From NCBI GenBank assembly GCA_007859745.1, contig SMLU01000002.1, forward strand, positions 1-52,941: a DNA stretch of 52,941 nt, given 5' to 3'. Below, piece by piece: positions 1 to 52,941 of this stretch (position 1 is the first letter of the stretch; each line of letters opens with the position of its first letter). The position numbers and the translations under genes were made by a program. A model generated the notes under the pieces. The model worked only from the letters and a program-made list of their open reading frames with translations. It did no database searches and was not told the origin of the DNA. This stretch comes from Phycisphaerae bacterium RAS1 (GTDB taxonomy: Bacteria; Planctomycetota; Phycisphaerae; UBA1845; Fen-1342).

Positions 1-24
1 GGGGGGGGGTGGGGGGGGGGGGGG
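1..24. other. poly-G tract at the window edge
   Basis: Twenty-three of the first 24 bases are G, broken by one T. No coding meaning is visible. It may be a real homopolymer or a sequencing/assembly artefact at a contig end; the window alone cannot decide. Confidence 0.6.
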
Positions 25-56
25 ATAGGAATAGAGGTTGCAATTGGCGGCGTCTG

Positions 57-155
57 TCCGAACCCGCCGCGCCAAGCGGCGGGTTGACGATCGACAGCGA
101 TCGGCGACTCGCAGGTCGCGGGCGTCACCCCGCCGCTTGGCGCGGCGGGTTCGGA
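57..155. repeat. palindromic repeat family 1 (PE-1), copy 1
   Basis: A 27-nt arm at 57-83 (core CCGCCGCGCCAAGCGGCGG) is repeated in inverted orientation at 129-155, with about 45 nt between. Each arm is itself a hairpin around CCAAG. Further copies lie near 5998, 20159, 39915, 43396 and 50812, with single arms at 20821 and 47478. The rest of 1-243 holds no gene. Confidence 0.85.
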
Positions 156-190
156 GGGATCGCCACCTGAAATCGGATGCACCCGCGGTG

Positions 191-223
191 GGGCGGCAGG
201 ACGGGCGAGACGCCCGTCCCACC
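191..223. repeat. short GC palindrome (ACGGGCG-agacg-CCCGT family)
   Basis: A short hairpin built on GGACGGGCGAGACGCCCGTC just downstream of the octahaem cytochrome gene. The same element is at 39007-39032, where it is translated at the end of ccoNO, and doubled at 48370-48433. It could act as a transcript-end hairpin here. Confidence 0.6.
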
Positions 224-243
224 CCAATGCCGGTGGTCCCCGG

Positions 244-1575
244 TCAGTCCGATTCCGGCAGGTCGTGCACGCGAAGCGCAATCTCGCTGGCGCGGGAAAC
301 GGAGAGCTCGAACAGGCCGTTGCCGTTGTGGCAGCGCAGGCAGACGTAGTCCACCGTCAGCACGGCCCGGTCTGAATCGTCCAGCTTGTACCGCGTGCCG
401 TCCGGCGTCAGCGCGGCGCGAAAGTCGATGTCGTCGGTGGTGATGCGGAAGATGTGCGAACGCGTGTCGCCGACGCGCGCCTCGCCGATCACCGCCGGGT
501 CGCCTTGCGCCACGGCTTTCACGGCAAACGGCATGTGGCAGCTTTCGCACGTGAGCGTTTCGGCGTGCCCCGGTCGGCGGAGCAGCTTGCCGCGGTGGCC
601 GGCCATGGTCTGGTCTGCGTGGCATACGCGACACTGATTGCGAATCGCCGCGTCGCGGTCGACGCTGAGCGAGCGATGCGGCTCGTGGCAGAACAGGCAT
701 GAGAATTCGCTGTGGCCGCCGCTGGCGCGCAGCTCGGAGGATTGCTGGCCGCATGCGATGAAGCCGTCGGCGGTGGTCAGGATGTCCTGGCCGGCGGCGT
801 CGCGGGCGTGGCACTGGCCGCAATCTTCCGCTGTCGCGGGGACGAAGAGCGCCCGCGCGGTCGGATTGGGCACGTGGTTCGAGCCGGGGCCGTGACAGGC
901 TTCGCACTGAACGCCGGGCTGCTGAAACGTGCCGCGCATGCCGGGGCGGCCGTCCTGGAAGACGGGCCGGTCGGCGGTGGAGTCGTGGGCGCCGGTGGCG
1001 TGACAGCGGAAACAGTCGTAGTCGAAGGGCTGCTGGTCGGTGCGCTCGGCGTCGTATGCCGCGAAGCCGCGCGCGATGCCTGCTGCCGGCAGGCCGAGGT
1101 TCCACTGCGTTTGTACCGGTGTGACGCCGTCGTTGCGGAGGAAGCCCGCCTGGTCGACGAAGAGCGCCGCTTTCACGTATCCGCCGATGACGTAGGCGAT
1201 GTCGGTCCAAGCGGAGCCGGCGGGCGGATTTGGGACTCCGGCGCGGGCGTTCTCGCTCGGGAAGCCCGGCGCGACGCCGTCGGGTCGCTTGAGGGCGTGA
1301 GCGTGCGCGTGAAGTCGGGCCTCATCTGCGATGCCAGGGTGGCACGCGGAGCACGCGGCCGAACCGACGTAGGTCGCGCCGGCGTTCGTTTTATCATCCT
1401 GGTTGTTGAAGATCGGCGGGCCGCTCTCGGGCGGGCAGCCGGCAGGAAGCCACACTACCAGCATGAGAGTCGGCGCGAGCAGCCTGAGCTGCCGGCTGGA
1501 AGCCGTCGAAAACAGCGCCGACGCGAAGCCGGCGCGATCGGGGAGAACATTCCGCATCAGCGGTTTATTTGTCAT
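244..1575 (-). CDS. octahaem c-type cytochrome lipoprotein
   Basis: A 443-residue exported electron carrier. The N-terminus has a long positively charged and hydrophobic stretch ending in a lipobox-like WLPAGC, so it is probably a lipoprotein. Eight CXXCH haem-binding motifs are visible in order: CSACH, CFRCH, CEACH, CGQCH, CLFCH, CRVCH, CESCH and CLRCH, with spare His residues that could be distal ligands. The overall layout recalls the cytochrome c554/multihaem cytochrome group, but no catalytic signature is seen, so a pure electron-transfer role is the safer reading. Its ATG overlaps the end of the preceding NHL-cytochrome gene by 11 bp, which implies translational coupling and a shared complex or path. 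Confidence 0.85.
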   Translation of the reverse strand: MTNKPLMRNVLPDRAGFASALFSTASSRQLRLLAPTLMLVVWLPAGCPPESGPPIFNNQDDKTNAGATYVGSAACSACHPGIADEARLHAHAHALKRPDGVAPGFPSENARAGVPNPPAGSAWTDIAYVIGGYVKAALFVDQAGFLRNDGVTPVQTQWNLGLPAAGIARGFAAYDAERTDQQPFDYDCFRCHATGAHDSTADRPVFQDGRPGMRGTFQQPGVQCEACHGPGSNHVPNPTARALFVPATAEDCGQCHARDAAGQDILTTADGFIACGQQSSELRASGGHSEFSCLFCHEPHRSLSVDRDAAIRNQCRVCHADQTMAGHRGKLLRRPGHAETLTCESCHMPFAVKAVAQGDPAVIGEARVGDTRSHIFRITTDDIDFRAALTPDGTRYKLDDSDRAVLTVDYVCLRCHNGNGLFELSVSRASEIALRVHDLPESD

Positions 1576-3517
1576 GGCACGTCAGGCAGAGATCAACCTG
1601 TTTCAGTCGCAGCCGAAAATCACGCTGGCCTGGGGGCGGGGCGGCGGCCGCGCCCAGCGCGCTGGTCGGAACGAAAGTGTCGCGCGCGTGCGGATTATGA
1701 CACGAATAGCAGGCCACGCGGCCATCCGCGAGCGGCAACTCCGCCGCGGCGCCGGTCTGCGCGGCGCGGCGCGCATGCATATGCGTCATCATCGCGCCGC
1801 TGAGCGGCTGATTCAAATGCCCGTTTGGGGCCGGATCGACGTGCATGGTGTGGCATCCGAGGCAAACGCGCGATCCCTCGCCGCGCAGGTTGGCGACACC
1901 GCTGCGGCGCCCACCCGCGGGTGTGGGCGGCGTGGGCGCGTGACACAGCGTGCACATATCAAGCCCGGGGTGGTTCGACTCGCCTTCGGGCAGATGCGGA
2001 TTCAGCCGCCAGGACTCGGAGGTGTGGCAGGCGCGACACATCGCGAGCGGCTGATCCACGTCAAACCCGCGGACGAACGCGACATTTTCCGTCGGGCGCT
2101 GCGGCGAGGGGCGGCAGTGCGCCTCGAACGAGTGACACGTGACGCAACCGATGCGTCCGCCGGAAAGCGGCCATCCTTCCGGGGCCGCCGTTCGCGAGCC
2201 GGCGGCGGGCCAGCCGATCGGGTGCGATTCGGCCCGCGCTTTCATGCCGTCGTGGCAGGAGATGCAGAGTGTGTCCACTTCCGCCAGATCGAGGCGCGGA
2301 TCGCGATCGACACCGGCGGTGTGGCAGGTCGTGCAGCTATCCGCGCGCCAGTGCGGGTTTGAGACGGTCGGTTCCGGCCCGCGCCGCAGCGGCGCCGGCG
2401 AAGCGGAAACCGCCGGCGCCGGCTGGCCCCCGCGCCACGCGAACACGCGCACGCCCGGCCGCACCATCTGCTCGGCGACGAGCACGTAATAAGCGGGGGA
2501 AAAGCCGGCCGGCAGGGTGCGCTCGGTCAGGAGCGGGCGCATGCAGATGGCGATCCCGGCCGGCAGCACGAGCGAGTCGTTACCCTGGCCCGGACCGCCG
2601 AACGAAAGCAGGGCCCGCCCGCGGGCATCGAAGGCGTGCACGCGCTGCGACGCGGCGTCGGTGACAAAGATGACACCGTCCGGGCCGACGGCCACGTCGC
2701 GCGGCCGGCCGAAATAGCCGCTGCGGTCGCCGGGCGCGCCGATGTCGCGAATCCACGCGCCGTCGGGCGAAAACACCTGCACACGGCAGCCGAGCATATC
2801 GACGACATAGACGTTGCCGTCGCCGCCGACGGTGATGCCCAGGGGTGCGCCGAACTCGCCGCGCCCGCGGCCGCGGCGGCCGATCGAGCGCGTGTGCTGT
2901 TGCGCGTCGAACACCTCGATGCGATGCGCGGCGGGGTTTGTGACCCAGATTTCCTCTCCGACGGCTGCGATGCCGGCCGGGCGAAACGGCAGTCCGTCGG
3001 AGAGCTTGCCCAGTTGCCCGCGCAGCCGCCCGTCCGTGGCGAATCGCAGCACGGCGCCGAGCTGCGCGTCGGCGACCAGCCAGTCTCCATCGCGCGCGAC
3101 GCAAATCGCGCTCGGCAGGCGCGTCGGCTCGGAGAGCGCGACGCCGGCCAGCGCCGCCGAGCCGATGTCGCAGCGCAGGACGCCGCTGTGACCCGCGTCG
3201 CACACGAGCACGGCGTCCGCCGCGGGCGCGATCGCCATCGGCTTGATGAGCGCGATGGGCGGCTCCGGCTCGACGCCGAACAGGAATTTTGAAAGCTCGA
3301 CCTCCGCGGCGCCGGGCGGGGGCGAGGTGCGCAGGTTGCCGAGCGAAGCAACGTAGGTGGCGGTGTTTTCGGCGGCGGCGTCGAGGGCGATGTCTTCGCG
3401 CGCTGCGCAACTGCCTGCAAACGCGGCAAGGAAGGTTGCCAGGAGCAGGATCGCGGCCGCCGCGGGCGCTTGCTTGCGCTTCGCGTTCTGAGTTGCTGGG
3501 CGGCGATCGGGTTTCAC
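1565..3517 (-). CDS. NHL beta-propeller fused to octahaem cytochrome c
   Basis: A 650-residue exported protein with two halves. After a signal peptide (possible lipobox FAGSC) comes an NHL-type propeller up to about residue 350 (repeats such as GEFGAPLGITV, YFGRPRDVAV, LVLPAGIAI). The second half has eight CXXCH motifs: CTTCH, CISCH, CVTCH, CRACH, CTLCH, CLGCH, CYSCH and CLTCH, the last almost at the C-terminus. The propeller probably binds a partner or substrate while the haems carry electrons; this is inference. The start is GTG with only a weak ribosome site. The signal-peptide n-region (QNAKRKQAPA) is encoded by a copy of a dispersed repeat at 3463-3492. It lies between a tetrahaem and an octahaem cytochrome gene in one unit. 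Confidence 0.85.
   Translation of the reverse strand: MKPDRRPATQNAKRKQAPAAAAILLLATFLAAFAGSCAAREDIALDAAAENTATYVASLGNLRTSPPPGAAEVELSKFLFGVEPEPPIALIKPMAIAPAADAVLVCDAGHSGVLRCDIGSAALAGVALSEPTRLPSAICVARDGDWLVADAQLGAVLRFATDGRLRGQLGKLSDGLPFRPAGIAAVGEEIWVTNPAAHRIEVFDAQQHTRSIGRRGRGRGEFGAPLGITVGGDGNVYVVDMLGCRVQVFSPDGAWIRDIGAPGDRSGYFGRPRDVAVGPDGVIFVTDAASQRVHAFDARGRALLSFGGPGQGNDSLVLPAGIAICMRPLLTERTLPAGFSPAYYVLVAEQMVRPGVRVFAWRGGQPAPAVSASPAPLRRGPEPTVSNPHWRADSCTTCHTAGVDRDPRLDLAEVDTLCISCHDGMKARAESHPIGWPAAGSRTAAPEGWPLSGGRIGCVTCHSFEAHCRPSPQRPTENVAFVRGFDVDQPLAMCRACHTSESWRLNPHLPEGESNHPGLDMCTLCHAPTPPTPAGGRRSGVANLRGEGSRVCLGCHTMHVDPAPNGHLNQPLSGAMMTHMHARRAAQTGAAAELPLADGRVACYSCHNPHARDTFVPTSALGAAAAPPPGQRDFRLRLKQVDLCLTCHDK
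3463..3492. repeat. dispersed repeat family 3 inside a signal peptide
   Basis: The segment GCTTGCGCTTCGCGTTCTGA matches the arms of the inverted repeat at 18509-18594 and the arm near 10126-10154. Here it encodes the basic n-region of the NHL-cytochrome signal peptide. Confidence 0.65.
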
Positions 3518-3544
3518 GGGCGCTGCTGCTTCCGGGTTTTCATA

Positions 3545-4246
3545 TCACAGGCGGTGGCACGCGAGGCACAACCGGCTGCGCTCGTTTGACTTCACGAGCA
3601 TTTTCTCGTGTCGCCGGGTGTTGTGCGGGTCATGGCAGGAAACGCACTGCACGCGCCCGCCGGGAAGCTCGATCAGGCCGTCCGCGGTGACGGCGGAGGC
3701 CGGCTGATACTGGCGGGCGATGTTGGGGTAGAGCACGCCGATGGGATGCGAGATCGAGCGCCGGCCGGCGGTGCGTGCGCCGGCGGCGGTTTCCTGCCAG
3801 GTGGCGGCGTGCGGTCCGGCGTAGACGTCCGGGGCGACCACGCCGTCGTGGCAGGAAAGGCACAGGAGCGACGACGAGTCGAGTGCGCCGTAGATCGTCT
3901 GGTAGGGCCGCAGCGGCTGCGTCGTGGGCGCGGCACGTTCCAGCAACGGCACCTGCGCGGCGCTGATGTGCGGCATGTGGCAGGGCAGGCACATATCGCG
4001 GGCGATTTTTCCTCCCTGCGTGAAATCGTGCTTGGTGCCGACGATGCCGAACGAAAAGGCGGCGACGGATTCGTCGCTGAGCGCTTCTGAGGGATGAGAG
4101 GCCGGCGGAGTCGGCGCGGCGGCAGGGGGCGGCGCGGAATTAGACGTCGGCTCGCTTGCCGCGGCTGCAGACGAGCGCCGGCCGCCCAGAAGTATCGCCG
4201 TCGCGACGGTCAGCAGGGCCAGAAGGATGAGCGGTCGATTTCCCAC
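3545..4246 (-). CDS. tetrahaem cytochrome c (doubled CXXCH type)
   Basis: A 233-residue exported cytochrome. The N-terminus (RPLILLALLTVATAILLGG) is a signal peptide or membrane anchor, followed by an Ala/Pro/Ser-rich linker to about residue 60. Four haem motifs follow: CLPCH, CLSCH, CVSCH and, three residues from the end, CLACH. The CLSCHDG and CVSCHDPHN contexts match the doubled CXXCH family. The start codon is GTG, about 46 nt below a good promoter. It is the first gene of the cytochrome set, 27 bp ahead of the NHL-octahaem gene, so the three are probably co-transcribed. Role: electron transfer in the periplasm. Confidence 0.85.
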   Translation of the reverse strand: MGNRPLILLALLTVATAILLGGRRSSAAAASEPTSNSAPPPAAAPTPPASHPSEALSDESVAAFSFGIVGTKHDFTQGGKIARDMCLPCHMPHISAAQVPLLERAAPTTQPLRPYQTIYGALDSSSLLCLSCHDGVVAPDVYAGPHAATWQETAAGARTAGRRSISHPIGVLYPNIARQYQPASAVTADGLIELPGGRVQCVSCHDPHNTRRHEKMLVKSNERSRLCLACHRL

Positions 4247-4298
4247 GGAGAATTTCCGAATGCGCGACGGCGATCAAACGCCGGCCGTCCGCCCCGCG

Positions 4299-4327
4299 AA
4301 TATAGCGCCGCGTCAGCGGTGAGGCAA
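4299..4327 (-). promoter_or_regulatory. probable sigma70-type promoter of the cytochrome operon
   Basis: On the minus strand, TTGCCT (4322-4327) and TATATT (4299-4304) are 17 bp apart. They lie upstream of the GTG start at 4246 in an otherwise GC-rich gap. The sites are read by eye from consensus. Confidence 0.5.
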
Positions 4328-4379
4328 TGCGCGGCGGCGCTGGCGGCGGCGCCTTTTCGAAATCGCGACAGCCGTCGCG

Positions 4380-5825
4380 TTACGCTTTCGAAGCTCCTAA
4401 GCGCGCTTCCAACTGCTCCCACGCCAGGAATCCGCCCTTCAGATTCAGCACTTCCAACCCCGCCCGCCGCAGCAACGCGCAGGACCGCGCCGAACGCACG
4501 CCGGAGCGGCAGTGCACCAAGAGCGGCCTGCCCTCCGGCAGCTCTTTCAGGCGCGCGGCGAGGCGCGTGTGCGCGATGTTGGTCGCACCGGGGATGCGGC
4601 CCTCGGCGAATTCGGTCGCACGGCGGACATCGAGCACGCTGACGCGCTGCTGCTCGACCAGCTCGCGCGCCGCGGCGGCGTCGATTTCGCGCAGGGTTTC
4701 GAGCGTTACGTCCGCGGAGGAGAGCGCGGTCATTTCGTCCGCCGGGTACCAGCCGCGGATGTGGTCGAGCCCGATGCGCACCAGGTCGCGGACCGCTTCC
4801 TCGACCCGCGCCGGCTCGATGATGAGGTAGATGTCCTCGTCCTCGCGGATCATCGAACCGGCGTCGGTGTTAAATGACTTCGTGAGCGGAAAGGACAGCG
4901 CCCCGGGGATGTGCCCCGCGCGGAACGGGTCCCACGCGCGCGTGTCGACGATCGCAACGCGCCGGCCGTCGAGCCGCGACAGCTCCGCTGCGCCGAGCCG
5001 CGGCGGCTGCGGCAGTCCGCCCAGCACACGCGGACCCAGCTTGTTGACGCGCTTCATGTTCGCAAAGTACAGCGGCGGCTCCGGCTGTCCGCTCAGAATG
5101 AAATCCACGAAGGTCTGCTCAGACGAAGCCGCGCGGATGGCCGGATTAAAGCGCCGCTCATAGCCGACGGTGCTGGTCGGAACCGCGCCGAGCGCTTTGC
5201 CGCAGGCGCTGCCGGCGCCGTGCGCCGGCCAGACCTGCACGAAGTCGGCTATCCGCTCGAGCTTTTTGACCGTGCGGAACAGTTGCCGCGCCGCCGGCTC
5301 CATGGCGCCCACTGCTCCGGCCGCTGTTTCGAGCAGATCGGGCCGGCCCAGGTCGCCGACGAAAACAAAGTCGCCGGTCGCCAGCGCCACCGGCTCGCCG
5401 GCGCCGGCGCCGCGATCGGTCACCAGAAACGCAATGTGCTCAGGCGTATGCCCGGGCGTGTGCAAGACGGTGAACTCAATCTTGCCGATCGCGAATGCGT
5501 CGGCGTCGTGCAACAACTGGTGCGGATACGTCCCGCCGCCGAGCTTGTGATCGAGCCACTGCGATTTCCAGTCCGGCCCGCCTTCGTCCGAGACGTAGAC
5601 CTTCGCGCCGACTTGCTCGGCGAGCTCGCGCGCCCCCGAGACGAAGTCGGCATGGATGTGCGTCTCGGCGACGGCGGTGATCCGCAGCCCGTTCTCGCGC
5701 GCCAGCCGGATATAGCGATCGACATCGCGCTGCGGGTCGATGACGATCGCCTCGCCGCTCTTCTGGCAACCGATCAGGTAGGCCGCCTGGGCCAGCTTGT
5801 CGTCGTAGATCATCCGCATGAACAC
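4380..5825 (-). CDS. MBL-fold persulfide dioxygenase-like protein with two rhodanese domains
   Basis: About 481 residues. Domain 1 is a metallo-beta-lactamase fold with the THIHADF metal motif near residues 55-61, HTPGHTPEH, a GDLGRPD loop and WPAHGAGSACGK, the pattern of ETHE1/CstB-like persulfide dioxygenases, which oxidise glutathione or coenzyme A persulfide to sulfite. Two rhodanese domains follow. The first (starting VAIVDTRAW) has no Cys at the active loop and is probably inactive. The second has VHCRSGVRS with the sulfur-accepting Cys. I chose the GTG at 5825 because AGGAG sits 8 nt upstream; a TTG at 5843 and an ATG at 5819 are alternatives. The cytochrome operon downstream has its own promoter. 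Likely role: sulfide or persulfide detoxification. Confidence 0.85.
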   Translation of the reverse strand: MFMRMIYDDKLAQAAYLIGCQKSGEAIVIDPQRDVDRYIRLARENGLRITAVAETHIHADFVSGARELAEQVGAKVYVSDEGGPDWKSQWLDHKLGGGTYPHQLLHDADAFAIGKIEFTVLHTPGHTPEHIAFLVTDRGAGAGEPVALATGDFVFVGDLGRPDLLETAAGAVGAMEPAARQLFRTVKKLERIADFVQVWPAHGAGSACGKALGAVPTSTVGYERRFNPAIRAASSEQTFVDFILSGQPEPPLYFANMKRVNKLGPRVLGGLPQPPRLGAAELSRLDGRRVAIVDTRAWDPFRAGHIPGALSFPLTKSFNTDAGSMIREDEDIYLIIEPARVEEAVRDLVRIGLDHIRGWYPADEMTALSSADVTLETLREIDAAAARELVEQQRVSVLDVRRATEFAEGRIPGATNIAHTRLAARLKELPEGRPLLVHCRSGVRSARSCALLRRAGLEVLNLKGGFLAWEQLEARLGASKA

Positions 5826-5997
5826 GGTTGCAGCTCCTGACAACCTGGGGTGCGCGACGGCCGCGATACAGAGCCGTCAGCGGCCGACTTGCCGGACGCG
5901 GCAGATTATCGCCGGTCCGGGCACTAGGGCAACCAACCGACGTGCCGCAGAACGGAGCGGGGTCCATCCCGATAGAAGTTGCGGCTGGCGGCGTTGT

Positions 5998-6096
5998 TCC
6001 CAACCCGCCACGCCCAGCGGCGGGTAGACGATCGTCAGAGAACGACGCTCCACAGGCCGCGGACATCACCTCGCCGCTTGGCGCGGCGGGTTCGGA
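5998..6096. repeat. PE-1 palindromic repeat, copy 2 (left arm diverged)
   Basis: The right arm at 6072-6096 matches copy 1; the left arm at 5998-6024 has substitutions (CCACGCCCAGCGGCGGG). It fills most of the gap between the MBL/rhodanese gene and the 45-residue membrane peptide; nothing else is seen in 5844-6160. Confidence 0.8.
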
Positions 6097-6160
6097 CGGA
6101 TCGGCGCCTGAAACCGGGTGCACGCGCCGGGGGCGGATGCCGGTATCATCGTGTGCGGCC

Positions 6161-6298
6161 ATGAACCACACCATCGCGACCGTGCTCGGGGAGATGCCCT
6201 GGGTGCTTTACATTCCGCTGGGCGTGATGGCCGGCGGGCTCGCGCTGGTGGCGCTCTTGGTGTGGCGCGACAAGTCGGACGGGAAGGGCCGATGGTAA
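6161..6298 (+). CDS. small single-pass membrane protein (hypothetical)
   Basis: A 45-residue frame with one clear membrane segment (VLYIPLGVMAGGLALVALLV, about residues 15-34) and a short charged tail WRDKSDGKGRW. A size and shape of this kind is typical of small accessory subunits of respiratory complexes, but no family could be recognised. No strong ribosome site is visible before the ATG. It converges on the DksA-like gene, whose stop is 25 bp away. Moderate confidence that it is real, based on the coherent hydrophobic segment. Confidence 0.45.
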   Translation: MNHTIATVLGEMPWVLYIPLGVMAGGLALVALLVWRDKSDGKGRW

Positions 6299-6322
6299 CA
6301 GGCGATTCAGAGGGTCCGGCGG

Positions 6323-6913
6323 CTACAGCGCCCGCTGGCGGCCCTTTTCCTTGGCCAGCATGTACTCGTAGGAGAACTTGGCCCAGGGCTTGGCCTTGAG
6401 CCGTGCCTTGCCGATGGGCTTGCCGGTGGCGATGCAGACACCATAGGTCTTGCGCTCGATGCGCTGCAGGGCTTCGTCGATTTCCTTGAGTACGGCCCGC
6501 TCGCTTTCGATCAATCCGAGCGTGAACTCGCGCTCGTAATTGTCGGAACCCAGGTCGGCCATGTGAATGGGCATGCTCGAGAGATCGCCGGAGGCGTCCT
6601 GTCGCGTGCCGCCCTGGAGGACCTCGCGGTGCAGCGTGCTGACGTCGCCGAGCAATTCGCGGCGCTTCTCCAGCAGCATCTCGCGGAACATCTCCAGATC
6701 TCGCGCGGTCAGTCCGCTGTCAGCAGGGTTGATCGGCGGCGGCGGAACGACCACCGGGCGCGGCGTTGCAACGGGTCGGGCCGCGGTTCGCGGCCGGGCG
6801 GCTGCGCGGCTGGACGGGGCGCGGCGCGCGGAAGGCTTGGAAGCGGTTTTTCCCGCGGGCTTTCTGGCCTCGGCACGGGAGGCGGTATTTTTCTTGGGTT
6901 GCTTCTTGGGCAC
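6323..6913 (-). CDS. DksA/TraR-family protein without zinc ligands
   Basis: A 196-residue protein. Residues 1-60 form a Lys/Ala/Pro/Arg-rich disordered tail resembling histone H1-like tails. Residues 68-196 carry the DksA/TraR pattern: a coiled-coil stretch (EMFREMLLEKRRELLGDV), LGLIESERAVLKEIDEALQRIE, and the finger region YGVCIATGKPIGKARLKAKP. The usual CxxC...CxxC zinc ligands are gone: Cys160 is the only Cys. The fold can persist without zinc in known planctomycete and other homologues. Likely role: RNA-polymerase secondary-channel binding; the basic tail suggests DNA contact (inference). It has a strong promoter and a leader palindrome. Confidence 0.85.
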   Translation of the reverse strand: MPKKQPKKNTASRAEARKPAGKTASKPSARRAPSSRAAARPRTAARPVATPRPVVVPPPPINPADSGLTARDLEMFREMLLEKRRELLGDVSTLHREVLQGGTRQDASGDLSSMPIHMADLGSDNYEREFTLGLIESERAVLKEIDEALQRIERKTYGVCIATGKPIGKARLKAKPWAKFSYEYMLAKEKGRQRAL

Positions 6914-6965
6914 CGGTGAATTTCCCTGCGGCGGCTACGTCCGACGCACGTAAGTCCATATCGGG

Positions 6966-6988
6966 GCGAACTTTACGAATTAGTTCGC
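6966..6988. promoter_or_regulatory. leader palindrome, possible operator of the DksA-like gene
   Basis: GCGAACT and AGTTCGC form a perfect 7-nt inverted repeat around a 9-nt centre, just after the predicted transcription start of the gene at 6913. It could be a repressor site or an RNA hairpin. Confidence 0.4.
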
Positions 6989-6997
6989 AGCCTAGTA

Positions 6998-7026
6998 AGT
7001 ATACCTGACGGGTAGGGCCGTGTCAA
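6998..7026 (-). promoter_or_regulatory. near-consensus sigma70 promoter for the DksA-like gene
   Basis: On the minus strand TTGACA (7021-7026) and TATACT (6998-7003) are separated by exactly 17 bp. This gives a leader of about 78 nt to the ATG at 6913. Confidence 0.75.
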
Positions 7027-7055
7027 TGCGAGGTTCGCAGCCGCGCATCGTTCGC

Positions 7056-7061
7056 TACAAT
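7056..7061 (+). promoter_or_regulatory. possible -10 element of a leaderless transcript
   Basis: TACAAT ends 8 nt before the ATG at 7070 and there is no Shine-Dalgarno sequence, so transcription could begin at or next to the start codon. The -35 region (GTTCGC) is poor. Confidence 0.3.
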
Positions 7062-7069
7062 CTCCGCCG

Positions 7070-7885
7070 ATGATCCGCCTGACCCGCGAGGTTCGTTTTT
7101 CCGTTGATCGCGACTGGGCCGGGCGAGTGGAGTTTTCGCGGCCGGTCACGAACTCGTGGGCCGGCTGGCCTAGCGCGGTGGGGATCGTGCCGTTCCTGAA
7201 ACTCCGCGCCAGCGTCGTCGGCGAGCCCCATCCGCGCACCGGCTACCTGTGCAACATCAAACAGCTCGACGACCTGCTCCGACGGCATGCCATCCCGCTG
7301 GCCGCCGAGCGGCTCGCCTCGCGCGGCTGGCGCGTGGCGGCGGAGCGCCTGCTCTCGGAGCTGTGGGCTGCGGTGGATGCGAACACGCCCGCCGGTGCAG
7401 CGCTGGCGGCCCTGGAACTGGCCGCGACGCCGCATTTGCGATTCACAATCGAACGGGAGAACCCCGCGATGGTGCTTCTGACGCAGCAGTTCGAGTTTTC
7501 GGCGGCGCACCGGCTGCACTGCGGCGACCTGTCGGACTCGGAAAACCGTGCCGTGTTCGGCAAGTGCAACAACCCGAGCGGTCATGGGCACAACTACCTG
7601 CTCGAGGTGACTGTCGCCGGCCGGCCGGATGAGCGGACGGGAGCGGTGCTGCCCCTGCCGCAATTCGAGGAGATGGTGAAGCAGCGCGTCATCGACCGGC
7701 TGGATCACACGCACCTGAATCTCGACACCGCCGAGTTTCGCGACGTCAATCCGAGTGTCGAGAACATCGCCCGCGTCATCTGGGGAATGCTGGCGCCGCA
7801 TGTCGCGCCGCCGGCGCGGCTGGCGTGCGTGCGCGTCTATGAGACGCCCAAGACGTGGGCGGAATATGAGGGGAGTAGCGAATAG
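7070..7885 (+). CDS. two-domain 6-pyruvoyl-tetrahydropterin synthase/QueD homologue
   Basis: 271 residues, about twice the usual single T-fold. The C-terminal half (from about residue 140) has the family signature: FEFSAAHRLHC with a zinc His, GKCNNPSGHGHNY with the catalytic Cys and two zinc His, LDHTHLN, NPSVENIA, and the closing VYETPKTWAEY with the pterin-binding Glu. The N-terminal half (EVRFSVD, WPSAVGIVPFLKLRASV, GYLCNIKQLDDLL) looks like a second T-fold without the zinc and catalytic residues. Likely role: 6-carboxy-tetrahydropterin synthase in queuosine synthesis, or a related pterin step; the exact substrate is open. The stop codon lies inside a short 7-nt tandem repeat. Confidence 0.85.
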   Translation: MIRLTREVRFSVDRDWAGRVEFSRPVTNSWAGWPSAVGIVPFLKLRASVVGEPHPRTGYLCNIKQLDDLLRRHAIPLAAERLASRGWRVAAERLLSELWAAVDANTPAGAALAALELAATPHLRFTIERENPAMVLLTQQFEFSAAHRLHCGDLSDSENRAVFGKCNNPSGHGHNYLLEVTVAGRPDERTGAVLPLPQFEEMVKQRVIDRLDHTHLNLDTAEFRDVNPSVENIARVIWGMLAPHVAPPARLACVRVYETPKTWAEYEGSSE

Positions 7886-7917
7886 CGAATAGCGAATGGC
7901 GAATGGCGAATGGCGAA
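7877..7917. repeat. 7-nt tandem repeat, about six units
   Basis: Three AGCGAAT units then GGCGAAT units run through the stop codon of the QueD-like gene. The last residues and the TAG come from the repeat. Confidence 0.8.
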
Positions 7918-7989
7918 ACTGAGGGGCATCGGCGTTTCGCCGGTGCATGTAATCGCAATTGCACCGGCCAGAGGCCGATGCTCCCCATA

Positions 7990-9852
7990 TCAGGCGTGGA
8001 TCAGGAGCGTCGACTCGACCGGCAGGTGGTCGGCGACGGTCGTAATCACGTCGCCGTGCAGCGCCCGCAGCAGCGCCGCCCGCCGCGACACGCCAAGAAT
8101 CACGAGATCGACCGCGTACGTGGCGGCGAAGTCGAGAATGGCGTCGGCGGCTTTTCCGCCGGCCGAGTAGATGAGCTGCAAAGGCACGTCGGCTTCGACC
8201 GCCCGCGTCTGGGCATCGGCGAAGAGCTGCCGCGCGTCGGGGTCTTCGTCCGGCGAGAGCGTGCGGATCGGCCCGCCATAGGTCACGTTCACTTCGCGCA
8301 CGAAGAGCAGGAACACGTTGGCGTCGCGGTGACGGGCCTCTTCGATGGCAAAGCGGACGATCGATGGGTTGCCGCGGCTGGCGACGAGGATCTTCGGCTT
8401 GGAGGGGTCGAACGGCCGCAGCGCAGTGGGCGTCGGTGGCGGCGCGATCGTGGGTGGCGCGGCGGGCGCCGTCGGCCGGGCGGCCGCTTTCGGCCGGCTG
8501 ACGAAGCGCAGTCCGAGGCCGCCGACAACGATGAAACAGAGGAATGCCGCCGCCATGGGCTTTGTGACCGCGATCGTGACCCAGATGACTCCGAGCACAG
8601 CGGCGGTCGTCCATAGCCCGAGACGCTCGCGGGTCTTGGTTTCGGATGCGCCGGTCACGGCGGTGCAGGCGACGTTGATGATGATCGCCCCCACCACGCC
8701 GATGGCGTAGAGATCGGCCATCTCGTTCACGCTGCGCGTGAGGAGCACGATCGCAATCGGCAGCACGCATGCGGGCAGCAGTCCGACCCAGGGAACGCCG
8801 AAACTGTTGAGCCGCGACATGGCGCGCGGCAGCTCGCCGTCGCGGCTCATCACGTATTGCACGCCGATGAGGCCGAGAATCGCCGTATTGCAGGCCGAAA
8901 GCAGCAGCAGGCCGAAGATGACCGAAGCGATGCTCGCCACGACCGGCCCGAGCCGCTGGCGGGCCAGGACGTCCAGCGAGCGCTCATACAGCGCGTGCTC
9001 GTGTTCCGTCAGGGCGGGCGGCTCGGGCTGCGCCTGCTGCGCGCCGCGCGGCAGCGATTCCCAGGCTTTGCGGGCGTGTTCCTTGTCGGCGAGCGACGGA
9101 CCGCCTTCCAGGTGCGGGAGTCCGCAGAACGCGACCGCCAGCAGAATGTTGAACAGAATCACCTCAGCCACGACCGGCCAGATGGCGCGGCGCGAGGTTC
9201 TCGCGACCGGCTGCACCATGATGCCGGTCATGCTGGCGACGGCTTCGATGCCGGACAGAGCCAGGACGACCGCGACGAAATCGGTCCAGATGCGCGTCGG
9301 GGCGCCGCGCGGCGCGTGCATGGCCCGCAGTCCGTCGTCGAGCGACGGTATGCTGGCGGCGACGATGACGCTGGCGGCGATGAACGACCCCAGCGCGACG
9401 TAGAGCGCGAACGTTCCCGCCCGCCGCGGGCCGATGTAATTCAGCGCGCCGATCAGCAAGAGAGCGACGGCGGTCAGATAGGGGAATGCCTCGCGCGGCA
9501 GGCCCAGCGGTCCGCCGATGTAGGCCAGCGCCTCGTATCCGGAAATGGCCGCCGTAACGACGTAGTCGGCGAACAGCAGCGTCGCCCCGAAAACGCCCAG
9601 GACCGGGTGGACCGCGCGGGCCGACGTGTAGACGCCGCCGCCGTCGGGGTGCAGCCGGCAGACGACGGTGTAGGCCCAACCGACCAGCAGGATGAGGGCG
9701 GAGATCGCCGCGACGTGATAGGGCGCCGCGAGGCCGGCGTGAAAGAACGCCAGGCCCATGACGTAAAGCCGGCTCGTCCCGAGATCGCCGAAGAGCATCG
9801 GGCCGGCGTGGTACCAGCGCAGATCGCGCGGGCGTTCGCTATGGACGATCAT
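7990..9852 (-). CDS. APC-family amino acid permease with C-terminal UspA domain
   Basis: A 620-residue inner-membrane transporter. Residues 1 to about 450 hold about 12 hydrophobic segments, beginning with a conserved GDLGTSRLYVMGL stretch and including the long loop around residues 260-300 seen in many APC members. From about residue 470 a universal-stress-protein domain starts (PKILVASRGNPSIVRFAIEE) and ends with a nucleotide-binding-like loop (LVILGVSRRAALLRALHGDV) and STLLIHA. Such fusions are known for APC and Na+/H+ antiporters, where the Usp domain senses nucleotide or stress. Substrate unknown. It stands alone between repeats, and no promoter was assigned. Confidence 0.85.
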   Translation of the reverse strand: MIVHSERPRDLRWYHAGPMLFGDLGTSRLYVMGLAFFHAGLAAPYHVAAISALILLVGWAYTVVCRLHPDGGGVYTSARAVHPVLGVFGATLLFADYVVTAAISGYEALAYIGGPLGLPREAFPYLTAVALLLIGALNYIGPRRAGTFALYVALGSFIAASVIVAASIPSLDDGLRAMHAPRGAPTRIWTDFVAVVLALSGIEAVASMTGIMVQPVARTSRRAIWPVVAEVILFNILLAVAFCGLPHLEGGPSLADKEHARKAWESLPRGAQQAQPEPPALTEHEHALYERSLDVLARQRLGPVVASIASVIFGLLLLSACNTAILGLIGVQYVMSRDGELPRAMSRLNSFGVPWVGLLPACVLPIAIVLLTRSVNEMADLYAIGVVGAIIINVACTAVTGASETKTRERLGLWTTAAVLGVIWVTIAVTKPMAAAFLCFIVVGGLGLRFVSRPKAAARPTAPAAPPTIAPPPTPTALRPFDPSKPKILVASRGNPSIVRFAIEEARHRDANVFLLFVREVNVTYGGPIRTLSPDEDPDARQLFADAQTRAVEADVPLQLIYSAGGKAADAILDFAATYAVDLVILGVSRRAALLRALHGDVITTVADHLPVESTLLIHA

Positions 9853-9903
9853 GCGGGCTGGCCCGATGAGGACTCGTATTCGCGCGTCGGCCGCGCGGGT
9901 GCC

Positions 9904-10154
9904 ACTGGCGGCTTGTCCGCCAGTGCCGGACGCCGTGCCGACGGCCGTTGCGATGGCGTGAGCGGTTGGTCAGAACGCGACGCGCAAGCGGGCGTCTGCG
10001 CCGCAAACGCCTCCCGCGGTCCACACTGGCGGTCAAGCCGCCAGTGGCACCCGCGCCGCCAGTGGCACCCGCGCCGCCAGTGGCACCCGCGCGCGGCCGC
10101 CGGCAGCGGCGAGCGCATCCAGCGGCCGCGCTCGCTTGCGCTTCGCGTTCTGAC
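9904..10154. repeat. nested hairpin repeats between permease and dehydrogenase genes
   Basis: Two hairpins with stem CACTGGCGG/CCGCCAGTG (9904-9926 and 10024-10046) are followed by 18-nt tandem units GCACCCGCGCCGCCAGTG. They lie between two inverted arms of repeat family 3 (TCAGAACGCGA near 9970 and CTTGCGCTTCGCGTTCTGA ending near 10154). The gap 9853-10181 holds no gene. Confidence 0.75.
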
Positions 10155-10181
10155 TGTGCTTTCCGGCCCGGGTTGGCTCAT

Positions 10182-10970
10182 CTAGCGCTGCTGATTCAGC
10201 CTAAGGAAGTGCTCGTTGATTTCCAGCGCCGCCTTCATCAGCTTCGGCTCGTAGCCGCGCGCCTCGCTCGACCGGACAATCGCGTTGCAGTCCTTCGGCA
10301 GGCACTTGCCCGAAAAGCCGCGGGCGTCGGGATAAACGAACGTGTGGTCGCGGCTGATGCGCGTGTCCGCCAACCACACCTCGCGCAAGGCGTTGAAATC
10401 GACGCCGTGCGCCTTGGCGATGTCGTAGAATTCGTTGACGAACGTAACCTTGACGGCGTAGAAGGCGTTTTCCATGTACTTCGCCACTTCGGCCGTGGTC
10501 GCGTCGCAGAAGTAGAACTGCACGTAGGCGTTGTAGTAGTTCTTGTAGAAGTCCGCCGCCCGCGACGTGTCCTCGCCCGTCCCTCCCAGCACCACGAAGT
10601 TCCGCTCGGCCATGTTTCCGAACACGTGCGCCGTCGTTTCGCCCAGGTACTCGGGCTGAAAGACAATCCGCTTGGTGTATTTCTGACGCAGGCGGTCGGT
10701 CGTGCCCGGCGCCACGGTCGAGCGGATGATCATCAGTGGGGCCTTCACCCACGCGACGGCTTCCTCGACGATCGACGTGTCGCAGACGTGATCCGCCCGC
10801 ATCGGCGTCGGCACGCAGATGAAGACGACGTCGCACTCGTTGATGGCGGCCTTGTTCTCGGCGAACTCGCGGCGGTTCGGGTCATAGACGACCGTCTGTT
10901 CGCCGCACAGGTTCTGCATCGCGGTCCCCACCACGCCGCCGCCGACGACTCCCACACGGGGCTTGGACAC
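10182..10970 (-). CDS. short UDP-glucose/GDP-mannose dehydrogenase-family protein
   Basis: 262 residues against about 430-450 for the usual enzyme. The N-terminal NAD-binding motif GVVGGGVVGTA, the STVAPGTT loop, a PEYLGET segment, the catalytic-region Lys in NAFYAVKVTFVNE and the nucleophilic Cys in FSGKCLPKD are all present. The C-terminal nucleotide-sugar-binding domain is absent, and the frame ends naturally, so this is a short form rather than a frameshift. It may need a partner or act on another nucleotide sugar. Start is GTG with AGGAGA 8 nt upstream. Likely role: sugar-nucleotide oxidation for polysaccharide; the neighbouring GT39 gene supports envelope glycan work. Confidence 0.8.
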   Translation of the reverse strand: MSKPRVGVVGGGVVGTAMQNLCGEQTVVYDPNRREFAENKAAINECDVVFICVPTPMRADHVCDTSIVEEAVAWVKAPLMIIRSTVAPGTTDRLRQKYTKRIVFQPEYLGETTAHVFGNMAERNFVVLGGTGEDTSRAADFYKNYYNAYVQFYFCDATTAEVAKYMENAFYAVKVTFVNEFYDIAKAHGVDFNALREVWLADTRISRDHTFVYPDARGFSGKCLPKDCNAIVRSSEARGYEPKLMKAALEINEHFLRLNQQR

Positions 10971-11235
10971 TGCTTAAGTCTCCTGCGCCAGCTTGCGAAT
11001 ACGGAACGTCTCCCGCGCTTGCGCCAGGTGAAAAGCATATCGGAACGCGTGCGTCGCCTCAAACCGGCGGTCCGACCCGACGGCTCGCCGGCCGTGGGTC
11101 GATCTGTCCGTTGGGGAACCGGTCTCCGGCCGGTCGGGCGGCGCTGGTCAAGTCTGGGCGCCAGGGCGCCCTCGATTCAAACCTCACCGGTACCCGTTTG
11201 CGGGTGCGTGACAGTTTTGGCGGCGGCCCAGTGGG

Positions 11236-11325
11236 AATCGAGCCCCAAGCGCAAGCGCGTGGGCATTTTCAGGGTTGGACGACTCTCGCAGAAACACCCG
11301 CGCGCTTGCGCTTGCGGCTCGGATT
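11236..11325. repeat. dispersed inverted repeat family 4, copy 1
   Basis: Arms containing AGCCCCAAGCGCAAGCGCG (11236-11263) and its inverse (11297-11325) flank about 33 nt. A second copy is at 35866-35966. The rest of 10971-11490 shows no gene or clear site. Confidence 0.75.
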
Positions 11326-11490
11326 GCGACCGCGCCGAAACTGCCACGCACCCCCCGTTCGCCGCCCGTATTGGCGACGCCGCGCCGCCCGCGTTATCAT
11401 CCCCGCGGTCGGCCACTTCGCCGAAGGCCGGCGATCGAGTGCGGCGCGGATTTGAGCCGGGGCGACATCGAGCCGAGGATTTCTCAGCGC

Positions 11491-13749
11491 ATGGGCCAGG
11501 TTGCCGTTCGCAGCGAGCCGCTCCCCGCCGCCACGTACCCGCAAGTTCGCCTCACGCCCGGATTGCTGCTGATCCTGACCGGCCTGACCGCGCTGCTGCT
11601 CGACCTCATCTTCTTTACCGGCTACTACATCAGCGACGACAACGAGTACCTCTCCGGCGCGCGGCTGATTCTCGAAACCGGCCGCCTGCCTTCCGAACCG
11701 ATGCTCGGGCAGAAACGCCTGGCGCTGGTCGGCTGGAACCTGCTCGTCGCGGCGATGTTCGGCTACCGCGTCACGCTGATCGCCGCCAGCTACATCGTGT
11801 TTCACCAGGGGCTGATCGTCGGAACGTATCTGCTGGGGCGGCGGATGTTCGACTGGCAGACGGGCGTGCTGGCCGCCTGGTACGTGGCAACGCTGCCGAT
11901 CATCGTCGCCTTCAGCTCGACGATCCTGCCGGACATTCCGATCGCATGCTTCACGGTCCTGGCGCTGTGGTGCTTTCAGACGGCCTATGACCGTGCCGAT
12001 CGCGGCCGTGGCAGCGGCGCGCTATGGACGTTCCTGGCCGGACTCAGCGTCGGGGCCGTCTATCTCATCAAGGAGTTCGGGCTGATCCTGCTGCCTTTCT
12101 TCTTCTTCGTGTGGCTCTGCAAGGAGTGGAAGCGGCGCGGCTGGATTTCCATCTGGCGCGGGGCGATGTTCCCGCTCGGCTTCGCGCTGATCTTCGCCGG
12201 TGAATACGTCGCCCTGAGCTGGTTGACCGGGCGGCCGTTCTGGCGATTGGAATGGACCAACAAGCCGGAGGAACTGCCGGAGTGGCTCAAGATCAAGCTC
12301 AACGAGCGGATTCACTGGCTGAAACGCTACGAGTGGATGCGAACGGAAACGCACCGCTTCATGTACCCGATCCCCGCCCGCGCCGTCTGGCTGGTTTGCC
12401 TGCCGATCTTCCCATTCCTGAAGCGGTCGGCCTACTCGATTCTGTTCCTGGGCCTGTGGATTTTCCTTTATCTCACGTGGGGCTCCATGAGCCTGACCAC
12501 GTATCTGCCGCCGTCGATCCAGGGGCGCTACTACATCCCGGTCACGCCTTTCCTGATCCTCGTCGCCGCCGCCGTGATCGTGACCGGGCTGCGCGGCCTG
12601 ACGGCGCGGTTGCCCACCGCGCGCCGCGGCATCCTCGTTTCCTCGGTCGCGCTGCTCGCGATCTGGCCGTTCGTCGACCTTCGCGGCGTCGATCTGTTCG
12701 CGGGCAACAACTACAACGCGCCGATGTACGGCAACGTGATGAAAGCCGTGCAGCAGGCCGAGGCACAGCGCGACCGGCCGGTCGTGCTGAGCGGGCTTCT
12801 GGCGGGCCCGCTGAAGGAGGCGCTGCACGCCGGCCGCCCCGCGAACCTGCTGCTGGCGCAGGAGCTGACGCCGCTCGAGATCGAGCGCATGCTGGTTGAG
12901 GGCGGATGCTATTTCGTCGACGCCTACCGTTACTCCGTCTTCGGCGTCGAGCTGCACCGCGGACGCCGGTCGGAAGCCTGCCCGCTGGACGCCGACGTGC
13001 ACGGCGCCGCCTGGCACAACCGCGCCGGCCGCCTCCAGGCGCGCTCGCTGGGAGTGGTCCGCTCCATGACCAGCCGCCGCGCGGAGCTGGGAATGGAGCT
13101 TTTCCACGAATTTGACCAGGGCTGGGCCGACTATCTGGTGCGGCGCTCGCGGATGTCGATGAGCGCGCTGCGCGCCGACGTCAACCAGGGCGGCTTCGAC
13201 CCGCTTTTTTTCGCGGCCCAGTTGTACGAGGTGAAGCGAGCGCCGCGCATCGACGAGACGTTGCACTGGTTCGCCCGCCACGGACGGATTCGCGATATCA
13301 CCCCGCGCGCCGACGACGACGGCCTGTCCGTGATCGGCTGGGAGGTCGTGACCCGCGGCGGCGCTTATGCGCTGTCGGCAACGCCCGACGGCGAGCTCGA
13401 ATTCGACCTGACGCAAAGCAACTCGACGCTCAAGCTGACGCCCCGCGCCGACGCCCCGCGCATCCGCGTCCCGGCCGGACACGCGTGCACGCTGGTGCTC
13501 AGCGTCCGCGGCGGCCCGAGCGTGTGGGCGAACGTGCGGCTGAACGTGTCGGATGAGCGCGATGCCATCGACGACGATCAGGTTGAGACGGCCCGCCTGG
13601 CGCGAAACGACCAGATGATCGTCGAGCTGAAGCCGGCCGATTCCGTCCGCGACGTGCGGCCCATGATTGTGCTGCGCGGTTTCGGGCGCATCTGCGTCGA
13701 GGGCTGCACGCTGCTGATCGAGCCGGCGCAAAGCGACGACGAAAAGTGA
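11491..13749 (+). CDS. GT39/ArnT-type membrane glycosyltransferase
   Basis: 752 residues from the ATG at 11491, preceded by a modest AGGAT; upstream in-frame sequence is repeat-derived, so the longer reading is rejected. The first luminal loop has SDDNEYL, the acidic pair used by PMT/ArnT glycosyltransferases for lipid-linked sugar. About 10-12 membrane segments run to residue 400, with the large loop after the WLTGRPFWRLEW region. The last 330 residues are soluble and unusual, without a recognised domain. Likely role: transfer of a sugar from a polyprenyl-phosphate donor to lipid or protein on the outer face of the membrane. Confidence 0.8.
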   Translation: MGQVAVRSEPLPAATYPQVRLTPGLLLILTGLTALLLDLIFFTGYYISDDNEYLSGARLILETGRLPSEPMLGQKRLALVGWNLLVAAMFGYRVTLIAASYIVFHQGLIVGTYLLGRRMFDWQTGVLAAWYVATLPIIVAFSSTILPDIPIACFTVLALWCFQTAYDRADRGRGSGALWTFLAGLSVGAVYLIKEFGLILLPFFFFVWLCKEWKRRGWISIWRGAMFPLGFALIFAGEYVALSWLTGRPFWRLEWTNKPEELPEWLKIKLNERIHWLKRYEWMRTETHRFMYPIPARAVWLVCLPIFPFLKRSAYSILFLGLWIFLYLTWGSMSLTTYLPPSIQGRYYIPVTPFLILVAAAVIVTGLRGLTARLPTARRGILVSSVALLAIWPFVDLRGVDLFAGNNYNAPMYGNVMKAVQQAEAQRDRPVVLSGLLAGPLKEALHAGRPANLLLAQELTPLEIERMLVEGGCYFVDAYRYSVFGVELHRGRRSEACPLDADVHGAAWHNRAGRLQARSLGVVRSMTSRRAELGMELFHEFDQGWADYLVRRSRMSMSALRADVNQGGFDPLFFAAQLYEVKRAPRIDETLHWFARHGRIRDITPRADDDGLSVIGWEVVTRGGAYALSATPDGELEFDLTQSNSTLKLTPRADAPRIRVPAGHACTLVLSVRGGPSVWANVRLNVSDERDAIDDDQVETARLARNDQMIVELKPADSVRDVRPMIVLRGFGRICVEGCTLLIEPAQSDDEK

Positions 13750-13782
13750 CGGAAAGCGATTCCGCAGCCACCGCTCCGATCC

Positions 13783-13939
13783 GAGCCGCGCGCGTAAGCA
13801 AGCGGTTCTTAAGCCAACGCTCCCTCACGGTCGCGGCTCGGAATCGAGGAACCGCTCCCGTCGCGGCTCGGAATCGAGGAACTGCTCCCTCACGGTCGCG
13901 GCTCGGAATCGAGGAACCGCTCCCTCACGGTCGCGGCTC
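13783..13939. repeat. repeat family 2 array (CTCCCTCACGGTCGCGGCTC)
   Basis: A hairpin-forming unit starting GAGCCGCGCGCGTAAGC is followed by three tandem units of about 36 nt, each with GGTCGCGGCTCGGA or a shortened form. Copies also occur at 22593-22650, 36528-36586 and inside ccoG at 40027-40114. Confidence 0.8.
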
Positions 13940-13954
13940 GGACAGAAACTTCGC

Positions 13955-15607
13955 TTACGGCGCCCCGGCGATCAGCTCAACAAACGCGTTGATATCCAGC
14001 ACATTCACCTCGCCGTCCAGATTGGTGTCGGCCAGGCTGCGATCGCACAGCGGAAAGGCCGCTTCGTAGCCCGCGGCGTCGATCAGCGCCAGCACGAACG
14101 CATTCACATCCAGGATGTTCACATCTCCATCGCAGTTCAGATCGCCGCGAAACAGTTCCTGCTTCAGAGGATTCTCCGCCTCGACGGACGGGAACAGGAA
14201 TCCGATCGCCTGCGGAAAGCGCGCCGCCCAGGCCGCCTCATTGTGCTGATGGCCGTAACCCACCACGTGCCGCAGCGTGCCTTCAATCACGTATCCCTTG
14301 CGGATCAGCACGTCGCGCAGGTTCATCGTCAGCCAGGCGTTGTCGCTGGACGCGCCGCTGTCCCCGCTGTCAAGGTAGACACGGAGCTGGCGGTAGGGCT
14401 CGGCGCCGACGCGCGCGGGGAAATTCGGCAACTGCCACGATCCGGACATCGGTCCGCAGCGTGAGAACGTCGCGTTGTGATCCCACCCCAGATAGAGCGA
14501 CACCACGCCGCCCAGGCTCGATCCCAGCGTCGCGGTGTGATCGCGATCGGCGAGCGTCCGGTAGTTCGCGTCGATCACCGGCTTCAGCTCGTTGATCACA
14601 AACTGGGCGTAGACGTTCGCCCGCCCCGGCTGGCCGCTGCCGGGGCCGATCGGCACAATGTCGTCCGGCGGGATGTAGTCGCGGGCGCGGTTGGCGGTGT
14701 TGTCGATGCCCACCATGATGATCTCGCGGATCACGCCGCTGCGCGTCAGCGTGCGGGCGGTGTTGTCCGCGTTCCAGGAGCCGAACGGACCGACGTCGAA
14801 CACGTTCTGGCCGTCGTGCAGGTAAAGCACCGGGTAGCGCTTGGACGGGTTCTCCGCATATCCGCGCGGCACGACGACGCGATACGGGCGGTTCTCATTC
14901 AGCGCGACGGAGAAGAACGCGCCGAAGTTGGTTTGCTGCGGCTCGCTGACCGTGGCCGGCGGCGTGTAGTCGAAGAGCTGACCTTCCTGGAGAAAGAAGG
15001 CGTCCAGCAGCGTGCTGTACAGCCCGACCGACGGGTCGCGCCCGCTGCCTGCGCCGTTCGTCATGTAGAACTCCAGGCTCCGCTGCGCCTGCCCGACGCC
15101 CACGGCCTTCCAGCGCCGCTCGCCCGGCCCGCGGCCCGGACCGGCGTCGATCATCGTCGTCGCGGTGTACGTGGCCGCGCCGGCCACACGCCAGTTCAGC
15201 ACCGGCGGGCTCCAGCCGCTGTGGTAATACAGGGCCTTCTTCACCGGCCCGCTGAAGCCCGGCGAGGTTGAGCCGTTCAGCACCGATCCAATCGGATTGT
15301 GATTCGCCGGATTGGACCACTGCGTGACGCTGTCGCTGCGCCACGTGTACTGGTAGATGAAATTCGTGCCGCGCGGAATGGCGACGTCGACCTGCCAGAG
15401 CGGATAGCCGCCCGGTTCCAGCTTGAGCGCGTAGGCGGGGTTGTTCGAACCCAGCTCCGGAATGTTGCCCAGTACATAAACGCTCTGGCCGGCCGACGTG
15501 CTGCGGTTGATCTCAAAATGGACCGTCTCCCGCTCGACCGCCCCGGCAGTCGACGCCCTCAACCCGACGAAAAGAGCCATCGCGAGAACGCCTGTACCGC
15601 GCTGCAT
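13955..15607 (-). CDS. secreted CBM20-like / esterase / dockerin protein
   Basis: 550 residues from the ATG at 15607, chosen because GAGG precedes it and a clean signal peptide follows (GTGVLAMALFVGLRASTAGA). Residues about 25-130 look like a starch-binding CBM20 (ETVHFEINRSTSAGQSVYVLGN, WQVDVAIPRG). Residues about 200-470 form an esterase-D/enterochelin-esterase-like alpha/beta hydrolase with YPVLYLHDGQN, the nucleophile elbow GSSLGG and a late His in GYGHQHNEAAW. The C-terminus has two dockerin-type calcium repeats (DLNCDGDVNILDVNAF and DTNLDGEVNVLDINAF). Likely extracellular carbohydrate-linked esterase; the dockerin repeats in planctomycetes may anchor or order proteins outside the cell. 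Confidence 0.85.
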   Translation of the reverse strand: MQRGTGVLAMALFVGLRASTAGAVERETVHFEINRSTSAGQSVYVLGNIPELGSNNPAYALKLEPGGYPLWQVDVAIPRGTNFIYQYTWRSDSVTQWSNPANHNPIGSVLNGSTSPGFSGPVKKALYYHSGWSPPVLNWRVAGAATYTATTMIDAGPGRGPGERRWKAVGVGQAQRSLEFYMTNGAGSGRDPSVGLYSTLLDAFFLQEGQLFDYTPPATVSEPQQTNFGAFFSVALNENRPYRVVVPRGYAENPSKRYPVLYLHDGQNVFDVGPFGSWNADNTARTLTRSGVIREIIMVGIDNTANRARDYIPPDDIVPIGPGSGQPGRANVYAQFVINELKPVIDANYRTLADRDHTATLGSSLGGVVSLYLGWDHNATFSRCGPMSGSWQLPNFPARVGAEPYRQLRVYLDSGDSGASSDNAWLTMNLRDVLIRKGYVIEGTLRHVVGYGHQHNEAAWAARFPQAIGFLFPSVEAENPLKQELFRGDLNCDGDVNILDVNAFVLALIDAAGYEAAFPLCDRSLADTNLDGEVNVLDINAFVELIAGAP

Positions 15608-15943
15608 TTCCGATCCTCGCACGATCTGATCATCGCCGACAGATTCCGACACGCAATTGGCGGGCCGGCTGCGAACCGGGCTGCCGAAAAACGTCAGGGC
15701 CGCCAGGACCGTCGAACAGTACCGTCTCATTCAGTTCGCGAGGGGCCGGGCCAACACTCGCCGGCTCAACGGCCCCCGCAATTATAACGATCATCGCCGG
15801 GATTCAGGTCCGGGACGAGCGAACGGCCCGAAAGCCGCGTGAAACGACAAATCCGCTACGACTATTGGTGCCCGTAACCGATTCTGCCGCGATTCGCGGC
15901 CGAACGGATCGCAAAATAGAGCGCAGACCAGACGAAAAATCGC

Positions 15944-15972
15944 TTGACAATTCGGACAAGCGCGACAATAGT
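15944..15972 (+). promoter_or_regulatory. promoter upstream of the Cys-rich secreted protein
   Basis: TTGACA (15944-15949), 17 bp, AATAGT (15967-15972). The predicted start near 15979 falls just before the 9-nt tandem repeat. Confidence 0.5.
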
Positions 15973-15989
15973 ATCCAAATATCGGTGGG

Positions 15990-16097
15990 ATTCCGCCGAT
16001 TCCGCCGATTCCGCCGATTCCGCCGATTCCGCCGATTCCGCCGATCCCGCCGATCCCGCCGATCCCGCCGATCCCGCCGATCCCGCCGATCCCGCCG
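15990..16097 (+). repeat. twelve-unit 9-nt tandem repeat in a 5' leader
   Basis: Six copies of ATTCCGCCG (15990-16043) are followed by six of ATCCCGCCG (16044-16097). The array lies wholly in the leader between the promoter and the ATG at 16137. On the minus strand it would read as Gly-Gly-Ile repeats, which I take as a shadow. Confidence 0.9.
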
Positions 16098-16136
16098 AGA
16101 TCGGCAGAGAGCTTCTCGTCTGAAAAGGAGATTGAC

Positions 16137-16508
16137 ATGCAGGACCAGAGTGTACGATGGCTGCTTCGCTGCGCAGCCTGCGCGATGCTGGCTGCTGCGG
16201 TTCCGATCCTGGCGTTGAGCCAGGGGAGCAACTACATATGCGACGAAACCTGGGAAATCTGGGGTTGCAGTCCTGGCGGATACGCCTGTTGTGCCGACAC
16301 TTCGTACGCTTGCCAAACATCCGGCACATCGCTGAGCAAGATCGGGTCCATATTTCCCTACTTCAACTGCATTGTCGACGTCGGTGCACCCTGTGAAACC
16401 AAGAACATGCTCTGCCAACAGGACACGTACTGGAAGAACGCCGACTGTACCGACTGGTGCAATGCATATATGCGCTACGCACGCGGGTGTTTGCCGTGGA
16501 CGCCGTGA
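16137..16508 (+). CDS. small Cys-rich secreted protein (unknown)
   Basis: 123 residues with a strong ribosome site (AAAAGGAG, 6 nt before ATG). A signal peptide covers about residues 1-29 (LRCAACAMLAAAVPILALS). The mature part has about a dozen Cys (CDETWEIWGC, YACCADTSYACQ, CETKNMLCQQ, ADCTDWCNAY), which suggests a disulfide-bonded extracellular protein. No family was recognised. Codon use and base composition are less GC-rich than neighbours. It is 44 bp ahead of another exported protein and probably co-transcribed. A tandem-repeat leader could affect its expression. Confidence 0.7.
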   Translation: MQDQSVRWLLRCAACAMLAAAVPILALSQGSNYICDETWEIWGCSPGGYACCADTSYACQTSGTSLSKIGSIFPYFNCIVDVGAPCETKNMLCQQDTYWKNADCTDWCNAYMRYARGCLPWTP

Positions 16509-16552
16509 TTCGCTCGCTCGCCCTGTGAGCCACACATGAAGGAGTCAGCAAC

Positions 16553-17656
16553 ATGAGAGTATACGGGACGTGTATCGGACTGCTTCTGGTGTGCACTGCA
16601 GGATATGCCCGCGGCCAGTCGACGCCGGCAGCGCGACCAACACCTGCATACGACGCGGCCGATGCATTGCGCGCTCACGTGCTGGACGTCGCGGCGTCTA
16701 CACAGGACCACCTTCGGGCGCTGCGCGCCGAGTTTGTCGTCGAATATCAGGCGGACCTGCGGCAAGTTCCGGAATCCGTGCTTTCTCTGCAACCTCACCT
16801 GAGGTTCAACGACGGTCATGTTCGCGGCACCATGTCCTGGGCGAAAGACGATGTTCGCGAACGCCTCTTGATTCATTTCGATTTGGATCAGCCCAACGAT
16901 GCGGCGCGCTGGGCATACGAAGACATGCTCTACGTCGATGACGGCAGAATGCTCATCCAGAGCGTCCTGCGTACGCGCCAGAACATCATACTACACTCAG
17001 GCAAAGGTCTGCCCACGCGCACCCCAAGTGACTGGTTGTTCCCGGGCAGCTATCGCTTCGGCTTTGCGGAAATGCGCGCCGACGCCGCTTGGACGATTCG
17101 CATTACCGATGAGCGCGATGAACGTGTACATCTCAGTTTCTCGCGGCACACTGAGCCGCCGGTTGAATGCACTCTCGATTCCGAGTTCGAGTATGCCGTA
17201 ACCGAATGGAAACAGGCGTTTCCCGAATCGACCTCCATCGTTCGAATTCAGTATCGACGAGATGATCAGGCACGTCCGATAGCCTCGCGCGCCGATTGGG
17301 AGGTGTTCGACTCCGGGAAGACCGCGCCTCGGTGGATCGGCAAGATCCGTGCCAACGAAGTGTGCATTGGATCCCAGCCGCCGGAGTCGTTCCTTTTCCC
17401 TTTCATGCCCGGGCAGATATTCGCCGACAACCGGCCGCTTCACGATGGAAGCGGCGACGTCCGGCTGATGAAGGTGGACGCATACGGTGAACTTCAGCCG
17501 CGGCAGCCGATGCAACCCCCTCACGGGCCGTCGAAACGCCGGCCGTTGGGTGCAAGCACGCCGGCGTTCTCGGCGACGATTCTCGTCGGATTCTCGGCCG
17601 CGTTGCTGTGCCTGTCGCGTCGCCCGAAGCGGTCTCCGGTGATTGACCGGCGGTGA
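16553..17656 (+). CDS. exported protein with C-terminal membrane anchor (unknown)
   Basis: 367 residues, ATG preceded by AAGGAG at 9 nt. Signal peptide to about residue 22 (CIGLLLVCTAGYARGQ), then a region beginning LRALRAEFVVEYQADL that resembles LolA-like/outer-membrane lipoprotein-sorting folds often seen in planctomycetes (a loose resemblance). Near the C-terminus a hydrophobic segment (FSATILVGFSAALLCL) followed by RRPKR would place the protein outside the membrane with a short cytoplasmic tail. It follows the Cys-rich secreted protein and may form a small operon with it. No function is assigned. Confidence 0.7.
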   Translation: MRVYGTCIGLLLVCTAGYARGQSTPAARPTPAYDAADALRAHVLDVAASTQDHLRALRAEFVVEYQADLRQVPESVLSLQPHLRFNDGHVRGTMSWAKDDVRERLLIHFDLDQPNDAARWAYEDMLYVDDGRMLIQSVLRTRQNIILHSGKGLPTRTPSDWLFPGSYRFGFAEMRADAAWTIRITDERDERVHLSFSRHTEPPVECTLDSEFEYAVTEWKQAFPESTSIVRIQYRRDDQARPIASRADWEVFDSGKTAPRWIGKIRANEVCIGSQPPESFLFPFMPGQIFADNRPLHDGSGDVRLMKVDAYGELQPRQPMQPPHGPSKRRPLGASTPAFSATILVGFSAALLCLSRRPKRSPVIDRR

Positions 17657-17789
17657 TACTGGGCGGGGCCACAGCACGGGCAATCAGTGCGCGAAACGCC
17701 CGCGAGCGCGGCGCGCGCGGGCGCTTCGGCGGGCTGAAGTCCGCCGTGACACTCTAACGCGAGGGATACCGCGAAGGCCGCGTTGCCCG

Positions 17790-18449
17790 TCATTTTTCCG
17801 CCAGCGCCCTCTCAATCAGCTTGATCATCCCGTCGTCGTCCGGCTTGGTGCGCGGACCGAAGCGCTGCAGGATCTTGCCTTCGCGGCCGACGACGAACTT
17901 CGTGAAATTCCACGGAATCGGCCCGCCGTTCTCGCCCAGCTTCTCTTTGGACGTCAGGTACTTGTACAGCTCGCAGGAATCATCCCCCTTGACTGAGACC
18001 TTCGAAAACAGGTCGAACGTCACGCCATACTCTGACTTGCAGAATTCCTTGATCTCCGGATTCTCGCCCGGCTCCTGTCCGCCGAAGTTGTTGGCCGGAA
18101 ACGCGCAGATGCGCAGCCCCTTGTCCTTGTACTTCGTGTAGATCTCCTGAAGCTGCTTGTACTGCGGCGTCATGCCGCATTCGCTGGCGGTGTTCACCAG
18201 GATGACGACCTGCCCCTTGTAGCGGCCCAGCTCGACGTCCTTTCCGTCGATGTCCTTCATCGTGAATTCGAGCGGTGACGCGGCGGTTTCGGCCGTGACC
18301 GCCTTCTTGGCGCCGCCGGCGGCCGCGGCGGGCGGCTGCGTCGCGGCGGCCGGTTTGTCCTTGGAATCGTCGGCGCAGGCCGCAAGGGCCAGGCAGAACG
18401 CGCATAGTGAAACCGCCAAACGCTGCGAAACGTGGATCGTCTGTCGCAC
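17790..18449 (-). CDS. glutathione peroxidase-family lipoprotein
   Basis: 219 residues. The signal peptide ends in a lipobox ALAAC (Cys25), followed by an Ala/Pro linker, so the enzyme is a periplasmic lipoprotein. The GPx catalytic tetrad is present: Cys91 in NTASECGMTPQY (Cys rather than selenocysteine), Gln125 in NNFGGQEPG, and Trp180-Asn181 in WNFTKF. Cys137 in EFCKSEYG is in the position of the resolving Cys, so it probably uses thioredoxin-like reductants. Start is GTG behind a good GAGGAG. Role: reduction of peroxides in the envelope. It stands alone. Confidence 0.9.
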   Translation of the reverse strand: MRQTIHVSQRLAVSLCAFCLALAACADDSKDKPAAATQPPAAAAGGAKKAVTAETAASPLEFTMKDIDGKDVELGRYKGQVVILVNTASECGMTPQYKQLQEIYTKYKDKGLRICAFPANNFGGQEPGENPEIKEFCKSEYGVTFDLFSKVSVKGDDSCELYKYLTSKEKLGENGGPIPWNFTKFVVGREGKILQRFGPRTKPDDDGMIKLIERALAEK

Positions 18450-18508
18450 GGCTATCTCCTCAATTCGGCCCGTTTAGTCTCAAAAGTCAATCCGGCGCTC
18501 GCCCGCGG

Positions 18509-18594
18509 TCAGAACGCGAAGCGCGAGCGAGCGCGGTCGTGTACGGGGATTTCGAGTCTGTCCACGGCGCGCTCGCTTGCGCTTCGCGTTCTGA
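18509..18594. repeat. dispersed inverted repeat family 3
   Basis: Arm TCAGAACGCGAAGCGCGAGC (from 18509) and its inverse ending at 18594 (GCTTGCGCTTCGCGTTCTGA) with about 30 nt between. It lies between the GPx and hflX genes. Related arms are at 3463-3492 and around 9970/10154. Confidence 0.8.
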
Positions 18595-18606
18595 ATGGGC
18601 GGTTCG

Positions 18607-19965
18607 TTATCCCACATGGCGTACATCCGCGGCCAGGTGATGCAGGTGGTCCAGCACGCGCGGCGCAATCAGCACATCCAGGATCACGCGGCTGTCCTCA
18701 TAACGCCGCTCCAGCACTTCCGCGAATCGCTCGACAAAATCCAGCGCCCGCCCCTCGCGGATCGGCATCGACAGCGTCAGCCGCCGCTGTTCGCCCTGCA
18801 TGCAGCGCTCGACCGCGTCCGCCAGGTGCGGCAGCCCGTCGCCGGTGCGGGCCGAAATCACCAGACCATCCGAGTACTTGTTCCGCAGCGCCGCCAGGTC
18901 GGCCTCATGCGTCGCGTCCGCCTTGTTCAGCACCAGCAGCGTCGGCTTGTCTGCGGCCCCCAGGCTGCCCAGCACCGCGTTGACGGCCGTGATCTGCTGT
19001 TCCACCGCCGGGCTGGACGCATCCACCACGTGCAGCAGCAGGTCGGCGTGAATGGCCTCTTCCAGCGTCGCCCGAAACGAGGCCACAAGATGGTGCGGCA
19101 GATCGCGGATGAACCCGACCGTGTCCGAGAGCAGCGCAAATCGGCCGCCTGCCAGCGGCCAGCGGCGCGTCAGCGTATCCAGCGTCGCGAACAGCTTGTC
19201 CTCTTCCAGCGCCCGCGCCCCGGTGAGGGCGTTCATCAGCGTCGACTTGCCGGCGTTCGTATAGCCCACGAGCGACGCCGTGAAATAGTCTTTGCGCGCC
19301 CGCACCTCGCGCACCTTTCGCTTGTCAATCTGCTCAAGCTGCCGCTTCAGAAATGAGACGCGCTTGCTCACCAGACGCCGGTCGATTTCGATCTGTCGCT
19401 CGCCCGGACCGCGCGTGCCGATGCCGCCCACCGCGCCCACTCCCGTGCCGCCGCCGGCGCCGGCGATGCGCTCCAGGTGCGTCCACATGCCGCGCAGCCG
19501 CGGCGCCGTGTATTCGAGCTGCGCCAGCTCCACCTGTAACTTGGCCTCGTGCGTGCGCGCCCGCCCGGCGAAAATGTCGAGAATCAACTCGCTGCGGTCG
19601 AGTACTTTCCGCAGCGTGCCCCGCTCCAGCTCGCGAATCTGCGAAGGCGAAAGGTCGTTGTCGAAAATCACCACGTCCGCTTCATACGCGTCGGCCCGCT
19701 GACGGATCTCCTCAACCTTGCCCTTCCCCACGTACGTCGCCGGCGCAATCCGCGTCCGCCGCTGCACCACGCGCCCCACCACCGTCGCCCCCGCCGACCG
19801 CGCCAACTCCGCCAGTTCCGCCAACGGATCAGATGAAAACGAGATGCGCTCGGCGACCACGCCGACGAGAATTGCACGTTCCTGGCGGACCCGCAGGTCC
19901 TGGCGGACGTTGACTGACACCCACACATCCCATGCCCGCCGCGCGGGCGTACGCTCGCCCCTCAT
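18607..19965 (-). CDS. hflX: GTPase HflX
   Basis: Ribosome-associated GTPase that rescues or splits stalled ribosomes. The N-terminal HflX domain (AILVGVVAERI, GKGKVEEI, FDNDLSPSQ), the Gly-rich linker with GPGERQIEIDRR, the coiled part, and the GTPase motifs are all visible: G1 GYTNAGKST, G3 DTVGF and G4 NKAD. Length about 440-452 residues, normal for the family. The start is not settled: the ATG at 19965 overlaps a TATAAT hexamer (19964-19969), so if that is a -10 element translation would start at a GTG near 19926, which fits homologues well. It is followed by a repeat and lies convergent to nothing. Confidence 0.92.
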   Translation of the reverse strand: MRGERTPARRAWDVWVSVNVRQDLRVRQERAILVGVVAERISFSSDPLAELAELARSAGATVVGRVVQRRTRIAPATYVGKGKVEEIRQRADAYEADVVIFDNDLSPSQIRELERGTLRKVLDRSELILDIFAGRARTHEAKLQVELAQLEYTAPRLRGMWTHLERIAGAGGGTGVGAVGGIGTRGPGERQIEIDRRLVSKRVSFLKRQLEQIDKRKVREVRARKDYFTASLVGYTNAGKSTLMNALTGARALEEDKLFATLDTLTRRWPLAGGRFALLSDTVGFIRDLPHHLVASFRATLEEAIHADLLLHVVDASSPAVEQQITAVNAVLGSLGAADKPTLLVLNKADATHEADLAALRNKYSDGLVISARTGDGLPHLADAVERCMQGEQRRLTLSMPIREGRALDFVERFAEVLERRYEDSRVILDVLIAPRVLDHLHHLAADVRHVG

Positions 19966-20034
19966 TATACCGCGCAGCCCGCGCCCGACCCGTCGTATTG
20001 CCCCGCCATCGCTGCGCGGGCACTCGTCGGTTTT

Positions 20035-20095
20035 GGGTGCCATGCCCACGGACTCTGCGTGGGCATGCCGACGCAAAGGCCGTCGGCATGGCACC
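20035..20095. repeat. three-way-junction palindrome (repeat family 8)
   Basis: Outer arms GGGTGCCATGCC and GGCATGGCACCC enclose two smaller hairpins, ATGCCCACG/CGTGGGCAT and GCCGACG/CGTCGGC, each with a 7-nt loop. The layout would fold as a cloverleaf-like RNA or cruciform. It sits upstream of hflX. Confidence 0.8.
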
Positions 20096-20158
20096 CTCGG
20101 TTGAAAGCAGACCAGAACTGCCGCACGCGGCGTGCAGCCGGTTTCAGGTTGCCTTCCG

Positions 20159-20257
20159 TCCGAACCCGCCGCGCCAAGCGGCGGGGTGACGTCCCCGGCC
20201 TGCGGGGCACCGCTCGCTGACGATCGTCACCCCGCCGCTTGGCGCGGCGGGTTCGGA
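20159..20257. repeat. PE-1 palindromic repeat, copy 3
   Basis: Arms at 20159-20185 and 20231-20257, nearly identical to copy 1. It fills the space between family 8 and the end of the DUF1569 gene. Confidence 0.85.
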
Positions 20258-20277
20258 CAGACCAGCCCGCGGCGGGT

Positions 20278-20766
20278 TCACCCCGGGACCAGGTACCCCA
20301 GGTGCAGCTCCGCGTGCCGCAAGTTCAGTTGAATGCGATCCGCGTCCGAGAGCGGCCCGAACGCCGGGCTGTGAAATCGCGCCGGCTCGCCTTTCTGAAG
20401 TCGGCGCAGTGCCGCCCGCAGCCGCCGGGCGCCCTCTTGTGTCGTCAGCACCTCGGTGCCGAACGTGCCGTCAGCGGTATTGGGAATTTTCACGCCCTGC
20501 GGCATGCCGTCACGCAGGTAGGCTCTGACCTTGAATTTCAGAATCAACCGGATGAACCACGGCACCTTCATCGGATATCCCTCCCAGCCGTAGTTGATCC
20601 ACGTCGCGAGGTGGCCGAAAACCTGTCCGGTCGTCCAGTTCCCGACGCGCTTCAACCGGCCCTCGGTGTCGGCGGCTTCGATACTGTCAATCTCCGTGAG
20701 CAACTGATCGATCGTGGCGAACCGCAACGCGCGATGCTCTTTCACTTTCGATGTGTCGACGGGCAT
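20278..20766 (-). CDS. DUF1569 (DinB-like) protein
   Basis: 162 residues from the ATG at 20766, which has AGGAGA 7-8 nt upstream. The family pattern is visible: an early helix (TIDQLLTEIDSIEA), GNWTTGQVFGHLATWINYGWEG, and a C-terminal HAELHLGYL. DUF1569 proteins are four-helix DinB-like folds, abundant in planctomycetes, with no known reaction; His residues in the GHLA and RHAELH motifs could bind metal. It is a single gene divergent from the MoaD-MoaE gene. Confidence 0.8.
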   Translation of the reverse strand: MPVDTSKVKEHRALRFATIDQLLTEIDSIEAADTEGRLKRVGNWTTGQVFGHLATWINYGWEGYPMKVPWFIRLILKFKVRAYLRDGMPQGVKIPNTADGTFGTEVLTTQEGARRLRAALRRLQKGEPARFHSPAFGPLSDADRIQLNLRHAELHLGYLVPG

Positions 20767-20820
20767 GGGCCGTCTCCTATTGTCACCGCCGGTGAGGCGC
20801 CGCTTGCTTACGAACGTCAA

Positions 20821-20847
20821 CCCGCCGCTTGGCGCGGCGGGTTCGGA
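20821..20847. repeat. PE-1 single arm
   Basis: One right-hand arm (CCGCCGCTTGGCGCGGCGG core) in the divergent gap between DUF1569 and moaD-moaE; the partner arm is missing. Confidence 0.75.
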
Positions 20848-21008
20848 AAAACGGCCCGGCCGGCGGCGCGTGACAAAAACCGCTCTTACCCACACCTGTC
20901 GGCCGGCGCCGACCGGTCGACGCAGTGTAGCCAGCCCGGTTCGGAATAGAATAGCATTGCTGCCGGACGACGCTCCGCCACGACCTTCGGGGAGGAGTGT
21001 GAGGCGCA

Positions 21009-21032
21009 ATGAGCAGCACAGGTGCGGCATGA
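21009..21032 (+). CDS. seven-codon leader minicistron (MSSTGAA)
   Basis: GGGAGGAG at 20991-20998 is spaced for the ATG at 21009, which opens a seven-codon frame ending in TGA that overlaps the moaD-moaE ATG (ATGA). The larger gene has no ribosome site of its own, so its translation may depend on this peptide by reinitiation. Confidence 0.4.
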   Translation: MSSTGAA

Positions 21033-21724
21033 GCGAATCAGTCGAAGTGCGGGTGCTGCTGTTCGGCGCCGCCGCGGACGTTGTCGGCTGGTCGGAGAAA
21101 ACCTGGCCGCTGCCCAGCGGGGCGCTCCTGGCGGACCTGATTGCGGCCCTGGAATCGGCTCACCCGCGACTGGCCGAAGCCCGCGGCAAGCTCGTCTTCG
21201 CCGTCAATGAGCGCTACGCCGGCCCCGCGACGCCGCTGGCGCCCGGCGACGAGATCGCGGTGATTCCGCCCGTTTCAGGCGGCCAGACCGCTCCGCCCGT
21301 CCTGCCCCCCGCGCGGCTGACGCGCGCCCGTATCGACGTCGAGCGGCTCGCACGCGAGATCGCGGCTACACAGGTCGGAGCCGTCGCGACATTCGTCGGC
21401 TTGGTGCGCGAGGAGCAAGACGCGTCCGGCCGCGCGTTGATCGCACTCGAGTACTCGGCCTATGAACCGATGGCGCTGGTCGAGATGGGCGCGATTGTCG
21501 AAGCCGTCACATCCGCGCGTCCGCTTCACGCCGTGCGGCTGGTTCATCGCCTCGGCCGCCTGGCGATCGGCGAGGCGTCTGTCGCCGCGCTGGTCTCATC
21601 GCCGCACCGTGCTGATGCGTTCGACGCCTGTCGCGAGCTGATAGAAAGACTCAAGCAGTCGGTCCCGATCTTCAAGAAGGAGATCTGGGCCGACGGGGGC
21701 GCCACATGGGTGAACGCCATCTGA
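21029..21724 (+). CDS. MoaD-MoaE fusion (molybdopterin synthase)
   Basis: 231 residues joining both subunits of molybdopterin synthase, which puts the dithiolene sulfurs into precursor Z. Residues 1-85 are the ubiquitin-like MoaD domain ending in IPPVSGG (Gly84-Gly85). Residues about 95-231 are MoaE with GAVATFVGLVRE and the catalytic Lys region FKKEIWADGGATW. In separate MoaD the Gly-Gly must be the free C-terminus for thiocarboxylation, so here it is probably exposed by proteolysis, as reported for mycobacterial MoaX. The end overlaps the next gene by 19 bp. It supplies cofactor to the oxidoreductase of the 24-31 kb operon. Confidence 0.88.
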   Translation: MSESVEVRVLLFGAAADVVGWSEKTWPLPSGALLADLIAALESAHPRLAEARGKLVFAVNERYAGPATPLAPGDEIAVIPPVSGGQTAPPVLPPARLTRARIDVERLAREIAATQVGAVATFVGLVREEQDASGRALIALEYSAYEPMALVEMGAIVEAVTSARPLHAVRLVHRLGRLAIGEASVAALVSSPHRADAFDACRELIERLKQSVPIFKKEIWADGGATWVNAI

Positions 21725-22572
21725 TCGCCGCCGTCGCGCTGCTGCTGCTTGCCGCCGCCGACGGTTGCTCGCGCAACCAGCCGCCGGCGGCAGCGACGTC
21801 ACAGCCGGCAGCGCCAAGCGAAGGCCTGACGCTGCTTACGCCGGGGTGGGACGCGTGGACGCGCGACGAAGCCGTCGCCAGGCTGCCGGACGCCGACGCC
21901 GCCGTCAGCGCCGCCCTGCGCCTTGTTCGACTGGCGGAAATCGAGCCGCTTTGCGCTCCGGCCGACATCACTGACCGCACCGTCCGCCAACTGCGCGTCG
22001 CCTCGCTCGCCGACGCGGGCTGGGCGCTTGGCTTCGCGCCCGGCGCGGCGACCTCTGCAGCGCCGGCTGCGCTGCGGCTCGCGGCCCCGGTGCTGATTGC
22101 CACCGATGGCACAGTCCATCGCATCGCGGAGGGCGCCGAAGAGGAGACCCTGCTCTTGCGCGTTTCCGACCGGCCCGACTCGTATCCTCACCTGCTCGTC
22201 TCCGCGCGACGCGTCTGGCTGGCCGGTCCGCCCCCGCAGGCGGCGCTGCAGTTGCGCCCTGCCGTCCATGTGCGGCTCGGTATCGTCGAAGAAACCGGAC
22301 TTGGCCGGATCGTCGTCCTGTGCCGATCTCCGGCCGGACCGACCGTCGCCGCGCGCTATGCATGGGATGTGTACGAGCAGGTTTTCGTCGGACCGGCCGC
22401 TGAGCGTCTGCCCGATCCTCCCGGCGGTCGATTCGAGCTGGACCTGGACGCCAGCCCACTGCTTCAGCCGGTCGGCGGCGAAATCCCCGAGCCAACGTCG
22501 CAGCCCGCGGCCGAGTTCTTCCCGCGTGGCGTGCCGATTTTCTTCGTCTACCGCTCGCCGGATTGGCGGTAG
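21706..22572 (+). CDS. lipoprotein of unknown function
   Basis: 288 residues. Signal peptide with lipobox-like AAADGC (Cys21), then an Ala/Pro/Thr-rich linker and a mostly beta-rich body without a recognised motif. It overlaps the end of the moaD-moaE fusion by 19 bp and is probably translated with it, but no link to molybdenum is visible. Ends FFVYRSPDWR. A family-2 repeat begins 20 bp after the stop. Confidence 0.65.
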   Translation: MGERHLIAAVALLLLAAADGCSRNQPPAAATSQPAAPSEGLTLLTPGWDAWTRDEAVARLPDADAAVSAALRLVRLAEIEPLCAPADITDRTVRQLRVASLADAGWALGFAPGAATSAAPAALRLAAPVLIATDGTVHRIAEGAEEETLLLRVSDRPDSYPHLLVSARRVWLAGPPPQAALQLRPAVHVRLGIVEETGLGRIVVLCRSPAGPTVAARYAWDVYEQVFVGPAAERLPDPPGGRFELDLDASPLLQPVGGEIPEPTSQPAAEFFPRGVPIFFVYRSPDWR

Positions 22573-22592
22573 CGCCGGTCGCGTTGTGGTCC

Positions 22593-22650
22593 GAGCCGCG
22601 CGCCTGAGCAAGCGGTTCTTAAGCCTCTGCTCCCTCACGGTCGCGGCTCG
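22593..22650. repeat. repeat family 2, single copy
   Basis: GAGCCGCGCGCCTGAGC to CACGGTCGCGGCTCG, matching the unit at 13783. It overlaps the end of the Rhs remnant by a few bases and gives that fragment its last residues. Confidence 0.75.
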
Positions 22651-22904
22651 CCAAGACCGATGCCGGGGGCGAAGCTCTCCGTGTAACGCCGCACAATCCG
22701 CTTCGGCTGCCCGCCGGCGTTGTAGTCGAACCAGGCCTCCTCCAGCAGCGTCTTCTCGTCGTTGACAACCTGGTAGCTCATGAGCCGGTTATTGGCGGTG
22801 TCATACTCCGCCGGCTCGTCGATGTCGTAGACGCACGTCGTCTCGCGCAGGCCGACCGCGTCGAATCTCGTCCGGCGGTTGCCGTTGGCGTCGCCCAAGA
22901 AACC
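22635..22904 (-). pseudogene. Rhs/YD-repeat fragment (second copy)
   Basis: About 87 codons of YD-repeat type (GDANGNRRTRFDAVGLRETT, YDTANNRLMSYQV, WFDYNAGGQPKRIVRRY). It has no proper start and begins directly at the boundary of a palindromic repeat. It aligns with the start of the larger fragment at 23007-24060 (GNRLGRFDAASG, NNRLLGYDE), so it is a paralogous piece, not the continuation of that gene. Confidence 0.7.
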
Positions 22905-22907
22905 ATG

Positions 22908-23030
22908 CCGCCGGACGCTGGGCTTCGAGTACTCAGCCCAGCCTACGCGACTACGCGACTCAGCCCAGCCTACGCGACTTCGAGTACTCAGCCCAGCCTA
23001 CGCGACTCAGCCCAGCCTACGCGACTGATA
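22908..23030. repeat. repeat family 5 array (GCTGGGCT...AGCCCAGC)
   Basis: A hairpin GCTGGGCT-tcgagtactc-AGCCCAGC followed by repeated units CAGCCCAGCCTACGCGACT. The same element is at 24066-24123. It splits Rhs fragments. Confidence 0.85.
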
Positions 23031-24060
23031 CCACCGAGCCCCGAGATGGCCCAACGTAATCGGCGCCGTGCCCGGTGCGCCGTCGAGTACCAGCATGTCC
23101 CGCTCATAGCCATACTCGCCGGCGTAGCCGTAACGCGGAAACCCGCTCGGCAGCGAACCCACCGGCTCGCCGAACGCCGTGTAAGCCACAGCCGGGGGCG
23201 GCTGGGCCACATTTCCGCCCGCGTCCGTCGTCAGCATCGTCGAGCCGACCAGGTCGCCGTGGTAGTAGCGCGTCTCGCCGGTCGAAACCGTCTGCTGCCC
23301 CGCCGCCCCGCCGGCGGGCAGATACCGGGTGCGCTCCACGGGCGGCGGAAACTGCTCCTCGATGCAGTCGGGCACGAAGCCCTCCGGCATCGTCACGCCG
23401 AAATCCGCATAGGGCGTCAGCCCCAGCGTGTCGGTCCAGGGCTGCTCGGCGGTGGTCGGCTTCCAGGTCATCGCTTGCGGCCCGTCCACATACACCGTCA
23501 TCTCGCGCGTCGCGAAACGCGCCCCCATCCCATCATAGTAGAACTCGCGCCCGACGCCCGCCGCCGGCGGCACGCCCGGCGCGCCCGGCCGCGGCTCGTA
23601 GGAGCCCGCCAGCACCTGCCCGCTCGCGTCCACCTTCCAGCGGTCCCACAAGACCCGCCAGAGCTGCCCGCTGCTGGTGTAGTACATCGCCAGGTCGCGG
23701 CGCCAGCGGTACTCCTCGTGCTCGCCGGTCACCGGGTCGGGCGCCGGGTCGAAATCCTTCACGGTGATGTTCGAGGTGTTGCCGTTCTTGCAATAAGTAT
23801 ACCGCACCGTCCGCCGGCGGACGCCGTTTTCAAGCTCGTCGTAGCCCAGCAGGCGGTTGTTCCAGGTCGAGAAGTCGCGGTCATACAGCGGCGGCTCGCC
23901 CGGGCGGCGGATCGGCGGCGGAGGGCGGCACGGCGTCGGCCTGCACGTCGTACCAGTAAACGGTCGACTTGCCGCTCGCCGCGTCGAAGCGGCCCAGGCG
24001 GTTGCCGAGTTGGTCGTAGGTGTACGTGATCAGGCACACGTACGTCGGCTCTCCGAAGGA
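23007..24060 (-). pseudogene. Rhs core remnant, frameshifted and truncated
   Basis: Reads as an Rhs protein from 24060: YTYDQLGNRLGRFDAASG, then a frame change near 23900 (one frame stops after PPPGRAAAV while another continues LYDRDFSTWNNRLLGYDE), then the core YYHGDLVGSTMLTTDAGGNV, YTAFGEPVGS, RYGYAGEYGYE and LGARWYQ, where the frame runs into a palindromic repeat and stops. No start, secretion signal or toxin tip survives. Rhs proteins are large polymorphic toxins or cell-surface proteins; this is a decayed piece. Confidence 0.75.
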
Positions 24061-24065
24061 ACCAC

Positions 24066-24123
24066 GCCGCCGGACGCTGGGCTTCGAGTACTCAGCCCAG
24101 CCTACGCGACTACGCGACTGGGT
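24066..24123. repeat. repeat family 5, second site
   Basis: Carries the same GGACGCTGGGCTTCGAGTAC hairpin as 22908-23030 and sits just before the Rhs fragment starts. 24124-24257 has no clear gene. Confidence 0.8.
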
Positions 24124-24257
24124 ACCCAGAAGGCCGAGCAGAAGGAAGACGATTCCATCCCGGCGTGCTGCCGTGCGAAAAAGGACGGAAAATAACCGGT
24201 GATCACCGACGGGGCGATGGATCGGCGAGCCAAGCACGATTCCGTGCGGCGAAGCCA

Positions 24258-25223
24258 TTATCCCCCAATCGTGATGAGCGGCACATTCTGATTCATCGGT
24301 CCGGCTGGTGCTTTGGCGGCGATCACCTTCGCGAGGATCGCGTCTGCATGTTCGCGGTGCAGGCGAATGCCGTCCCAGGCGTCGAGCAGACTGGCTCGAT
24401 TGCGGTCATGCACACACGGCACGAGCGCGCCGCGGGACGTAAGCCGAATTCGACGGCAGCGCTCGCAGAAGGGACGGGTAGTCGGGGCGATGACCCCGAC
24501 CACGCCGCGCACGTCGGCGCCGTTGACGGCGTAGTCGACAGCGGGCTGGCCGGGCGAATGATGGATCTCGTGCATATGGAAGCGGTTCGCGAGTCGCGCG
24601 AGGATCTCGCCGGCCGGCACGAGGTGCTGGTCGAGGACGTGCGACGAAGGGCCAATCGGCATGACCTCCAGGAACCGCACGACGCAGGTGCGACTCAGCC
24701 CCCACTCGGCGATCGAGACGACTTCGTCGTCGTTGAGGCCCCGCTGCACAACCACGTTGAGCTTCACCGGTGTGAGGCCCGCCTCGATGGCGGCGTCGAT
24801 TCCCGCGAGCGTGCGGCCCAGGTCGCCGCCGCGCGTGACGTGCCGGAAACGATCGGGCGCCAGCGTGTCGAGCGAGATGTTCACGCGCGCCAGGCCGGCG
24901 TCGCGAAGCAGTCGGGCGCGCTGGGAAAGCGCCTGCCCGTTGGTTGTCAGCGTGACCTCGACCAACTCGGGCAACGCCGCAATTCGCCGAACCAGTGATC
25001 CTACCTGCGGATGCAGCAGCGGTTCGCCGCCGGTCACGCGCACGTGGCGAATTCCGTGATCGCGCGCGAGCCACTCCACCGCCTGCACGCCGAATTCGAC
25101 GTCAATCATCTGCGCCGCGTCGACGGAGGGCTTGGACGGAACGCAATAGCGGCAGGCGAGGTTACAGTGGTCCGTGATGGACAGCCGCAGGTGGTCGATC
25201 TGGCGCCCGCATCCGTCGATCAC
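24258..25223 (-). CDS. moaA: GTP 3',8-cyclase-like radical SAM protein (MoaA), copy 1
   Basis: 321 residues from a GTG at 25223 that overlaps the stop of the MOSC gene (GTGA). It has the radical SAM cluster CNLACRYC (Cys20, 24, 27), the SAM loop RVTGGEPLL, SLDTL, the C-terminal cluster site CERCRRIRLTSRGALVPC, and the closing GG needed for catalysis in MoaA. Reaction: GTP to 3',8-cyclo-7,8-dihydro-GTP, first step of molybdenum cofactor synthesis. It is the last gene of the molybdoenzyme operon; a second moaA is at 46310. The two are clearly diverged, so this may be an operon-dedicated copy. Confidence 0.88.
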   Translation of the reverse strand: MIDGCGRQIDHLRLSITDHCNLACRYCVPSKPSVDAAQMIDVEFGVQAVEWLARDHGIRHVRVTGGEPLLHPQVGSLVRRIAALPELVEVTLTTNGQALSQRARLLRDAGLARVNISLDTLAPDRFRHVTRGGDLGRTLAGIDAAIEAGLTPVKLNVVVQRGLNDDEVVSIAEWGLSRTCVVRFLEVMPIGPSSHVLDQHLVPAGEILARLANRFHMHEIHHSPGQPAVDYAVNGADVRGVVGVIAPTTRPFCERCRRIRLTSRGALVPCVHDRNRASLLDAWDGIRLHREHADAILAKVIAAKAPAGPMNQNVPLITIGG

Positions 25224-25708
25224 GTGTGAACGCCCCCGGCCGCGCGAGTCAGGCTGATCTGCTGCCCGGCGTACAGTCGGCCGGGCTCGATCACACGCGC
25301 AAGATACCCGCATCGCCCGGCAACCGCGGCTTGCAGCCGAGCGTCGATCTTGTCGAGAACGTAGCAGGGCTTGCGAGGCTCGCTCAGCTCAAGCAATGGA
25401 CCACCGTCGAACTGCAATCGGTCGCCGGGCGCTGCCTTCTGCACGTGCAGTCCACGCACAGTCAGATTCTCGCCGATTACGCCCGGTGCGACGGCGAATC
25501 CCTCCGCGCGCAGCTCCTCGAGCAATTCAACGTCCTGAATGCAGACAGCGCGATGCGGCCGGCGGTGCTTTTCATGATCATGACCGTCGCCGACGAGGCC
25601 GTCGGCCCGCACCTCCGCCCAATCGACCGGGTGCTTTGGAACGCCGCCGGTGGAAGTACAGACTGCGACGACTTCCGCGTTCATCCCATTGCTGTCAGTC
25701 CTGCTCAT
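25220..25708 (-). CDS. MOSC-domain protein
   Basis: 162 residues covering a MOSC domain (GGVPKHPV, GLVGDGHDHEKHRR, PGVIGENLTVRGL, GDRLQF, EPRKPCYVLDKI). The conserved Cys in RKPCYVLD is the residue thought to carry sulfur in MOSC proteins. Members act in sulfur transfer to, or handling of, molybdenum cofactor; bacterial stand-alone members such as YiiM reduce N-hydroxylated bases. Its ATG is 14 bp inside the end of the TorD gene; Met9 is an alternative start. It lies in the molybdoenzyme operon, which favours a cofactor role. Confidence 0.82.
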   Translation of the reverse strand: MSRTDSNGMNAEVVAVCTSTGGVPKHPVDWAEVRADGLVGDGHDHEKHRRPHRAVCIQDVELLEELRAEGFAVAPGVIGENLTVRGLHVQKAAPGDRLQFDGGPLLELSEPRKPCYVLDKIDARLQAAVAGRCGYLARVIEPGRLYAGQQISLTRAAGGVHT

Positions 25709-26456
25709 GGGATGAACCTTCGGCAGGGGCGGCCCGATACACCGGCGCTGACGAACGCGCGGATGGGCCCAGCTCGCGTTCGAGCGATGCTAGGTCGGCG
25801 CGCACGAATCCGAGGGCAAAATCCACGATGGTCCGGTAGTGGGCGCTGGTGGATTTGTCGTACAGCCTGTCGCGTAGTGCCCCCAGCCAGGAATCGACGT
25901 GGGCTGCCAGGAAATCTCGCTGCATCTCGCGCGCCCGGCTAAGGCGCGGGGCATCGCCGGTCGCCTCGAAATCTTGTTCCTTCCGGCAAAGATGCGCCAC
26001 GTACGCCAGCTCCAACCCGATATGGTCGGGTAATTCTTTGCAGTCTGACTCGAAGTCCAGCGCGGCCAGGCGATACCACTTTTGCACGTCAACGGCCGAC
26101 TGCCCCATCAGCAGGCCGCGCACCGCCTGGCCTTCGATTTCGCGGCTGTCGCGATAAACCGATTCGAAGGGCGCCAGATACTTTCCGCCCGGCACGTTGA
26201 GCAGATTCATGAACTCAAGGTGGATCTCGCTCAAGGACTCGGAAGCGGGCCTAGGCGCCACCTGCGTCCTGCGCACGTCGTCGCGGTGCAAGCCCGCGCA
26301 AACGCCTCGGAAATCGCCGGAGCGCACCGCCGCGACGTCCTGCGGCGTTGGCGGCCGCGTAAAACAGCCGGCCAGAAAGTCGTAGATGGACCGTCGCGCG
26401 GCGTTCACGGCGCTCTCCGGGCCTTCTGATTCGAGCATAGCGCTAGCCATTCCCAT
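25695..26456 (-). CDS. TorD/DmsD-family molybdoenzyme chaperone
   Basis: 253 residues, all helical in appearance. Features of the TorD family: RRSIYDFLAGCFTRPP near the start, LHLEFMNLLN-like EIHLEFMNLLNVPG, ESVYRDSREIEGQ, and PDHIGLELAYVAHLC. These chaperones bind the Tat signal of the catalytic subunit and hold it until cofactor is in place. The ATG overlaps the ferredoxin gene by 14 bp. Placement right after the Tat-dependent oxidoreductase and its iron-sulfur subunit supports this role. Confidence 0.85.
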   Translation of the reverse strand: MGMASAMLESEGPESAVNAARRSIYDFLAGCFTRPPTPQDVAAVRSGDFRGVCAGLHRDDVRRTQVAPRPASESLSEIHLEFMNLLNVPGGKYLAPFESVYRDSREIEGQAVRGLLMGQSAVDVQKWYRLAALDFESDCKELPDHIGLELAYVAHLCRKEQDFEATGDAPRLSRAREMQRDFLAAHVDSWLGALRDRLYDKSTSAHYRTIVDFALGFVRADLASLERELGPSARSSAPVYRAAPAEGSSHEQD

Positions 26457-26985
26457 TCCGCCTCAGGACGAAATTTATGTTTGGCCGGGTCAACGCAGGA
26501 TCGGAGAATCCCTCCGGTGCGGCGGTCGTTTCGCCTGTGAAGTCATGGACGAACTGAATCGCACCGGTCAGACACGCCGTGGCGCAAGCCGGTTCCAGGC
26601 CGACGTCGAGTCGATGGTAGCAACTCGTACACTTGCTGACCTTGTTAGTATCCGTATCGATCCGCGGGGCGCCGTACGGGCAGGCAAACATGCAGCGCCG
26701 GCAGCCATTGCACTTTTCCTGGTCGATACGCACGACGCCGTCCGACGCCCGTTTCGTGATCGCGCCCGGCACGGGACAGGACTTGATGCAGGCGGGCTCC
26801 TTGCAGTGGTTGCAGGCCAGCGAGACAAACTCGCGCGCCACCGCCGGATACGTCCCGCGCTCGCGCTCGATGACGAGTCGCCAGTCCGTCCGAAGCGGTG
26901 TGCGATTCTCGGCCTTGCAGGCCACGAAGCAGGAACGGCAGCCGATGCACCGGTTCAGGTCGATGATCCAGCCGACTTGTGCCAT
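26443..26985 (-). CDS. four-cluster ferredoxin subunit (NrfC/DmsB type)
   Basis: 180 residues with four Cys groups of the DmsB/NrfC/PsrB type: CIGCRSCFVAC (Cys13-23), CNHCKEPACIKSC, CNGCRRCMFAC and CTSC with a late CATAC. It lacks a Tat signal, as usual for a subunit exported together with the catalytic partner. It passes electrons between the molybdenum centre and a membrane or cytochrome partner. A strong AAGGAGAT lies before the ATG. No membrane anchor subunit (NrfD/DmsC) is found next to it. Confidence 0.9.
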   Translation of the reverse strand: MAQVGWIIDLNRCIGCRSCFVACKAENRTPLRTDWRLVIERERGTYPAVAREFVSLACNHCKEPACIKSCPVPGAITKRASDGVVRIDQEKCNGCRRCMFACPYGAPRIDTDTNKVSKCTSCYHRLDVGLEPACATACLTGAIQFVHDFTGETTAAPEGFSDPALTRPNINFVLRRNGNG

Positions 26986-27008
26986 GATTTATATCTCCTT
27001 CCGTTCGC

Positions 27009-29843
27009 TCACACCTTCGTCACCTGCACGCTCGTGTCGTAGAACGCGGCGCTGCCGCCGATCTTGTCCTGGAGCGTGACGTTTCCCAGGCTGGGGTCCA
27101 GGCGCATCACCTGCGTGGACTGAATCCCGCCGCCGCGCGTTGCGTCATACGCGGTGTCAGCGCCGTTGACCTTGTGCGGCCGCGAGGACATCTCCCAATG
27201 GCCGAAGTGGTGCGAGACGGCGGCTACACCCGGCCGGACCGTTTCCGTGACACGGGCCTGGCCCACAATTCCGGCCGGGTTCGAGCGCGAGCTGAGGCGC
27301 ACAAAATCGCCGGTCCGGATGCCACGAGCCGCCGCGTCGGCGCTGTTCAACTCGACGAAGTTCCCCGGCTGGATCGATGCAAGCCAGGGGTAGCGCATGG
27401 TGTGCATCTGCGTGTGCCAGGCTTTCTTGTACGTGACGAGTTGCAACGGATACTCGCCGTCGGTGGTCGCCAGCGCGTTGCCAGCGGCGTCGCGGATGGG
27501 TTCGTATCGGCCGAGACCCTCAAAGTATTCGCCGGTCATCGAATCGTGCGTCTTGGCGAGTTTCTCTGAGAAGAAATACAGCCGGCCGCTGAAATGCGAT
27601 TTGAGCTTCTCTCCGTCATACGCCTTCTCGTAGCCGTCGAACCGTCCTCCGCGGGCCAGCACGTAGTCCAGTCCCGGACCGCTGTCGTCGGCGGCCATGT
27701 TCGTGATGACTTGCCGCCAGTAGTCCCACGCTCGGTCGAGCCCCACCGGCCAGCCGGCAGCCTTGCCCAGCCCGATCAGGATGTCTTCGAGCGTCTTGGT
27801 GTTCGGCAACACCGGCGTATAGTTCATGCTGGCGTCGAGCGCACCTACGACGGGCTGCCGTACGCCGCTAGTCTTGGTGAGAATCGTCGGCGCGACGCCC
27901 ACCACCGACCAGCGCTCGAAGTAGGTCGAATCTGGCAGGACATAGTCCGCCCAGACAGTCGCCTCACCCATCGCAATATCGATCGCCACGATCAGCGGGA
28001 GCTTGTTTTCATCGGCGGCGACGCGCTCGAAAGCTGCCCGCGCCGCGGGCGTCGAGTAGGGAATGCCGTTCCAGTACAGGATCAGCGCTTTGGCCGCATA
28101 CGGATACGCGTCTTCGATGCTCGGGATGATCTCCTGATAGTTGTTGTGCGTCGCGATGGGGAACCACGGCCGCCTGGCGGGATAGCCGTTGCGGGCGAAC
28201 TCAGCCGAATCTTCGTATTTCGCTTTGGCGCGCGTGATCTGCACACCGGAGTCGGTCACGCCGCCCGGCACCGTGTCAGGGTCATACGGTGCTCCGCTGT
28301 AGCTGGTCCGCCAGCCCCCGCCGCCGAACGCGAGGCCGCCCTTCCAGTTGAAGTTCCCGACGAGCAGGTTCAGCGCCAGGATCGCCAGCCCGGAGTACGT
28401 CCCATTGGAGTGCTGTACCGGCCCGCGGTACATCGTGACATTTCCGGCGCGGGCGGCGGCGGCAAGCTGAGCCGCGAGGCTCTGGATCGTCGCCACGTCG
28501 ACGCCGCAGATCGCAGAGTACTCTTCCAGTGATTTCTCGCGCACCCGCTCGAAGTAGAGCTGGAAAGCAGTCTTGCAGGTGATGCCGTTGGCGACCACCT
28601 GCCCCGGCAGCAGTTCGGCGGCGTCCACGGTGTTGTACTTGACCGCGGCGCCGCCCGACCATGCCACAAAGTCGCTGTTAGTTCCACCCGGAATGCCGGC
28701 CTCATCGGCCCGCAGGAAGGCGAGGGGATGACCGCTGACGATCTTCACCAGCAGCGTCGCGTCGGTGACGTTCAACTCGTTGGTCGGATTCGCCGCAGCG
28801 TCATGCGGCCGGCGCAGGAAGCTCGTGTTGTACAGGCCGTTATCGACTAGGTAGCGCCCGATGGCCAAGGCCAGTGCGGCGTCTGTGCCCGGCTTGATTG
28901 GAACCCACGTGCCCTTGGAAGCCGCGACGTTGCACAGGGGGTCAACGACGTAGAGCTTGCCGCCGCGCTCAACGAAGTCGATCAGCTTGCGGGCGATTGG
29001 CACGAATGGGAAGTTCGCCGAGCAAGGATCGGCGCCAAACCAGAGCACGAACTGGGCGTTGGCCAAGTCGGGCTTGGTGTGGTTCTTCGTGCTCGCCGCG
29101 ATGCCCATGCCGGTCATGAGCTCGTGCGCGACGTGATGGCTCGCTTCACAGATGCTCGTGTGGTCGAGCTTCGAGTTCACTGTCCCGAACACCTTCTTCC
29201 AGAAGCGGTCGTTGAACGCGGCCTGCTGGTTGCGGCCGGGCGAGAAGAGCACCTGGTTGACCTTCTTTCCCAGCTCCGGAGAGGCCGGATCGACCGGCGT
29301 GCCCAGGTCGCGGAAAGCCAGCAGCCCCGCGCCGATTTCGGAGAATGCCTGCTCCCAGGTGATCGTCTGCCACTGCCCGGCGCCGCGCGGGCCGACGCGT
29401 TTGAGCGGTTCCTTCAGGCGATGCGGGTCGTACAGTGTCTGCATGCCCGCCGCGCCTTTCGCGCAGATGCGGGCGGGCGCGAGCCGCGCATCCTGCGGGT
29501 CCGTCGCGTACGGCAAATGCTGCTCCAGGTTGTTCGGGTGATACGGGTTCCCGTCGATTTTGACCAGCACGCCGTCGACGACTTTGCAGCGTATACCGCA
29601 GCCGCCGTGGCAACCCTGGCAGACACTGTACTTGATCTCGGCCCGCGGATCGGTCTCGACCAGCACGGGGTCGCCGAAGCTGGCCGCCAGTGCTTTGTTT
29701 TCGCGGAAGAAGAACCCAGCGAACGCCGCACCGACGGCCAGCGAGCTGCTGAGCTTGAGGAATGCGCGTCGATCGATCTCGGAATCATGCCAGCCATCGG
29801 ATCGGGTCGTTTGCGGCTGTTCGGTATGTTTCATCGCTTGCAC
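27009..29843 (-). CDS. Tat-exported molybdopterin oxidoreductase, catalytic subunit
   Basis: About 944 residues. I prefer the GTG at 29843, 6 nt after AAGGAGA; ATG at 29834 is the alternative. Counted from that ATG: a twin-Arg signal DRRAFLKL (Arg22-23), the [4Fe-4S] ligands Cys72, Cys75, Cys79 and Cys124, and a probable Mo ligand Cys229 in TSICEASHH. Motifs such as ADYVLPDSTYFERW resemble the TtrA/ArrA/PsrA branch of the DMSO reductase family. It probably reduces (or oxidises) a sulfur, selenium or arsenic oxyanion in the periplasm; the substrate is not readable. Operon partners: ferredoxin, TorD, trihaem lipoprotein, MOSC, MoaA. Confidence 0.88.
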   Translation of the reverse strand: MQAMKHTEQPQTTRSDGWHDSEIDRRAFLKLSSSLAVGAAFAGFFFRENKALAASFGDPVLVETDPRAEIKYSVCQGCHGGCGIRCKVVDGVLVKIDGNPYHPNNLEQHLPYATDPQDARLAPARICAKGAAGMQTLYDPHRLKEPLKRVGPRGAGQWQTITWEQAFSEIGAGLLAFRDLGTPVDPASPELGKKVNQVLFSPGRNQQAAFNDRFWKKVFGTVNSKLDHTSICEASHHVAHELMTGMGIAASTKNHTKPDLANAQFVLWFGADPCSANFPFVPIARKLIDFVERGGKLYVVDPLCNVAASKGTWVPIKPGTDAALALAIGRYLVDNGLYNTSFLRRPHDAAANPTNELNVTDATLLVKIVSGHPLAFLRADEAGIPGGTNSDFVAWSGGAAVKYNTVDAAELLPGQVVANGITCKTAFQLYFERVREKSLEEYSAICGVDVATIQSLAAQLAAAARAGNVTMYRGPVQHSNGTYSGLAILALNLLVGNFNWKGGLAFGGGGWRTSYSGAPYDPDTVPGGVTDSGVQITRAKAKYEDSAEFARNGYPARRPWFPIATHNNYQEIIPSIEDAYPYAAKALILYWNGIPYSTPAARAAFERVAADENKLPLIVAIDIAMGEATVWADYVLPDSTYFERWSVVGVAPTILTKTSGVRQPVVGALDASMNYTPVLPNTKTLEDILIGLGKAAGWPVGLDRAWDYWRQVITNMAADDSGPGLDYVLARGGRFDGYEKAYDGEKLKSHFSGRLYFFSEKLAKTHDSMTGEYFEGLGRYEPIRDAAGNALATTDGEYPLQLVTYKKAWHTQMHTMRYPWLASIQPGNFVELNSADAAARGIRTGDFVRLSSRSNPAGIVGQARVTETVRPGVAAVSHHFGHWEMSSRPHKVNGADTAYDATRGGGIQSTQVMRLDPSLGNVTLQDKIGGSAAFYDTSVQVTKV

Positions 29844-29854
29844 GATCAGTCTCC

Positions 29855-30490
29855 TTACGGTCGGACATACAGTTCGAGATTGCCGCCGCCGCTGTGGCAT
29901 GACGTGCAGCTCATCTCGATCACAAGATCGCGCTCGATGTTCACCGGTTCGCGCAGGCCGCCGGCTGAGTGGCTGAGGAAATCCTCGCCGTTGCTGTGGC
30001 ACCGAACGCAGCGCGCGTTACCTTCGCCCCAGGACTTGAACAGCATGAGGCTGTGGGCCGCGGGCGTGACGCCATCGAGTGCGACTTCATTCGTACGGTC
30101 ACCATGACACCCGATGCAGTTGGCGTCGTAGTGACTGGAACCGGCGTCGTGAACGCCGATGAGGTCGAATCCGATGCTCTTGGCCGGAAGCCCAACTTGG
30201 ACCTTCGACACGTTGTCGTTGCCGCCGGGATGGTCATTCCCACCCGTATTGCCGTTCCCCCCCGTATTGCCGTTCCCCCCCGTATTGCCGTTCCCACCCG
30301 TATTGCCGTTCCCCCCCGTGTTGTCGTTCCCCCCCGTGTTGTCGTTGCCGCCGGCATTGTCGTTCGTGTTGTCAGCGACGTTGCCGTCGCCGTTATCGTC
30401 AGGGGGGTGATTGAACCACGGACAGCCGCCGATCGACGCCGTGGAGATCACGAGCAACGTTGCTGCGAACAGTCCGAATGATGACCTCAT
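29855..30490 (-). CDS. trihaem cytochrome c lipoprotein with Gly-Asn repeat linker
   Basis: 211 residues from the ATG at 30490 (AAGGAGA upstream). Lipobox ASIGGC, then a low-complexity linker of repeated NTGGN units encoded by about seven 18-nt repeats (30234-30350), then three haem motifs CIGCH, CVRCH and CTSCH. The linker probably extends the haem domain from the membrane. It lies 11 bp upstream of the molybdoenzyme and is its likely electron partner, replacing the absent membrane quinol subunit. Confidence 0.85.
   Translation of the reverse strand: MRSSFGLFAATLLVISTASIGGCPWFNHPPDDNGDGNVADNTNDNAGGNDNTGGNDNTGGNGNTGGNGNTGGNGNTGGNGNTGGNDHPGGNDNVSKVQVGLPAKSIGFDLIGVHDAGSSHYDANCIGCHGDRTNEVALDGVTPAAHSLMLFKSWGEGNARCVRCHSNGEDFLSHSAGGLREPVNIERDLVIEMSCTSCHSGGGNLELYVRP
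30234..30350. repeat. 18-nt tandem repeat encoding a Gly/Asn linker
   Basis: About seven units related to CCCGTATTGCCGTTCCCC on the plus strand, translated on the minus strand as NTGGNG repeats in the trihaem lipoprotein. Repeat number could vary and change linker length. Confidence 0.85.
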
Positions 30491-30507
30491 GCCGAGTCTC
30501 CTTGCTT

Positions 30508-31131
30508 CTAGCGCGCACGCCGCCGTTTCTGCACGGTTCGACTGCCCGGTCCCAGCCGTGTACACGTGGCGGTTACCGCAGTGCTGCTTTCCTTCCGCCT
30601 CTCACGCGGCTTTGCCGGGGATCGCTCGCGCAGCCGAGTGCCGGCGATACCCGCAACCGCGCCGGCCCGACCATTGCCGCACGGACCTGCACGTGGCGTG
30701 CCTGACGCACAACAACCGAGCACACGCTGTTCGTAGGCGGCCACCTCCCTCAACGACAGCCCGGCGAGGTACGCGCGAATGCGTAGTTTCTCCGCCTTCC
30801 AGAATTCATGCGTCGGGCAAGCCCGTTCGTCGGTGCATTCGTCGAGACCCAACAGGCAGCCGCCGAAACACCCTGGGCCGTCGACGGCTTCAACCACTTC
30901 AAGAACGGTGATGGCGCTTGCGGGGCGACACAGCCGGTAGCCGCCTTGGTAACCGCGCTTCGTTTCGATCAAGCCGGCACGGCTGAGTGCGTGGAGAATC
31001 TGAGACAGATAGGGTCCCGGCGCATTCGTGCACTCGGCGATATCTTTAGCGAGAATCCAGCGCTGGCCCGGGTTGTCCAGGCAGCTCAATGCCAGCACGG
31101 CGTAACCGGAGGTGTGTGACAGCGACAACAT
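30508..31131 (-). CDS. Rrf2-family regulator of the molybdoenzyme operon
   Basis: 207 residues, with an N-terminal winged helix (TSGYAVLALSCL, ILAKDIAECTNAPGPYLSQILHAL, YQGGYRL) and an Fe-S type Cys group CFGGCLLGLDECTDERAC followed by PTHEFW. Rrf2 proteins such as NsrR and IscR sense NO or Fe-S status through these Cys. A basic low-complexity tail of about 60 residues is extra to the usual ~150. First gene of the operon, 18 bp before the cytochrome gene, behind a good promoter with an upstream palindrome. It is a paralogue of the regulator at 36027. Confidence 0.88.
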   Translation of the reverse strand: MLSLSHTSGYAVLALSCLDNPGQRWILAKDIAECTNAPGPYLSQILHALSRAGLIETKRGYQGGYRLCRPASAITVLEVVEAVDGPGCFGGCLLGLDECTDERACPTHEFWKAEKLRIRAYLAGLSLREVAAYEQRVLGCCASGTPRAGPCGNGRAGAVAGIAGTRLRERSPAKPRERRKESSTAVTATCTRLGPGSRTVQKRRRAR

Positions 31132-31158
31132 CGCGCACCGTTCAAGTTGTGGTACGTC

Positions 31159-31187
31159 AGGCTACACTTTGCTGAGGCGAGTGTCAA
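31159..31187 (-). promoter_or_regulatory. promoter of the molybdoenzyme operon
   Basis: On the minus strand TTGACA (31182-31187), 17 bp, TAGCCT (31159-31164, with an extended TG just before it). The start codon of the Rrf2 gene is about 20 nt past the predicted start site. Confidence 0.6.
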
Positions 31188-31192
31188 GAAAA

Positions 31193-31214
31193 TTGATGAG
31201 TCATTACTCATCAA
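31193..31214. promoter_or_regulatory. 22-bp palindrome upstream of the promoter, probable activator site
   Basis: TTGATGAGT, four bases, ACTCATCAA: a perfect 9-4-9 palindrome that ends 5 bp before the -35 hexamer, so its centre is near -51. It has FNR-like ends (TTGAT/ATCAA) but the spacing is 12 rather than 4, so it is not an ordinary FNR box. Confidence 0.6.
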
Positions 31215-31337
31215 GGCGCTGGGCCGGATCGTGCGCCTGTAAGTGATTGTGCTGCAACTACTTGCGAAACGGAGCCGCGCAGGACACTCACCCTCCACGA
31301 TCGCCGGCGTCATGCGCGTCGTGCAATGCGGGCGGGA

Positions 31338-31595
31338 TCAGATCGGCGGCAGGAGGTCACGCATTTCCAGCCATGACCGGAGCTTCGCCGCAATCGCGCC
31401 GCGCACCTGGCGAAACTTCTCCAGGCGTTCACCCTCGTCACACTCCGCGACGGCGGGGTCGTCTAAAGGGCCAGTACTGTCAGTGAGCGCGTAAAACCGG
31501 CCATATAGAGGCGCGTCACAACCGGCCAACTTGAGGAGTGGGTGATTCGTCGGCACAGCATGTCCACCGCCCCGCGGCGGCTGGAGGCTGTGCAT
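31338..31595 (-). pseudogene. possible arsenate-reductase-like C-terminal remnant
   Basis: 85 codons. The tail PLDDPAVAECDEGERLEKFR, continuing QVRGAIAAKLRSWLE, resembles the C-terminus of LMW-phosphatase-type ArsC (DPA, acidic stretch, FRxVRxxI). The N-terminal phosphatase loop CxxxxxR is absent and the frame ends three codons above the ATG, next to the transposase zone. Weak evidence; it could also be chance or an unknown small gene. Confidence 0.3.
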
Positions 31596-31653
31596 GGCGA
31601 ATCAGCTCAAGATGGGCGGGGTGGCACTGTTCAATCTCCAAGCGACCTCCACG

Positions 31654-31681
31654 TGTGCCACTGCTCTGCGAGCAGTGTCTT
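31654..31681. repeat. REP palindrome, left
   Basis: Core hairpin CACTGCTC / GAGCAGTG at 31659-31677 with a 3-nt loop. Its exact inverse lies at 32292-32319. Confidence 0.85.
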
Positions 31682-31699
31682 CGGTCGCCGGCCACGCCT

Positions 31700-32257
31700 T
31701 CAACCGTCGGGGTGGTCCATCGCCAGAGGAACATCCCGTCGTCCTTCCCAGAACCACGCGCTCGACCATTCCCAATCCGCGGGGTGCGCCACCAACCGTC
31801 GCCGGACCGGGTTCGCATAGATGTATTCTAGCACCGCGGCAACGGTCTTTTCCTCGAAACTGTTGTGGTCGAACCCGCCGCCCGGCTGCCAGAAGCGGAA
31901 CACCTCCCGCGTCGGATAGCGCACCGTCAGCCGGTCCAGCCACGCGGCTTCGCCACGCTCCCGCACATAGGCTTTGGCCGCCGTCGCGACCGGCCGCTTC
32001 AACGCCGCGAGAATTCGCCGCATTTCGTAGCGCGGCCGCCGCGGGCAGAGCAGAAGATGTACGTGCTCCGGCTTGATGACGTAAGCCCACAGCGCCGCGT
32101 CGTGCTCCCGCCGGGCGCTCTGCATCGCGTCGATCACCCATCGCCGCGCCCGGTCACGCGACAAGAGCGGCACCCGGCGGTAACAGGAGTACGTGAGAAA
32201 GTGCGCGTGGCCCGGCTCGTCCCACGCTTTCCGCGTCTTGCGTATCCCGCTCTCCAC
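31700..32257 (-). CDS. REP-associated tyrosine transposase (Y1, IS200-like)
   Basis: About 185 residues from a GTG at 32257; a longer reading would start inside the REP sequence itself. The Y1 transposase pattern is visible: an N-terminal FLTYSCYRRVPLL, the HUH metal motif PEHVHLLL, and the RAYT-specific C-terminal YIYANPVRRRLV. The catalytic Tyr should lie in the region around the helix after HUH (candidate Tyr in MRRILAALKRPVATAAKAYV). RAYTs are domesticated IS200-like single-strand transposases that move REP palindromes. The reading frame appears intact, so it may be active. Confidence 0.8.
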   Translation of the reverse strand: MESGIRKTRKAWDEPGHAHFLTYSCYRRVPLLSRDRARRWVIDAMQSARREHDAALWAYVIKPEHVHLLLCPRRPRYEMRRILAALKRPVATAAKAYVRERGEAAWLDRLTVRYPTREVFRFWQPGGGFDHNSFEEKTVAAVLEYIYANPVRRRLVAHPADWEWSSAWFWEGRRDVPLAMDHPDG

Positions 32258-32291
32258 GCCGGCATGATACCGAACCCGTCGCCGGCAGCCC

Positions 32292-32319
32292 AAGACACTG
32301 CTCGCAGAGCAGTGGCACA
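32292..32319. repeat. REP palindrome, right (inverse of 31654-31681)
   Basis: Hairpin CACTGCTC-GCA-GAGCAGTG at 32296-32314, 28 nt identical in inverse to the left copy. Confidence 0.85.
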
Positions 32320-32395
32320 CGAACCGTCACTCGCGTGCGACGCCGCTCTGACGGTGCCACCCCGCCCGAACGCGACGAGGACGTGGAGATTGGCG

Positions 32396-33721
32396 ATGAG
32401 CCTGGAGCCTCCAGAGAAGGTCCGGAAGTTGCAAACGGCGCTGCACGCCAAAGCGAAGGCAGCGCCCACGTACCGGTTCTACCTGCTGTACGACAAGCTG
32501 TATCGCGAAGATATTCTGGCGCATGCGTATCAGGCGTGCCGCGCGAAGCGCGGCGCGCCGGGCGTGGACGGCCAGAGCTTCGAGGACATCGAGGCGTACG
32601 GCGTGGAACGCTGGTTGGGTGAATTGGCGCAGGAACTCAGGAGCAAGACGTATCAGCCGCAGGCGGTACGGCGGGTGTGGATTCCCAAAGCGGATGGCAA
32701 ACAACGTCCGCTGGGGATTCCCACGATCCGCGACCGCGTGGTTCAGACGGCGGCGGTGATCGTCCTCGAACCGATCTTCGAGGCCGACCTGCAACCGGAG
32801 CAGTACGCCTACCGGCCGCAGCGCAGCGCGTTGGACGCGGTTTGCCACGTCCATCGGTTGCTGAACGCGGGGCATACGGAGGTGGTGGACGCGGACCTGA
32901 GCGGATACTTCGACAGCATTCCGCACACCGAGCTGATGAAGTCGGTGGCTCGTCGGATCAGCGATCGACACATGCTGCATCTGATCAAGATGTGGCTGGA
33001 AATGCCGGTCGAAGAAGAAGACGAGCATGGGCGGAAGGTGCGAACGTGCCGCGCTCGGGACGAGCATCGCGGTACGCCGCAAGGCGCACCGATCTCGCCG
33101 CTGCTGGCCAACCTCTATATGCGTCGCTTCGTGCTGGGCTGGAAGGTGTTGGGCAACGAACGGCGTCTGAAGGCGTACATCGTCAATTATGCAGACGATT
33201 TTGTGATCTGCTGCCGCGACACGGCCGAGAAAGCGGCCGCGGCCATGCGGAACATGATGACGACGCTGCGTCTGACGGTGAACGAGGCCAAGACGCGGGT
33301 TCGCCGCGTACCGGCGGAATCGTTTGACTTCCTGGGTTACACGCTGGGGCGGTGTTGGTCGCCCAAGACGGGGCGGGCCTACATCGGCACGCGCCCGTCG
33401 CAGAAGCGGATTCGCCGGCTGTGCGAAGCGATCCGCGAGGCGACCGAACCGCGCTGGACGCTGAAGACGGCCGAGGACCGCGTGGCGAAACTGAACCCGA
33501 TGCTGACCGGCTGGGCCAACTATTTTTGTCTGGGTCCGGTGGGATCGGCGTATCGGGCGATCGACCGCTACGTGCGTCTTCGGCTGCGCCACTGGTTACG
33601 ACGCAAGCATCAACAGCCGAACCGGGCCATTACCCGCTGGCCCGATTCCTACCTTAACAAGACGTTGGGACTGGTACGGCTGGTGCCGCTGGCTCGCAGC
33701 TTGCCGTGGGCGAAAGCGTGA
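32396..33721 (+). CDS. ltrA: group II intron reverse transcriptase/maturase
   Basis: 441 residues. The reverse-transcriptase palm is complete: GAPGVDGQSFEDIEAYG, KADGKQRPLGIPTIRDRVVQ, VVDADLSGYFDSIPH, RGTPQGAPISPLLANLYM, and the catalytic YADD near residue 265 (VNYADDFVICC), then GFLGYT-like FDFLGYTLGRC. The C-terminal maturase X domain (GWANYFCLGPV) follows. No HNH endonuclease domain, as in many bacterial group II proteins. Function: splicing and target-primed reverse transcription of the intron RNA. With the 5' ribozyme missing, this copy could act only in trans. Confidence 0.9.
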   Translation: MSLEPPEKVRKLQTALHAKAKAAPTYRFYLLYDKLYREDILAHAYQACRAKRGAPGVDGQSFEDIEAYGVERWLGELAQELRSKTYQPQAVRRVWIPKADGKQRPLGIPTIRDRVVQTAAVIVLEPIFEADLQPEQYAYRPQRSALDAVCHVHRLLNAGHTEVVDADLSGYFDSIPHTELMKSVARRISDRHMLHLIKMWLEMPVEEEDEHGRKVRTCRARDEHRGTPQGAPISPLLANLYMRRFVLGWKVLGNERRLKAYIVNYADDFVICCRDTAEKAAAAMRNMMTTLRLTVNEAKTRVRRVPAESFDFLGYTLGRCWSPKTGRAYIGTRPSQKRIRRLCEAIREATEPRWTLKTAEDRVAKLNPMLTGWANYFCLGPVGSAYRAIDRYVRLRLRHWLRRKHQQPNRAITRWPDSYLNKTLGLVRLVPLARSLPWAKA

Positions 33722-33733
33722 GGTCTGGTCCGA

Positions 33734-33766
33734 GAGCCGGATGCGGGAAATCCGCCTGTCCGGTTC
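33734..33766 (+). ncRNA. group II intron domain V
   Basis: 33 nt: GAGCCGGA (33734-33741) pairs TCCGGTTC (33759-33766), with an inner GCGG/CCGC stem, a GAAA-type loop and a bulge. It has the AGC catalytic triad at 33735-33737 and the position after the maturase stop expected for domain V. Confidence 0.75.
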
Positions 33767-33947
33767 GACGAGCGGGGTGTGGAAACGGCGTCGCGTCGCG
33801 GCCACCGCGCCACACCTCGACTCCACAAACGCGACGAAGCCGCCCGAAGCAGGCGAATTCCCCGACAAAGACCCGGCCGAGGGCGGCCGGGCTACACTTT
33901 TTCAACGGGCTGCTAGAGGGCCGACGCTACGGTTTTATCAACGGCCT

Positions 33948-35627
33948 TTACACCTTCGTCGACCGCAGCACCTCTTCGCACGTCGTAACGCCGCGGCGCA
34001 CCAGGTCCCAGCCCGCGTCGCGCATGTTTACCAGCCCGGCTTTCTTGGCTTCGGGCAGCATCTGCGACGCCGACGCCCGGTTCACCACCAGCTCGCGCAG
34101 CGGCTCGGTCATCGCCATCAGCTCGAACAGCGCCCGCCGCCCCGAATAGCCCGTGTTGCGACATTCGCGACAGCCGCGCCCGCGGTAGAGCACCTCGCCG
34201 GGCTGATAGGCGAAATCACGCGGGAGCGCGGCCGGGTTATCCGGCTCGTAGGGCTCCTTGCAGTGCTTGCACACCGTTCGCAAAAGCCGCTGGGCCATGG
34301 CCGCCTCCAGCGAGCTGGAGACGAGGAACGGCTCGATTCCCATATCGAGCAATCGCGTCGTGGCGCTGACGGCGTCGTTGGTGTGCAGGGTGCTGAAAAC
34401 CAGGTGGCCGGTGAGCGAGGCGTTGATGGCGACCTCGGCCGTTTCCTTGTCGCGAATTTCGCCCACGAGGACCACGTCCGGGTCGTGCCGCAGGAAGGAG
34501 CGCAGTTGCCGGGCAAACGTCAGGCCGATCTTCGGCAGCACCTGCGTCTGGTTCACGCCTTCAAGGTAATACTCAACCGGGTCTTCGACCGTCAGGATTT
34601 TCAATTCCGGGCTGACGATCTCGGTCAGCGCCGCGTACAGCGTCGTGGTCTTGCCCGAGCCGGTCGGGCCGGTGACCAGGATGATCCCGTGCGGCCGCGC
34701 GATCAGCTCGCGGAAGTAATCGAGCAGCGTCCCCTCCATGCCCAGGTCGGTCAGCGAGAGCTTCACCGCCGTACGGTCGAGAATGCGCAGCACGACGCCC
34801 TCGCCGAACGACATCGGAATGACGCTGACGCGCAGGTCGATTTCGCGGCCGTGGGCCTTGATCTTGAAGCTTCCGTCCTGCGGCAGGCGCTTCTCGGCGA
34901 TGTTCAGCGACGACAGAATTTTGATGCGGCTGACGACCGCGGCCCGGAAGCGTCGGATTTCGGCCGGGACGTTGGCGATGCTGAGCACGCCGTCGATGCG
35001 GTAGCGCACGACGAAGTCGGTCTCGTACGGCTCGAAGTGAATGTCGCTGGCGCGCTGGTCGATGGCTTCGACGAGAATCTCGTTGACCAGCTTGACGACG
35101 CTGGCCTCCTGGGCCATCTGCACGTCGAGGTCGGACGAATCGACCTTGACCTCGTCCAGCACCTCGATCTCGCCGCGCTCCTCCATCATTTCCTGCAAGA
35201 CTTCACCGCCGACGCCGTAGAACGTGCGGATCATCTTGTGGATTTCGGCCTTGGTGGCGAGGACGGGCGTGACGGGCGTTTTGATCTGGGCGCTAAGCTC
35301 GTCGATGGCGTAGACGTTGTACGGGTCGGAGGTGGCGACGCGGATGCCCTTGCCATTCTTGGCGATGGGCATCAGGCCGTACTTGTGAACCAGGCGGCTG
35401 GGGACCTTGGAGACCAGCTCGCGATCGATGTCGCCTTCGTTCAACTCGACGACCGGAATGTCAAACTGCTCGCTGAAGACCTTGAGGACGTCTTTTTCCG
35501 TGACGTAGCCGCTGCGAATGAGCGTCTGGTCGAGCCGTTCATGCGGCGAGGCCGCGGCGGCCATGGCGTCGGCGAGCTGCTCGGGGGTAATGAGGCCTTT
35601 GGTGACGAGTGCTTCGCCGATGGGCAT
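33948..35627 (-). CDS. type IV pilus/type II secretion ATPase PilB/GspE
   Basis: 559 residues from the ATG at 35627 (AGAGG 9 nt before). N-terminal GspE domain (IGEALVTKGLITPEQLADAM), then the ATPase: Walker A GPTGSGKTTT near residue 320, Asp box VTVEDPVEYYLEG-like LTVEDPVEYY, Walker B DPDVVLVGEIRD, His box TGHLVFSTLHTNDA, and the zinc site CKHCKEPY...CRECRNTGYSGR. This is the extension motor for type IV pili or a type II secretion system. No other pilus gene is visible nearby in the window, so its assembly partners lie elsewhere. Confidence 0.92.
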   Translation of the reverse strand: MPIGEALVTKGLITPEQLADAMAAAASPHERLDQTLIRSGYVTEKDVLKVFSEQFDIPVVELNEGDIDRELVSKVPSRLVHKYGLMPIAKNGKGIRVATSDPYNVYAIDELSAQIKTPVTPVLATKAEIHKMIRTFYGVGGEVLQEMMEERGEIEVLDEVKVDSSDLDVQMAQEASVVKLVNEILVEAIDQRASDIHFEPYETDFVVRYRIDGVLSIANVPAEIRRFRAAVVSRIKILSSLNIAEKRLPQDGSFKIKAHGREIDLRVSVIPMSFGEGVVLRILDRTAVKLSLTDLGMEGTLLDYFRELIARPHGIILVTGPTGSGKTTTLYAALTEIVSPELKILTVEDPVEYYLEGVNQTQVLPKIGLTFARQLRSFLRHDPDVVLVGEIRDKETAEVAINASLTGHLVFSTLHTNDAVSATTRLLDMGIEPFLVSSSLEAAMAQRLLRTVCKHCKEPYEPDNPAALPRDFAYQPGEVLYRGRGCRECRNTGYSGRRALFELMAMTEPLRELVVNRASASQMLPEAKKAGLVNMRDAGWDLVRRGVTTCEEVLRSTKV

Positions 35628-35771
35628 TTCAGCGTAACCTCTTTTGAGGCAGACTCTTGCGTGTCCGCCCGGCGGCGATTGGGCACCATTTCGTCCGCGC
35701 CCCTGGGGCACCGCGACGGCAGTGCCGGCGCAGACCGCCACCCTTCGCTTGTACCGGCTTCCGACACGGAA

Positions 35772-35800
35772 ATTGCACCCGCAGCGGCTGTTTTTTGCAA
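35772..35800 (-). promoter_or_regulatory. possible promoter of the pilB/gspE gene
   Basis: TTGCAA (35795-35800), 17 bp, TGCAAT (35772-35777) on the minus strand. Both match consensus in four of six positions. The leader would be about 140 nt. Confidence 0.3.
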
Positions 35801-35865
35801 GCCGGTCGCAACTTTCCACGCCGGCGTTGCGCTGGGCGAGTGACCGCTTGGCGGAGGCCCGCCGG

Positions 35866-35966
35866 AATCCGAGCCCCAAGCGCAAGCGCGCGGGCATTCG
35901 CGGGGTCTGCCGCCATTCGTACAAACGCCCGCGCGCTCGCGCTTGGGGCTCCGATTGCGGCTCGCG
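35866..35966. repeat. dispersed inverted repeat family 4, copy 2
   Basis: Arms containing AGCCCCAAGCGCAAGCGCG and its inverse (GCGCTCGCGCTTGGGGCTC), with about 40 nt between. It takes up most of the 35801-36026 gap. Confidence 0.75.
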
Positions 35967-36026
35967 CGGGGGACCATTGATTTCGAAATAACTGCACGCG
36001 GCTTCGTCCGCCGCCTGGCGCTTTAC

Positions 36027-36470
36027 TCAGCGCGTCGCCGGGTCGAGGTGTTTCCAGCGCCGCCGGGCCTCGAACGCGGCGATGTCGGCGATGGAGGTGC
36101 GGCTCAGGAATTCGATCTGGTGCAGCCGGTGGGCCTTCCAGAATTCATGCGCCGGGCAGGCGCGTTCGTCAGAGCAGGGCGCGGTGTTGAGCATGCAGCG
36201 CGTCTGGACAATCGCGTCGTCCAGCGCGATGCACAGGTCGTAGAGCGTGATGCCGGCCGCGGGACGCGCGAGCGTGACGCCGCCGCCGACGCCGCGTTGG
36301 GTCAGGAGAATCCCCCTGCGGGCGAGCGTATTGACGATCTTGGCGAGATACGCCGCCGGGATGTCGCAATCGACGGCGATGTCTTTAATGAGCACCGGGC
36401 TGCCGCTGGCGGCGGCGACTCGCCCGAGGGCACATGCGGCGTATCCGACGGCCTGGCTGAGCATCTCCAA
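36027..36470 (-). CDS. Rrf2-family regulator next to the cbb3 locus
   Basis: 147 residues with a winged helix (LSQAVGYAACALGRVA, VLIKDIAVDCDIPAAYLAKIVNTLARRG, VGGGVTLARPA) and the Cys group CMLNTAPCSDERACPAHEFW, the Fe-S or NO-sensing site of NsrR/IscR-like proteins. It is divergent from ccoNO with a strong promoter of its own, so it probably regulates the oxidase and itself. The Cys region (ERACPxHEFWKA) is nearly the same as in the regulator at 30508, so the two are recent paralogues that may have overlapping regulons. Confidence 0.88.
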   Translation of the reverse strand: MEMLSQAVGYAACALGRVAAASGSPVLIKDIAVDCDIPAAYLAKIVNTLARRGILLTQRGVGGGVTLARPAAGITLYDLCIALDDAIVQTRCMLNTAPCSDERACPAHEFWKAHRLHQIEFLSRTSIADIAAFEARRRWKHLDPATR

Positions 36471-36482
36471 CTCCCACTACGT

Positions 36483-36511
36483 ATATTACTAAAAGAGTAT
36501 GTATTCTTCAA
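36483..36511 (-). promoter_or_regulatory. promoter of the Rrf2 gene, with small palindrome in the spacer
   Basis: TTGAAG (36506-36511), 17 bp, TAATAT (36483-36488) on the minus strand, in a strikingly AT-rich stretch. TACT-AAAAG-AGTA (36487-36499) is an inverted repeat between the hexamers and could be an operator. Confidence 0.65.
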
Positions 36512-36527
36512 GTCCTGTGATCGATCC

Positions 36528-36586
36528 GAGCCGCGCGCGTAAGCAAGCGGTTCTTCAGACTCCGCTCCCTCACGGTCGCGTCTCGG
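36528..36586. repeat. repeat family 2, single copy
   Basis: GAGCCGCGCGCGTAAGC to CACGGTCGCGTCTCGG. It sits between the two divergent promoters. Confidence 0.75.
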
Positions 36587-36603
36587 AAATGGCTTCATGT
36601 TAC

Positions 36604-36632
36604 TTGACCGATGCCGGTAGGATCGGCATAAT
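36604..36632 (+). promoter_or_regulatory. promoter of the cbb3 operon with overlapping palindrome
   Basis: TTGACC (36604-36609), exactly 17 bp, CATAAT (36627-36632). Within the spacer and into the -10 lies ATGCCG-N7-CGGCAT (36611-36629), a perfect inverted repeat, well placed to be a repressor operator, perhaps for the Rrf2 protein. Confidence 0.65.
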
Positions 36633-36723
36633 CATGACAAGAGGAATAGCTGAGTTTTAGGTCAGCTTTGTGACGATAGGACGGGCGACAGGATCCGCTC
36701 CCGCCCGAAAGGAGATTCGCACA

Positions 36724-39057
36724 ATGTCTGCAATCACCGCGACGGACGCGGCCACCCCGACGCGCCCAGAGCCGCAGGCGTCAGCCGCCCGGCTGGAGAC
36801 GTTCGTCTACGACGACGCCATCTCGCGGATGTTCATGACCGCGACGATCGTCTGGGCGCTGGTGGCGACGCTGGCCGGGCTGGTGGTTGCGGTGGAGCTG
36901 GTGCTGCCGTGGCTGAGCATGGGCTTCCGCGAGCTGGCCTTCGGCCGCCTTCGGCCGCTGCACACCAACGCCGCCATCTTCGCCTTCGCCGGCAACGGCT
37001 TCTTCACCGCGATTTACTACTCGACGCAGCGGCTGTGCAAGGCGCGCATGTTCAGCGACTTGCTGAGCCGGGTGCACTTCTGGGGCTGGCAGCTCATCAT
37101 CGTTGCGGCAGCCCTGACGCTGCCGACCGGCTTCACGGCAGGCAAGGAATACGCCGAGCTGGAGTGGCCGATCGACATCGCGATCGCGCTGGTGTGGGTG
37201 GTCTTCGGGATCAACTTCTTCGGCACGCTGGCGGTGCGCCGCGAGCGGCATCTGTACGTCGCGCTGTGGTTCTACATCGCCACGATCGTCACGGTGGCGA
37301 TGCTGCACATCTTCAACAGCCTGGCCGTGCCCGCGTCGTGGCTGAAGAGCTACTCGATCTACGCCGGGGCGCAGGACGCCTTCATGCAGTGGTGGTACGG
37401 GCATAACGCGGTGGCGTTCTTCCTGACCACGCCGTTCCTGGGGTTGATGTACTACTTCGTGCCCAAAGCGGCCGAGCGGCCGGTGTTTTCCTACCGGCTG
37501 TCGATCGTGCACTTCTGGTCGCTGGTGTTCATCTATATCTGGGCCGGTCCGCACCATCTGCATTACCTGGCCGTGCCGGCGTGGCTGAGCACGCTGGGCA
37601 TGCTCTTTTCGCTCATGCTGTGGATGCCGTCGTGGGGCGGAATGATCAACGGCCTGCTGACGCTGCGCGGGGTGTGGCACAAGGTCGCGGTTGATCCGGT
37701 GCTGAAGTTCTTCGTGGTGGGCATCACGTTCTACGGCATGTCCACGTTCGAAGGGCCGATGCTTTCGATCAAGAGCGTCAACGCCCTTTCGCACTACACC
37801 GACTGGACCATCGCCCACGTGCACGCCGGCGCGCTGGGCTGGAACGGCTTCATGACCTTCGGAATGCTCTACTGGCTGTTGCCGCGGCTGTTTCAGACCA
37901 AGCTCTACAGCGAGAAGATAGCGACCAACCACTTCTGGCTTTCGACGTTCGGGATACTGCTCTACATCATCCCGATCTACGTCGCCGGCATCACGCAGGG
38001 GCTGATGTGGCGGGCGGTGGATGCGCAGGGGCGGCTGATGTACCCCGATTTCGTCGAAACGGTCACCAAGCTGATGCCCTTCTACTGGATGCGCGTCGCC
38101 GGCGGAGCGCTCTACATCGCCGGCGTGGCGCTGGGCGCGTACAACTACCTGATGACCTGGCGCAGCCGGCCGGCGACCTACGAGGAGCCGGTGCATGAGG
38201 CTTACGCGCTGGCCCGCGGCTACGTCGATCCGCACCGGGCGCGCTCGCGCATCACCGGCCCGGTCGCCGACCTGGGCCACAAGCTCGATGTCTGGGCGCA
38301 GGCCGCGTGGCACCGCCGCTGGGAGCGGCTGTCGCTGACCTTCAGCATCTGGGTGGTCGTCGCGGTCGCGGTCGCGTCGCTGTTCGAGATCATCCCGACG
38401 TTCCTGATCCGCTCGAACGTGCCGACGATTGCGTCGGTGACGCCTTACACGCCGCTGGAGCTGTGCGGGCGCGAGATTTACATCGCCGACGGCTGCTACA
38501 ACTGCCACTCGCAGCAGATACGGCCGATCCTGGCGGAGACGAAGCGCTACGGCGAATACAGCAAGGCGGGTGAGTTTGTGTATGACCATCCGTTTCAGTG
38601 GGGCAGCCGGCGGATCGGACCGGACCTCGCCCGCGGCGGACCGACCAAAGGCGCACCGATCTGGCACGTGATTCACTTCCAAAACCCGCGCGAGTACAGC
38701 CCCGGCTCGATCATGCCGGCCTACCCGACGCTGCTGACGAGACGAGCGGATTTCGACGGCATTCCGGCGCGGCTGCGGGCGATGCGCGCGATCGGCGTGC
38801 CCTACGACAAGGCGACGATCACGAACGCCGTATCGCTCGCCAAAGCGCAGGCGGCCGAAATTGCCAAGCAGATCGTAGAGCAGAAGGGGCCGGCCGGACT
38901 CGAGGACAAGGAAGTTGTGGCGTTGATCGCGTATTTGCAGAGGATCGGCACCGATTTGTACAAGCCGCCGCCGGCGCCGGCGGGCGACGCGACCCAACCG
39001 GCCGCGGGTGGAACGGGCGTCTCGCCCGTCCCGTCCATCGCGGCAGGAGGCAGATAG
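36724..39057 (+). CDS. ccoNO: cbb3 oxidase fused subunits I and II (CcoN-CcoO)
   Basis: 777 residues, ATG preceded by AAAGGAG. Residues about 25-520 are CcoN with about 12 membrane segments and the haem/copper His: LRPLHTNAAIF, WWYGHNAVAFF, GPHHLHY and WTIAHVHAGALG. From about residue 545 CcoO follows: one membrane segment, the haem c site CYNCHSQ near residue 590, and the axial-Met region SIMPAYP. The enzyme reduces O2 to water with high affinity and pumps protons. Such fusions are known in some bacteria. The C-terminal tail (GGTGVSPVPS) is encoded by a dispersed repeat. Confidence 0.93.
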   Translation: MSAITATDAATPTRPEPQASAARLETFVYDDAISRMFMTATIVWALVATLAGLVVAVELVLPWLSMGFRELAFGRLRPLHTNAAIFAFAGNGFFTAIYYSTQRLCKARMFSDLLSRVHFWGWQLIIVAAALTLPTGFTAGKEYAELEWPIDIAIALVWVVFGINFFGTLAVRRERHLYVALWFYIATIVTVAMLHIFNSLAVPASWLKSYSIYAGAQDAFMQWWYGHNAVAFFLTTPFLGLMYYFVPKAAERPVFSYRLSIVHFWSLVFIYIWAGPHHLHYLAVPAWLSTLGMLFSLMLWMPSWGGMINGLLTLRGVWHKVAVDPVLKFFVVGITFYGMSTFEGPMLSIKSVNALSHYTDWTIAHVHAGALGWNGFMTFGMLYWLLPRLFQTKLYSEKIATNHFWLSTFGILLYIIPIYVAGITQGLMWRAVDAQGRLMYPDFVETVTKLMPFYWMRVAGGALYIAGVALGAYNYLMTWRSRPATYEEPVHEAYALARGYVDPHRARSRITGPVADLGHKLDVWAQAAWHRRWERLSLTFSIWVVVAVAVASLFEIIPTFLIRSNVPTIASVTPYTPLELCGREIYIADGCYNCHSQQIRPILAETKRYGEYSKAGEFVYDHPFQWGSRRIGPDLARGGPTKGAPIWHVIHFQNPREYSPGSIMPAYPTLLTRRADFDGIPARLRAMRAIGVPYDKATITNAVSLAKAQAAEIAKQIVEQKGPAGLEDKEVVALIAYLQRIGTDLYKPPPAPAGDATQPAAGGTGVSPVPSIAAGGR
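39007..39032. repeat. short GC palindrome in the 3' end of ccoNO
   Basis: Contains AACGGGCGTCTCGCCCGTC, the family also seen at 191-223 and 48370-48433. It is translated as GTGVSPVP in the tail of the fusion protein. Confidence 0.7.
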
Positions 39058-39059
39058 TC

Positions 39060-39263
39060 ATGAGTCTCACGGACATCATGAGCGGCGCAGCTCTGACGCT
39101 CTATCCGAAGATCGGCCTGTTCATCTTCCTGGCCGCGTTCGTCGCGATCGTCGTTCGCGAATTCCTGCGGCCCAGAGCCGAAGTGAATCGCAACGCCCGG
39201 CTGCCCCTGGAAGACGAACCGCCCAGCGCGTCGCAGTCAATGAAGCAAAGGAGCTCGCGATGA
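39060..39263 (+). CDS. ccoQ: CcoQ-like small membrane subunit
   Basis: 67 residues with one membrane segment (YPKIGLFIFLAAFVAIVVREF) and a charged tail. Size, place between ccoNO and ccoP, and the single helix fit CcoQ/FixQ, which stabilises the oxidase. The ATG is 3 bp after the ccoNO stop, and its own stop overlaps the ccoP ATG (ATGA). Confidence 0.75.
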   Translation: MSLTDIMSGAALTLYPKIGLFIFLAAFVAIVVREFLRPRAEVNRNARLPLEDEPPSASQSMKQRSSR

Positions 39264-39859
39264 GCCAGGCTCAGGACATCCTGCTGGATCACAACTACGA
39301 CGGCATCCAGGAATATGACAACCCCACGCCCGGATGGTGGTGGCTGCTGCTGTACGGCTCGGTGGTGTTCAGCGTCGCGTACTTCCTGTTCTACACCTTC
39401 AACCCAGAGGCCGAGACGATCTGGAAAGAACACGAGGCCGCCGTCGCGGCCGATCTGCGACTGCAATTCGGCGAAATCGGCGACCTGGCCGCGGACGAGG
39501 CTACGATTCTGAAGTACATGAACGATCAGAAGTGGCTGGCGGTCGGCAAGTCGACCTTCGCGGCGCGCTGCGTGTCATGCCACGGCGCGACGGGAAACGG
39601 CCTGGTCGGACCGAACATGACGGACGACAGCTACAAAAACGTGAAGGTCATCGAAGACATCGCGCGCGTCATCGCCAACGGCGCCGCCAACGGCGCCATG
39701 CCGGCGTGGAAGAACCAGCTTCACCCGAATGAGATCGTGCTGACGGCGGCGTACATGGCGTCGCTGCGCGGCCAGAACTTGGCCGGCCCGCGCGGCGCGG
39801 AAGGCGACGCGATACCGCCCTGGCCGAAAGCGCCGGTCGATACGGCGGAGAAGAAGTAG
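39260..39859 (+). CDS. ccoP: cbb3 oxidase subunit III with a single haem (CcoP)
   Basis: 199 residues, against about 300 for classical dihaem CcoP. An N-terminal conserved stretch (LLDHNYDGIQEYDNPTPGWW) and one membrane helix precede a single haem c domain (CVSCHGATGNG and the axial GAMPAW). The second haem domain is missing, not decayed. It delivers electrons to CcoO. Overlaps ccoQ by 4 bp and is 4 bp before ccoG. Confidence 0.9.
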   Translation: MSQAQDILLDHNYDGIQEYDNPTPGWWWLLLYGSVVFSVAYFLFYTFNPEAETIWKEHEAAVAADLRLQFGEIGDLAADEATILKYMNDQKWLAVGKSTFAARCVSCHGATGNGLVGPNMTDDSYKNVKVIEDIARVIANGAANGAMPAWKNQLHPNEIVLTAAYMASLRGQNLAGPRGAEGDAIPPWPKAPVDTAEKK

Positions 39860-39863
39860 CTCG

Positions 39864-41687
39864 ATGAACGCCGGCGTGCCGACATCCGAGCCGCGACCGT
39901 CCGGGAGCGGTCTGTCCGAACCCCGTGCGCCGAGCACGGGGTTGACGTCGGTGCGCGCTGAACGCCCCCTGTCCGCGAGCGTCACCCCGCCGCTTGGCGC
40001 GGCGGGTTCGGAAAAAGCCGACACAGAACCGCTCCCTCACGGTCGCGGCTCGGACAAACCGCTCCCTCACGGTCGCGGCTCGGACAAACCGCTCCCTCAC
40101 GGTCGCGGCTCGGATGGCGCGGCGGGTTCGGACAAGCCCGCCGTCGACGAGCTCGGACTGCTCCAGCCGGAGGAGGAAGTCCTCTCCACGCTCAACCGCG
40201 ACGGATCGCGCCGCTGGCTGCGGCCACGGCTGTCGCAGGGGCGCTTCCTCGTCGGCCGGCAGCTCACCGCCTACCTTCTGATCGCCGTCTTCACGCTCAT
40301 CCCGCACGTTCGAATCAACGGCGAGCCGGCGATGCTCCTGGACGTGGTCCACCGCAAGTTCGCTCTTTTCGGAATCGTGTTCCGCTCGACGGACACGGTC
40401 GTGCTTGCGTTCTTCCTCCTGGCGTGCGCCATCGCGGTTTTTCTTTTCACCGCGCTGCTGGGCCGCGTCTGGTGCGGCTGGGCGTGTCCGCAGACGGTCT
40501 ATCTCGAATTCCTGTACCGACCCATCGAGCGGCTCTTCGATCACACACGCGGCCGAGGCGGCCAGCCGCGCCGCCCGCGCTCGCCCGCGGGCTGGGCCGC
40601 GATGTACGGCCTCTACCTGCTGGCGTCGATGTTCCTGGCGCACACGTTCCTGGCCTACTTCGTCGGCGTCGATGAGCTGTTGCATTGGATGCGCCGCTCG
40701 CCGCTGGAGCATCCGGCGTCGTTCGCGGTGATGGCGGTGACGACGGCCTTGATGATGTTCAACTTCAGCTATTTCCGCGAGCAAACCTGCCTGGTGGCGT
40801 GTCCCTACGGGCGATTTCAGGCGGCGCTGCTCGATCGTGATTCGCTGATCATTAGCTATGACGCGGAGAGGGGGGAACCGCGATCGAAAGTCAGAAGTCA
40901 GCAACTAGAAACTGGAAACAAGAAACTCGAAACAAGAAATAGGAAATCAGAAATAGGAGACGGGGGAATAAGACCCGTGACTGCTTCGCGCGAGGCGGTT
41001 CAACTGCCGGTCGCGGGCGGCCCGGCTGCATTCACTTCTGACTTCTTACTTCAGACTTCTGACTTCGCGCCCGGCGATTGCGTCGATTGCGGCCTGTGCG
41101 TCGTCACCTGCCCCACGGGCATCGATATCCGCAAGGGACTGCAGATGGAGTGCGTCGGCTGCGCCCAGTGCATCGACGCCTGCGACCTGGTGATGGACAA
41201 GGTCAAGCGGCCGCGCGGGCTGATACGCTATACGTCCGAGGCGCGCCTGGCCGGGCAGCGCGGCCGAATCCTGCGGACGCGGGTGGTCCTCTACTCGATG
41301 GGATTGCTGGCGCTGCTCGGCGCGCTGACGGCGGTTGTCGCCACGCGCGGTCCGGCGGAAGTGATGATCCTGCAGGGACTCGGGCTGCCGTTCAACGAGC
41401 TGCCCGACGGCCGCATCGGCAATCCCATCCGCATCAAGATCACCAACCGCACGCAGGCGGCGGCGACCTATCGCGTGGAGATCGTGGGCGCCGCCAGCGC
41501 GACGCTTATTACCGACGCGCCGGCATTCAGCCTCGAACCCGGACAGACGCGCACCGAGGGCGCGATCATCACGCTGCCGCGCAGCGACTTCGCCGGCGGC
41601 CAGGCCAGCGTCGTCATTCGCGTCAGCGACGGGGCGGGCTTTACAAGGGAATTCAAGCGGCTGCTCCACGGCCCGGCGGCACGCTAA
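39864..41687 (+). CDS. ccoG: cytochrome oxidase accessory protein CcoG with repeat insertions
   Basis: 607 residues. CcoG is a polyferredoxin membrane protein that acts in copper handling for cbb3 oxidase. Visible: membrane segments around residues 135-290, VWCGWACPQTVYLEF, CLVACPYGRFQAALLD, CVDCGLCVVTCPTGIDIR and CVGCAQCIDACDLV, and a C-terminal Ig-like domain (NPIRIKITNRTQ). Two stretches are not CcoG: residues about 17-84 encode a palindromic repeat and three PLPHGRGSDK units, and residues about 341-400 encode an AT-rich element between YDAERGEPR and the ferredoxin motif. The frame stays open through both. The alternative of a later start is not supported, as no good start lies before the first membrane helix. 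Confidence 0.88.
   Translation: MNAGVPTSEPRPSGSGLSEPRAPSTGLTSVRAERPLSASVTPPLGAAGSEKADTEPLPHGRGSDKPLPHGRGSDKPLPHGRGSDGAAGSDKPAVDELGLLQPEEEVLSTLNRDGSRRWLRPRLSQGRFLVGRQLTAYLLIAVFTLIPHVRINGEPAMLLDVVHRKFALFGIVFRSTDTVVLAFFLLACAIAVFLFTALLGRVWCGWACPQTVYLEFLYRPIERLFDHTRGRGGQPRRPRSPAGWAAMYGLYLLASMFLAHTFLAYFVGVDELLHWMRRSPLEHPASFAVMAVTTALMMFNFSYFREQTCLVACPYGRFQAALLDRDSLIISYDAERGEPRSKVRSQQLETGNKKLETRNRKSEIGDGGIRPVTASREAVQLPVAGGPAAFTSDFLLQTSDFAPGDCVDCGLCVVTCPTGIDIRKGLQMECVGCAQCIDACDLVMDKVKRPRGLIRYTSEARLAGQRGRILRTRVVLYSMGLLALLGALTAVVATRGPAEVMILQGLGLPFNELPDGRIGNPIRIKITNRTQAAATYRVEIVGAASATLITDAPAFSLEPGQTRTEGAIITLPRSDFAGGQASVVIRVSDGAGFTREFKRLLHGPAAR
39915..40012. repeat. PE-1 repeat inside ccoG
   Basis: Left arm from 39915 (a CCCCGTGCGCCGAGCACGGGG variant) and right arm at 39986-40012 (canonical). 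Translated as part of the CcoG N-terminus. Confidence 0.85.
40027..40114. repeat. repeat family 2, three tandem 30-nt units inside ccoG
   Basis: Three units containing CCGCTCCCTCACGGTCGCGG with a 30-nt period, a multiple of three, giving PLPHGRGSDK repeats. It directly follows the PE-1 element. Confidence 0.85.
40888..41065. repeat. 178-bp element with 12-bp inverted ends inside ccoG
   Basis: AAGTCAGAAGTC (40888-40899) is the exact inverse of GACTTCTGACTT (41054-41065). Between them is an AT-rich stretch with repeated GAAAC and AGAAATAGG words, unlike the GC-rich gene around it. It interrupts ccoG without breaking the frame. Confidence 0.75.
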
Positions 41688-41694
41688 GAACGGC

Positions 41695-41855
41695 AAAACA
41701 ACCACGGAGTCACGGAGACACGGAGAATGCGCAAGAGAGAGATACGAGGACAAAGACGCCGATGGCGATACGGCGTTCATCGAGCTTCGCGCCTCCGATC
41801 CGCGTTTTTCGTACTCTCTTTCTTCTCCGTGTCTCCGTGTCTCCGTGGTTGTTTT
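41695..41855. repeat. 161-bp MITE-like element with 33-bp inverted ends
   Basis: Arms 41695-41727 and 41823-41855 match over 33 nt with one mismatch and contain tandem CACGGAGA words. It lies between ccoG and fixH. The middle has no long coding frame. Confidence 0.85.
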
Positions 41856-41886
41856 CCAGAATTCACGAGACACACGGAGCCTGCCG

Positions 41887-42435
41887 ATGGCTGCATTTGT
41901 TGATCCACAAACGCCAACCCTCGCGCCGCCGCCTGCCCGGCCGGCGGTCTGGTTCTGGCCGGCGCTCGTTTTCGCACTGCTGGGAATGCAGGTCGTGATC
42001 TGCGGCGCGATCATTTACGCGTCGAACACCGATCCGACCTTCGCCGTCGAGCCTGACTATTACCAGAAATCGCTCAACTGGGACGCGGCCCAGGCCCAGC
42101 AGCGGGCTCAGAACGCGCTGGGCTGGACGCTCAGCCTCGACGTCAGCTCCACCGCCACTCCGCTCGGACAACGGCAGCTCCGCTGCCGGCTGGCGGACCG
42201 CGACGGCCAACCGCTCGAAGGCGCCGCCGTCAGCGCTGAGGCGTTTCATCACGCGCGCGGCAACGAGCGCACGCGGATCGACTTCACCGCCGCCGCGCCC
42301 GGCTCATATGAAGCTGCGGCCCTGCTGCGAAAGCCGGGCGTCTGGGAATTCCGCTTCGATGTCCGCCGCGGCGAGCAGTCCTTCGTAATCACGCAGACGA
42401 TCGATGTGCGGCAGGCGATCGGAGGCCCGCGGTGA
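41887..42435 (+). CDS. fixH: FixH-family protein
   Basis: 182 residues with one N-terminal membrane segment (FWPALVFALLGMQVVICGAII), the conserved NTDPTFAVEPDYYQKSLNWD, and a periplasmic beta domain. FixH/CcoH is needed for assembly of cbb3 oxidase or for the copper pump. Start chosen at the ATG at 41887; sequence upstream of it is the MITE-like element. Its stop overlaps the GTG start of the next gene. Confidence 0.85.
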   Translation: MAAFVDPQTPTLAPPPARPAVWFWPALVFALLGMQVVICGAIIYASNTDPTFAVEPDYYQKSLNWDAAQAQQRAQNALGWTLSLDVSSTATPLGQRQLRCRLADRDGQPLEGAAVSAEAFHHARGNERTRIDFTAAAPGSYEAAALLRKPGVWEFRFDVRRGEQSFVITQTIDVRQAIGGPR

Positions 42436-43208
42436 CGGCGCTGCTCGCGGCGATCGTGACCGCCAGCCTGCTGGGCAGCCTGCACTGCGCCGGCATGTGC
42501 GGGCCGCTGGCCGCCTTCGCCGTCGGCGGCAATCTCGCCGCGCCGCGCGCCCAGGCGCTGACCCACGCCGCCTACCACGCCGGCCGCCTCGTCACCTACG
42601 CGCTGCTGGGCGCCGCCTGCGGCGGGCTGGGCCACATGATCGACCTCGGCGGAAAAGTCGCGGGCGTGCAGCAGGCGGCCGCGATTCTGGCCGGAACGAT
42701 GATGGTCGCGTTCGGCGCCGTCGCCGGATTGCGCAGCCTGGGCGTTCGCATCTCGGAATGGCCCGCGCCGGCCGTGTTGACGCGCGTCGTCACCGCCGGC
42801 CATCGCGCCGCAGTCGGAATGACGCCGGTGGCGCGCTCCGCGACCATCGGCGTGCTCACCGGCCTGCTGCCCTGCGGCTGGCTGTACGCGTTCGCCATCA
42901 CGGCCGCGGGAACCGGCAACCCGCTGAGCGGCGCCGCGGTCATGGCCGCATTCTGGATCGGAACCGTGCCGGTGCTTCTGGCGCTGGGCATCGGCGTGAA
43001 TCGGCTGTCGGCCGCGGTCGGCCGCCGAGCCGCAACCGTGATGTCGCTGATGGTGGTTGCGCTGGGCGTACTGATGGTCGTCGAGCGCAGCCGCGTCGCC
43101 AGCGCCGTCGCCGCCGCCGGCCATTCGCCGCCGCCGACCGTGTCGGCCGCGGCCGAAAGCGTCGCCACGCTGAACTCTGCCGAGATGCCCTGCTGCCATG
43201 GCCGCTGA
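42432..43208 (+). CDS. SafE/TauE-family membrane protein of the cbb3 locus
   Basis: 258 residues, six or seven membrane segments, with the N-terminal signature SLHCAGMCGPLAAF and a second Cys-containing GLLPCGWLYAFA. The Cys-rich SLHCxGMCGP signature marks the CcoA-unrelated group of sulfite-exporter-like proteins that accompany cbb3 or copper genes, where metal transfer is likely (inference). GTG start overlaps fixH by 4 bp; its end overlaps ccoI by 11 bp. Confidence 0.82.
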   Translation: MTALLAAIVTASLLGSLHCAGMCGPLAAFAVGGNLAAPRAQALTHAAYHAGRLVTYALLGAACGGLGHMIDLGGKVAGVQQAAAILAGTMMVAFGAVAGLRSLGVRISEWPAPAVLTRVVTAGHRAAVGMTPVARSATIGVLTGLLPCGWLYAFAITAAGTGNPLSGAAVMAAFWIGTVPVLLALGIGVNRLSAAVGRRAATVMSLMVVALGVLMVVERSRVASAVAAAGHSPPPTVSAAAESVATLNSAEMPCCHGR

Positions 43209-45981
43209 ACCGCTCCTCGCCGTGCCGGTCGAAGCTCCACGGTCCACTGCGACCGCGGATGTTCTCTGCGCACACTGCGGCTTGCCCGTGCCGCCGGGGC
43301 TGGTTGACTTCGAGTCTGAGCAGGGTCTGTCCGAGTCTGAGCAGGGTCTGTTCGAGTCTGAGCAGGGTCTGGTCGAGCCCGCCGGCCGGCGCATGTCCGA
43401 ACCCGCCGCGCCAAGCGGCGGGTTGACGCTCACAGACCAGAGGCGTTCATCGAAAACCGACGTCAACCCCGTGCTTGGCGCACGGGGTTCGGACAGATGG
43501 CGCGCCGACGGCGCACGGGGTTCGGACAGACCGCCGGCCGAGCGCATTGCCGCTCTGCAATTCTGCTGCAACGGCTGTCGGGCCGTCTACGCCGTCATTC
43601 ATGGCTGCGGCTTGGAACACTACTACCGCCTCCGCAGCGCCGCCGCCGCCGCGCCCCAGGCCGCCCGCACCAGCGGCCGCAGCTACGCCGAGTTCGACGA
43701 TCCCGCGTTCGAGAAGGAGCACGTGCACGAGGCGCCGCAGGGGCTGCGGAGCGTCGAGTTGCTCCTGGCCGGCGTGCATTGCGGCGCGTGCGTCTGGCTG
43801 GTGGAGAAGCTGCCCAGCGTCGCCCCCGGCGTGCTGGAGGCGCGGCTGGAGCTGCGCCGCGGCGTGGTGCGCGTGACATGGGATCCGCTCGCGACCAGGT
43901 TGTCGAGCGTCGCCCGCGTGCTGGATTCGCTCGGCTACCCGGCGCACGTCGCCCGCGACGGAGCGGCCGTGGCGCTGCGGCGGCGCGAGGAGCGGCGGCT
44001 GCTGATCCGCATCGCAATCGCCGCGGCTTTGGCGGGCAACGTGATGCTGTGCGGCTTCGCACTGTACGGCGGCGTGTTCGCGACGATGGAAAGCGAGTTT
44101 TCGCGGCTCTTCCGCTGGATGAGCGCCGTTCTGGGAATGACGTCGCTGCTGGGGCCGGGCTTTCTGTTCTTTCGCGGCGCGTGGGCCGCGATTCGCACGC
44201 GTACGGCGCACCTCGACCTTCCGATCGCCGTCGGGCTGGCGACCGGCGCGGTCGTGGGAACGGCGAACACGCTGCTGAACCGCGGCGAAATCTACTTCGA
44301 TTCGCTGACGGTGCTGGTGTTCCTCCTGCTTGTTGGGCGCTGGATTCAGCGCAAGCAGCAGCGCGTCGCATCCGACGCGGTTGAATTGCTGTATTCGCTC
44401 ACGCCGGGCGCGGCGCGGAGAATCGAAAAGGGCGTCGTGTCCGAGGTCGCCATCGAATCGCTCAAGCCCGGCGACTTGCTCGAAGTGCGCGCCGGCGACG
44501 TGCTTCCCGTGGACGGCCTGATCGAGCGCGGCGCGTCTGCCGTGGATGAATCGCTGCTCACCGGCGAGTCGCGCCCGCGCGATGTGCACGCCGGGCAGCG
44601 CGTCGCCGCCGGCACGCTGAACGTCTCCGGCCGGCTGGAAGTGCGGGCCGAGGCCGCCGGTTCAGCATCGCGCGTCGGCAAGCTCATGCAGCTCGTCGAG
44701 CAGGCTGCCCGCCAGCCGGCCCCCATCGTCCGCCTGGCTGACCGAATCGCGGGACATTTCACCGCTGCGATGCTCCTTCTGGCGGTGGCGACGGCCGCGG
44801 CGTGGCTGCTGGTTGACCCGTCGCGGGCGCTGGACCACGCCACCGCGCTGTTGATCGTTACCTGTCCCTGTGCGCTGGGTCTTTCCACTCCGCTCACGCT
44901 GACGGTGGCCATCGGGCGCGCCGCGCGCGCCGGATTCCTGGTGAAAGGCGGCCTGACGCTCGAGCTGCTCGCGCGGCGCGGCACGATCTTCCTCGACAAA
45001 ACCGGCACGCTCACCCAGGGCCGCATGCGAATGCTGGAGTGGCTCAGCGACGACGCCGCGCGCCCGCTGGTAAGAGCGGTCGAATCGCACTCGTCGCACC
45101 CGATTGCTCGGGCGATGGTCGAAGCACTGACCGGCGAGCGCGAGGTCGTCGCCGCGGCCGTTCAGCAGCACGCCGCCGGCGGAATCGAAGGCCGCGTGGA
45201 CGGCCGCCACGTTCTGGTCGGCTCGCCGCGGTTCGTGCTGGCGTCCGGCGCGGCAGCGTCTGACGAAATCCGCGGGCACATCGCCGGCCTGCTGCACCGC
45301 GCCCGCACGCCCGTGCTGGTCGCCGTGGATGCGGTCGTGGTCGCCGTCGCGGGAATGGGCGATCCGCTGCGAGCCGACGCTCCGGCCGCGGTGAACGGCC
45401 TGCGAGCGCTGGGCTGGAACGTGGCGATCCTCTCCGGCGATCATCCGCAGGTCGTCGCCGCGGTCGGCGAGGCGCTCGGCATTCCGCCGCAGCACTGCCA
45501 CGGCGACGTCGCCCCGGAGCGAAAGCTGGCCATGGTTCGCGACGAAATGACGCGCGGCCCGGTCGTGATGATCGGCGACGGCGTCAACGACTCGGCCGCG
45601 CTGGCGGCCGCCAGCGTCGGCATCGCCGTGCAGGGAGGAGCGGAGGCCAGCCTGGCCGCGGCCGCGGTTTACCTGAATCGTGCCGGACTGACGCCGGTGG
45701 TGGAGTTGATGTCGTCGGCCCGCAGGGCGTATCGAGCGATCCGCCGCGGGCTGGCCATCTCGATCTTCTATAACGCCATCGCTGCGGCGCTGGCGATGAC
45801 CGGCCTCATCAGCCCGCTGATTGCGGCGATCCTGATGCCGATCAGTTCATTCACGGTGCTGTCGATCGCGCTGTCGGCCCGAACATTCGACGACGCGCGC
45901 CGCGGCGGCGTTCGCGCTGAAGAACCCGGCGAAACCGCGGCCCGCGCCGAATGCAACGGCAGGAGCGCGGCATGGGCGTGA
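43198..45981 (+). CDS. ccoI: copper-transporting P1B ATPase (CcoI-like) with repeat insertion
   Basis: 927 residues. The N-terminus has a zinc-ribbon-like CAHCGLPVPP at residues 22-30 and FCCNGCRAVY near 122, joined in homologues but here split by about 60 repeat-encoded residues (about 38-98). Then an HMA domain with GVHCGACVWL near 192, eight membrane segments, CPC in VTCPCALG near 554, DKTGT near 600 and GDGVNDSAA near 793. It exports copper to the periplasm for cbb3 assembly. Overlaps the genes on both sides. Confidence 0.9.
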   Translation: MAAEPLLAVPVEAPRSTATADVLCAHCGLPVPPGLVDFESEQGLSESEQGLFESEQGLVEPAGRRMSEPAAPSGGLTLTDQRRSSKTDVNPVLGARGSDRWRADGARGSDRPPAERIAALQFCCNGCRAVYAVIHGCGLEHYYRLRSAAAAAPQAARTSGRSYAEFDDPAFEKEHVHEAPQGLRSVELLLAGVHCGACVWLVEKLPSVAPGVLEARLELRRGVVRVTWDPLATRLSSVARVLDSLGYPAHVARDGAAVALRRREERRLLIRIAIAAALAGNVMLCGFALYGGVFATMESEFSRLFRWMSAVLGMTSLLGPGFLFFRGAWAAIRTRTAHLDLPIAVGLATGAVVGTANTLLNRGEIYFDSLTVLVFLLLVGRWIQRKQQRVASDAVELLYSLTPGAARRIEKGVVSEVAIESLKPGDLLEVRAGDVLPVDGLIERGASAVDESLLTGESRPRDVHAGQRVAAGTLNVSGRLEVRAEAAGSASRVGKLMQLVEQAARQPAPIVRLADRIAGHFTAAMLLLAVATAAAWLLVDPSRALDHATALLIVTCPCALGLSTPLTLTVAIGRAARAGFLVKGGLTLELLARRGTIFLDKTGTLTQGRMRMLEWLSDDAARPLVRAVESHSSHPIARAMVEALTGEREVVAAAVQQHAAGGIEGRVDGRHVLVGSPRFVLASGAAASDEIRGHIAGLLHRARTPVLVAVDAVVVAVAGMGDPLRADAPAAVNGLRALGWNVAILSGDHPQVVAAVGEALGIPPQHCHGDVAPERKLAMVRDEMTRGPVVMIGDGVNDSAALAAASVGIAVQGGAEASLAAAAVYLNRAGLTPVVELMSSARRAYRAIRRGLAISIFYNAIAAALAMTGLISPLIAAILMPISSFTVLSIALSARTFDDARRGGVRAEEPGETAARAECNGRSAAWA
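43312..43374. repeat. 21-nt tandem repeat (three units) inside ccoI
   Basis: Three units GAGTCTGAGCAGGGTCTG plus three variable bases, 43312-43332, 43333-43353 and 43354-43374; translated as ESEQGL repeats. It sits 22 bp before a PE-1 element. Confidence 0.9.
43396..43493. repeat. PE-1 repeat inside ccoI
   Basis: Left arm 43396-43422 canonical; right arm ending 43493 is the CCCCGTGC...GCACGGGG variant. Same mixture of variant and canonical arms as in ccoG but in the other order. Confidence 0.85.
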
Positions 45982-46163
45982 TTTATATCGTGCTGCCGCT
46001 GGCGCTTCTGTTCGCGGGCGCGGCCGTGATCGTCTTCATGTGGGCGGTGCGCAGCGGGCAGTTTGATGATCTGGATTCAGCCGCGTATCGCGCGATTCAG
46101 GACGAGGACGGGAGTCCGAAGACAGGGAAGAAGGGATCAAGGGATCAAGGGGTAAAGGGATAA
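45972..46163 (+). CDS. ccoS: cbb3 oxidase maturation protein CcoS
   Basis: 63 residues: membrane segment VIYIVLPLALLFAGAAVIVFMW followed by AVRSGQFDDLDSAAYRAIQDED, the CcoS signature. Overlaps ccoI by 10 bp. The last 13 residues (KKGSRDQGVKG) come from a dispersed repeat that starts within the gene, replacing the original tail or stop. CcoS is required to insert haem and copper in cbb3 oxidase. Confidence 0.88.
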   Translation: MGVIYIVLPLALLFAGAAVIVFMWAVRSGQFDDLDSAAYRAIQDEDGSPKTGKKGSRDQGVKG

Positions 46164-46300
46164 AGGGCGCGCAGGCCGGCTGGACCTTGCGAGCCCTTTG
46201 TCGTTGAACCGCGGTTCCCTTGGTCCCTTGGTCCCTTGTCCCTTGTCCCTTGGTCCCTTGATCCCTTGATCCCTTGATCCCCTGGCCCCTTGATCCCTCC
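46128..46300. repeat. imperfect inverted repeat of GATCAAGG words
   Basis: Left part (46128-46165) has tandem AAGGGATC words; right part (46210-46300) has tandem CCCTTGGT and CCCTTGAT words in inverse. The hairpin could terminate the cbb3 transcript and the facing moaA transcript. Confidence 0.75.
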
Positions 46301-46309
46301 CGCCTCGCG

Positions 46310-47350
46310 CTACCCACCGATCTGGCTCATCTGGCGCGTGCCGTACGCCTTGTGCACCTCCGGCTTCAGCCGCACGCAATCGACGAAAGCCTGTCGCAGC
46401 GGCGCTGCGGCCGGCGCGGGGCGCAGCAGCGGTTTGAGGTCGATCTCTCCTCCGTCAAACAGGCAGCTCCGCAACTGGCCGTCGGACGTCAGCCGCAGGC
46501 GGTTGCAGGTGGAGCAGAACGGCTGCGACATGGCGTGAATGAATCCGATGCGGCCGATCGCGCCGGGCAGTCGAAAGACGCGCGCCGGGCCGCTGCCCGA
46601 GTCCAGATTGGCGGGCGCCAGCGGTCCGAAGCGGGCTTCGATAGCTGCGGCGATTTCGGCGAACGGCACGAACACCCGCTCGAATTCGAGCGCCGAATCG
46701 GCCAGCGGCATGAACTCGATGAAGCGGACGGTGTTCGGCCGGGTGAGCGTGAGGGCTGCAAAGTTGGGGACTTCCCCGGCGTTGAAGCCGCGCATCACGA
46801 CGACGTTGATCTTCGGCGGCCCAAATCCCGCCGCCTCCGCCGCGCGCAGACCCGCCCAGATGTCCTCGAGCTGCCCGCCGCCGGCGATGCCGCGGAAGCG
46901 GGCCGGATCGAGCGTGTCGAGGCTGATCGTCAGGCGGTCCAGGCCGGCGGCCCGCAGCGCGCGCGCGTCGCGCTGCAGCAGCAGCCCGTTGGTGGTCATC
47001 GACAGGTCGCGCACCCCCGGAGTAGCGCGCAGCAGACGCACCAGGTCAGCCAGGTCTTTTCGCAGCAGCGGCTCGCCGCCGGTGAGCTTGAAATCGCGAA
47101 TGCCGTGCGTGAGCGCCGCCTGCGCGACCGCGACGATCTCCTCGAACGTCAGGAGCTCCTCGCGCGGCAGCCAGTCGACGCCGCCGTTGGGCATGCAGTA
47201 CACGCAGCGGAAATTGCAGCGGTCGGTGACGCTGATCCGAAGCGTCGTGACCGAGGAGATGTTCCGCGGCCCGACCGCTTGATCCGCCAGCACGGCCGGA
47301 GCGGCGTGCGGCGAAGCGGCGCCGACATCGATGATGGGAAGTGCAAGCAT
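46310..47350 (-). CDS. moaA: GTP 3',8-cyclase MoaA, copy 2
   Basis: 346 residues: radical SAM cluster CNFRCVYC (Cys45, 49, 52), KLTGGEPLL, SLDTLD, the second cluster region CSTCNRLRLTSDGQLRSC, and the terminal IGG. It is closer to textbook MoaA (YCMPNGG, FIEFMPL) than the copy at 24258 and is probably the housekeeping gene. Convergent with ccoS, separated by the GATCAAGG inverted repeat. Confidence 0.92.
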   Translation of the reverse strand: MLALPIIDVGAASPHAAPAVLADQAVGPRNISSVTTLRISVTDRCNFRCVYCMPNGGVDWLPREELLTFEEIVAVAQAALTHGIRDFKLTGGEPLLRKDLADLVRLLRATPGVRDLSMTTNGLLLQRDARALRAAGLDRLTISLDTLDPARFRGIAGGGQLEDIWAGLRAAEAAGFGPPKINVVVMRGFNAGEVPNFAALTLTRPNTVRFIEFMPLADSALEFERVFVPFAEIAAAIEARFGPLAPANLDSGSGPARVFRLPGAIGRIGFIHAMSQPFCSTCNRLRLTSDGQLRSCLFDGGEIDLKPLLRPAPAAAPLRQAFVDCVRLKPEVHKAYGTRQMSQIGG

Positions 47351-47442
47351 GCGCGTGCGGGCCGATGGTCAGAGAAACGGATCGAACACGTCCGGCGACT
47401 CATCATAGTCGCGGGCGTACGGTGGGTCACGGGACGGCGGGA

Positions 47443-48246
47443 TTATCGGGGTGAGTCTGGTTTCGGGTGGCGCGCCGTCCGAACCCGCCGCGCCGAGCGG
47501 CGGGGTGACGTCCGCGCTCCGTGGGGCGCCGCCGTTCCGCGGATCATCCACGGCGTGCGCGTGCCGAACGCCTCTGAGCCGATCGGGAAAAAACCGAACC
47601 ACGCCAGCCAACTGAAACTCGACAGGATGTTCTCGGCGTAGACATAGGTCCGGTCGATGTGATCATCGTCGCGGGCCAGCAGCGACCGGCCGGTCTTAAG
47701 ATCGATGCCGCATTGGACGCAGATCTTGGCGCCGTGCGGCAGCGATTGCTCGCAGGACGGGCAGAGGATCGGCTCGCCGGCAGCTTCGGCCGCGGCCGGC
47801 GGCACAAGCACCGGCTCGGCGGGCGCGAGGTGCAGCAGCATGTCGTCATCGCCCTGCACCGCGTTCGACGCGCTGCTTGCCGCCGCTGGCGGCGCGGTCG
47901 GGTCGTGGCCGCCCAGGTGACCGAGCAAATCATGGTCGGCGGCGGACAGAAGCGGGGCAGGTCCGGGCCGCGGCGCATGCTGGGGCGTGATGAGCATCTT
48001 CTCGCCGCAGCGCGGACATTGGACCTTTCGACCGATGGCCGACGCGGGCGCGGCCAGCGCCGCACCGCACGCACAACGAACCTTCACGCGCCCGTCGAGG
48101 GGCGGCGCGGACGGTAGCGGACGGTCGAGCGTCAGGACCTGCCGACAACGCGGGCAGCGTGCCTTGTGGCCCAGCGCTTGCGGCGGCGCGGTGAGGTGCA
48201 TACCGCACGCGCATTCGAATTTCAGATCGTGTCCGCCCGGCGGCAT
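47443..48246 (-). CDS. multi-zinc-ribbon protein, C-terminus truncated at a repeat
   Basis: 267 residues from the ATG at 48246 (GAGG 6 nt upstream). Two ribbon units CACGMHLTAPP...CPRCRQ and CACGAALAAPA...CPRCGEK, then an acidic/Pro-rich linker, then a third ribbon CPSCEQSLPHGAKICVQCG. After it comes FSWLAWFGFFPIGSEAFGTR, which looks like the first membrane-near part of a rhomboid-type domain; the frame then runs into a PE-1 arm and ends. So the membrane domain seems lost. Probably degraded or a new short protein; function unknown. Confidence 0.6.
   Translation of the reverse strand: MPPGGHDLKFECACGMHLTAPPQALGHKARCPRCRQVLTLDRPLPSAPPLDGRVKVRCACGAALAAPASAIGRKVQCPRCGEKMLITPQHAPRPGPAPLLSAADHDLLGHLGGHDPTAPPAAASSASNAVQGDDDMLLHLAPAEPVLVPPAAAEAAGEPILCPSCEQSLPHGAKICVQCGIDLKTGRSLLARDDDHIDRTYVYAENILSSFSWLAWFGFFPIGSEAFGTRTPWMIRGTAAPHGARTSPRRSARRVRTARHPKPDSPR
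47478..47504. repeat. PE-1 single arm at the end of the zinc-ribbon gene
   Basis: A left arm with CGAGCGGCGG instead of CAAGCGGCGG. The partner arm is not seen. It forms the last codons of the zinc-ribbon gene. Confidence 0.75.
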
Positions 48247-48369
48247 TTTCTGCCTCAGAGAAGCTACGAAGGTCATTCTCTGTGGCGTGCGCGCGCGCGT
48301 CAATGACGCCAGATTGCCGGATGGTGCGCCGTGGTGCGCCGGTTTCTGCGGTCGGGCGACCGGCCTTCG

Positions 48370-48433
48370 GGTGGAACGGGCATCTTGCCCGCTCCGGGCC
48401 GCGCAGGGACGGGCGGGACGCCCGTCCCACCCA
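48370..48433. repeat. double GC palindrome (ACGGGCG...CGCCCGT family)
   Basis: GGAACGGGCATCTTGCCCG followed by GGGACGGGCGGGACGCCCGT. It sits just downstream of the hypothetical protein gene, where it might end its transcript. Confidence 0.6.
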
Positions 48434-48441
48434 GGTTCGCG

Positions 48442-48969
48442 TTAATTGGAGCGGGATTCCGCGCGGAGGCGCTCCAGTTCGCCGCGAACCAGTTGCAGCC
48501 CGTGGACACAGAACTCGAATTCGTCGCTGAGCGCCCGCAGCAACTCGGCCGGCGGGTGCTCACCCTGCGGCGTCAGTTCGCTGGCGATCGTGTAGGAGCG
48601 CTTGCCCTGCAACAGGTACTCGCGCAGCCGGTCGGCGCCGCTGCAGCGCGGCCGCAGCGCTTCGGGATAAACGCCGGTCCAGAAGAGCGTGAAGTCGCCG
48701 ATGTAGCGGTTGACCAGCCGCGCTCGCCGGCTCTGATCGGCGCCGCCCACCAGGTGCGCTTCGGCTTCCATGCGCGACAGGTCGCGAATCGCCTCGCCGT
48801 CGACCGTCCGCAGCCGGAAGATTCGGTCAACGTGAACAAAATCGACCAGCAAGCCGGAGACGTACTCCGTCACCGCGGGGTCGCAGATTCCCACTTCGGC
48901 GGTGAAGGTGTTCTCGACCAGCCCGGCCAGCAACCTTCTCAGCGGATGTTCTCGTCCCAGCTCAAACAT
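48442..48969 (-). CDS. hypothetical protein
   Basis: 175 residues, soluble, no signal peptide, no recognised motif. Contains GLVENTFTAEVGICDPAVTEY, FVHVDRIFRLR, LVNRYIGDFTLFWTGVYPE and a C-terminal helix (FEFCVHGLQLVRGELERLRAE). The pattern is that of a conserved planctomycete protein of unknown role (impression only). A good AGGAGGA lies 36 nt above the ATG, too far to be its ribosome site, so the start is uncertain. Monocistronic. Confidence 0.6.
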   Translation of the reverse strand: MFELGREHPLRRLLAGLVENTFTAEVGICDPAVTEYVSGLLVDFVHVDRIFRLRTVDGEAIRDLSRMEAEAHLVGGADQSRRARLVNRYIGDFTLFWTGVYPEALRPRCSGADRLREYLLQGKRSYTIASELTPQGEHPPAELLRALSDEFEFCVHGLQLVRGELERLRAESRSN

Positions 48970-49461
48970 CGTGGCACCGTTGGCTCCGGCCCTCGGCGCT
49001 GGCGCGGAGTCCTCCTACATAATAGGTTCGGCAGACAGGCGGACGGAATCGCGTTTCAAATTCAGTGAGGTTCGAAGGTCTGACCGGTTCTTATGAGACA
49101 GGCGCCCGACCGCTATTACTCGCGTTTCTGACGACGTAACTGGGGCATTCGACCCAATCGTGGGCGGAACTTGCCCACTCGCATCGCGACTCCACGCGGC
49201 CACGCAGCCCCGCGTGTTCCGATTCGGACGCTGTGCGGTGGTCGAATAACATGATCGTAACTTATTTAACCGTAGTGACTTACATTCACACATCCGCATG
49301 CTGACTACCGTTGCTGCGCACCGTGGCGCGAGAAACGCCCGAATCTCCACGCAAACTGGATTACGGCGCGCCGCTTGCTTCCGGTACTCAAGCCCTATCG
49401 CTTGGCGACACGGCCTCCCGGCGCCGGCTGGCGCCGGTCGCCTGCCGCTGGAGGACGATCC
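48970..49461. other. intergenic region without recognisable gene
   Basis: Divergent gap between the hypothetical gene and the FAD monooxygenase. It has an AT-richer patch at 49241-49300 (containing TAACTTATTTAACC) that may hold the monooxygenase promoter and a minus-strand TATTAT near 49020, but neither has a convincing partner hexamer. Confidence 0.4.
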
Positions 49462-50769
49462 ATGTCAACCGTGCAAAAAACAGACGTGCTGGTTGTGGGA
49501 GCTGGTCCGGTGGGGATGATGACGGCGCTGATGCTCGCCGAGCGCGGAATTGAGCCGATGATCATCGACTCCGAGTGGCGCACCGGCACGCACAGCTACG
49601 CGCTGGCCCTGCACCCGGCCGCGCTCCAGATGCTGGATGACCTGGGGCTGGCCGACCAGACGCTGGCGCAGGCGTATCGCGTCGACCGGATCGCCCTCTA
49701 CGACGGCGACCGGCGGCGCGAGACGATCGAGCTGGCGCAGCTCGGCGGGGATTTCCCGTTCCTGGCGGTGCTGCGGCAGGACGCGCTGGAGGACCTGCTC
49801 GAGCGCCGCCTGGCGGCGCGGCATGTGCGCGTACGCTGGAACCACCGGCTCACGAGTGCGACCGACGCCGTCGACTACGTCGACACGGTCGTCGCCCGCC
49901 TGGGCAAGGAACCCATGGGCTATGCGGTCGTCACGAGCGAGCCGATCATTGAGAAGTCCTTCCCCGTGCGGGCGTCCTACGTCGTCGGCGCTGACGGCCA
50001 TCGCTCGGCCGTGCGCCAGGCGCTCGGCTTGTCATTCGACACGGTGGGTCGCACGGACCACTTCGCGGTCTTTGAATTTGCGACGGACGCCGAGCTGGAT
50101 CATGAACTGCGGCTGGTCGTGCACGACGACTCGCTGAACGTCCTGTGGCCGATGCCCGACGGCCATTGCCGATGGAGCTTCCAGCTCAAGATCGCGGAGG
50201 CCGATCCGTCGTCGCGCGTGAAGGCGCGGCTGGCGGTTCAGGTGGGCGAGTACACCTTCCCGGTTCTCACTTCCGATGAGCTGTGCCAGTTCCTGCAAAC
50301 GCGCGCTCCGTGGTTCCGCGGCGCGATCGGCGACGTTCGCTGGTCGATGGCGGTCCGCTTCGAGCGGCGCCTCGCGAGCGGCTTCGGAAGCGGTCGCATG
50401 TGGCTCGCCGGCGACGCGGCGCACATGACCGGTCCGGCGGGCGTGCAGAGCATGAACGCCGGACTGCACGAGGGACACGAGCTGGCCAGCCGCATCACGC
50501 AACTGCTGCGTGGCGGCGGCTCGCCGGACTTGCTGGCCGACTACGCCCGGCAGCGCCGCGGCGACTGGCGGCGGCTGCTGGCGATCGATGAGACGCTGGA
50601 GGCCACCGACGCCACGCCGGCGTGGCTGCGGCGGCACGCGGGCGAGTTGCTGGCTTGTCTGCCGGGGTACGGCGAGACGGTGGGCAAGCTGGCGTCGCAG
50701 CTCGGGCTGAAGTTCGTGCCGGGCGCCGGCCAACCGGTCATGACCGTCGCCGCGGCCGGCGCGACGTGA
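49462..50769 (+). CDS. FAD-dependent aromatic-type monooxygenase
   Basis: 435 residues from the ATG at 49462 (GGAGGA about 8 nt before). Features of the PHBH/UbiH-type flavin hydroxylases: GAGPVGMMTALMLAERG near residue 14, the DG motif ADGHRSAVRQALG, and GDAAHMTGPAGVQSMNAG near residue 315. It would hydroxylate an aromatic or polyprenyl substrate with NAD(P)H and O2; the substrate is unknown. Monocistronic, no partner genes nearby. Confidence 0.85.
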   Translation: MSTVQKTDVLVVGAGPVGMMTALMLAERGIEPMIIDSEWRTGTHSYALALHPAALQMLDDLGLADQTLAQAYRVDRIALYDGDRRRETIELAQLGGDFPFLAVLRQDALEDLLERRLAARHVRVRWNHRLTSATDAVDYVDTVVARLGKEPMGYAVVTSEPIIEKSFPVRASYVVGADGHRSAVRQALGLSFDTVGRTDHFAVFEFATDAELDHELRLVVHDDSLNVLWPMPDGHCRWSFQLKIAEADPSSRVKARLAVQVGEYTFPVLTSDELCQFLQTRAPWFRGAIGDVRWSMAVRFERRLASGFGSGRMWLAGDAAHMTGPAGVQSMNAGLHEGHELASRITQLLRGGGSPDLLADYARQRRGDWRRLLAIDETLEATDATPAWLRRHAGELLACLPGYGETVGKLASQLGLKFVPGAGQPVMTVAAAGAT

Positions 50770-50811
50770 GCACGGTCGCGTGAGGGAACGTACGTTTCAG
50801 GGGGCGATCCG

Positions 50812-50910
50812 TCCGAACCCGCCGCGCCAAGCGGCGGGGTGACATCCGCGGGCTGTGGGGTGTCAATCGCTGACGATCGTCAACCCGCCGCTTGGCGCGG
50901 CGGGTTCGGA
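50812..50910. repeat. PE-1 palindromic repeat, canonical copy
   Basis: Arms 50812-50838 and 50884-50910. Lies between the monooxygenase and the coiled-coil protein. A fragment of family 2 (GTCGCGTGAGGGAACG) precedes it. Confidence 0.85.
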
Positions 50911-50957
50911 AAGACGCCGCGAATCGAAACCTCGCTCGGGATGCGCCCGTCGCGTGA

Positions 50958-52941
50958 TCAAGGCGGCCGCGCGTCATCGTGAAGGAGGTTCGTCAACGCC
51001 CGCTGCGCCTCGTCGCGACCGCCGCCCGGCAGTCTGACCAGCATCAGCACCAGCATTGCGAACGTTGCGGCGAATGTCGCCGCGGCGCCCAACGTTGCGT
51101 TCCGCACGCGGTGCACGCCGCCGATCTGAACCACGCGCGGCGCTTCGGCGAACAGCTCGTCCGGCGGCTCGCCGCTGCGCCGCGCTTCGGCGGTCACCAG
51201 GTCGGCGTCGATACGCTGCAACTCCGACGTCAGTCGCTTGAAACGGGCTTCGTTGTCCGCCAGTTCCGCCTCCAACCGGGCGCGCTGCGCCGCCGCCTGG
51301 TCCAGTTCACGCATCCGCGAGAGCTGACCGACCAGCGATGTCAGCAGCTCGTCGCGGCGCTGCTGGGCTGCTTGCGCGTCCTGGCGCACCGCGGCCGCTT
51401 CTCGAGCGAGCGCGTCACGCGCCGCCCGGTCCGCCTCGGCCTGCATCTGCTGCCGAAGCTGCTCGTTGCGCTGCTGGATCCGGCCGCGAAGCCCTCGAAT
51501 CTGACGATCCAGGGCGTCCAGCCGGAAGTTCTCCGAAAGGCCCACGCCGCGGGCGGCGAGAATCAGCCCGGCCGCCGAGCTGACCAGGTTGTTCATCTCG
51601 CCGCGCAGCACGGCGGCGATCACGACCTCGCGCGCCCCGCCATCGGTGGCGCCCCGCAGCCCCTCCACGCGCCGCTCCATCTCGCGCAGCGCCCGCTCCA
51701 GCTCAGCCGCCGTCGCCGCGGCTGAGTCGGCGGCGGATTTCTGAAGCGTGAGCAGCTCGGCGACGCCCTGGACAACGTCCATTTGCTCGACGAGGCGCTG
51801 GGTCTTGAGCAATTCCGCGTCGCCAGACGCCACAAGCGTCGTCAGCTTGTCGATGTCGGTTTGAAGCCGCTCCAGCGCCTCCGCAACGGGCACCGGCGGC
51901 TGCGAGCCGCGCTGCTCGCGAACGACCGCGCCCGCCGACGCGAGGTCTTTCTGCACCTTGGCCGCAGGCTCCTTCAGCCGCGTGAGCGCAACTGTAAACT
52001 CCGCCCGGTACTCCAGCGCCGCGGCGCGGAACTCGCGCTCGTCCTCGCGAAGCTGCTCATCCGCAGTTACGCGCTGCTCGAGTTGACGCTCGTCGATCGT
52101 GCCCGACGGCGGCGGTGCATCGAGCAAGGCCGCCAGTCGCGCATCCAGCGCAGCGATCTGCTCCGCCAGGGCGACCCGCTGCGCGCCGGCCTCTTCGAGC
52201 CGATCGGCCGCCTGCCGGTGATCCTCGGCGGCCGGCAGAGACCCGATCATCTCGCGCAGCTCCGACTGCCGCGCGCTCAGGACAGCGTGCTCCTGCCGGG
52301 CCGGCGCGCGACGGGCGGCCAGCTCGACGTAGAGCGGCGGCAGGTCCAGGAGCGGAGCGTCGCGCCCGTAGCGCTCCACGTGCGCCTGCGCCACGGCCCG
52401 CACGATTTCTGCCGCCTGCGCACCGTCCGTCTGCGCCAACGTCAGGCGCGCCGCTCCGTCCGGCAGCGCCGTCACGCCGGCGCGTCCGGCGGCCAGCGCG
52501 GCGGTCCAGCGCGACCGAATATCCTCCGGAAGCTCCGGCGCGGCCGACTGGATTTCCGCCGCGTGAAGCGCCGCCGCCCGTTGCAGCGTTCGTGACGAGA
52601 GCGCCACGCGCACGTCGGCGCGCGCCTCAAACAACGGCGGATCTGAAGCCCACAGAATCGCAAACGCCGCCGCGGCCGCGGTCGCTGAGATCAGCGAGCT
52701 GCGCAGCCACCAGCGCCGCGGTCCTGCCAGCGGGGAGCGCAGCGCCGCCGCCAGCCGGCCGGCCTTTTCAGCCAGCAGCTCGCGCACGCGGGCCGCCTGG
52801 GCGTCGTGCGCCGCGCGGCGTTCGTCGAAGTCACGCTGCGCCGTCGCGAGCTGCCGCAGCCCGCCGTCCAGCTCGCGCCGTCCGACCTCAACCTCCAGCC
52901 CGCTCTGGCGGATTTCCGCTTCACGCAGGTCCAGTTCTTCA
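50958..52941 (-). CDS. coiled-coil membrane protein, N-terminus beyond the window
   Basis: At least 660 residues; a GTG at 52787 could be a start, but the same frame is open to the window edge with coiled-coil sequence (ELDLREAEIRQ, GLRQLATAQRDFDERRAAHD), so the gene probably begins outside. One membrane segment lies near 52690 (SLISATAAAAAFAILWAS) and one near the C-terminus (TLGAAATFAATFAMLVLMLV), with about 500 residues of heptad-rich coil between. The layout (two membrane helices around a long coil) recalls Wzz/GumC-type chain-length or polysaccharide export proteins, but no kinase domain follows. Confidence 0.75.
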   Translation of the reverse strand, partial: EELDLREAEIRQSGLEVEVGRRELDGGLRQLATAQRDFDERRAAHDAQAARVRELLAEKAGRLAAALRSPLAGPRRWWLRSSLISATAAAAAFAILWASDPPLFEARADVRVALSSRTLQRAAALHAAEIQSAAPELPEDIRSRWTAALAAGRAGVTALPDGAARLTLAQTDGAQAAEIVRAVAQAHVERYGRDAPLLDLPPLYVELAARRAPARQEHAVLSARQSELREMIGSLPAAEDHRQAADRLEEAGAQRVALAEQIAALDARLAALLDAPPPSGTIDERQLEQRVTADEQLREDEREFRAAALEYRAEFTVALTRLKEPAAKVQKDLASAGAVVREQRGSQPPVPVAEALERLQTDIDKLTTLVASGDAELLKTQRLVEQMDVVQGVAELLTLQKSAADSAAATAAELERALREMERRVEGLRGATDGGAREVVIAAVLRGEMNNLVSSAAGLILAARGVGLSENFRLDALDRQIRGLRGRIQQRNEQLRQQMQAEADRAARDALAREAAAVRQDAQAAQQRRDELLTSLVGQLSRMRELDQAAAQRARLEAELADNEARFKRLTSELQRIDADLVTAEARRSGEPPDELFAEAPRVVQIGGVHRVRNATLGAAATFAATFAMLVLMLVRLPGGGRDEAQRALTNLLHDDARPP

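Follow-up and report, generated by a model that had tools for sequence, protein, structure and literature searches.

Arrays in the ccoG gene

The gene for the cytochrome c oxidase accessory protein CcoG of the Phycisphaerae bacterium RAS1 contains, in frame, two convergent arrays of a short repeated word that recurs throughout this genome. We believe, with a probability of roughly 0.6, that these arrays are gene-less relatives of the arms of the elements formed by the intervening sequences (IVSs) of rRNA and their S23p gene, dispersed in the genome and tolerated in protein loops. We have focussed on a stretch of 52,941 nucleotides (contig SMLU01000002.1, positions 1 to 52,941, hereafter the window), in which the relevant features are:

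39864–41687, + strand: ccoG (cytochrome c oxidase accessory protein), intact ORF with a TIGR02745 match and open frame, host of the arrays
40887–40963, + strand: left array, 11 units in one 7-bp register, passing from AAAGTCA/GAAGTCA to GAAACNN and then GAAATNN (repeats)
40888–40899: perfect 12-bp inverted arm, its inverted match (mate) at 41054–41065
40964–41025, + strand: GC-rich middle (71% GC), read as native CcoG linker from its motif, LPV codons at 41004–41012
41026–41066, − strand: right array, five GAAGTNN units (41034–41066) plus the inner word GAATGCAG (repeats)
41703–41850: convergent CACGGAGN octamer arrays of the same architecture, just downstream of ccoG
46131–46298: convergent AAGGGANN octamer arrays, gene-less; AAGGGANN also arms an S23p gene of the same genome (locus L188)
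7876–7917, + strand: single heptamer array, TAGCGAA/TGGCGAA, a word found in the upstream arm of an S23p element (L230b)

A first-pass annotation had described this part of ccoG as one AT-rich element of 178 bp with 12-bp inverted ends, and the description was partly confirmed: its components are real, the single unit is not. The ends exist as perfect copies (40888–40899 and 41054–41065), located where both arrays carry GAAGTCA words, and the repeated words are indeed AT-rich (38 and 41% GC in the arrays, against 67% in the window). The inverted pair alone is weak evidence, because such pairs are common in the window (105 inverted 12-mer pairs 80–220 bp apart, versus a mean of 3.45 and a maximum of 12 in 20 shuffles). 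The left array matched itself at a lag of 7 in 49/70 comparisons (maximum 38 in 60 shuffled windows), and it joins GAAGTNN and GAAACNN in a single register. A GAAACNN array nested into a GAAGTNN one is not needed, as all 11 units keep that register. The middle 62 bp (40964–41025), with their high GC and an LP[VIL] motif, do not fit one AT-rich unit. They code for about GIRPVTASREAVQLPVAGGPA; LP[VIL] was present within the linker in 21 of the 67 other CcoG rows, and LPV is the majority in a 22-row alignment. Judging by sequence, the middle is probably native CcoG linker and not part of the element, and arrays flanking a native-looking linker argue against a single 178-bp insertion.

The ORF (39864–41687) has no stop and its product is CcoG (TIGR02745), so that the frame is kept as had been claimed. 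The linker that joins RGEPR to the first ferredoxin Cys motif has 65 residues here, against 9–44 (median 16) in 67 other CcoG rows (of 99 loci, 69 rows had both motifs in one frame and one duplicate gene was removed, leaving this one and the 67). None of those 67 linkers contained such words when the peptides were read by eye, which bears out the statement that the stretch was unlike any CcoG. AlphaFold2 gave a pLDDT of at least 70 to 419 of the 505 residues of the CcoG query and below 50 to residues 239–300, i.e., to the CcoG linker (40884–41069 in the window); a loose linker, as modelled, is consistent with the tolerance of the arrays. The terminal inverted repeats of the stretch form a stem with the 12-bp perfect arms (RNA fold z = −3.15), weaker than ten other pairs that we folded and with a long, native-looking loop. 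There is no S23p ORF between the CcoG arrays, and the stretch sits in ccoG, not in an rRNA gene.

The arrays had been called the second, unrelated element of the gene, and we found no sequence kinship between them and the PLPHGRGSD-coding repeats at 40027–40114. The latter belong to a repeat with the core CGCTCCCTCACGGTCGCGGCTCGGA, found at 40027–40114 and at 13818–13942 of the window; in the N-terminal extension of CcoG it is read as PLPHGRGSD. At two other loci (L128 and L130) heptamer arrays are abutted by close variants of this word.

Dispersal of the words in the genome

Copies of the whole 178-bp unit were sought in the genome and none other was found; what recurs genome-wide are the arrays. 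The interpretation of the first-pass annotation is thus partly supported, in that the repeats are foreign-looking, dispersed and keep the frame, while the single unit has to be abandoned. A search with three GAAGTCA units, allowing up to 3 mismatches, gave 133 overlapping matches and the reversed word gave 0; here and in the other word searches (with a word from genome G007 and with AGGGATCR, see below) the counts include overlapping matches, several per array. In 32 stretches around the matches we recovered 44 GAAGTNN arrays of at least three units, most often of five (19 arrays), followed by six (8), four (6) and three (5), the remaining 6 having more. All 11 pairs within 300 bp of each other were convergent, with gaps of 14–48 bp, and no mate was detected for 22 of the 44 arrays. 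Ten pairs from three word families had hairpin folds with z from −5.5 to −10.2. As far as their positions were read, GAAGTNN arrays seem mostly to be situated at the ends of genes or beyond them. Inspection by eye of the array flanks for target duplications gave nothing convincing, the nearest genomes compared being from other genera.

Short periods were also detected independently of any given word. In a sample of 452,941 bp (the window and twenty 20-kb stretches) Tandem Repeats Finder returned 36 rows of period 7/8, a few of them plain GC-rich words, versus 3 in a Markov-shuffled copy. The inner word of the right CcoG array, GAATGCAG, is also at the inner end of arrays at L111, and GAATGCA is placed likewise at L128. 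At four more loci (L114, L120, L121 and L122) the inner side of the GAAGTNN arrays is followed by a shared type of word, AACGCGANGCGCNAGCGAGCGCG, with variation, which makes a further dispersed repeat adjoining heptamer arrays. A rule by which the purine-rich strand always comes first was discarded, since S23p arms such as those of L164 (TCAGCTT) do not fit it.

S23p genes and their periodic inverted flanks

An S23p match was found in 47 of 61 genomes, those of this organism and its relatives. We analysed 72 loci, comprising the ones of this genome (G000) and, roughly, the highest-scoring of the other matches; 71 were usable for the flank test (L211 was dropped for its short flanks, like 3 of the 20 loci with RAYT transposase genes used for comparison). 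The 300-bp flanks were inverted copies of each other (score ≥28) in 68 of the 71, versus 6/300 random places of this genome and 31/421 mispaired flanks, the exceptions being L163, L177 and L178; flanks in direct copy were found at 5/71. The best lag was 7, 8, 14 or 16 on both flanks in 62/71 S23p loci versus 5/500 random ones. RAYT genes also had inverted flanks (14/17), and a 7/8 (14/16) lag on both sides in 0/17. Along similar lines, Tandem Repeats Finder (periods 6–9) detected an array on both flanks in 61/72 S23p loci, and an array of these periods in 32/288 random windows. The S23p flank arrays (n = 131) had a period of 7 in 69 cases, of 8 in 59 and another one in 3. They contained 91 different words, an upper count of families because one-letter variants were counted apart.

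Strong flank periodicity was found at 78/96 S23p loci versus 4/500 random ones, in a set that includes 25 loci from named genomes and from which five weak matches (L274, L277, L278, L280 and L281) were left out. Among 30 S23p loci from as many named genomes, most of which belong to other groups, the link with arrays is weaker: the flanks were inverted in 21 and had the 7/8 (14/16) step on both sides in 14. Most myxococcal and deltaproteobacterial S23p loci have no 7/8 step. A different repeat seems to be involved at the Gemmatimonas-type loci L269 and L270, and some of the inverted matches of L269–L273 likewise resemble other repeats.

On a tree of 86 S23p proteins (51 of period 7 and 35 of period 8, ten loci without a clear period being left out) the period changed 15 times, versus 27.6 ± 2.4 with shuffled labels (minimum 22, 500 shuffles). 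Removing five long rows gave 15 changes versus 26.4 (minimum 19, 300 shuffles), the resolution of the tree being poor (stars on 8 of its 83 inner branches). In other words, the period follows the S23p tree while the words differ widely, a pattern that common descent of whole elements would also give. Fusion of S23p in frame into host proteins was considered and set aside, with no clear case among 11 S23p ORFs read by eye.

A complete element in the 23S rRNA gene

One S23p gene of this genome (L127, C1:3065256–3065718; PF05635, "23S rRNA intervening-sequence protein", E 7e-31) lies between convergent GAAACTA arrays and inside a 23S rRNA gene (RF02541 at 309–3601 around it). The two rRNA pieces flanking it break off at positions 1210 and 1227 of the model, and alignment puts the junction near E. 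coli position 1168 (query base 475 of 480 aligns to 1163), in what we take to be helix 45 (numbering about 1164–1185). It is a true 23S IVS, with its location in 23S rRNA, inverted arms and S23p ORF, and its arm word belongs to the same family, GAAACNN, as part of the left CcoG array. The other 19 S23p loci of the Rfam scan (20 in all) had no rRNA around them within the stretches scanned. Helix 45 is named as the site of the Coxiella IVS in the accessible text of PMC4990558, where tandem GACAGAT heptamers, varying in number between strains, are described before the S23p gene. Beside another S23p gene (L164), at about 1.2–1.4 kb, there are two Rfam Acido-Lenti-1 RNAs on opposite strands (2987–3033 and 3146–3191), maybe another hairpin repeat.

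Gene-less arrays and S23p across genomes

Three gene-less families have S23p-armed counterparts in this genome: GAAACNN (L127), AAGGGANN (L188) and GAGTAGC/GCGAATN, for which both S23p genes are at L230. Of the 6 S23p matches of this genome 5 were inspected, and none of these had GAAGTNN arms; a similar word arms L186, in another genome (G031). A word from the S23p element of genome G007 had 80 overlapping matches in G007 itself (at least 11 of them in the element), and the next count among the 61 genomes was 18. For AGGGATCR the matches were 161 in this genome, 132 in G009, 124 in G003, 105 in G025 and 89 in G010; S23p elements armed with it were found in this genome, G009 and G010. The top count, 448 in G012, is uninformative, given a control of 802. 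Array matches, taken for the first two words that were searched, were present in 2 of 14 genomes without S23p (G035 and G054) versus 29 of 47 with it.

The number of array matches correlated with that of S23p genes (rho 0.47, p 0.0001) and less so with that of Y1_Tnp, the RAYT domain (rho 0.23, p 0.07). However, the counts of both genes are themselves correlated (rho 0.48) and therefore a common cause, e.g., genome openness, is possible. This genome has 20 RAYT (Y1_Tnp) matches, the most of the 61.

Arrays inside other proteins

CcoG is not the only protein affected. In gcvP a single five-unit array sits in frame and leaves 51 residues between two conserved motifs, versus 41 in six relatives whose loop is array-free; in genome G011 the same loop has 63 residues and carries an array of CCACGCAG octamers instead (of 23 loci, the motif filter of this comparison let through 8 and dropped 15). 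A uvrA-like ORF contains an in-frame GAAGTNN pair and further arrays. Its linker is long and variable among the 13 rows of relatives, so an insert there cannot be sized, and at least 2 of these rows (L284 and L296, by eye) have other words in it. The presence of other arrays in the gcvP and uvrA loops of relatives indicates that some loops have been hit repeatedly and independently. The odd heptad stretches of these proteins (SEVRSQK, LETRNRK, TSDF) are explained as repeats at the DNA level.

Some additional observations concern the same ORFs or their surroundings. The uvrA-like ORF (L111, + frame, from about residue 370) exceeds 1,700 residues, with several in-frame array pairs by eye, and its array words differ (SSELGVASSELK..RYSELATLNS; NLQLAARYSELAT; GNREQGTEQ). 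The gcvP ORF of L112 (C1:698200–702200 of this genome, minus-strand ORF 216–3899, GDC-P and GcvP2_C domains) includes in frame a Y1_Tnp/RAYT domain (residues 873–951 of 1228) flanked by the repeat words ARPPS and RPGAAGL; apparently, a transposase gene sits in frame inside glycine dehydrogenase. The neighbouring ORF 43198–45981 of the window, whose sequence reads like a copper-type P-type ATPase, has a 21-bp repeat, TTCGAGTCTGAGCAGGGTCTG, present about three times in the region coding for its N-terminal part (43309–43377).

Alternative explanations

Template switching writes a reverse-complement copy nearby and is a source of inverted copies. The arrays could accordingly be plain heptamer or octamer microsatellites, grown by slippage from chance seeds and paired convergently by such switching, with S23p having no role. 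We consider this rather unlikely, although several points speak for it: unit number and word vary within arrays, half of the GAAGTNN arrays (22/44) lack a detected mate, the gcvP insert is a single array, and the native-looking CcoG middle fits local copying. Heptamer arrays of Beggiatoaceae and cyanobacteria are moreover described with no mention of S23p in the accessible text of PMC4679880. However, slippage by itself would not be expected to scatter one word over many separate places, nor to give the convergent orientation of 11 out of 11 pairs, the preponderance of 7 and 8 in the range 6–9 (128/131) or the link to S23p.

The two explanations that involve a transposase seem to us far less probable. 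The single 178-bp unit of the first-pass annotation would be a MITE with terminal inverted repeats mobilized by a transposase in trans, as the 12-bp perfect ends, the kept frame and the hairpin fold (z −3.15) might invite one to think; we rejected it because the genome has no second copy and the middle looks native. Other matches cover at most 47 of 216 query bases and reach at most 9 bases into the middle, which itself matches CcoG linkers in the LPV motif; the loops of the other pairs (14–48 bp) have no shared core by eye, bar a few bases adjoining the arrays, and there is no fixed outer end. Nor do we give much credit to REP-type repeats spread by RAYT (Y1_Tnp) transposases, despite this genome having the most Y1_Tnp matches of the 61 and one such domain in frame in gcvP. 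The flanks of RAYT genes are inverted (14/17) but not 7/8-periodic, the heptamers flanking 0/17 of those examined, and array matches track S23p (rho 0.47) better than Y1_Tnp (rho 0.23), with the caveat of the intercorrelated gene counts (0.48); RAYT was thus rejected as the mover.

Comparison with known systems

The likeness to 23S rRNA IVSs with an S23p ORF is close in the full copies, with inverted arms that pair into a long stem, arm sequences that include tandem heptamers and S23p in the loop, and one such copy is present in the 23S gene of this genome near the helix-45 site. In contrast, the CcoG copy is gene-less, lies in frame in a protein gene and encloses native-looking DNA. It is not classed as an IVS, which it resembles in arms and fold. 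The CcoG pair need not descend from a whole element, given its lack of S23p, its location outside rRNA, the inequality of its arms (11 versus 5 units) and a middle that looks native. The papers that we found hold no description of IVS dispersal outside rRNA. Neither did we find a published description of dispersed S23p elements or of 7/8-bp arms in a literature coverage that lay mostly outside the subscription journals.

The in-frame insertions in conserved protein genes (ccoG, uvrA and, as a single array, gcvP) are reminiscent of the Rickettsia palindromic elements (RPEs), short palindromic DNA found in frame in many unrelated protein genes according to the accessible text of PMC10969869. RPEs, however, form families of ca. 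150 bp, and no sequence family of about that length is common to our copies, in which nothing recurs but the fold and the arrays of a 7- or 8-bp word; the words are many, and there is a link to S23p. The heptanucleotide repeats of cyanobacteria are known as STRR. Like ours, the heptamer arrays of Beggiatoaceae and cyanobacteria (TAACTGA) are dispersed and sometimes lie within ORFs or at their ends, and strains differ in steps of 7 nt; as far as the accessible text of PMC4679880 goes, those of the Beggiatoaceae genome are mostly one-way and just before start codons, whereas here they converge around S23p or a short gap. REP/BIME sequences with their RAYT likewise consist of small inverted repeats that are dispersed and in some cases intragenic (PMC3733652, accessible text), but the 17 RAYT loci, compared by flank lag and not by GTAG/CGTC tags, had no 7/8-bp step on both sides.

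A possible mechanism

In its full form the S23p element is a hairpin of about 450–750 bp, with two inverted arrays of a 7- or 8-bp word around one S23p gene. If the CcoG arrays are indeed gene-less relatives of its arms, the gene-less arrays, alone or in convergent pairs, would be its scattered kin, between genes and, wherever the frame and the stop codons permit, in presumably flexible loops (CcoG, UvrA, GcvP). A repeated word without stop codons in its repeats reads open in every frame, because neither 7 nor 8 shares a factor with 3, and this may help an array to survive within a gene. We infer that the arrays move or are copied, and that S23p, perhaps with another enzyme, mobilizes them by recognizing the arms. 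The copying itself might be RNA-based with a borrowed reverse transcriptase, or occur by template switching or through a nuclease. The single array of gcvP and the native-looking middle of CcoG would fit an arm that arrives alone, or a mate written nearby afterwards.

S23p is a four-helix-bundle protein, and S23p and Avd form pentamers. It may bind the arms, with the 7/8 step being the footprint of one subunit and set by S23p. The solved S23p-like structures 2gsc and 2rld have five chains each as deposited (the PDB search also matched engineered TPR proteins, taken as spurious), and these five chains, together with five units being the commonest size of GAAGTNN arrays, are what led us to the idea of a five-fold ring. 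More tentatively, S23p could assist a broad class of selfish hairpins, whose 7- or 8-nt arm step it would set (one repeat per subunit of the five-fold ring); the 23S IVS would then be only the best-known landing site, and gene-less copies would spread and colonize protein genes in frame.

The function and origin of rRNA IVSs are unclear, one theory being that they are mobile elements whose ORF codes for a component of their mobility (PMC4990558, accessible text). Our finding gives this theory a concrete form: nearly all the S23p genes examined in this order lie between inverted flanks, dozens of gene-less arms of this kind are scattered over the genome and some have entered proteins, and S23p is their testable partner.
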